A DNA stretch of 32,819 nucleotides. Origin: Kiritimatiellia bacterium. GTDB taxonomy: Bacteria > Verrucomicrobiota > Kiritimatiellia > PWTM01. The DNA lies in assembly GCA_017996315.1 (NCBI GenBank), contig JAGOHE010000007.1:1-32819 (forward strand), written 5' to 3'. Under the pieces are notes generated by a model that was not told the DNA's origin, ran no database searches, and worked only from the letters and a program-made list of their open reading frames with translations. Shown here in pieces: positions 1 through 32,819 of the stretch; within the stretch, counting starts at the first letter, position 1; the number at the start of each line of letters is the position of its first letter. Position numbers and translations under genes: made by a program.

Positions 1-145
1 GCCATCTGAGTATTCGTCTTGCCATCGAAGCGCGTCGCTCGGTCGGACGATCTTGGATCAGTCGTCAGACGTCCGGTTTGGATGAGTCCTGGCCGGGCGA
101 TGCGTGTTTCGGTCAGTGTATCCACAGGACGGGCCGCCGCCACGG

Positions 146-213
146 TGGAGTTATTCACAGCCGTGGGGCCCCCTGGCTGTGGAGGCCATCCCCCACGGCT
201 GTGATTAACTCCA
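146..213. repeat. Long inverted repeat with DnaA-box-like arms
   Basis: The arms lie at 146-168 and 191-213 and pair at 22 of 23 positions around a 22-base spacer. The left arm contains TTATTCACAG, which fits the DnaA-box pattern TTATNCACA, and TGTATCCACAGG at 117-128 is a weaker match nearby. No T-tract follows the stem, so it is a poor intrinsic terminator. Nothing else in bases 1-214 can be supported: the open frames there have no recognisable protein. It could be a mobile palindromic element, an operator or a transcript-end hairpin; the sequence does not decide. Confidence 0.65.
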
Positions 214-298
214 GATGCGCTATAAGGATTGGACGGCAATTCCGGGATTTGCGCGGCGGAACACTTGCGGAGAACGCGAGACAGCGTACGATGATGAT

Positions 299-1945
299 AT
301 GAGGGAGCATGGTTTAGGGGCAACGGCCGGGGGAGGCGGCCGTTGGGTGAGGTTTATCGCGGCCGCCCTGGCCATCCGATGGACCGGCGCCGTGATCGCG
401 TGGGGAGCGCCGGTGGATGTTACGTTGAATCCGCCCGGCGGCCTGCTCCCGGAACAAACCCCGCAGATGATCCTTGTGACCTTCGACGACGCCGTGAACG
501 TCGACGTGTACAACCTCATCCAGACGCTTACCGCCGGCCGCGTGAATCCGAACGGAGAAGGAGTGCAGTTCACATTCTTCATCTCGACCGATTGGACCCG
601 TTATCCGCAGGTGAACTGGCTGTACGCCGCGGGCCACGAGATCGGGGTGCATACGATGACCCACACCACGTCGGAGACCACGTCCCGGGCCGATTGGCGC
701 GCGGAAATTGCGGGGGCGCGTCGCACGCTGTCCCGTCTTGCGCAGGTGCCGATGGAGGATATCGTGGGCTTTCGCGCGCCGTACCTGGTGTACTCGGCGG
801 AATCGTTCCGGATTCTGGCCGAGCAGGGATTTCTCTATGACTCTTCGGCGGGGGACGCCCCCGGTATCAGCCTGAGCACGGGTCCGAACGCGATGATCTG
901 GCCTTATACCCTGCACGACGGCCTCCAGCAGGTGCCCTGGACGGGCCAGCCGCCGGATGAGAGTTATCCGGAACTGTTCGAGTCGCCGTTGTGGGCGTTG
1001 ATGAACCCCGACGATACCCTCGCGGCGAGCATGGACCCGCCGGGAAACGACGCGGAGGCGCTGGCCTTGCTGCAATACAACTTCACCAGTAGATACGAGG
1101 GCAACCGGGCGCCGATGGGCGTTTTCCTGCACGCCTCGCAGTGGCTGGCGCGCGCGGAGGTGCTGAACGATTTTCTGGATTGGGCGCAGACGCATTCCAA
1201 TGTCTGGATCGTCAGCACCCGCGCGGCGGTTGAATACATGCGCGCGCCCTGCGGAATCGCGGGGGCGGATCTTTTCCCGCCGTTCCGCAACCCGGAGCGC
1301 GAGCCCTGGCCGGTGGAGGGCATCGAGACCAACCAATTCGCGACGGGCACGGTATATACCTGCGGAGTGCGGCCGCCGCTGTGGCCCGCGCCCGATACGG
1401 TCTTCATCGAACGCGCCGATTTGGAAGGCGGATCGGCGTCGGTGGATGGGATGGACATTTGGAGCACCAGCTTTGAAGCGGAAATCATCGTGCAGAATAA
1501 TTCCGGGCAGGATGTGACGGATTGGCAGGTGGAGTTCGATGTTCCGAATGGAACCCTTATTTATGTGTCCGGCGGCGGCTCATGGTCATTTGTTGGAGGG
1601 CATGCCCTGGTGCATTCCAATGCCGGCACACCGCTTCCCGAGGGAGGGTCCGTGACGCTGACGGTCGGCGGTCCGCGCACGGGCGAGGTGGAGATCACGG
1701 GGCTGACGGCGGCGTTGTACGGGAATCGGGCCATGCGGCCCGTGATCTCGATTTCGCGCGGCGAGTCCGGCGAACCGAAGTTGAGCTGGACCGAGAGCGC
1801 GTACGGGTATGTCGTGGAATCGGCGGATGACACACCGTCGGGCTGGACGGAGGAAGAAACGGTTCATGGCCACACGGAATGGACCGATCCGGCCCCCGTC
1901 GGTCCGGGGAACGCCCGATTTTATCGCGTGCGGACGAGCGAGTGA
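299..1945 (+). CDS. Secreted polysaccharide deacetylase with CBM2-like domain
   Basis: Predicted extracellular or periplasmic carbohydrate deacetylase of the NodB-homology fold. Visible motifs are TFDD near 479-490 (metal and catalytic Asp), HTMTH near 649-663 (metal-binding His pair) and RAPY near 772-783. After the catalytic domain, about 1435-1730 encodes a beta-rich segment with N-N-S-G...W-x-V-E-F spacing, resembling a CBM2 carbohydrate-binding module. The last ~65 residues resemble the small C-terminal beta domains common in secreted PVC proteins, ending in FYRVR. The start is uncertain: ATG 299 is used here, ATG 215 is in frame, and GTG 347 has the best ribosome site (GGAGG at 332-336) and would begin directly at a signal peptide ending near WGA. 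The substrate is unknown; chitin-like or acetylated plant polysaccharide is possible. Confidence 0.85.
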   Translation: MREHGLGATAGGGGRWVRFIAAALAIRWTGAVIAWGAPVDVTLNPPGGLLPEQTPQMILVTFDDAVNVDVYNLIQTLTAGRVNPNGEGVQFTFFISTDWTRYPQVNWLYAAGHEIGVHTMTHTTSETTSRADWRAEIAGARRTLSRLAQVPMEDIVGFRAPYLVYSAESFRILAEQGFLYDSSAGDAPGISLSTGPNAMIWPYTLHDGLQQVPWTGQPPDESYPELFESPLWALMNPDDTLAASMDPPGNDAEALALLQYNFTSRYEGNRAPMGVFLHASQWLARAEVLNDFLDWAQTHSNVWIVSTRAAVEYMRAPCGIAGADLFPPFRNPEREPWPVEGIETNQFATGTVYTCGVRPPLWPAPDTVFIERADLEGGSASVDGMDIWSTSFEAEIIVQNNSGQDVTDWQVEFDVPNGTLIYVSGGGSWSFVGGHALVHSNAGTPLPEGGSVTLTVGGPRTGEVEITGLTAALYGNRAMRPVISISRGESGEPKLSWTESAYGYVVESADDTPSGWTEEETVHGHTEWTDPAPVGPGNARFYRVRTSE

Positions 1946-1991
1946 AGAGGGCGGAGAGCGTGGAGCGGAGGGGGGCGGGGGGGGCTAGATC

Positions 1992-2040
1992 CGAGGTCCG
2001 AGATCCGAGATCTGAGGTCCGAAGTCCGAGGTCTGAGTGA
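1992..2040. repeat. Tandem 7-base repeat array (unit about CGAGGTC)
   Basis: Seven consecutive degenerate heptamers of the form YGARRTC can be read: CGAGGTC, CGAGATC, CGAGATC, TGAGGTC, CGAAGTC, CGAGGTC, TGAGTGA. The array sits 46 bases past the deacetylase stop. It is flanked by purine-rich stretches (1944-1980 and 2037-2056) that recur in part beside a sister array at 9246-9301. It is non-coding in the genic frames. Similar arrays are dispersed between genes in some PVC genomes (general knowledge, not checked here). Confidence 0.85.
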
Positions 2041-2139
2041 AGAGCAGAGAGCGTGGCAAGGTGCAGGGCATGGTGCATGTCGGGGTTGATTCGTCGTTTC
2101 GTCCTGCGCGCTTGTTTTTCTGAAAAGTCACTTCCGGGG

Positions 2140-2168
2140 TTGCGGGTTTGGGCGTGCGGGGGAATAAT
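2140..2168 (+). promoter_or_regulatory. Predicted sigma-70-type promoter of the GH57 gene
   Basis: TTGCGG (2140-2145) and AATAAT (2163-2168) are separated by 17 bases, about 50 bases ahead of the start codon at 2219. A GC-rich self-complementary stretch (about 2184-2203) lies in the predicted leader. Prediction from sequence only. Confidence 0.45.
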
Positions 2169-2218
2169 GCCGATGCGGAGCGCGGGCCGGCGGGCCGGCG
2201 CCCACAGAGGAGCACACC

Positions 2219-3394
2219 ATGGCAGCTTCCATCCGGCATGCGCTGGTCTTGAACCTCCATCAGCCCATCGGCAATCTCGAGGAGTTGCTCGAGAAGAACG
2301 CATGGGAAGTCACCGAAATTTTATGCGCGATGGACCGGATTCCGCGCCGGCTGTGGGGATGGGAGGATCTGGGGCGGGTCCATCTTTCCCTCTCCGGATC
2401 GCTGCTGGAAACGATATCCCGTCCGGCCTTCCAGGAGCGGGTGTACGGCATTGTGAAACTGGGCGACCTGCTCTGGCACTATCAGAACCGGTCCATCATC
2501 GAAATTCTCGGCACGGGGTACTATCACCCGGTATTTCCGCTGATCACAGAAGCGGACCGGGATGAGCAGATCGCCCGGTGGCAGGGGATCGCGAGGCACC
2601 TGTTCTGGCGCAACCAATTCCAGGGATTCTGGCCCCCGGAGATGGGGTTCAGCATGGAACTCATCCCGCTCCTGCGCCGCCATGGGTTTCGATATGTGCT
2701 GGTGGACGCGGAGCATATCGTGCCGAAGACGCCCATGTCCTGGCCCGAGATCCGCTACCTTCCGCATGTCGCCCGACATGAGAACGAGGAAATCATCGTC
2801 ATCCCGCGCGACCGGGAGTTGTCCATCGCGCAGGAGTCCGGCATGGAGCCCGACTGGTTCCTGGCCGAGGTGCGCGCGCGCACCCGGCACTTGGACGGCG
2901 ACACGCCCGCGCTGGTGACCACGGCCACGGATGGCGACAACGGCGGATGGTTCCGCAACATGAGCCCCGGCCGGAATTTCTGGGAGGCGTTCTATCACCC
3001 GATGCTCGCGCGCATGCGCGCGGGCGAAGCGTCGGATATCCGGCCGACCTTCCTGCATGACTATCTTGATGCCTATAAACCGCGGGGCGAAGTTCTCGTT
3101 CGCGCCGGCGCGTGGAACACCGGGGAACATAACGGCGTGGGATTTGTGCAATGGACCGGTTCCCAGACCCAACGCACCGCCTGGGCGCGGGTGCGCGCGG
3201 TCAGCGAACAGGTCCGCGCCCGGCGCGAAGCCTGTCCGGAAGGCGATGAATCCGCGCGCGCGACGCTCGAACAAGCCTACTGGCGGGTGCTGTGCGCGGA
3301 GACCAGTTGCCATTTCTTCTGGGGCGAAGCCTGGGTGGACCGCGCCCATGCGCTGCTCGACGAAGCCCTGAGCATCCTGCCGCCGCTGCCGTAG
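2219..3394 (+). CDS. Glycoside hydrolase family 57 protein
   Basis: A 391-residue cytoplasmic protein (no signal peptide) of the GH57 family, which cleaves or rearranges alpha-glucans and related glycans. Family motifs appear in order: HQP at residues 14-16, GTGYYHP at 98-104, GFWPPE at 136-141 with the expected nucleophile Glu141, and TATDGDN at 235-241 with the expected acid Asp. The C-terminal half is helical and includes WNTGEHN and WTGSQ. AGAGGAG at 2206-2212 supports the start. It is short for the family, lacking the long C-terminal domains of amylopullulanases or branching enzymes, so the exact activity (amylase, glucanotransferase, alpha-galactosidase-like) cannot be assigned. It precedes sugar-nucleotide genes, but a palindrome and a promoter lie between them. 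Confidence 0.88.
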   Translation: MAASIRHALVLNLHQPIGNLEELLEKNAWEVTEILCAMDRIPRRLWGWEDLGRVHLSLSGSLLETISRPAFQERVYGIVKLGDLLWHYQNRSIIEILGTGYYHPVFPLITEADRDEQIARWQGIARHLFWRNQFQGFWPPEMGFSMELIPLLRRHGFRYVLVDAEHIVPKTPMSWPEIRYLPHVARHENEEIIVIPRDRELSIAQESGMEPDWFLAEVRARTRHLDGDTPALVTTATDGDNGGWFRNMSPGRNFWEAFYHPMLARMRAGEASDIRPTFLHDYLDAYKPRGEVLVRAGAWNTGEHNGVGFVQWTGSQTQRTAWARVRAVSEQVRARREACPEGDESARATLEQAYWRVLCAETSCHFFWGEAWVDRAHALLDEALSILPPLP

Positions 3395-3403
3395 ACGCAT
3401 TCC

Positions 3404-3423
3404 ATCCAACCCTTGGATGAGGA
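3404..3423. repeat. Dispersed 20-base palindromic repeat, copy 1
   Basis: ATCCAACCCTTGGATGAGGA, containing ATCCAA-CCC-TTGGAT, is repeated exactly at 9357-9376. Here it lies 10 bases after the GH57 stop codon. It is probably a small dispersed intergenic element; the hairpin is short and has no T-tract. Confidence 0.8.
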
Positions 3424-3485
3424 GGCGGCTCTGCGCTTGGATGAGCGGCGCCCGCCTGCGCGCGCCCGCCGCCCCGCATCCGCTC

Positions 3486-3501
3486 CGGCCGGCGGCCGTT
3501 T

Positions 3502-3503
<2 letters not shown>
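3486..3503 (+). terminator. Possible short hairpin terminator
   Basis: CGGCC-GGC-GGCCG (3486-3498) is followed by TTTTT (3499-3503). The 5-base stem is short and the T-run overlaps the predicted -35 element of gmd. It may end the GH57 transcript. Confidence 0.3.
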
Positions 3504-4518
<1,015 letters not shown>

Positions 4519-4540
4519 AGCGAATCCGCGAGGACCGAGC

Positions 4541-5482
4541 ATGCGCGTGCTGATTACCGGAGCAGGGGGCTTTGTCGGGACGCATATGGCCCGGCATTTG
4601 CGGGAGTGCGGTGATATTCCGCTGGCGTTCGCGCTTCCCGGCGAACCGGTCTCGACGGATTTCGAGGCTTCGTTTGCCGGCGATATCGCCGATGCGAATT
4701 CCATCGGCGGAGCCGTCCGTTCCGCCCGTCCGGACGCCTGTGTGCATCTGGCGGGGGTGTCCTCGGTCATCGCCGCCCGGTCGGATCCGGCGCTGGCGGT
4801 GCGCACCAATGTCACGGGGACGGTGATGTTGCTCGAGGCCTTCCGGAACTTCACCCCGGGCGTGCGGACGCTGGTGGTCACCACCGCGCAGATCTATGGC
4901 ACCCATCCGGGCATCTCCGCGGTGGATGAAGAATCCCCGCTGAAACCCGACAACATCTATGCGGCCACCAAAGCCGCGGCGGATATGCTGGCGCGTCAAT
5001 GGGCGACGGACCGCGGGCAATTCGTCTGCGTGGCCCGCCCCGGGAATCATATCGGTCCGGGGCAGACCTCCTCGTTCGTGGTCGCCTCGTTCGCGCATCA
5101 GGTGGCCGCGATTGCCGCGGGGCGAAAACCCAACGTGCTGCGGGTCGGCAATCTCGACAGCACGCGCGATTTCATGGATGTGCGCGATGTGGTTCGGGCC
5201 TACCGTCTGCTGCTGGAGCGGGGCGAACCCGGACAGGCCTACAACCTGGCGCGCGGGGAGCAGTACACCATCCGATCCATGCTCGACCGCCTGTGCGAAG
5301 CGGCGGGAATTCAGCCCCGGATCGAAGTGGATCCGGCATTATTCCGGCCCACGGACGCCACCGCCGCGCTCGACACCCGGAAGATTCATGCGGCCACCGG
5401 CTGGCGGACAACGCTCTCCCTGGACCGGACATTGACCGACATGCTCGCCGGGGAAACGGCACAGGCGGTTCAAGGCGGATAG
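4541..5482 (+). CDS. rmd: GDP-6-deoxy-D-mannose reductase (RMD type)
   Basis: Predicted to reduce the product of the preceding dehydratase to GDP-D-rhamnose with NAD(P)H. The 313-residue extended SDR has GAGGFVG at residues 7-13, an active-site YAATK (Tyr140, Lys144), VARPGNHIGPGQ near 164-175, and RVGNLDSTRDFMDVRDVV, a stretch characteristic of RMD rather than of fucose synthase. The ribosome site GAGGA at 4530-4534 is 6 bases from the ATG. It is co-oriented with gmd and only 22 bases away, so co-transcription is likely. A different 4-reductase stereochemistry, giving 6-deoxytalose, cannot be excluded from sequence alone. Confidence 0.9.
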   Translation: MRVLITGAGGFVGTHMARHLRECGDIPLAFALPGEPVSTDFEASFAGDIADANSIGGAVRSARPDACVHLAGVSSVIAARSDPALAVRTNVTGTVMLLEAFRNFTPGVRTLVVTTAQIYGTHPGISAVDEESPLKPDNIYAATKAAADMLARQWATDRGQFVCVARPGNHIGPGQTSSFVVASFAHQVAAIAAGRKPNVLRVGNLDSTRDFMDVRDVVRAYRLLLERGEPGQAYNLARGEQYTIRSMLDRLCEAAGIQPRIEVDPALFRPTDATAALDTRKIHAATGWRTTLSLDRTLTDMLAGETAQAVQGG

Positions 5483-5595
5483 CCGTGTTTTCACGGATCG
5501 CCCGGAGCGCCCCCCGGCATCGGCCGGCCCGCATGCGGCGGGAGTGAAATTAGTTCCCCGGTGTAAGAAACGGATGTCGGGGGGCCATACCCCAT

Positions 5596-5689
5596 GAGAG
5601 GCATGTTCGGTGTTTTCCATATGGGTGTGCGGGCTTGGGTGTGTTTGGGGTGAATGATCTTTGGTTATGGAAAACCCGGCATGCCTCTC
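5596..5689. repeat. Fold-back inverted repeat between rmd and ruvA
   Basis: The arms are 5596-5621 and 5666-5689. GAGAGGCATG (5596-5605) pairs with CATGCCTCTC (5680-5689), and TTTTCCATA (5613-5621) pairs with TATGGAAAA (5666-5674); the short middle parts differ. The 44-base centre is strongly G/T rich on this strand. The element lies in the 294-base gap between rmd and the ruvA start, and no gene is supported there. It may be a remnant of a small mobile element or a structured transcript end. Confidence 0.7.
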
Positions 5690-5740
5690 GTTGCATTTCA
5701 TGGCGGCGGGATGTTCACGGGCCGCGATACGGAGCCGCGC

Positions 5741-5769
5741 TTGCCGCCCGACAGCGCAGCGGGTATCTT
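5741..5769 (+). promoter_or_regulatory. Predicted ruvA promoter adjoining the start codon
   Basis: TTGCCG (5741-5746) and TATCTT (5764-5769) are exactly 17 bases apart. The expected transcription start, about 7 bases after the -10 element, falls on or next to the GTG at 5777, implying a nearly leaderless message. Confidence 0.5.
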
Positions 5770-5776
5770 GGAGCCC

Positions 5777-6391
5777 GTGATCACTTTCATTGAAGGCGTG
5801 CTGGAAGATCGGACCCCCACCCGGGCGGTGGTGAACGCGGGGGGGGTGGGGTATGAAGTGTGTATTCCGCTGAGCACCTTTGACCGGCTGCCCCGCGAAG
5901 GCGAGCGAATTCGGCTGTTTACCCATCACTGGGTGCGCGACGACAACGAAGCCCTCTATGGCTTCCACTCCCCCGCGGAGCGGGTGTTGTTCGAGCGATT
6001 GATCGGCGTGAACGGGATCGGTCCGCGCACGGCCATGGCGGCGCTGAGCGGGCTTTCCAGTCGGGACCTGATCAAGGCCGTGGTGGAGCATGACGTGCGA
6101 CGCCTCAGTTCGATTTCCGGGGTCGGCAAGAAAACCGCGGAACGCATCATCACCGAACTGAAGGATAAATTCAGCGAGGCCGAGGTTCTGGAGGCGATCG
6201 CCGGCGCCGGAGGACCGGGGCCCGAAGATCATGCCGCGCGCGACGCGATATCGGCGCTCGTGGCGCTGGGCTACAAACAAGCCGAGGCGGTGAAGATGAT
6301 GGACGCAATTCCCGTCGAGGAGCGCGACGGACTATCCACGGAAGCCTTGATCCGCCGCGCGCTGTCCCCCGCCACCGGACGGGGCGCATGA
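5777..6391 (+). CDS. ruvA: Holliday junction branch migration protein RuvA
   Basis: Binds four-way DNA junctions and loads the RuvB motor in recombinational repair. The GTG start gives 204 residues, the normal family length, and begins VITFIEG, matching the usual MI-x-F-x-G opening. The N-terminal OB-fold includes VGYEVCIPLSTF. The two helix-hairpin-helix motifs are LIGVNGIGPRTA and SISGVGKKTAERI. The C-terminal three-helix RuvB-binding domain contains SALVALGYK. An upstream in-frame ATG at 5654 would add 41 residues unlike any RuvA and would read through the right arm of the fold-back repeat, so it was not used. The stop overlaps the next start as ATGA (6388-6391). ruvB and ruvC are not in the window. 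Confidence 0.95.
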   Translation: MITFIEGVLEDRTPTRAVVNAGGVGYEVCIPLSTFDRLPREGERIRLFTHHWVRDDNEALYGFHSPAERVLFERLIGVNGIGPRTAMAALSGLSSRDLIKAVVEHDVRRLSSISGVGKKTAERIITELKDKFSEAEVLEAIAGAGGPGPEDHAARDAISALVALGYKQAEAVKMMDAIPVEERDGLSTEALIRRALSPATGRGA

Positions 6392-7608
6392 TGTCTCCCC
6401 TGATGCTGAGCCGTCCGCGCTACCCCGAAGCCTACGAAGACGCCTGGCGTCGCATGGCGATGGCGGAATTGGATATGGCGCCGGACCTGCCGTCCACGCA
6501 GTTCGACGCCCGGTTGCGCCCGGTGGCGGCATCGCTCAGCGATGATTTGACCGTGGCCCGCGCGAAGGGTCTGGAGGCGAGTTCCGGCGGCCGGGTTCGG
6601 CCGATCGCCTACGGGCTGTATTTTTTCCCCCAAACCTGGATGCGCATGGCCCTGATGATGGGCGAGGCGCTGGCGCGCGATCCGGATCTCATCTCGTCCT
6701 CGCGGCGGGACTCCTCCCGGCCCGTGCGTATCGTGGACCTGGGCGCGGGCGCGGGCGCGGGGACCTGGGGCGCGTTGGAAGCGCTCGCGGCGCATCGGAA
6801 GCCCGCGGCGGTGGAGGTCTGGGCGGTGGACCGGGAAGCGGCTCTGCTGCGCCGCTTCGAGCGCATGGCGGAAGTCGCGCGACAGCGTTTTCCGCTGACC
6901 CTCCGCGTGCACACCCTGGTGGCTGATGCGCGGGGAATTCCGGAGGCCTGCCCCGATCCCGACCTTGTGCTGGCGGTGTTTTCCGCCAATGAGTGGATGA
7001 CGGAGTCCGATGCCGCGGCTTGGGCGGCCTGGGGGAATGGCCTCGCGGATCGGCTGGCGCCCCAAGGCGCGCTGGCACTGTGCGAACCGGCATCCGAAGC
7101 TTCCGCGGCCGGGATCCGGGCCATCCGCGATGATTTCTGCCGGGGCGACCGAATGCGGATTTGCTGGCCTTGCCCCCATGAACAGCCCTGCCCGATGCGC
7201 GGCGGGAAGATCGGATATTGCCATGAGGTCCGCCGTTGGACTCCTCCGCCGACGGTGCATCGCTGGGGCTGCGCGCTGGGGCGGGAGATCGGCGTGGTGA
7301 AGTTCAGCGGACTGGTGGCGGCGAGGAAAGATCCCGCGTCTGCCCGGCCCGACTCGTCCGACACACCGATGCGCGGACGCATGGTGGCCCCCATGGGCAC
7401 GGCGGCCGGACGGCTGGTCACCTGCGTATGCGCCCCCGACGGTCAGCTCCATTCCTGCGAGCGATTGACCCGGGCGATGGAACGGGAAGAAATCCGGTCC
7501 CTGCGCGCATGGGAACGGGGCGATTCCATTTCGATGGAAGGCCGGGTTCTGGGCGATGGCCTCACCTGGCGCGCGGAGACATGGCACCGGCTTGTGGCAT
7601 GGGAATGA
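6388..7608 (+). CDS. Rsm22-family SAM-dependent methyltransferase-like protein
   Basis: A 406-residue member of the Rsm22/METTL17 family, whose mitochondrial members act in small ribosomal subunit assembly. The SAM-binding motif VDLGAGAGAGTWG is near residues 115-127. A cysteine cluster follows, C-x2-C-x5-C-x9-C at residues 259, 262, 268 and 278 (ICWPCPHEQPCPM...YCHEV), the type of site that holds an iron-sulfur cluster in mitochondrial homologues. A conserved KFSGLVA lies just after. Translation is coupled to ruvA by the ATGA overlap. Whether the bacterial protein methylates rRNA or is an assembly factor is not known from sequence. Confidence 0.85.
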   Translation: MMSPLMLSRPRYPEAYEDAWRRMAMAELDMAPDLPSTQFDARLRPVAASLSDDLTVARAKGLEASSGGRVRPIAYGLYFFPQTWMRMALMMGEALARDPDLISSSRRDSSRPVRIVDLGAGAGAGTWGALEALAAHRKPAAVEVWAVDREAALLRRFERMAEVARQRFPLTLRVHTLVADARGIPEACPDPDLVLAVFSANEWMTESDAAAWAAWGNGLADRLAPQGALALCEPASEASAAGIRAIRDDFCRGDRMRICWPCPHEQPCPMRGGKIGYCHEVRRWTPPPTVHRWGCALGREIGVVKFSGLVAARKDPASARPDSSDTPMRGRMVAPMGTAAGRLVTCVCAPDGQLHSCERLTRAMEREEIRSLRAWERGDSISMEGRVLGDGLTWRAETWHRLVAWE

Positions 7609-7674
7609 CGCGAGGGCGTGACTGAGGAAAGGCACGCGGGCCGGGTCGCCTTGCGGACAGAATTTCGCGTGTGA

Positions 7675-7703
7675 TTGACGAACCGGGCCGCGCCTGCTAC
7701 CGT
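7675..7703 (+). promoter_or_regulatory. Predicted guaB promoter
   Basis: TTGACG (7675-7680) and TACCGT (7698-7703) are separated by 17 bases. The predicted leader to ATG 7721 is only about 10 bases and lacks a clear ribosome site. Confidence 0.55.
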
Positions 7704-7720
7704 TCCACGGGCATAACCCT

Positions 7721-9232
7721 ATGCCTGCAAAATCACACATTCGAAACCCGCATCTCGACCGCTTTATGCGCACCTTCAAGCATGAAGCGCTCACCTTCGA
7801 CGACGTCACGCTGGTGACGCAATTCAGCGATTTCCTGCCGCCGGAAGCGAATATCTCTTCCCGGTTTACGCGCCGCGTTTCGCTCAACATTCCCTTCGCC
7901 AGCGCGGCGATGGATACCGTGACCGAATCGCGCATGGCCATCGCCATGGCCCTGATGGGCGGCATCGGCGTCATCCATAAAAATCTCACGCCGGCGCAGC
8001 AAGCCGAGATGGTCAAGACGGTCAAACTGCATCTCAACGGCCTGATCGCCCGCCCGGTGACGTTCCGCGACACCGCCACCCTGCGCGAAATCCGGGAAAC
8101 CTGCCGGGCCAAAGAGTACACCTTCTCCGGCTTCCCGATTCTCGATGCGGAGGATCATATCGTAGGCATCGTCACCTCCCGCGACATCCGTTTCGCCCAG
8201 AATCCCGACGGGCCGGTGCGCGAGGTAATGACGCGCGAAGTCGTCACCGCCCCCACCGGCACCACCCTCGAGAAGGCCTATCGCATCATGCGCGATCACA
8301 AGGTCGGCAAGCTGCCGCTGGTGAAGGCCGGACGGCTGGTCGGGTTGTACAGCTTCACCGATGTGCAGACGCTGATCCGCAACGTGAAACCGGAATACAA
8401 CCGCGACGCGAAATATCGCCTGCGCGTCGCCGCGGCGGTCGGGCCGGGAGACCATGCGCGCATTGAACAGCTGGCGGAGCAGGAGGTGGATGTGTTCGTG
8501 GTGGATACCGCCCACGGGCACAGCCGGGGGGTGATGGAGGTGACCCGCTGGATCAAGAAACGATTTCCGCGCGTGGATGTCGTCGCGGGAAATATCGCCA
8601 CCGGCGAAGCCGCAAAGGACCTGTTGCGCGCGGGCGCCGACGCGGTGAAGGTCGGCATCGGTCCCGGATCGATCTGCACCACGCGCGTCGTGGCGGGCGT
8701 GGGCATTCCGCAGATCACCGCGGTCTACGAGTGCGCGCGGGCGCTGGGCGACGCCATACCGGTCATTTCCGACGGCGGAATCCGTCATTCCGGCGATGTT
8801 CCCAAGGCGCTGGTGGCCGGGGCGGATTGTGTGATGATGGGCGGCGCGCTGGCCGGCACGGAGGAAAGCCCGGGCGAAAAAATCATTCTCCAGGGCCGGC
8901 AGTATGTGGTCTATCGCGGCATGGGCAGTCTGGACGCGATGCGCGCGCGCGAAGGCAGCCGCGAGCGCTACGGTCAGGCGGGGGTGAACGAAGACGAGCT
9001 TGTTCCGCAGGGCATCGAAGGATTGGTCCCGTTTGCCGGCAGCGTCGGTCGGGTGCTGAACCAGTTCGCCGGCGGGCTGCGGGCGTCGCTGGGATATTGC
9101 GGATGCCGGACCATCGCGGAGCTGCGCGCGCGCGGCCGCTTCTCCCGCATCTCCATCGCGGGCGTGCGCGAAGGCCACGCGCACGATATCAAGGTCACGA
9201 AGGAAGCGCCCAATTACAAACAGGAAAACTGA
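7721..9232 (+). CDS. guaB: Inosine-5'-monophosphate dehydrogenase
   Basis: Oxidises IMP to XMP with NAD, the committed step of guanine nucleotide synthesis. The 503-residue protein has the full IMPDH layout: [10 protein letters not shown] near residue 25, [10 protein letters not shown] at 61-70, two CBS domains roughly 107-225 (RPVTF...LREI and [10 protein letters not shown]...HKVGKLPLV), then the catalytic loop [11 protein letters not shown] with Cys319, the [10 protein letters not shown] phosphate site and the flap region [10 protein letters not shown]. The first 15 residues precede the usual family start at Met16 (ATG 7766), which is an alternative; the predicted promoter is compatible with either. 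It ends YKQEN, followed by a repeat array and no clear terminator. Confidence 0.97.
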
Positions 9233-9245
9233 TCGGATGGAGGTT

Positions 9246-9301
9246 CGAAGTCCGAGGTCCGAGGTCCGAAGTCCGAGGTCTGAGGTCGGAAGTCTGAGGT
9301 A
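9246..9301. repeat. Tandem 7-base repeat array, second copy
   Basis: Eight consecutive heptamers close to CGAGGTC can be read: CGAAGTC, CGAGGTC, CGAGGTC, CGAAGTC, CGAGGTC, TGAGGTC, GGAAGTC, TGAGGTA. The array starts 14 bases after the guaB stop and is the same kind as that at 1992-2040. It is followed by a purine-rich stretch (9304-9325) resembling the flanks of the first array. Together with the palindromes beside it, it accounts for most of the 268-base gap between guaB and asnS. Confidence 0.85.
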
Positions 9302-9356
9302 TGAGCGTAGAGCAGAGGGCGGAGCCGCCCCAGCCCCATTGCGTCCCTGCGCATGA

Positions 9357-9431
9357 ATCCAACCCTTGGATGAGGATGTGTTGTCTCCATCCAATGCTTG
9401 GAGCTTGGATCGTGGAGCGGAGGGGGGGCGG
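9357..9431. repeat. Palindrome cluster with second copy of 20-base repeat
   Basis: Bases 9357-9376 repeat 3404-3423 exactly. A related palindrome TCCAA-TGC-TTGGA lies at 9390-9402, followed by another CTTGGAT. Bases 9411-9431 (CGTGGAGCGGAG and a G-run ending CGG) nearly repeat 1959-1978, which lies beside the first heptamer array. The gap is therefore a mosaic of pieces also seen at two other intergenic sites. No gene is supported between 9233 and 9500. Confidence 0.75.
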
Positions 9432-9500
9432 AATCCAGCGCCCAGGGCCTAGAGCCCAAGTCGGCCGCGCGCGAAAACTGAGCGCTTTTTCGCCCGCCGT

Positions 9501-10997
9501 CTACGGATAAATCCGGCCCATCAGCCGCGGGAACGGAATTGTTTCGCGGATGTGTTTCAGCCCGCAGATCCATGCGATGGCGCGTTCCAGGCCGAGGCCG
9601 AATCCGCCATGCGGAACCGTGCCGTAGCGCCGGAGATCGAGATACCATTCATAGGGCGCCGGGTCGAGACCTTCGGCGTTCAGCCGGGCCTGCAGGGCGT
9701 CGAGATCGTCCTCGCGCTGGCTGCCGCCGATGATTTCCCCGTAGCCTTCGGGCGCCAGCATATCCATGTTGAGCACCACGCGCGGATCGTCCGGCGCGGG
9801 TTTCATATAGAACGCTTTCACGCCGCGCGGATATCGTGAAACGATGATCGGCCGGTCAAAGAGCCGCGTAAGCAGCGTTTCCTCATCGCCGCCGAGGTCA
9901 TGCCCCCATTCAAACGCCCGCGCGCCGGCCAGCCGGTCGGGCTGATGGCGCACATCGGCTTCGCGTTCCTCGATTTCCTCGCGATGAGCCGCCATCTGCT
10001 GGTCCAGTTTCTCTTTCTGCCAGGCTTTTGTCGCGGCCTGTTTCTGCTTTTCGAGCTCCTGCAATTCCGCGCGCAGTTCCACCACGCGCGCGCGCGCCGC
10101 TTCGAGTTCCGCGTTCCAGCGGGCGTGATGATCCGGATGCTTGAGCATCTCGACGGCCTCGGTGTAGGAAATCCGGGGGAAGGGCGGCAGAATCTTTTCC
10201 AGCGGGGCGGCATCGCGCCCGAGCAGCGCAAGGTCGTCGCGATGCGCGGCCAGCACGGCCGACACCATCGCGCACACGAGCGACTCCCCCAGGTCCATCA
10301 GCTCCGGCAACTCCGCCCACGCGACCTCGGGCTCGAGCATCCAGAACTCGGTGAGATGCCTGCGGGTCTTGGACTTTTCGGCGCGGAATGTCGGGCCGAA
10401 GCAGTAGACGCGGCCCAGCGCCATCGCCGCCGCTTCGAGATACAACTGCCCCGTCTGCGCGAGATGAACGGTCTCGCCGAAGTAGTCCACCGAAAACAGC
10501 GTGCCGGCGCCCTCCGCGGCGCCGGGGGACAGAATCGGCGTGTCCACCCGCAGAAACCCGCGGCTATGAAAGAAGTCGGTGATGACACGGAAGAGGGTGT
10601 CGCGAATCCGCAGAATGGCGCATTGGCGCGGCGACCGCAGCCAGAGATGCCGGTGGGACAGCAGAAAATCAATCCCGTGCTCCTTGCGGGCGATGGGATA
10701 TTCGGCCGCGCGATGAGCCACCTCGGCGCGCCGCACCGCCAGCTCCGCCCCGCCGGGCGCGCGCGGATCCAACCGCACTTCGCCTTCGATGACGATGGAG
10801 GATTCCAGGGTGGCGGATTCAGACGCGGCGAAGGCGTCCGCGGTCGCCGCTTCCACCACGCACTGCGCCTGGCCGGTGCCGTCGCGGACCAGCAGAAAGA
10901 TGAGCTTGCCGCTTCCCCGCTTGCCATAGACCCAGCCCCGCAGCCGGACCGACTCGCCGCCGTGTTGAGCCAATTCGCGTATCTGAACGGTATTCAT
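9501..10997 (-). CDS. asnS: Asparaginyl-tRNA synthetase
   Basis: Class IIb synthetase charging tRNA-Asn. The 498-residue protein has the N-terminal OB-fold anticodon domain (VRLRGWVYGKRGSGK near 17-31), motif 2 region FRAEKSKTRRHLTEFWMLEPE (starting near 205), GEIIGGSQRE near 420-429, and motif 3 GGFGLGLERAIAW near 464-476. It is longer than the usual 430-466 because residues about 290-362 form a highly charged, Glu/Arg/Lys/Gln-rich helical insert placed just before the conserved FEWGHDL. The start is MNTVQIREL at 10997; upstream in-frame codons to 11318 would run across the divergent hom promoter and are rejected. A predicted promoter puts the transcription start almost at this ATG. Confidence 0.95.
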   Translation of the reverse strand: MNTVQIRELAQHGGESVRLRGWVYGKRGSGKLIFLLVRDGTGQAQCVVEAATADAFAASESATLESSIVIEGEVRLDPRAPGGAELAVRRAEVAHRAAEYPIARKEHGIDFLLSHRHLWLRSPRQCAILRIRDTLFRVITDFFHSRGFLRVDTPILSPGAAEGAGTLFSVDYFGETVHLAQTGQLYLEAAAMALGRVYCFGPTFRAEKSKTRRHLTEFWMLEPEVAWAELPELMDLGESLVCAMVSAVLAAHRDDLALLGRDAAPLEKILPPFPRISYTEAVEMLKHPDHHARWNAELEAARARVVELRAELQELEKQKQAATKAWQKEKLDQQMAAHREEIEEREADVRHQPDRLAGARAFEWGHDLGGDEETLLTRLFDRPIIVSRYPRGVKAFYMKPAPDDPRVVLNMDMLAPEGYGEIIGGSQREDDLDALQARLNAEGLDPAPYEWYLDLRRYGTVPHGGFGLGLERAIAWICGLKHIRETIPFPRLMGRIYP

Positions 10998-11005
10998 GCC
11001 CGAAT

Positions 11006-11034
11006 GATATACCGTATTCCGGCCGCCTTGTCCC
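11006..11034 (-). promoter_or_regulatory. Predicted asnS promoter
   Basis: On the minus strand GGGACA (11034-11029) and TATATC (11011-11006) are 17 bases apart. The expected transcription start is about 1-3 bases before the ATG at 10997, so the message would be almost leaderless. Confidence 0.4.
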
Positions 11035-11113
11035 GCGCGGCGTGAACCCCCGCCGGCGGCGCCGGACCCCTCCCGCGGGATGGAGCACGGACTCGCGCGG
11101 ACTCGTCCCTTTC

Positions 11114-11142
11114 TTGGATCATCCGTATCTTTGTTGTATAAT
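11114..11142 (+). promoter_or_regulatory. Predicted hom-lysC promoter
   Basis: TTGGAT (11114-11119) and a perfect TATAAT (11137-11142) are 17 bases apart. The leader to ATG 11182 is about 33 bases with AAGGA at 11173-11177. This is the best -10 match in the window and argues against any hom start upstream of it. Confidence 0.65.
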
Positions 11143-11181
11143 GGCGGTTTTGCGGAACGGTTCCGCGTACATAAGGATGGT

Positions 11182-12483
11182 ATGCACGAAGTCGGAATTG
11201 GTTTGCTGGGGCTGGGCACCGTCGGCGGCGGTGTGGCGGAATTGCTGACGCGCGATGCGGACCGCCTCGCGGCCCGGGCGGGAGTCCGGCCTGTGCTGAG
11301 ACGGATCGCGGAACGCAAAGCCCTGGCCGGATCGGAGTTGGAGCTCTACCGCCGGATGATCGCACCCGATCCCGGCGAAGTCATCTCCGATCCGAAGGTG
11401 GATGTGGTGGTTGAATTGATCGGTGGAACCGATCATGCCCGCGACTGTGTTCTGGCTGCCCTGCGCGCCGGTAAACCGGTCGTCACCGCCAACAAGGCGC
11501 TGCTGGCGCTCCACGGCCGCGAAATCATGGCGGAAAGCGAAGCGCGCGGGGTTCCGGTGTATTTCGAAGCCAGCGTGGGCGGGGGCATTCCCATCCTGCG
11601 CGCCCTGCGCGAGGGGCTCATCGCCAATCGGATCGAGGCGGTGATGGGCATCGTCAACGGCACCTGCAACTATATTCTGACGCGCATGGAATCGCGCCAC
11701 TGCTCCTACGAGGACGCCCTGGCGGACGCGCGCGCGCAGGGGTATGCGGAAGCCGATCCCACGCTGGACGTGGACGGATGGGATTCCGCCCACAAGACCA
11801 TCGTGCTCGCCGCGCTGGCGTTCGGCGGATGGATGCCGCTCGAAAGCGTCACCCGCTACGGCATCGCGCGATTCTCGCCGCGCGACCTTGAGCTGGCGGC
11901 GGCCATCGGCCGGCGCGTCAAACTGCTGTCCATTCTCCGGAACACAGAGCAGGGACTGGAACTTTCCGTCGAGCCTTGTCTCGTGCCGGCCGTCGGGCCG
12001 TTGGGCACGGTGAACGGCGTGTTCAATGCCATCTGGGTTCGGGGCCAGCCGGTGGGCGACACCCTGTACTGCGGACGGGGCGCGGGCCGCGAGGCGACCG
12101 CGAGCGCCGTCGTCAGCGACATCGTGGAGGCCGCGGCGCGCCGGACGATGGGCGGCGGGATGCCGCTGGGCATCATCTCCTCCGCGACCCCGCCTCCACC
12201 GATCGTGCCCGCTTCGGAGCATGTTTGCGCGTATGGCCTGCGGGTGTCCTTCCCCGATTTTCGGGCGGGCGAACGGACAGAAGCCGCTCTGCAGATCCTG
12301 CAACAGCACGGGCTGCACACCGTCGAGGTGCACACCCTGCGCTGGGCGGATGGCGAGGGATCCTCGCTGGTTCTGCTCTGCCGGCCGGCGCCTTCCCGGA
12401 CGGCGGCGGCGGCGGTCGCGGACCTGCGCGGCCTGCCGGGCGCGGATCCCGTGGTCAACCGGCTGCGCATGGAAGACCTGTAG
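11182..12483 (+). CDS. hom: Homoserine dehydrogenase
   Basis: Reduces aspartate semialdehyde to homoserine for threonine and methionine synthesis. From ATG 11182 the protein has 433 residues: nucleotide-binding GLLGLGTVGGG at the N-terminus, VTANKALLA, the substrate-site segment IVNGTCNYILTRM, and EADPTLDVDGWDSAHK with the conserved Asp and Lys. A C-terminal ACT-type domain (about the last 80 residues, from YGLRVSFPD) suggests threonine feedback control. An earlier in-frame ATG at 11080 is rejected because the extra 34 residues span the TATAAT promoter. The aspartate kinase gene begins 29 bases downstream, so two pathway enzymes are probably co-transcribed. Confidence 0.95.
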   Translation: MHEVGIGLLGLGTVGGGVAELLTRDADRLAARAGVRPVLRRIAERKALAGSELELYRRMIAPDPGEVISDPKVDVVVELIGGTDHARDCVLAALRAGKPVVTANKALLALHGREIMAESEARGVPVYFEASVGGGIPILRALREGLIANRIEAVMGIVNGTCNYILTRMESRHCSYEDALADARAQGYAEADPTLDVDGWDSAHKTIVLAALAFGGWMPLESVTRYGIARFSPRDLELAAAIGRRVKLLSILRNTEQGLELSVEPCLVPAVGPLGTVNGVFNAIWVRGQPVGDTLYCGRGAGREATASAVVSDIVEAAARRTMGGGMPLGIISSATPPPPIVPASEHVCAYGLRVSFPDFRAGERTEAALQILQQHGLHTVEVHTLRWADGEGSSLVLLCRPAPSRTAAAAVADLRGLPGADPVVNRLRMEDL

Positions 12484-12512
12484 ACCCCCATTCTCACCCA
12501 AGGAACGGACGC

Positions 12513-13751
12513 ATGGCGTTGTTTGTTCAGAAATACGGCGGAAGTTCGGTGGCCAACGCGGACTGCATGAAGAACGTGGCCGACCGCATTATCCGCACCC
12601 AGCAGGACGGGCATCAGGTGGTGGTCGTCGTCAGCGCCATGGGCGATGCGACCGACGATCTGCTGGATCTCGCCCGGCAGGTCAACGAGCGGCCCGACCC
12701 GCGCGAAATGGATGTGCTGCTGGCCACCGGCGAGCAGGTGTCCATCGCCATCCTCACCATGGCCCTGCACGCGCGGGGCGCGAAGGCCATTTCATTCACC
12801 GGACCGCAGGCGGGCATCTTCGCCGAAAGCGTGCACACCAAGGGCGCCATTGTGGATGTGCGGCCCAAAAGAATCCGGGAAGCGCTCGACGCGGGCCGCA
12901 TCGTCATCGTGGCCGGTTTTCAGGGACTCGATCCCGCCGATGATATCGTCACGCTCGGCCGCGGCGGTTCGGACATGACGGCCGTCGCGCTCGCCTGGGC
13001 GCTCAAGGCCGACCGGTGCCAGTTTTACAAGGACGTCACCGGCGTATTCACCACCGACCCGCGCGTCGTTCCCGAGGCGCGGAAGCTGGACGAGATTTCG
13101 TACGACGAGATGCTGGAACTCGCCAGCATGGGCGCGGCGGTGCTGCAATCGCGCGCCGTGGAATTCGCGAAGAAGTTCAATGTGCCCCTGGAGGTGCTCT
13201 CGAGTTTCGAGGACACCGCGGGAACAATCGTGAAAGAGGAGGCAGCCGACATGGAAGAAATTATCGTGCGCGGGGTCGCGGCGGACACCCGGCAAGCCAA
13301 GGTCACCCTGATGCAGGTGCCCGACCGGCCCGGCATCGCGGCCAGCATATTCACGGCGCTCTCGGCGGCCAGCATCAATGTGGACATGATCGTCCTCAAC
13401 GTCCGCGCGCAGGGGCAGCAGGCCGACCTTTCCTTTACCGTGCCGCAGACCGATCTGGCGCGGACCCTGGAGGTCGTGAAGGCCGTGGTCCCCGAAGTGA
13501 GTTCGACCGGCGTGACGCACGACGACGACATCGCCAAGGTCAGCATTGTCGGCGTCGGCATGCGCAGCCACAGCGGCATTGCCGCGCGCGCGTTTTCCGC
13601 GCTGGCCAAGCACAGCGTGGACATCCACATGATCTCCACCTCCGAAATTAAAATCAGCGTGCTCGTGCCCAAGGCGCAGGCGCATGCCGCGGTGCGGGCC
13701 CTCCACCGGGAATTCAAGCTGGATGCCGAGCCCGCGGCGCGCAGGAGCTGA
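12513..13751 (+). CDS. lysC: Aspartate kinase
   Basis: Phosphorylates aspartate, the first step toward lysine, threonine and methionine. The 412-residue protein starts MALFVQKYGGSSV, the classic kinase opening, with AAGGA at 12500-12504. The kinase domain (about 1-245) includes FTGPQAGI, LGRGGSDMTAVALA and KDVTGVFTTDPR. The regulatory part (about 262-405) has two ACT domains, with VPDRPGIAASIF and VGVGMRSHSGIAARAF. This is the bacterial lysine/threonine-sensitive type as in Corynebacterium and Bacillus, not the longer E. coli ThrA-like fusion. An internal AGGAGG and in-frame ATG at 13251 would yield the beta subunit known in those bacteria. Confidence 0.96.
   Translation: MALFVQKYGGSSVANADCMKNVADRIIRTQQDGHQVVVVVSAMGDATDDLLDLARQVNERPDPREMDVLLATGEQVSIAILTMALHARGAKAISFTGPQAGIFAESVHTKGAIVDVRPKRIREALDAGRIVIVAGFQGLDPADDIVTLGRGGSDMTAVALAWALKADRCQFYKDVTGVFTTDPRVVPEARKLDEISYDEMLELASMGAAVLQSRAVEFAKKFNVPLEVLSSFEDTAGTIVKEEAADMEEIIVRGVAADTRQAKVTLMQVPDRPGIAASIFTALSAASINVDMIVLNVRAQGQQADLSFTVPQTDLARTLEVVKAVVPEVSSTGVTHDDDIAKVSIVGVGMRSHSGIAARAFSALAKHSVDIHMISTSEIKISVLVPKAQAHAAVRALHREFKLDAEPAARRS
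13237..13253 (+). promoter_or_regulatory. Internal ribosome site and start for a LysC beta subunit
   Basis: Inside lysC a perfect AGGAGG (13237-13242) stands 8 bases before an in-frame ATG (13251-13253). Translation from it would give a 166-residue protein containing just the two ACT domains. In Bacillus subtilis and Corynebacterium glutamicum aspartate kinase is an alpha2-beta2 enzyme whose beta subunit is made from such an internal start at about residue 250; here the site is Met247. That the site is used here is inference. Confidence 0.65.
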
Positions 13752-13754
13752 TTC

Positions 13755-14225
13755 ATGAGCCCGACCCCCTCCCAACCCCAGCGGCCGCCGGCGCCGCCTG
13801 AGCTGGCGACCGACTGCGTTTTCTGCCGGATCGTCCGGGGCGAAATTCCGTCGGTCAAGCTGTATGAGGACTCCGAAGTGCTGGCCTTCATGGATATCAG
13901 CCCGATCGTCAAGGGCCACGCCCTCGTGATTCCCAAGGCCCATTACGATCCCCTGACCGCGCTGCCCGCGGCCCTGCTCGGCCGGGTCATGTCGGCGGTG
14001 CAGCGGATCGCCGCCGCGCAAACGACCGCGCTACAAGCGGATGGCGTCAACATTTTCCAGGCCAACGGCGCCGCCGCGGGGCAGGTGGTGCCGCATGTGC
14101 ACTTCCACGTCATCCCGCGGTTCAACAACGACGGCCACCGCTGGAACTGGACTTCCGGCCGGTATGAACGGACGGAGGACATGGACGCGCTGGCTGGCCG
14201 AATTCGGGCCCGAATTGCGGGGTAA
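13755..14225 (+). CDS. HIT-family nucleotide hydrolase/transferase
   Basis: A 156-residue histidine-triad protein. These bind nucleotides and hydrolyse phosphoramidates, dinucleoside polyphosphates or related compounds. The catalytic triad motif HVHFHVIP lies near residues 114-121, and CVFC-x-IV-x-GEIP near 21-31 provides the usual Cys pair. A Pro-rich N-terminal stretch of about 15 residues is extra. It starts 3 bases after the lysC stop, with AGGAG (13743-13747) inside the end of lysC, so it is translated from the same message. The link to amino-acid synthesis is positional only. No recognisable terminator follows; a purine-rich run (14226-14240) precedes the next promoter. Confidence 0.92.
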   Translation: MSPTPSQPQRPPAPPELATDCVFCRIVRGEIPSVKLYEDSEVLAFMDISPIVKGHALVIPKAHYDPLTALPAALLGRVMSAVQRIAAAQTTALQADGVNIFQANGAAAGQVVPHVHFHVIPRFNNDGHRWNWTSGRYERTEDMDALAGRIRARIAG

Positions 14226-14242
14226 AAAAGAGAAAAAAAACC

Positions 14243-14271
14243 TTGCATTGCCCGGTGTCCTGCCCTACTTT
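14243..14271 (+). promoter_or_regulatory. Predicted promoter of the first exported-protein pair
   Basis: TTGCAT (14243-14248) and TACTTT (14266-14271) are 17 bases apart, implying a leader of about 47 bases with GGAGAAG at 14313-14319. The same TTGCATT -35 and 17-base spacing recur ahead of the second copy at 16084. Confidence 0.5.
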
Positions 14272-14324
14272 AGCCATTGCGTACAGGAACGGTTTCGAAA
14301 AAAAGCTTACATGGAGAAGCGATC

Positions 14325-15056
14325 ATGAAGAAGACAATGATGGTTTCGGTGTTCGCGGGAGTCGCGCTGGGTGCCGTCGTGGCGATCGCGCAGCAGGCCG
14401 TATACAGCTCCAACGTGGTGGGATTCGTCACCGTGGATGTTCCCCGGGGCGGAATGATCATGTTGCGCAACGACTTCGTGAATCCGGATGGCGGCGACAT
14501 TTCCCCCAGTACACTTTTTGGAGACACCCTGCCGGTGGGCACGAAAATTCAGAAATGGGAAACCGACGGAACTCCCGGGTACAGCTTTTCCACATACTCG
14601 ATTGCATTCGGCCCGCCCCCCCTCTTTTTGGCGGAGACCAATTGGACTCCCGATACTGTTTCGCTGGAGCGGGGCGGCGGCTTCTGGGTGCAGATTCCTA
14701 CGAACGCGCCCGATGCCAGCTATACCGTTACCGTCAGCGGAGAAGTTCCCGATGAAGCGGAAGCCACTGTGCCGGTCGCTGAAGGGCTGAATATGCTCGC
14801 GTATATGTTTCCTGCCGAAGTCTTGTGGACCAATACAACGCTCGCCAAAAAGGCTAAGGTTGGGGACAGGGTATACCTTTGGGACGGCAGCCAGTACAAC
14901 ATCTCAACATATGCGGTAACGTTTGGCCCACCCCCCGCCTTTGCCCCGGCAACGAATTGGTCGCTTCCCGGCATGAAGATTCCCGTCGGGCGGAGTGTGT
15001 GGTATAATGCGACGGAAGCGGATACATGGACGGAGGCGAGTCCGTATACCCTGTAG
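14325..15056 (+). CDS. Exported repeat protein of unknown function, copy 1
   Basis: Function not known. The 243-residue protein has a signal peptide (MKKTMMVSVFAGVALGA to about residue 23, cutting after AIA) and a Gly/aromatic-rich beta-type body opening SSNVVGFVTVDVP. Similar exported proteins with this opening are widespread in PVC bacteria (general knowledge). Two halves resemble each other: each has a W near the start, then an STY...FGPPP...TNW stretch, then a short G-x-x-x/V-W-style strand. It is clearly homologous to the protein at 16133-16891, with shared stretches such as VLWTNTTLAK. An in-frame ATG at 14277 would add 16 residues before the signal peptide and was not used. A PEP-CTERM gene follows 27 bases downstream. 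Confidence 0.8.
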   Translation: MKKTMMVSVFAGVALGAVVAIAQQAVYSSNVVGFVTVDVPRGGMIMLRNDFVNPDGGDISPSTLFGDTLPVGTKIQKWETDGTPGYSFSTYSIAFGPPPLFLAETNWTPDTVSLERGGGFWVQIPTNAPDASYTVTVSGEVPDEAEATVPVAEGLNMLAYMFPAEVLWTNTTLAKKAKVGDRVYLWDGSQYNISTYAVTFGPPPAFAPATNWSLPGMKIPVGRSVWYNATEADTWTEASPYTL

Positions 15057-15083
15057 CAGAAGGAATGCGCAAGGAATAATCCA

Positions 15084-15740
15084 ATGAAAATTATTAAAAT
15101 GCTCGTTGTAGTGTCCTGCTTGATGCTCGCCGGCGTTGCTCATGCAGACGTAGCGATTCTGTGGAGTTCCACTACCTACTTCTTGCTGGCCGGGGGCGAT
15201 CCCATGGACTATCCGGCGGACTATGTTCCGGCCGATACGCTCCGTTTGCTGATTTGGAGCGCTTCCGCGCCGCCTGCCGTGGATTATGCCAAGGCCGGCA
15301 CCGGTATCGGTGATGGTGAATATATTCTCTGGAGCTCCGTTGCGGATCCAGTCCGACCCGGAGACAACGTGTATGACTCCGGACGCTTCAATTTTTCCGG
15401 CACAGCCATCATCAAGGACAACTCGGCTGTCGGCGGCAATAACATCAATTCTGGATATATCTATTCCAGAATTTTCAGCTCCAGCGTCCCCGTAGCTGGA
15501 CAGTATTACTTTCAGTCTTTGACTGCGCTGGGTCCCATGCTCGCCGATTATGATCCGCTCGTTCCAGGTTCAACCCTTGACCATGTTACATCAGCGGTCC
15601 CGAACCTGGAACTTGTGGACACAAATAACCCGACCGCTCAGAACGGCATGTACACCGTAGTCCCCGAGCCCGGATCGCTGTTGCTGGCGTTCCCCGTGCT
15701 GGGCGTGATGGCGGTCCGCCGAATGCGCCGTCGCGATTAG
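15084..15740 (+). CDS. PEP-CTERM sorting domain protein, copy 1
   Basis: A 218-residue exported protein with an N-terminal signal peptide (MKIIKMLVVVSCLMLAGVAHA) and a C-terminal PEP-CTERM tail: VPEPGSLLL, a hydrophobic helix, then RRMRRRD. Such tails are recognised by an exosortase (encoded elsewhere) and the proteins are usually released to the surface or matrix. The body is unassigned; it contains YPADYVPADTLRLLIWS and NINSGYIYSRIFS, both nearly matched in the protein at 16925-17614. AAGGAA at 15071-15076 supports the ATG, although a second Met is close behind. It is co-transcribed with the preceding gene and ends at a strong hairpin terminator. Confidence 0.85.
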   Translation: MKIIKMLVVVSCLMLAGVAHADVAILWSSTTYFLLAGGDPMDYPADYVPADTLRLLIWSASAPPAVDYAKAGTGIGDGEYILWSSVADPVRPGDNVYDSGRFNFSGTAIIKDNSAVGGNNINSGYIYSRIFSSSVPVAGQYYFQSLTALGPMLADYDPLVPGSTLDHVTSAVPNLELVDTNNPTAQNGMYTVVPEPGSLLLAFPVLGVMAVRRMRRRD

Positions 15741-15760
15741 TATCGCTTGTCATCTCTTCA

Positions 15761-15795
15761 GAATCAGCCCTCCACCCGGAGGGCTGATTCGTTTT
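15761..15795 (+). terminator. Rho-independent terminator of the first pair
   Basis: A perfect 13-base stem (15761-15773 with 15778-15790) and a 4-base loop ACCC are followed by GTTTT. The left half GAATCAGCCCTC differs at one base from GAATCCGCCCTC in the terminator after the second pair. Confidence 0.85.
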
Positions 15796-16083
15796 GAACG
15801 ATTGTTGTTCCGTCAGACTTCGGTTTCAGTAGTGTCCCTATTTTCCGATGGGCCATGGATCGAATCCATCGTCGAGTGGCAACACCCTGCTTTTCGTAGC
15901 CGGTTTACTTTTCCCGTCGGGCCGACGGAGCGGGGTCGCTGTTCACGCGCACCCGCCAGGAGAAGCCAAGGTACCGTCGGATTTCCTGCGGGGCTGGCAG
16001 CCCGGTTTCGGCGAAGCCGGGCTATGCCATGCCGCATCGCTAACGCAGGCCAAATCAACATGAAGAATTCTTGTCTTTTCTAT
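15796..16083 (+). other. Intergenic stretch with several hairpins, no supported gene
   Basis: This 288-base stretch lies between a terminator and the next predicted promoter, so it should not be leader sequence for the gene at 16133. It contains CCGTCGG-G-CCGACGG (15914-15928) and a 12-base hairpin at 15999-16010/16012-16023 (one G-T pair), preceded by GGGCTGGCAGCCC. An open frame across it (15802-16119) has no signal peptide, no domain and a poor start, so it is not called. A small RNA or the remains of the duplication junction are possible. I checked by eye for cobalamin, TPP and cyclic-di-GMP riboswitch signatures and found none. Confidence 0.4.
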
Positions 16084-16112
16084 TTGCATTTCACTATTTC
16101 AACAAATAGAAT
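16084..16112 (+). promoter_or_regulatory. Predicted promoter of the second exported-protein pair
   Basis: TTGCAT (16084-16089) and TAGAAT (16107-16112) are 17 bases apart. The leader would be about 14 bases with AGGA at 16122-16125. The element lies in a locally A+T-rich stretch. Confidence 0.55.
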
Positions 16113-16132
16113 AATCTGATCAGGATCGGATT

Positions 16133-16891
16133 ATGAACAATCACCGTGTATTTAATATCGTCTTTGGCGCGGCGTGTGCCGGGCTGATGGTGTCGGCCGC
16201 CGTCTCCTTTGCGCAGACACGCGTGGCCAGTAAGAACGTTGTTGGCTACGTTTCGCTGACCGTGGATCGGGGAACAATGGTCATGCTGCGGAATGATTTT
16301 TTGAGGAAGGACGGCGAAGCATCCACGCCGCAGAGTCTATTTGGAGCGAATCTGCCCGTAGGCACAGAAGTGCTCGTCTGGGATTCGACGCTCTCGGGCT
16401 ATTCGAGATCTGTGTACAGCATTTCCTATGGCCCGCCTCCTGCGTTTGCTCCGATAACCAATTGGAGTCATGTACTACAGCTCAATCGCGGAACAGGATT
16501 TTGGCTGGTGATTCCGAAAGATGCAGAGCACGAAACGTACTCCGTCGTGCTTGCCGGGTCAGTTCCTGATGAAGAGGACCATACAACTCCCATCGCGGAA
16601 AATTTGAACATGGCGGCCTATGCATTTCCTGTGGAAGTCCTTTGGACCAATACCACCCTTGCAAAAAGCGCCAGCATAGGCGACAAGGCATACCTCTGGA
16701 CAAAGAGCCAAGCGGGAACATGGGGATATCAAATTAACACCTATGAAACCACCTATGGGCCGCCGCCTACATTTACCCCAACCACAGGATGGAATAACAA
16801 AAGTATGCTGATTCCCGTGGGACGGGCTGTTTGGTATCAATCAGCCACGGCCAAGACCTGGACAGAGGAACGGCCATATCCGGAATTCTAG
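16133..16891 (+). CDS. Exported repeat protein of unknown function, copy 2
   Basis: Paralogue of the protein at 14325-15056, 252 residues. The signal peptide ends near SFAQ (residue 28) and the mature part again opens with a NVVGYVSLTVDRG-like strand. Shared landmarks along the whole length include VMLRNDF, LFGANLPVGTEV, YGPPPAFAPITNW, SVPDEEDHTTPIAENLNM, VLWTNTTLAK, YGPPPTFTPTTGW and IPVGRAVWYQS. The first/second-half internal repeat seen in copy 1 is present here too. The coding sequence is noticeably richer in A+T than the flanking housekeeping genes. Its function is not known; an envelope or extracellular structural role is a guess from export and from the PEP-CTERM partner 33 bases downstream. 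Confidence 0.8.
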   Translation: MNNHRVFNIVFGAACAGLMVSAAVSFAQTRVASKNVVGYVSLTVDRGTMVMLRNDFLRKDGEASTPQSLFGANLPVGTEVLVWDSTLSGYSRSVYSISYGPPPAFAPITNWSHVLQLNRGTGFWLVIPKDAEHETYSVVLAGSVPDEEDHTTPIAENLNMAAYAFPVEVLWTNTTLAKSASIGDKAYLWTKSQAGTWGYQINTYETTYGPPPTFTPTTGWNNKSMLIPVGRAVWYQSATAKTWTEERPYPEF

Positions 16892-16924
16892 TCAGAGAGA
16901 GCCAATAATCAGGTGTAAAGTAGC

Positions 16925-17614
16925 ATGAAGAAATATTTCGTCATTATGCTGTGTGTCGCAGGGTTGACCGCATCTGCATTGGCAGACATTGCGGTTGCGT
17001 ATAAGTCGACCATGTATTTTGTAGATAACGGAGCGACTGATCCGCTGGTCTATCCTGATGACTATCTCCCAGAGGATGCGTTGCACATCCTGATATGGAG
17101 TCCTCTGGGTGTACCTGCCTTTGACTATGCGCAACCCGGCACCGGCGTTGGAGGCGGGAATCCCGATTATGTTGAGTATGTCCTGTATTCAAGCAATGTT
17201 GATGAGATACGCGCGGAACATGACGATTCGCGCGATGATTCTGGGCGATTCGACTACAGCGGATTTGCGTTTGTGTTCAACGATTCTGACGTTGGCGGCT
17301 TGGATATCAATAGTGGATACCTGTATTCACGAATATTTTCGACAAGCAATCCGGCCGCAGGCAGTTGGTATTACCAGTCAGAAGCAGTGCAGGGGCCTAG
17401 TCTGGCTGAGTATGTGCCCCTGAACCCGATAATCTTGGAACATACCACGAGCTTGGCTACTGGGGAATTACAGCAGCGTCAAATGGGCGTTGGAACCGGG
17501 ATGTACCAGGTAATTCCCGAGCCCGCCACTGGCGTTCTGGCCCTGACCGCGCTGGGCATGCTGATTTACCGTCGCAGGCGCAGCCCGTTATCGGCGGTAC
17601 GACACAGGGAATAG
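16925..17614 (+). CDS. PEP-CTERM sorting domain protein, copy 2
   Basis: Paralogue of the protein at 15084-15740, 229 residues. It has a signal peptide (MKKYFVIMLCVAGLTASALA) and a C-terminal VIPEPATGVLALTALGML-type tail followed by YRRRR, the PEP-CTERM pattern. Shared landmarks are YPDDYLPEDALHILIWS, PGTGVGGG, DSGRFDYSG, DINSGYLYSRIFS and a YYQS segment. It has an acidic insertion (DDSRDDS) absent from copy 1, and 13 or so residues beyond the basic cluster at the C-terminus, which is longer than usual. A+T-rich for this genome: 17281-17340 has only 25 G/C in 60. The ribosome site is weak, and translation may depend on the upstream gene. A terminator follows directly. Confidence 0.85.
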   Translation: MKKYFVIMLCVAGLTASALADIAVAYKSTMYFVDNGATDPLVYPDDYLPEDALHILIWSPLGVPAFDYAQPGTGVGGGNPDYVEYVLYSSNVDEIRAEHDDSRDDSGRFDYSGFAFVFNDSDVGGLDINSGYLYSRIFSTSNPAAGSWYYQSEAVQGPSLAEYVPLNPIILEHTTSLATGELQQRQMGVGTGMYQVIPEPATGVLALTALGMLIYRRRRSPLSAVRHRE

Positions 17615-17634
17615 GACCCGTCCCCTCTGCTTTG

Positions 17635-17668
17635 AATCCGCCCTCGCATGCGAGGGCGGATTTGTTTG
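17635..17668. terminator. Bidirectional hairpin terminator
   Basis: A perfect 28-base palindrome (17635-17648 with 17649-17662) is followed by TTTGTTTG. It lies between the converging PEP-CTERM gene and alarmone hydrolase gene, so it could serve both. Its left arm closely resembles that of the terminator at 15761. Confidence 0.85.
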
Positions 17669-17702
17669 TCAGGACACGTATTGGTGTTCCGCTACGGAGC
17701 AG

Positions 17703-18263
17703 CTATTCCGCGGCGTCTGCATCCCGGGCGGCAGCGTCAAACCGGGCTTCCAACTCCGGAGCGATACCCCGCAGGGCATTCACTACTTCCATACACCAGC
17801 GCACATATTCCTTCCGCCGCGCCGCATCCCATCCGGCGGGCGGATCGTGGCGCATGGACCGGACATTGGAAATCTTGTCGGCCAGCCGGATACGCTTCGC
17901 CCCCGGTGAAAGCCGGGGCGCATGCGCAATCTGCAAACGCTTGCGCTCGACCTTCGGCAGGCTCTTGTCGTCGCTGACCTCCCGAACGAAATCCGCCACG
18001 CGTTTCCCAAACCGGTCCGCCAGATCTTCCGCGCTAACCGGGGTGTCTTCGATCACATCATGCAAGACCGAAGCCACCAACACGTCGGAATCTTCCTCTC
18101 CCGCCTCGGCCAGCACCTGGGCGACTTCGAGCGGATGCACAATATAGGGTTCCGCCGAGGCGCCCTTGCGGCGCTGCCCCGCGTGATGACGCGCCGCAAA
18201 ACGGGCCGCTTCCAGCACACGCGCGCACCGTTGATCCTCAGAGCTGATTTCTTCTCGTTTCAT
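17703..18263 (-). CDS. Small HD-domain hydrolase, MESH1/SpoT-like
   Basis: A 186-residue stand-alone HD protein resembling the (p)ppGpp 3'-pyrophosphohydrolase domain of Rel/SpoT and the small hydrolase MESH1. Metal and catalytic residues visible are His43 (YIVHPLEV), His68-Asp69 (VLHDVIEDT), Glu72-Asp73 and Asp129 (RLADKISN). There is no synthetase, TGS or ACT domain, so it would only degrade alarmone, or dephosphorylate another nucleotide. The start is Met at 18263; an in-frame ATG at 18314 would add 17 residues across the predicted promoter. There is no clear ribosome site, consistent with a nearly leaderless message. The C-terminus ends in an Ala/Asp-rich tail. Confidence 0.85.
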   Translation of the reverse strand: MKREEISSEDQRCARVLEAARFAARHHAGQRRKGASAEPYIVHPLEVAQVLAEAGEEDSDVLVASVLHDVIEDTPVSAEDLADRFGKRVADFVREVSDDKSLPKVERKRLQIAHAPRLSPGAKRIRLADKISNVRSMRHDPPAGWDAARRKEYVRWCMEVVNALRGIAPELEARFDAAARDADAAE

Positions 18264-18272
18264 GTCGCCGCC

Positions 18273-18302
18273 ATCATACCGCAATCGCCATCCGCGCGTC
18301 AC
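18273..18302 (-). promoter_or_regulatory. Predicted promoter of the HD hydrolase gene
   Basis: On the minus strand GTGACG (18302-18297) and TATGAT (18278-18273) are 18 bases apart. The transcription start would fall within about 3 bases of the ATG at 18263. Confidence 0.4.
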
Positions 18303-18361
18303 AGCGCCCGCCATCTCAGTCCGGGCTGATGCATTCGAATTCGGGCGAGGTTCCGGAATAC

Positions 18362-20176
18362 TTACGGAGGCGGCGCGTCGGCCGGATCGGAATCAACGGG
18401 CGGTGCGGGCTCCGCGGGGTTGGGAGGATTGAGGCTGAAGCTCGAACTCAATTCATAGGCTTCGCCGTCCGGGTCTGTGCCGCGAAAGAGCAGTTTGATC
18501 TCCTGGGGGAGAATGTCGAAGGGTATGCCCCGGTCCAGGTCCTCCCATGTGTACGGTTGATCATTGATGATGAGTTCAGGGTTCCGCCAGGCTCGGAGCG
18601 CGTCGGGCGGCTTCAGGAACATGATGTAATCCAACTCGACCGACATGCGTTTCACGGATGTTCCGGTTTCGCTGTCGATTTCAAACAGATAGCGCATGTC
18701 GAGGGAGTCCACGAGCACCCGGGTGATCCCCTTTTTCAGAATATTCGGAATGGCCGACATCGTGGTCGTGTCGTCCAGGAGCATGACCAGTTCCCCGCGG
18801 GCGCGGTCATATTTCAGGGTGACCGGCGCGGATTCGAAAATGCGGAATCCGTAAGGCTGCACATTCACGGTCATGCGGATTTCGGGCGTGGAGCTTATTT
18901 TCAGCCATTCTTCGGTTCGGTCCCCTTTGATGCGGGATTCGATTTGGATGGACCAGGGCTGTGGGGCGGCTTCGGTCAGCGGTCGGACCATGGCCCGGTA
19001 CCGGGCGATGAGTTCGACCAGATCTTCTTCACTTCCACCCAGCAAACCCATCCCGCTGCCGCCGCGTTCCCTGGCCGACCGATAGTCGTTCAAGCCCCGT
19101 TCGTACGCGTCCGCGGCCTGGGCAAATCTCCGGTTTTCCGCGAAAAAACCTCCAAGCCGAAAATGGGCATTCATGTCGTACACGTCGTTCTCTGGAGGAA
19201 TCTCGAGAATCCGCTGCCATTCGCGTGCGGCGAGGTTCGCCTGATCCATGCGTGTCAACATCTCTGCGGCTTCCCAATGCGGCGTTTCGGAGTCCGGATT
19301 TAGGCTCAGGGCCTTCATCAGGAGCGATTCGGCGCGGGCCGAATCATGGAGATGCGCGGCGCCCGCCGCCTCGTAATACACGAACCGCGCTTCGTTCGGC
19401 GTCGCGGCCGCCGGCGCGGCGGCATCCTGGGCCACGCGCTCGAACTCCCCGGCTTGGAGCCGCGCATGGAGATGTTCCAGAGCCGAGGAGGTCAGCCGAT
19501 GGCGCAGGGGGGAGGGCACATGTTCCGCGCCGAGCGCCCGGGCAAGGTGGACGGGGCCGCCTTCCTTCAGGCATACGGTCGCCAGCACGCGGGCCTCCGG
19601 CTCGTGGCGGGGCGCGCGCATACGATCCAGCAGCCACCGGCGGACCTGCGCCGATTCGGCCAGCGATTCCAACCGCTCGGCAACCGCCGATGCGCCGTCC
19701 GCCCCATCGCGCTGCAGCCGCCGCAACAAGAACGCCGCCGCCTCGTCGCCCCGGTCGCGGATCAGTTGATCCAGCGCGGCCAGGCGCTGGTCGTCGGGGA
19801 GACGGTCATATCCGCGCAGGAGGCGCCGAAGAGCCTCCGGCCAATCAGGCCGGAATCCATCGCTGATGTCGGCCCGCAATCGCCCGGCGCGCATGGCAAT
19901 TTCCGGGTCGGGATCCCGTTCCGCCTCCTGCAACTGTTCCAGCGCGGCTTCACCGATGCGCCATAACGCCGCCGAGGCTTCCTCCCGTTCCGCGTGCGCA
20001 GGGGCCCCCAGGCGGCGGATCCAGAGCTCCAGGTCTTCCGGTGTGGCCTCCTGCGCGACGCCGGAGATCGCGCGGAGCACGAAAGAAAGCAGCGCCGCGG
20101 CGACTCGACCCCGAAGGGCGGCGGTCCGGGCGGATTCTCCGTTGCGGGAGCGCCCCGAAAGATGCGGCTTGTGCAT
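18362..20176 (-). CDS. Secreted HEAT/TPR-repeat-like protein of unknown function
   Basis: No named family recognised. The 604-residue protein has a hydrophobic segment (residues about 23-41, ending ISGVAQ) that looks like a signal peptide after a long basic N-terminus; the true start may be further in. Residues about 45-220 are helical with HEAT-like units (REEASAALWRIGE, DPEIAMRAGRLRADI). Residues about 250-380 resemble tetratricopeptide repeats (EAAGAAHLHDSARAESLLMKALSLNPDS). The last ~200 residues are beta-rich, and the C-terminus is Pro-rich. No catalytic motif is visible. A role in envelope protein interactions is plausible for repeat proteins but not shown. It is divergent from the sialidase gene across 138 bases that carry no strong promoter match I could defend. 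Confidence 0.75.
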   Translation of the reverse strand: MHKPHLSGRSRNGESARTAALRGRVAAALLSFVLRAISGVAQEATPEDLELWIRRLGAPAHAEREEASAALWRIGEAALEQLQEAERDPDPEIAMRAGRLRADISDGFRPDWPEALRRLLRGYDRLPDDQRLAALDQLIRDRGDEAAAFLLRRLQRDGADGASAVAERLESLAESAQVRRWLLDRMRAPRHEPEARVLATVCLKEGGPVHLARALGAEHVPSPLRHRLTSSALEHLHARLQAGEFERVAQDAAAPAAATPNEARFVYYEAAGAAHLHDSARAESLLMKALSLNPDSETPHWEAAEMLTRMDQANLAAREWQRILEIPPENDVYDMNAHFRLGGFFAENRRFAQAADAYERGLNDYRSARERGGSGMGLLGGSEEDLVELIARYRAMVRPLTEAAPQPWSIQIESRIKGDRTEEWLKISSTPEIRMTVNVQPYGFRIFESAPVTLKYDRARGELVMLLDDTTTMSAIPNILKKGITRVLVDSLDMRYLFEIDSETGTSVKRMSVELDYIMFLKPPDALRAWRNPELIINDQPYTWEDLDRGIPFDILPQEIKLLFRGTDPDGEAYELSSSFSLNPPNPAEPAPPVDSDPADAPPP

Positions 20177-20314
20177 ATGCGTCCGTCAGTGGTCGGGTAC
20201 ACATTGGACGCGGAGATGGAACGGGTCAAGAATGAAGCGGTGGAACATGGCCAATACGCCCCATCTGCGATAGGCTGATCGTGATCGTTCCAGCGCAGCC
20301 CGTTGAGGTGAACC

Positions 20315-22336
20315 ATGAGAGCAGGAATATTCGCGGATCGGCGGAGGCGGATCGCCTTGTTTCTCGGCATCACGATGGTTTGGGCGCCCCGCGCGCCGGC
20401 GCAGAGGGAATCGTTCGATACGGCGCCGCAGGGGGAACTGACCCGATGGGAATCGGGACTCGGCGTGTTCTCCGCCGCGCCGGGCCATGCCGAGGTGCAC
20501 CGCCCGCGTCATCGCAGCGCCCCGCAGTCGCTGCGCCTGTTGGGCGGCGGCGAACGTGCCCTCGTGCTGGATCTGGCCCAGCCTTCGGTCGCGGATACGC
20601 AACTCGCGTTTCACGCCGAACGGTGGACCGGGCAGGAACCGTTCCGGTTTCGGGTTGAAGCGGACACGGGCGCGGGATTTCAGGAAATTGTGGATGCGGA
20701 TCGGACCATCCAAGTCGGCGGTTTCAAAGCCGAGGTGATCGCGCCGCTGCCGGAGGGCACGAAGCGGGTGAGATTCATTTCTGAAACGCCCGCGAATTCC
20801 GGTGTGCTGATGGACGATCTGTGGCTGGACCGCCCCGGGCCGATGCAGTTGTTCGCGGCCCGCTGCGCGCAATCCGTGACGCCGGTGCTGATTCGCCGGG
20901 GCATCAATCCGGTGCTCGGGTTGGAGATTGAGACCGAAGGACGACAGCCTCCCGCCCGGCTGACCCGGGTGGAGATAGATTTGAAGGGCACGACGCGGCT
21001 GGAGGATGTTGCGTCGGTGGCGCTGGTCGCCGGTGGCCCCGATCCGGAAGGTCCGTTTGGTGAAGAGTTCGACCGGGGCCGGCCTTCCCGTGATGGCCGG
21101 GTGACGCTGCGGGGATCTCAAGCGCTGGCCGCCAGCACGCAGTGGTTCTGGGTTTCCGTGCGGATGAAGGACCGCGCTTCGCTGGATGGCCGCGTGGACG
21201 CCCGAATTTCGGCCATCCAGGCGGGTGATCGCCGCATGACGCCTTCGGCGCCGCCGGCGGCGGCGCCCCAGCGGGTCGGTGTGGCGCTGCGTCAGGCGGG
21301 CGACGACGGATCAAAAGCGTATCGCATCCCGGGCATCGTGGAGTCCAAAGAGGGCACGCTGCTGGCGGTGTACGACATTCGACGCCGGCACAACGGCGAT
21401 TTACCCGCCGATATTGATGTCGGTCTGAGCCGCAGTACCGACCGGGGCCAGACATGGGAGCCCATGCGGGTGGTGCTCGACATGGGCAAGGACCCGAAGT
21501 TCGGGCACGACGGGGTGGGCGACCCGGCGATTCTGGTGGACGAGGTGACGGGCCGTGTCTGGATCGCGGCGCTCTGGAGCCATGGAAACCGGGGCTGGAA
21601 CGGATCCGGGCCCGGCATAACACCGGACGAAACCGGGCAGTTCGTGTTGGTCTACAGCGACGATGACGGGCGCACCTGGTCTGGGCCGATCAACATCACC
21701 CCGCAGGTGAAAAAGCCGGAATGGCGGTTGATGTTCAACGGTCCGGGCGCGGGTATCACGATGCGCGACGGCACCCTCGTGTTCGCCGCGCAGTTTCGGG
21801 AGGCGGATGGCCCGCCGCATCATGGCAAACCGTTTTCCACGATCATCTGGTCCCGGGACAGCGGAAGCGCCTGGACGGCGGGCGCGGGCATCAAAATAGA
21901 CACCACCGAAGCGCAGGTCGTGGAATTGGGCGACGGATCGCTGATGCTCAACTGCCGCGACAACCGCGGCGGATCGCGCACGGTTGGTGTCACACGCGAT
22001 CTCGGCCGGACGTGGGAGCCGCATCCCACCGATCGCGCGGGGCTGCCCGATCCGGTATGCATGGCCAGCCTGCTGAGCATCGAGCATCCTGCGTTGGGTC
22101 CGCTGCTGCTGTTCTCTAATCCCGCCACCACCCGCGGCCGGCGCCACATGACGGTCAAAGTCTCCCGCGACGAAGGCCAAACGTGGCCGGAAACGATGCA
22201 CACCTTGTATGACGCGCGCTCGTGCTCGGGATACTCGTGCCTCGCCCCCGCCGGGCCGGACCACGTGGCGGTGCTCTACGAAGGGTCCTCGGAGATATTT
22301 TTCCTGCGGTTGCCGCTCGAGGAGCTGGTGCGCTGA
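20315..22336 (+). CDS. Exo-alpha-sialidase, GH33
   Basis: Predicted secreted enzyme releasing terminal sialic acid from glycoconjugates. The 673-residue protein has a signal peptide (to about PAQ, residue 30). Residues about 30-320 hold non-catalytic beta domains, including a sialidase N-terminal-like region. The six-bladed catalytic domain runs from about 325 to the end. YRIP at 336-339 carries the first substrate Arg; Asp-box motifs (S-x-D-x-G-x-T-W type) occur near 374, 448, 513, 560 and 617. TTEAQV (Glu532), RDNRGGSR, and GYSCL with the expected nucleophile Tyr640 complete the active site. The catalytic half closely resembles Bacteroides sialidases as I remember them. GAGGTG at 20305-20310 supports the start. 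No sialic acid catabolic genes are nearby, so release without local use is possible. Confidence 0.93.
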   Translation: MRAGIFADRRRRIALFLGITMVWAPRAPAQRESFDTAPQGELTRWESGLGVFSAAPGHAEVHRPRHRSAPQSLRLLGGGERALVLDLAQPSVADTQLAFHAERWTGQEPFRFRVEADTGAGFQEIVDADRTIQVGGFKAEVIAPLPEGTKRVRFISETPANSGVLMDDLWLDRPGPMQLFAARCAQSVTPVLIRRGINPVLGLEIETEGRQPPARLTRVEIDLKGTTRLEDVASVALVAGGPDPEGPFGEEFDRGRPSRDGRVTLRGSQALAASTQWFWVSVRMKDRASLDGRVDARISAIQAGDRRMTPSAPPAAAPQRVGVALRQAGDDGSKAYRIPGIVESKEGTLLAVYDIRRRHNGDLPADIDVGLSRSTDRGQTWEPMRVVLDMGKDPKFGHDGVGDPAILVDEVTGRVWIAALWSHGNRGWNGSGPGITPDETGQFVLVYSDDDGRTWSGPINITPQVKKPEWRLMFNGPGAGITMRDGTLVFAAQFREADGPPHHGKPFSTIIWSRDSGSAWTAGAGIKIDTTEAQVVELGDGSLMLNCRDNRGGSRTVGVTRDLGRTWEPHPTDRAGLPDPVCMASLLSIEHPALGPLLLFSNPATTRGRRHMTVKVSRDEGQTWPETMHTLYDARSCSGYSCLAPAGPDHVAVLYEGSSEIFFLRLPLEELVR

Positions 22337-22351
22337 GGGAAAATGCCGCTG

Positions 22352-22379
22352 TTCACCGGGCGGGCGTTCGTCGTACACT
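22352..22379 (+). promoter_or_regulatory. Possible speA promoter
   Basis: TTCACC (22352-22357) and TACACT (22374-22379) are 16 bases apart, 43 bases ahead of the speA ATG. The match is moderate. Confidence 0.35.
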
Positions 22380-22422
22380 TCCCGGAAATCCGCGGTTGCG
22401 GGTGGAGGCCGTAAATCGAACC

Positions 22423-24342
22423 ATGACGAAGCCAGAGCTGCTTTCGCGCTGGACGGTGGAGCAATCCGCCGAACTTTATGGCGTCCGCAATTGGGGCGCG
22501 GGCTATTTTGACATCGCGCCGGACGGCAGTGTGCTGGTGCGGCCCAGCGGCAACGGCAGCCAGGTGACTCTCCGCCTGCCCGATATTGTCCGGGGATTGC
22601 ACGATCGCGGATTGGCGACACCGTTGCTCCTGCGGTTCGACGACATCCTTCGATCACGCATCGCCCAGCTCCACAGCAGCTTCGAACGCGCGATCCGCGG
22701 GGCGGACTATCAAGGCTCCTACCGCGGCGTCTACCCCGTGAAAGTCAACCAGCAGCAGCGCGTGGTCGAGGCGATTTCCGCGTTTGGCCGCCCGTGGAAA
22801 TACGGGCTCGAGGCGGGCAGCAAAGCGGAACTGATCGCGGCGCTCGCGTACATCGAAGATCCCGAAGCGCTGATCGTGTGCAATGGCTACAAGGACGAGG
22901 AATTTATTGATCTCGCCCTGCACGCGCGCAAGATGGGGCTCAACGCGGTGATCGTGATGGATATGCCCACGGAGCTGTCCCTTGTGCTCGATCGCGCCGA
23001 ACGGCTGGGGGTCAAACCCGCGCTGGGCATCCGCTTCAAGCTGACCACGCGGGGCGGCGGGCATTGGACCGACAGCGCGGGCGACCGCAGCATGTTCGGC
23101 TTCACCGCGCCCCAGTTGATGGAGGTGCTCAGCCAGTTGCGCGCGCGCGACCGGCTCGACACGCTCTGCATGCTTCATTTTCACATCGGCTCCCAGATAC
23201 CCAACATTCGCAGCATCCAGGCCGCCTGCCGGGAGGCGACCCGGGTGTACACGGGCCTCGTGTCCGAAGGCGCGCCGATGGGCTACCTGAATGTCGGCGG
23301 CGGGCTCGCGGTGGATTACGACGGATCGCATTCCAACTACTCCAGCAGCAGCAATTACTCGCTCGACGAGTACACGGCCGATGTCGTCGAAGTGGTCGGC
23401 AGCGTCTGCGGCGACGCGGGCGTTCCGCATCCCGTGCTGGTGAGCGAATCCGGCCGCGCGGTGACGGCGCATCATTCGGTGCTGGTGTTCAACGTGCTGA
23501 CCGTTTCGCAGTTCGTCTCGTCGGACGATTCCGGGGCGCTGCCGGACGACGCGCCCGAGGCGCTGGAGAATCTATACGAAATCTATCGCGGGCTCACGCC
23601 GAAGAATTTGCAGGAGTCGTATCACGACGCGGTGTTCTACCGCGACGAGATCCGCGATCAATTCGAGCACGGCCTGGGGTCGTTGCGGCACCGCGCCATG
23701 GCGGAGAAGATGTTCTGGAACATCGTGGTTCGCGTGGCCGAGGCCACCGTGGATCGCAAGCACGTGCCGGAGGAGCTGGAAGGCATCCAGAACGCGCTGG
23801 CGGATGTCTATCACGCGAATTTCAGCGTCTTCCAGAGCCTGCCCGACATATGGGCGATCGAGCAGATCTTCCCGGTCATGCCGATTCACCGGTTAAACGA
23901 ATATCCCACGCGCACCGGCATCCTCTCCGACATCACGTGCGATTGCGACGGAAAGATCACCCGGTTCGCGGATCTCAAGGATGTCAGCCCCGTGCTGCGG
24001 CTGCACCCGTTGCGGCCGGGCGAGCCGTACATGATCGGCGTATTTCTTGCCGGCGCGTACCAGGAAACTCTGGGCGATCTGCACAACCTGTTTGGCGACA
24101 CCAACGTGGTCAACATCCGCGTGGGCGAAGCGGGCGAGGTGGAGTATGTCGCGGAGTTTGACGGCGACACGGTGGCCGATGTGCTTTCGTATGTGGAGTA
24201 CAACCCCGCCCAACTCGTCGAGCGCTACCGGGCGATTGCCGAACGCGCGGTGCGGCAGGGTCTGATCACCCCGCAGGAACGGCGGGAGATCATGGATCAT
24301 TACGAAGCGGGCCTGCGCGGCTACACCTATTTTGAGGAATGA
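22423..24342 (+). CDS. speA: Biosynthetic arginine decarboxylase
   Basis: PLP enzyme converting arginine to agmatine, the entry to polyamine synthesis. At 639 residues it matches the SpeA family length. YPVKVNQQQ contains the PLP lysine (Lys107), followed by GLEAGSKAEL, CNGYKDEEFI, HFHIGSQIPN, the Gly-rich LNVGGGLAVDYDGS and SESGRAVTAHHSVLVF. The C-terminal barrel has the CDCDGKI segment and FLAGAYQETLGDLHNLFGD. ATG 22423 begins MTKPELLSRW, a normal family opening; GGAGG at 22404-22408 is rather far (14 bases). Earlier in-frame starts overlap the sialidase gene and are rejected. No agmatine-processing gene is adjacent; the protease gene downstream starts 3 bases after the stop. Confidence 0.96.
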   Translation: MTKPELLSRWTVEQSAELYGVRNWGAGYFDIAPDGSVLVRPSGNGSQVTLRLPDIVRGLHDRGLATPLLLRFDDILRSRIAQLHSSFERAIRGADYQGSYRGVYPVKVNQQQRVVEAISAFGRPWKYGLEAGSKAELIAALAYIEDPEALIVCNGYKDEEFIDLALHARKMGLNAVIVMDMPTELSLVLDRAERLGVKPALGIRFKLTTRGGGHWTDSAGDRSMFGFTAPQLMEVLSQLRARDRLDTLCMLHFHIGSQIPNIRSIQAACREATRVYTGLVSEGAPMGYLNVGGGLAVDYDGSHSNYSSSSNYSLDEYTADVVEVVGSVCGDAGVPHPVLVSESGRAVTAHHSVLVFNVLTVSQFVSSDDSGALPDDAPEALENLYEIYRGLTPKNLQESYHDAVFYRDEIRDQFEHGLGSLRHRAMAEKMFWNIVVRVAEATVDRKHVPEELEGIQNALADVYHANFSVFQSLPDIWAIEQIFPVMPIHRLNEYPTRTGILSDITCDCDGKITRFADLKDVSPVLRLHPLRPGEPYMIGVFLAGAYQETLGDLHNLFGDTNVVNIRVGEAGEVEYVAEFDGDTVADVLSYVEYNPAQLVERYRAIAERAVRQGLITPQERREIMDHYEAGLRGYTYFEE

Positions 24343-24345
24343 CCG

Positions 24346-25764
24346 GTGCGGGTTCGAAGCTCCATCCGCCGGATCGTGTCGGGCGCCCTGCTGATGGGCA
24401 TGGCGCTTGCGGGCTCGGGCTGCCCGGGCGCCGCGCCCCCGCCGACGGGCGCCGCGCCCGCGCGCCGTACGCCGGTGGTGGATGCGGTGGAACGCGCGCT
24501 GCCCGCCGTGGTCAACATCAGCACGGAACGGCTGGTCCAGGTCAGCCGCAGCGATCCTCTCGGCCAGTTGCGCGGAGATTTGTTCGACCGGAATCTTCAG
24601 GAATTATTCCTGCGCGCGCGCGGGGCCGACGGTGTGGTGCGCGCGCCGTCGCTGGGTTCCGGCGTGGTGATTGACTCGTCCGGCTACATCCTGACCAACT
24701 ATCATGTCGTGGAGCGGGCGTCGTCCATCCGGGTGACGCTGGCCGACAACACCACGCTCCTCGGGCGGCAGGTCGCGGGGGATCCCATCCACGATCTCGC
24801 GCTCATCCAGGTGGATCCGCCCAAACCGCTGCCGGAGATCCGGCTTGCCGCCGATGGCGATGCGATGCTGGGGGAAACGGTGATAGTCCTGGGCAATCCG
24901 TTCGGGCTGGGGCACAGCGTCACGATGGGCGTTTTGTCCGCCCGCAACCGCGAGGCGACCTACCAGGGACAGGTGCTGTTCCAGGATATTCTGCAAACCG
25001 ACGCCGCCGTCAATCCGGGCAATTCAGGGGGGCCGCTGATCAACATTGAAGGCGACCTGATCGGCATCAATGTCGCGGCGCGCGCCTCGGCGGAAAACAT
25101 CAGCTTCGCCGTGCCCGTACACCGCGCCCGCGCGCTGCTGGTGCAGTGGCTCTCACCGATGACCCGGAATCGCATGGCGCTGGGATTTGATTTGGAGGAG
25201 CGGGACGGAGCGGTGATGGTCACGACGGTGGATCCCCGGGGACCGGCCGCGAACAGTGGTCTGCGCCCGCGCGATTGCCTCGCCAAAGTCAATGACAGCG
25301 GCGTCCATGACCTGCTTGATTTCGTCCGGGCGCTGATCCGTGTGAAGTCGGGCGATGAAGTTTCACTGGCGGTACGCCGCGAAGGATCTTCCCGGACATT
25401 CCGCGTCCGCCCGGTCACGGCGCCCCTGCCTTCCGCGGAATCGCTGGCGTCGATCCGGCTGGGTCTGCGGCTGGGTTCCGCCGGCGAAACCTCCGCGCCG
25501 CTCGGGATGCCGGTGACGGACGTGCTGGCCGACGGCGCCGCGTATCAGGCCGGGCTGCGGGCGAGGGAGGGGCTGATGCTCGCGAGCCTCAATGGAATCC
25601 GCGTACTGACCCCTGAAGCCGTCGCGCTCGCCCTCGAACGCGTACGGCCGGGGGAAGAAGTCATGGCCGTGTTCATCATCGAAGACGTCCGGCCCGGCGC
25701 CTGGTCGCGGACGGTTCAGTCGCTGCCCATCCGCGCCGGGGGCGAGGGGGAGTCCCGGTCATGA
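24346..25764 (+). CDS. DegP/HtrA-like serine protease with two PDZ domains
   Basis: A 472-residue envelope protease. The trypsin-like catalytic triad is visible: His120 (NYHVVE), Asp150 (IHDLALI) and Ser227 in GNSGGP. Two PDZ domains follow, about residues 265-365 and 370-465, for substrate recognition and assembly. The N-terminus is a signal sequence reaching LAGSGC at 21-26; it resembles a lipobox but has Gly at -3, so lipid attachment is uncertain. The GTG start has GAGGA (24334-24338) inside the end of speA, 7 bases away, implying coupled translation. It overlaps the ABC ATPase gene by ATGA (25761-25764). The likely role is removing damaged or misfolded exported proteins. Confidence 0.93.
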   Translation: MRVRSSIRRIVSGALLMGMALAGSGCPGAAPPPTGAAPARRTPVVDAVERALPAVVNISTERLVQVSRSDPLGQLRGDLFDRNLQELFLRARGADGVVRAPSLGSGVVIDSSGYILTNYHVVERASSIRVTLADNTTLLGRQVAGDPIHDLALIQVDPPKPLPEIRLAADGDAMLGETVIVLGNPFGLGHSVTMGVLSARNREATYQGQVLFQDILQTDAAVNPGNSGGPLINIEGDLIGINVAARASAENISFAVPVHRARALLVQWLSPMTRNRMALGFDLEERDGAVMVTTVDPRGPAANSGLRPRDCLAKVNDSGVHDLLDFVRALIRVKSGDEVSLAVRREGSSRTFRVRPVTAPLPSAESLASIRLGLRLGSAGETSAPLGMPVTDVLADGAAYQAGLRAREGLMLASLNGIRVLTPEAVALALERVRPGEEVMAVFIIEDVRPGAWSRTVQSLPIRAGGEGESRS

Positions 25765-26702
25765 TCCGCGCGCGCAATCTGACACGGAAGTTCCACCGGC
25801 GCATCGCCGTGGAAGACCTGAATTTCGGGGTGGAGCGCGGCGAGATCGTGGGGTTTCTCGGACCCAACGGCGCGGGCAAGACCACCACCATGCGCATGCT
25901 GACCGGGTTTATTCCCCCGACCGATGGCGAGGCGATCGTGGCGGGTTTTTCCGTCGCGAGGGATCCCCTGGAGACGCGCCGGAGGATCGGCTATCTGCCG
26001 GAGCACTGCCCGCTATATCCGGAAATGCGGGTGGATGAATTTCTGCGCTACCGCGCCGCGATCAAAGGCCTGTCCGGCGCCGGAATCCGCGCGCGGGTAT
26101 CGGCCGTGACCGAGCAATGCGGATTGGGCGAAGTGCGCCGTCGCATCATCGGCCAACTGTCCAAGGGCTTCCGGCAGCGCGTAGGGCTGGCGGACGCGCT
26201 CGTGCATGAACCTGAACTGCTGATCCTGGACGAGCCGACGATCGGTCTGGACCCGAACCAGATTCGGCAGGTGCGCGAGCTCATCCGGAGTCTGGCCGGA
26301 AACCATACGGTCCTGATTTCCACGCACATCCTGTCCGAAGTGGAGCAGATTTGCCGACGGGTGCTGATCATGAATAAAGGCCGTCTGGTCGCCTCCGATT
26401 CCACCGAACGCCTGCGGATGTTGCGCGGCGGCCGGGTCACGGCCCAGATCCGGGCTCCGGCGGACGCGTTGCGGGAGGAACTGGGCTCGCTCGGAGCGGT
26501 CGGATGGTCCTGCGCGGAGCGGGAAGACGGATGGATGGACATCGCATTCAACGAGGCCGCGGAAGGCGCTGATGCGTGTGAAGAAACCGCCCGCCGCGCG
26601 GCCGCGAGGGGCTGGCCCTTGCGGGCGCTGGGGCGCGAGCACGGCAGCCTCGAGGATATTTTTGTCGCTCTGACCTCGGAACCGCGGGAGCCGACCCCAT
26701 GA
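25761..26702 (+). CDS. ABC transporter ATP-binding protein, GldA-like
   Basis: A 313-residue ATPase of the ABC-2 type. Walker A GPNGAGKT is at residues 34-41, the Q-loop region ends LPEHCPLYPEM, the signature LSKGFRQ is at 133-139, and Walker B LLILDEP is at 153-159, followed by a STH switch histidine. The C-terminal ~80 residues form the extra regulatory domain common in this subfamily. It is coupled to the genes on both sides by ATGA overlaps, with AGGGGGAG at 25745-25752 as ribosome site. With the next two genes it matches the GldA-GldF-GldG arrangement known from Bacteroidetes gliding bacteria and found widely without gliding, so the transported substrate is unknown. Confidence 0.92.
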   Translation: MIRARNLTRKFHRRIAVEDLNFGVERGEIVGFLGPNGAGKTTTMRMLTGFIPPTDGEAIVAGFSVARDPLETRRRIGYLPEHCPLYPEMRVDEFLRYRAAIKGLSGAGIRARVSAVTEQCGLGEVRRRIIGQLSKGFRQRVGLADALVHEPELLILDEPTIGLDPNQIRQVRELIRSLAGNHTVLISTHILSEVEQICRRVLIMNKGRLVASDSTERLRMLRGGRVTAQIRAPADALREELGSLGAVGWSCAEREDGWMDIAFNEAAEGADACEETARRAAARGWPLRALGREHGSLEDIFVALTSEPREPTP

Positions 26703-27445
26703 AAAATTTCATCCTCCTCTGGCGGCGCGAGGTGGCGGCGTATTTTCTATCACCCATCGCCTGGGTGGTCTCGGTATTTTTTCTCCTGTCCATGGGCTTC
26801 AGCTTCTGGCTGCTTGTGATGGCCCTGGCGCGCGAGGGCGGCGGGTTGACCATCATGACCCACTGGTTCGGCTCGATCTTTTTCTGGATCAGCCTGCTGT
26901 CGGCCGCGCCGCTGCTGACCATGCGGTTGTTTGCCGAGGAACGCCGCTCCGGCACGCTGGAACTTTTGCTCACCGCCCCGGTGCGCGAGGTTGAGGTGGT
27001 GCTGGCGAAATACGCCGCCGCGCTGACCTTTTATGCCGCGTTGTGGGCGCCTACGCTGGTTTATGTCATCGTGTTGCGCGCCTACAGCCCCATCACCGCG
27101 CCGATGGACATGGGCGCGCTGGCGGTGGGCTACCTGGGCGCGTTCCTCGTCGGCGGCCTGTTCCTGGCGCTGGGTCTGCTGGCATCGGCGCTGACGCGCA
27201 ACCAGATTATCGCCGCGGTGACCGGGTTTGGACTGGTCAGCGCGGTGTTCTTTGCGAGTTTCGTGCCGTGGGTCTGGCGCACCGATACGCTCCAGAGGCT
27301 GTCCGTCTACTTTTCCCCCGTGGGGCACATGATGGATTTTGCGCGCGGCGTGGTGGACACCCGCGCGGTGGCGTTCTACCTCATCAATACGGCCCTCGTG
27401 CTGTTCGCCACCGTCCGAGCCCTCGACCACCGGTCCGCGCCCTGA
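26699..27445 (+). CDS. ABC-2 type permease, GldF-like
   Basis: A 248-residue inner-membrane protein with about six hydrophobic helices (near 19-43, 59-75, 105-128, 141-163, 170-190, 225-242). The amphipathic segment MRLFAEERRSGTLELLLTAPV, between helices 2 and 3, is a hallmark of ABC-2 permeases that contacts the ATPase. The start overlaps the ATPase stop, with GGGAG at 26686-26690. It is the membrane half of the transporter formed with the upstream ATPase. Confidence 0.92.
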   Translation: MKNFILLWRREVAAYFLSPIAWVVSVFFLLSMGFSFWLLVMALAREGGGLTIMTHWFGSIFFWISLLSAAPLLTMRLFAEERRSGTLELLLTAPVREVEVVLAKYAAALTFYAALWAPTLVYVIVLRAYSPITAPMDMGALAVGYLGAFLVGGLFLALGLLASALTRNQIIAAVTGFGLVSAVFFASFVPWVWRTDTLQRLSVYFSPVGHMMDFARGVVDTRAVAFYLINTALVLFATVRALDHRSAP

Positions 27446-27454
27446 GGTTTGAGC

Positions 27455-28936
27455 ATGCCGACGACCCCCTCCCACGAATCCGAATCCGCCGGCCTCCAGC
27501 CGGCGGCTCGCCGCCGGATGGCGGCGGCGAACACGATTTTCGCCCTCGTGCTGGCCGTTGTGCTGGCCGGCATGCTGCATTATCTCTCCGCGCGGCATTA
27601 CCTGCGGACCGACTGGAGCCGGTCGCAGTTCTATGCGCTCTCGGACCGGACCCGGCTGCTGCTGGATTCTCTGGAGCAGGATGTGGAGATTGTGGCGCTG
27701 TTCCCCAGCGGTCACGATATTTTTGAGGACCTCGATTCGCTCCTGCGCGAATACGAATCCGCCTCCTCCCGCCTGCGCGTGCGCCGGGTGGATCCCGCGC
27801 GCGATCTCGATGCGCTGGCCGAGCTGGCGCGAACCTATCCGCTGACCGAAGACCAGGCGGTAATTGTCGTCTGCGAAGGCCGGAATCGCATCATTCCCGC
27901 GTCGGATCTCGAGGATCTGGATTATTCCATGGTGCAGTTCGGACAGCCGCCCGAGCGCCTGGCGTTCAAGGGCGAACAGGCCATATCTTCCGCTATCCAG
28001 CAGGTGACGCAGGGCGGTACGCCCACCGTCTATGTGATGTCCGGACACGGCGAACGGTCCGTCGAATCGTTTGAGCGCGGGCTCGGCTTTGCGCAGATCG
28101 CGCGCATCATGCGGCAGGACAACATGGAAGTGCGCCCGCTTTCGCTGAGCGAGCATAAAGCGGTGCCCGAAGACGCCGCGGCGGTGTTGCTGCCCGGTCC
28201 GTCGCGGCGAATTCCCCAGCCGGAACTGGACATGCTCGCCCAGTATCTCGAACGCGGCGGACGCATGGTGGTGCTTCTGGAAGCCGGCGCCGTCACAGGG
28301 TTGGAACCGATGCTGGAGCGGTGGGGCGTCCGCATCGGTCCCGATCTTGTGGTTGATCCTTCGCGCACTCTGGGCGGCGGGATGGTCATCGGCGCCTATG
28401 GCCGGCATGCCATCACCGAGCGGCTCGGCCAGTTGGCGTCCGTGCTGTACCGGCCCCGCTCCGTGGAGCCCGCGTCGCCCGGCCCGGAAAGCGCCGCCGA
28501 CCGTCCGCGCGCGGTCCGGCTGGCGCTTACGACGGAGCAGGCATGGGCGGAGATGAATCCGGACGTTCGGCCGGCGCGGTTCGACGCGGGTGTGGATGGC
28601 CCCGGCCCGGTCAGCGTCGCGGTGGCGGTTGAGCGCGGAGGGCCGGCCGCGGACCCGGCGGTTCTAATTCCGCCGACCCGGCTGGTGGTATTTGGCGATT
28701 GCACGTTCGTCGCCAACGGCGGCATCGTCATCGGCAACGCCGACCTCTTCATGAGCGCGATCAACTGGGTGCTCGACCGCGGCGAGTTGCTGGCGATTGC
28801 GCCCAAAACGCTCGACCAGATGCGGCTCGACCTCGGCCCGCGCCAGGTGCGCGGCCTGGCCTGGTTCTTGATCGCCGGGCTTCCGCTGGCGGCGGCCGTG
28901 ATGGGCTGGATGGTCATGCGAGTGCGCAGGAGCTGA
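27455..28936 (+). CDS. GldG-like ABC transporter auxiliary protein
   Basis: A 493-residue membrane-anchored protein of the ABC-type uncharacterised transport family (GldG-like). One transmembrane helix lies near residues 26-44 and another near the C-terminus (WFLIAGLPLAAAVMGWMVM). Between them is a large periplasmic region opening with YALSDRTRLLLDSL, then YVMSGHGERS and GGRMVVLLE, segments typical of the family. TGAGG at 27443-27447 is 7 bases before ATG 27455; a TTG two codons earlier is possible but less likely. No catalytic residues are known for the family. It sits directly after the permease gene and 18 bases before the DUF4340 gene, the usual order. Confidence 0.88.
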   Translation: MPTTPSHESESAGLQPAARRRMAAANTIFALVLAVVLAGMLHYLSARHYLRTDWSRSQFYALSDRTRLLLDSLEQDVEIVALFPSGHDIFEDLDSLLREYESASSRLRVRRVDPARDLDALAELARTYPLTEDQAVIVVCEGRNRIIPASDLEDLDYSMVQFGQPPERLAFKGEQAISSAIQQVTQGGTPTVYVMSGHGERSVESFERGLGFAQIARIMRQDNMEVRPLSLSEHKAVPEDAAAVLLPGPSRRIPQPELDMLAQYLERGGRMVVLLEAGAVTGLEPMLERWGVRIGPDLVVDPSRTLGGGMVIGAYGRHAITERLGQLASVLYRPRSVEPASPGPESAADRPRAVRLALTTEQAWAEMNPDVRPARFDAGVDGPGPVSVAVAVERGGPAADPAVLIPPTRLVVFGDCTFVANGGIVIGNADLFMSAINWVLDRGELLAIAPKTLDQMRLDLGPRQVRGLAWFLIAGLPLAAAVMGWMVMRVRRS

Positions 28937-28954
28937 GGACGGAGAGATGCGCGG

Positions 28955-30811
28955 ATGAAGACACGAACCTCCGGGGTGCTGCTGGCGGCCGTCCTGCTGA
29001 CGGGCGCGTTCATCGGATTCGTGGAACGGCGGGGATCCCATACCGACCAGCGCCGCGCTGCTGCCCGTCTGGCGTTTCATATCGTCCCCGATGCGGTCCG
29101 GATGCTGCGGATGGAAACGACGGGCGGTGTGATCCGCTGTGTGCGTGAGAACGACGGGTGGATGCTGGCGGAGCCGGTATCCGCTCCCGCCGATGCGGCG
29201 GCGATCCAGCGCCTGCTGTACGCGCTCGAAACGCTTCCCCGGGAAGCCCTGATCACCCGGGCTCAGCGCGAGGTGCGCGGCCAGACTCTCGCCTCCTACG
29301 GCTTCGATCCCCCGCAGGCCACCTTGCGGCTGGAAGGCGATGGCGTGCGGCTATCGATGGAAATCGGCCGCGCGGCGCCGCTCGGCGGCCTCTATGTGCG
29401 CGAGCCTGATCGCGACACGATCGTGGCGACCACCACCCATCTCCTCGACGTGCTGCCCGCGTCCCCCGCCGACTTGCGCGATCATACCCTCTTCCGCAGT
29501 GATCCGTTCCAGGTTCGCCGAATTCAAATCCGCCGCCCCGAAGGATTCCTGCAACTGGCGCGCGGCGAGAACGGCGGATGGTCCATCCAGCAGCCGCTGG
29601 CGGCCCGCGGCGAGGGCGCCCTGGTGGAATCCTGGGTGGAACAACTCCTGCGCACGAAGGCCGTGGAATTCGTGCGGGATGGCGCGACCGATTTCGCTCC
29701 CTACGGTTTTGACGAACCCGGGGCGCTGGAAATTCAATTCGATCTGGACACGATTGATCCGCCCACCGTCGCGCTTGCCGTCGGGCGAATCGCCGACCCC
29801 GCCACCGGCCGGCGGTATGCGCGGTGGAAGGGGAATGACACGGTGTTCACCGTGGCCGCGGAAATCGAGGCGTTGGCCAATCGCCCGGTGAATGAACTGC
29901 GCGACCGCCGTCTGGCCGCGTTCGATCCGGCGTCCATCCTGAGTGTTTCCGTCCAGCGGGGGGAACAGTCGCTGCTTCTCGAAAAACGGTCCGGCGCCTG
30001 GTTCATCACTCAACCGAGCGAGGCGCCCGCCGATGGCGCGCTGGTGGATCAATTTATGCGCGAATGGGCCGCCATGCGGGTCGAGGATTTCATGCCATCC
30101 GCCGCCGCCACCAACCATCCCGCCTTGGGGCTCGATCCGCCGTACGCGCGGCTGAGCTTCAGCCGCGAGGCGGGGGTGACGTCCGGGACGAACGGGGTTT
30201 CCGGGACGATCATCCGCATCGCCGGAGTGAAACCGCATCCCGAAGGCTGGATCGCGGCGGTCTACGGCGAAGAAATTCCGGTATGGATTCGTCCGCCGAT
30301 GCCTTCCCTCACATCGCCGCAGCCCCTGCTGTTCCGGAGCCGGAACGTGCTCCAGTTCGATCCCGCCACGCTGCGGTCCGTTACACGGATCCGCGATGGC
30401 AACGAACAGCGGCTGGAACGCAATCCCGCGGGCGGATGGGAATTCCCGGCGGGCGCGCAGGGAGTGCTCGAACGCGGCCGGATCGATGCGCTGACGGCGG
30501 AGTTGTCGAACCTGAGCGCGGACGCGCTGATTGCCGATCGCCCCGCGTCTCTGGAAGAGTACGGGCTGGAACATCCGGCCACGGTCCTGACACTGACCCT
30601 CGACGGCGAGGAAAAAACATCGAAGACCCTCCTGTTCGGCCGGTCGACCGCGCAGGGCACACATGTCACGATCCGGGGCCAGGCCCTCGTGTTCCTGATT
30701 GATAACCCGCTGGCGGAACGGCTGCAGGAGGAACTCTATCTCGCGCCGGCGACGGAAACTTCCAAGACGACACCCGCCGCCGCGCCCCCCGGCGGCGCGC
30801 CGCCGTTGTGA
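28955..30811 (+). CDS. DUF4340-type envelope protein with repeated domains
   Basis: A 618-residue protein with one N-terminal membrane helix or signal (residues 8-23) and a long extracytoplasmic part. About four units share a pattern: YGFDPPQATL, YGFDEPGALEI, LGLDPPYARL and YGLEHPATVL, each followed by beta strands and, in the first three, by a W-x-I-x-Q-P or W-E-F-P-like end. This is the DUF4340 repeat, commonly encoded beside GldG-like proteins. The function is unknown; by position it is part of the transporter complex or its cargo path. GGAGAG at 28941-28946 supports the start. The C-terminus is an Ala/Pro/Gly-rich tail. Confidence 0.88.
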   Translation: MKTRTSGVLLAAVLLTGAFIGFVERRGSHTDQRRAAARLAFHIVPDAVRMLRMETTGGVIRCVRENDGWMLAEPVSAPADAAAIQRLLYALETLPREALITRAQREVRGQTLASYGFDPPQATLRLEGDGVRLSMEIGRAAPLGGLYVREPDRDTIVATTTHLLDVLPASPADLRDHTLFRSDPFQVRRIQIRRPEGFLQLARGENGGWSIQQPLAARGEGALVESWVEQLLRTKAVEFVRDGATDFAPYGFDEPGALEIQFDLDTIDPPTVALAVGRIADPATGRRYARWKGNDTVFTVAAEIEALANRPVNELRDRRLAAFDPASILSVSVQRGEQSLLLEKRSGAWFITQPSEAPADGALVDQFMREWAAMRVEDFMPSAAATNHPALGLDPPYARLSFSREAGVTSGTNGVSGTIIRIAGVKPHPEGWIAAVYGEEIPVWIRPPMPSLTSPQPLLFRSRNVLQFDPATLRSVTRIRDGNEQRLERNPAGGWEFPAGAQGVLERGRIDALTAELSNLSADALIADRPASLEEYGLEHPATVLTLTLDGEEKTSKTLLFGRSTAQGTHVTIRGQALVFLIDNPLAERLQEELYLAPATETSKTTPAAAPPGGAPPL

Positions 30812-30836
30812 CTGCGGAGCACCCGTCAAGGATCGG

Positions 30837-32819
30837 ATGTTGAACGCTCATTCCCGGCCAGAAAAAACGACTCCGCCGGCGCCCCGCTGGCTGCAAACAC
30901 CCCGCCGCCGCGGCGTGGCGTTTCGAGTCTGGACCCGCGGCGCCGCCGCGATCGCCGCGCTGCTGGCGCTGGGCTGGGGATGGATGGCCACGCGCGGCTT
31001 GCCCGAACCGATGCTCCGGCGGTTGGAATCGGAAATTGCCCGGCATGGATGGATCGCGCATATCGAACGACTGCGGTTGAGCCACCGGGGGGAATGGAAG
31101 GGGTCGAGATGCACGCTTCGTCCCGATGTCCCGATGAATACGCCGATCATCGAGGCCCGACGGGTCACGCTTCGCATGGATTGGGTGGAGAGCCTGCGCC
31201 GCCGCCGGCCGCAGGTCCAGGCCGTCAGCGTACATGGCGGAACCATCCGCTGGATTGGCGCCAATTCCCCGGTCGAGGAAATCCATGACATCCGGGTCCG
31301 CGCGGACCTGCAGCCGGCGGGCTGGTTCCTCCATTCGCTCCAAGGCACTTGGCGGGGACTCACGGTGCATCTCACCGGTCTCCTCCTGCGATCCGATCAG
31401 GAGCTGGCGCCATCGGCCGCGGAAATTCTCTCGCGGGTCCGGTGGTCCCAGGTGCGCCGAAGCTGGGATTCCACGCAATGGCCGGAATGGACCGGCGATG
31501 CGAGGCTGGATGCGGATGTGCTCTGGAAACCGGGCCATCCCGCCGATGCCCGGATGACGCTTCGCGCGTCCGGCGGCGGAATGCGCTGGAACGGCATCGA
31601 GGCGGAGGAGTGGTCGATCCATGCCGAGATGCGCCCGGAGAACCTGGAACTGCACCGGCTGGAAGCCCGGATCGGAAAAACGGAACGCGTCTCCGTGCGA
31701 GGACAGGCGGACCTCGTCCAACGCACCTGCCGCTGGGAAGCGGATGGCGCCGTGCGGCTGGAGCGCTGGCGGGCGCTGCCGCTGCCCCCGGCGGTGATCG
31801 AGCGCGCCGGCCGGCTCCGGTTGCAGTCCGAATTCCCCGCGGAGTGGACGGCGCGTGTCGAAGACGCCCCCTGGTCCGATCCCGCGCGCGGACTCCGATG
31901 TACCGTGCGCGGGCGCCGGGTTTCGGCGCTGGGTGTACAGGCCGAAGAGGGCGAAGCCGAACTGCGCAGGGAGGGAGCGCGCTGGTGGATCGAACGGGCC
32001 GACATCCGCCCCGGCCGGGACGATCGCGCGGGTCGTGTGACCGGCGCCGGTTTCTACGACGTTGCATCGCGCACCTACGAGTTCAACGGGTGCGCCGAAG
32101 TCTACCCCGAATCGGTCCTGCCCCTGCTCAATCCCACGCAATCCCGGCTCGCGGGCGCGCTGGTCTGCCGAGGCTCGCCCCCCCGGTTTACCGGCACGAT
32201 CCAGGGCGCGATCGCGAATGTTCGCGCGCTGCGCATCGCGGGCGATATCGTCGTGAGCAACGCCGTGTACCGGGGCAGCGTATTTTCCTCCGCCGAGGGG
32301 CACATGTCGGTCGCGGATACCGTCCTGACCCTTTCCCCCATGAGAGTCGAGGGGACGGAGGGATTCGTCGCCGGCCGCGTCACGCAGGATTTCACCCGCG
32401 GCTGGGTGGATTTCGACGTGGATAGCCGCATGCCGCCCCATGACGTCGCCCGGTTCGCCGGCCCGGCCGCCCACCGCCTGGCCCAGCGCTTTCGGTTCGA
32501 GGGCCCGACCCATATCCGCGCGCGCGGACGGGTGGACTATCGGGCCGGAAACGATCATCAGGCCACCGCGGAGGTGGAAGCCCAGCGCATGGGCCTCCTG
32601 TGGGTCACCGCGGACGAGGCGCGGATGAATGTCGAAGTTGCCGGACGGTCCGTCTTCGTCCGCGACGTTCGCGGGCGGATCGGCGACGGCACGTTCGCGG
32701 GCGGGGTCGAATTCGATCTGCCCGCCGGCGATCGGAAGCAAACCGCCTATCGCATCCAGGGCGCCGTGTCCAACACCTGGCTTCACGTATGGATTCCCGA
32801 GGGCATGGGCTCCCCGGAC
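30837..32819 (+). CDS. AsmA-like envelope protein, cut by the window end
   Basis: The frame is open for 661 codons from ATG 30837 to the last base, with no stop, so the gene continues beyond the window. The product has a basic N-terminus, one membrane helix at about residues 34-51, and then a long beta-rich extracytoplasmic region with many short repeated strands (for example RARGRVDYRAG, VRDVRGRIGDGTFAGG). This resembles the AsmA/TamB/YhdP-like bridge proteins that carry lipids or assist outer-membrane assembly; the family assignment is by general pattern. AAGGA at 30828-30832 precedes the start, 25 bases after the DUF4340 stop, so it belongs to the same operon. A long opposite-strand frame here is a composition artefact. 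Confidence 0.8.
   Translation, partial: MLNAHSRPEKTTPPAPRWLQTPRRRGVAFRVWTRGAAAIAALLALGWGWMATRGLPEPMLRRLESEIARHGWIAHIERLRLSHRGEWKGSRCTLRPDVPMNTPIIEARRVTLRMDWVESLRRRRPQVQAVSVHGGTIRWIGANSPVEEIHDIRVRADLQPAGWFLHSLQGTWRGLTVHLTGLLLRSDQELAPSAAEILSRVRWSQVRRSWDSTQWPEWTGDARLDADVLWKPGHPADARMTLRASGGGMRWNGIEAEEWSIHAEMRPENLELHRLEARIGKTERVSVRGQADLVQRTCRWEADGAVRLERWRALPLPPAVIERAGRLRLQSEFPAEWTARVEDAPWSDPARGLRCTVRGRRVSALGVQAEEGEAELRREGARWWIERADIRPGRDDRAGRVTGAGFYDVASRTYEFNGCAEVYPESVLPLLNPTQSRLAGALVCRGSPPRFTGTIQGAIANVRALRIAGDIVVSNAVYRGSVFSSAEGHMSVADTVLTLSPMRVEGTEGFVAGRVTQDFTRGWVDFDVDSRMPPHDVARFAGPAAHRLAQRFRFEGPTHIRARGRVDYRAGNDHQATAEVEAQRMGLLWVTADEARMNVEVAGRSVFVRDVRGRIGDGTFAGGVEFDLPAGDRKQTAYRIQGAVSNTWLHVWIPEGMGSPD

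Follow-up and report, generated by a model that had tools for sequence, protein, structure and literature searches.

Some environmental bacteria encode tens of proteins with a PEP-CTERM sorting tail per genome, and to our knowledge few of these have a known partner or function. The closest described system is that of PEP-CTERM proteins and exosortase (EpsH; TIGR02595, PF07589, and PF09721), with which the locus reported here shares the signal peptide, PEP motif, helix, and Arg-rich end of one of its two protein families, designated B, as well as an exosortase gene in the same genome. PEP-CTERM genes mostly form single-gene operons (PMC1569441), whereas here a near-constant partner gene, designated A and encoding an exported protein without such a tail, lies directly upstream of the PEP-CTERM gene. 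B1 gave, in its C-terminal half, a weak match to the flocculation-associated PEP-CTERM protein PepA (NF033554; E = 4e-4); however, the scores of B1 and B2 are 20.3 and 14.4 bits against a cut-off of 80, and PepA is reported to have the TPR protein PrsT as its neighbor in place of an A-like partner. Members of TIGR02597, an NCBIfam "paralog" family of unknown function, are reached by the profile of A, although A comprises about 220-260 aa and the TIGR02597 model 363 positions; no mention of this family was found in the literature searched. The proteins with FlgD_ig and secretion-system C-terminal domains (PF13860 and PF18962) resemble the B homologues of two loci (L143 and, by reading, L192), but this tail is confined to the pairs of one Krumholzibacteriota-labelled genome, whereas the B proteins described here are PEP-CTERM proteins. 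The literature searched contained nothing on the A-B pairing or on PEP-CTERM proteins of Kiritimatiellota. The occurrence of A-B in two copies at this locus and its recurrence throughout the class point to an undescribed two-part cell-surface module.

The window, that is, the whole stretch of DNA analyzed, comprises 32,819 nt of contig JAGOHE010000007.1 of a Kiritimatiellia bacterium (GCA_017996315.1). Four intact ORFs follow one another on the forward strand in the order A1, B1, A2, and B2. A1 (14325..15056, +) encodes a putatively exported two-repeat beta protein of 243 aa, as judged from the ORF, homology to A2, the family profile, the internal repeat, and the structural model. B1 (15084..15740, +) encodes a putatively exported PEP-CTERM protein of 218 aa, identified by the ORF, homology to B2, the alignment of the B family, and the PEP motif with its tail. 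Their paralogues A2 (16133..16891, +; 252 aa) and B2 (16925..17614, +; 229 aa) were each recognized by the ORF, homology to the first copy, genome search, and tree. The N-termini of A1, A2, B1, and B2 are signal-peptide-like by a simple hydropathy heuristic, with AxA-type sites, which agrees with the earlier description of A1 and A2 as exported, and the same heuristic detected such N-termini in most A and B homologues. The genes around the two units in the window are housekeeping-like, and neither tRNA genes nor Rfam matches were detected in it. A mobile origin of the locus was rejected in view of these neighbors and the absence of tRNA, and an RNA element as the explanation in view of the absence of Rfam matches.

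The BLASTP comparison revealed 53% identity between A1 and A2 over 236 aa (E ~1e-79) and 47% identity between B1 and B2 over ~220 aa (E ~5e-57), and the global alignment scores were far above those of shuffled sequences (z = 42 and z = 30, respectively). No similarity was found between the A and B proteins. In the phylogenetic trees of 99 pairs, A1/A2 and B1/B2 were placed as sister sequences with supports of 0.996 and 0.984, and no third copy of A or B was detected in the genome of the strain (2.2 Mb, assembly 84% complete). The sister positions and the lack of a third copy indicate that the A-B unit was duplicated as a whole within this lineage, and fairly long ago. The tandem duplication recognized in the first-pass annotation is thus real, and the copies are homologous pairwise along their length, as it had proposed. 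Chance similarity or an artefact was ruled out by the alignment scores, the sister placement, and a hairpin occurring at two places only, described below. Taken alone, a single retained duplication is weak evidence that the two proteins work together.

The terminator-like hairpins are located 3' of B1 (15761..15790, +; about -25 kcal/mol) and 3' of B2 (17634..17663, +; about -23 kcal/mol). Their common pattern, AATCnGCCCTC..GAGGGCnGATT, has just two occurrences in the 2.2-Mb genome, at 15762-15789 and 17635-17662 of the window, one behind each B gene, while the reversed pattern used as a control had no matches in the genome; both hairpins possess only a weak T tract. That the two units share this hairpin had been noted from the sequence, and its restriction to these two places indicates that it was copied along with the A-B unit. 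The promoters require a different assessment. The TTGCATT-type promoters assigned to both units in the first-pass annotation correspond to TTGCAT-N17-TAnnnT sites in each case, namely TTGCAT-N17-TACTTT 5' of A1 (14243..14271, +; 53 nt from the start codon) and TTGCAT-N17-TAGAAT 5' of A2 (16084..16112, +; 20 nt from the start codon). Both were read from the sequence, the former by consensus only; a stricter sigma-70 scan missed the former, reported the latter alone and in a shifted register, and gave a total number of sites not above that in shuffles. The regions 5' of A1 and A2 align no better than by chance (score of 8 against a shuffle mean of 8.2), and TTGCAT does not characterize the family, as 7 of 82 upstream regions of A genes contain it against 3.4 expected. 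On these grounds, the duplication of a complete promoter is not supported. The looser pattern TTGnnn-16..18-TAnnnT was observed 5' of A in 46 of the 82 regions, compared with 10.9 in shuffles, and a hairpin was present 3' of B in 40/45 cases (a raw count without a control set). With a promoter-like site before A and a hairpin after B, A-B looks like an independent two-gene operon.

To describe the distribution of the unit, predicted genes, mostly from metagenome assemblies, were searched. Two-sequence profiles of A and of B had matches in 48 and 36, respectively, of 289 genomes of the phylum, the weakest B matches covering the tail only. In this first set, a PEP-CTERM gene (~170-230 aa) was found directly 3' of A on the same strand for 49 of 56 A matches, with a gap of 43 nt (median; quartiles 30-50); the seven exceptions comprised three contig ends and four large or divergent proteins. 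A 45-member A profile increased the number of genomes with a match to 109, and in the second set (40 further stretches) 51/58 A matches had a PEP-CTERM partner. In total, an exported PEP-CTERM gene lies directly downstream in 100 of the 114 A-family matches of both phylum sets. The reverse test was carried out with a B-core model lacking the signal peptide and the tail: for 46 of 56 B-core matches, A was located no more than 700 nt upstream; the remainder comprised second copies of B, contig ends, fragments within large proteins, and a few orphans. In G095, G175, and G207, second B genes occur that lack an A of their own, and a B gene without A is present in G087 (contig C45). The search of named genomes with the window A and its closest relative gave no match; a named set, partly overlapping with the phylum-set genomes, was obtained with broader queries using the motif VLS[RAQ]NAVGY. 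All 24 untruncated A genes of this set are followed 3' by a B-family gene, the apparent loss of the B tail at one locus (L132) being due to a frameshift, and the labels are nearly all Kiritimatiellae or the parent groups Lentisphaerae and Verrucomicrobia. The first-pass annotation had regarded its proposal as refuted should the two families almost never be adjacent elsewhere; adjacency proved to be the rule in each set, and the proposal withstood this test. These gene neighborhoods identify A-B as a class-wide gene unit extending beyond this locus.

The mirror-tree correlation of A and B over all pairs was 0.53, a value for which species phylogeny could account. The latter was controlled for by shuffling partners within genomes, using 21 pairs from six genomes, all of the same genus and each containing 2-5 pairs. 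The observed correlation (r = 0.717) was well above that with shuffled partners (0.12 +/- 0.11; p = 0.0002), indicating that the paralogues of A and B are inherited together in matched pairs. Four of the six multi-pair genomes contain arrays of 4-5 pairs in both orientations, spanning ~10-15 kb (L148-L151). These data bear on the alternative that A and B are independent matrix or surface proteins, merely co-transcribed and not touching each other. The existence of B copies without their own A (A-B-B arrangements and orphans) and the fast divergence of both families would be compatible with independence, and contact between A and B is a deduced component of the module reading. However, the order and adjacency are near-constant over the whole class, the paralogue trees are matched within genomes, and the pair was retained after the transfer and anchor swap considered below, which exceeds what shared regulation would need; independence is accordingly judged to be quite improbable.

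The C-termini of B1 and B2 consist of the PEP motif, a hydrophobic helix, and an Arg-rich tail. B2 exceeds the TIGR02595 cut-off (19.4 against 16), whereas B1 is below it, and PF07589 gave only sub-cut-off scores (16.1 against 20.7 for B1, though its motif is complete); among 49 B homologues, 41 matched TIGR02595 at E ≤ 0.01. The PEP-CTERM label originally given to these proteins is justified by the complete motif and tail in both and by the TIGR02595 score of B2. Apart from the tail, the B core has no convincing family match in Pfam or NCBIfam, and a known domain for B was rejected, its matches being essentially through the tail. The core is variable and beta, with a mean column identity of ~20%; the model of B is of low confidence (pLDDT 69), too weak for interpretation, and no significant match to its fold was found in the PDB. 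The exosortase gene, which the first-pass annotation had suggested looking for in the same genome, is present (PF09721, G000:C48:854-1651, E = 2.5e-55). Exosortase was detected in 107/109 A-positive and 108/180 A-negative genomes, a comparison confounded by phylogeny, and the two A-positive genomes without it contain A solely inside giant ORFs. Since almost all genomes of the class encode exosortase, its co-occurrence is weak evidence for a strict tie to A-B.

A change of anchor was observed in the Krumholzibacteriota-labelled genome G289, in which both A genes (L143 and L192) are followed by B-core proteins ending in a FlgD-Ig-like domain, not in PEP-CTERM. These B genes score 41-42 bits with the core-only model, and the tail was assigned to PF13860 at L143 (E = 4e-10) and by reading at L192. 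At L144, the B tail is hydrophobic and without PEP. Exosortase genes are also present in the anchor-swap genomes. Real A-B pairs occur in 1/80 genomes of the phylum of G289, which makes either transfer or a mislabelled assembly likely. That the pairing outlives the change of anchor argues for a relation of A to the B core, not to exosortase, and the swap indicates which part of B would likely face the partner. Transfer to another phylum, like the tandem copies and arrays, could also be expected if duplication and pairing were neutral by-products of a small cassette that is mobile or duplicates readily, without any joint function under selection. This is highly improbable, given that the reading frames, signal peptides, sorting tails, and A repeat are kept class-wide at 25-50% identity and that no transposase-like genes were found among the recurrent neighbors of A-B.

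The designation of A as a repeat protein was borne out by the homology of its halves (hhalign, 99.2% against ≤1.4% for shuffled columns). The model of A is almost all beta and of good quality (pLDDT 85.7, pTM 0.78). The Foldseek search of the PDB gave no match at E ≤ 0.001 (best 0.076), no significant relative of the fold was found in BFVD, and the sequence had no significant match in the PDB (best E = 0.13). A known domain was ruled out for A, as none of 45 A members matched Pfam or NCBIfam. With TIGR02597 (NCBIfam cut-off of 50 bits), no match was obtained for A1 and A2 at E ≤ 1 or for any of the 45 A members of the class even at E < 0.01. The A profile, in turn, detects proteins in other families of Verrucomicrobiota with matches to TIGR02597 (E as low as 4e-20), two of five over the cut-off, namely L183 and L184 with 72 and 54 bits. 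On the basis of these distant matches, A is a diverged branch of the TIGR02597 superfamily, with kinship at the superfamily level only. In the TIGR02597-related group L184-L187, a PEP-CTERM gene is also next downstream.

Alternatively, A might be a periplasmic escort or chaperone that maintains B in a form suitable for export and for processing by exosortase, without being displayed itself. A signal peptide without an anchor, the first position of the A gene close to B, and the persistence of A with the B core despite the change of anchor would all be in line with this role, and matched paralogues would suit a dedicated escort. Nevertheless, A, a two-repeat beta protein that diverges strongly, is unlike known chaperones, and giant ORFs of the exported type (G162 and G239) also contain TIGR02597-related domains, which suits a structural module better, so an escort function seems unlikely.

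The proposal of the first-pass annotation that the two proteins work together, one of them exosortase-sorted, is well supported genetically by adjacency, matched paralogues, and the genome's own exosortase. It appears somewhat probable that this autonomous two-gene unit encodes a two-part surface module, with B anchored and A as its secreted beta partner. Pairing, gene order, co-duplication, the sorting tail, exosortase, the A repeat, and the confident beta fold of A were established; from these we infer exosortase processing of B, A-B contact, a surface or matrix location, and binding of the cell's own polysaccharide or of a surface. Each pair would be an autonomous transcription unit for one such module. 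B would cross the inner membrane via its signal peptide and be held by its C-terminal helix; after processing by the exosortase encoded in the genome, it would end up attached to the outer surface or to exopolysaccharide. A would have its own signal peptide for secretion and, lacking a membrane tail, would stay at the surface through binding to B, so that B forms the anchored half and A the displayed, soluble one. The pairs would duplicate as units, so that each A remains with its own B. Overexpression of a PEP-CTERM protein in Aquincola turns soluble polysaccharide into bound, cell-bound exopolysaccharide (PMC9850573), and by analogy with this PepA it is suggested that the module may bind exopolysaccharide or surfaces. 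A more far-reaching and rather doubtful possibility is that the pairs are cognate, diversifying, partner-specific surface modules that are independent of the anchor, whether exosortase or another C-terminal sorting system. If so, the arrays of 4-5 pairs in one genus would provide a set of alternative surface pairs that might serve, for instance, in attachment or in the recognition of kin or surfaces.

The class carrying A-B consists of little-studied bacteria, and a near-obligate, co-inherited partner provides a concrete handle, as matched pairs can be expressed and tested for binding. Proteins related to TIGR02597 are widespread in Verrucomicrobiota, and for one branch of them the pairing would also supply a functional setting. 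At about 10 loci from several families, A-B adjoins genes for large membrane proteins with TPR tails, either MFS plus spermidine-synthase-like or TMEM260-like O-mannosyltransferase proteins; such neighbors are absent beside the A-B copy of the window. The number of spermidine-synthase-domain genes per class genome is nevertheless small, only ~0-4 and mostly 0-2. The TPR-tailed neighbors are not generally part of the module and hint at its modification.

A domain resembling A, the exported two-repeat beta protein encoded by the first gene of each A-B pair, was also found within ORFs that are either giant, at 2540-4358 aa, or long, at 567 aa (contig C32 of genome G162, contig C117 of genome G239, and locus L076); therefore, the module is also part of larger proteins. 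Three A-B pairs lie outside Verrucomicrobiota according to their record labels, and their A proteins carry an additional N-terminal region. In two of them, both from the Krumholzibacteriota-labelled genome G289 (L143:4677-6477 and L192:1180-2963), the B protein ends in a FlgD-Ig-like tail, and in the third (L144:4584-6246), the B tail is hydrophobic and non-PEP.

The GC content of the A and B genes in the window (14325-17614) was 0.52-0.58, which is below that of the whole window (0.645) and of its housekeeping genes (0.62-0.66). The two units are separated by a spacer of approximately 260 nt (15800-16060), which had no Rfam match and includes a palindromic GC-rich stretch, GCAGCCCGGTTTCGGCGAAGCCGGGCTATGC. 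A tandem A-B pair was also observed at L128/L114, and the gene order A-B-B at L129 and L130. Four genomes of genus g9 contain arrays of four to five A-B pairs in both orientations, each lying within roughly 10-15 kb (L148, L149, L150, and L151).

A B gene without A (L069:5324-5993, minus strand) sits next to a glycosyltransferase-2-like gene and a methyltransferase-like gene. At L132 (3236-3940), the B gene is broken by a frameshift immediately before the PEP-CTERM tail, which is either real or an assembly error.

Large membrane proteins with TPR tails repeatedly adjoin A-B (L074, L075, L094, L099, L080, L101, L103, and L114; L065, L072, and L073). These neighbours are either MFS/spermidine-synthase-like proteins (PF01564) or TMEM260-like O-mannosyltransferases (PF11028). 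The A-B-adjacent PF01564 gene was the only one found in each of the genomes G163, G038, and G035.
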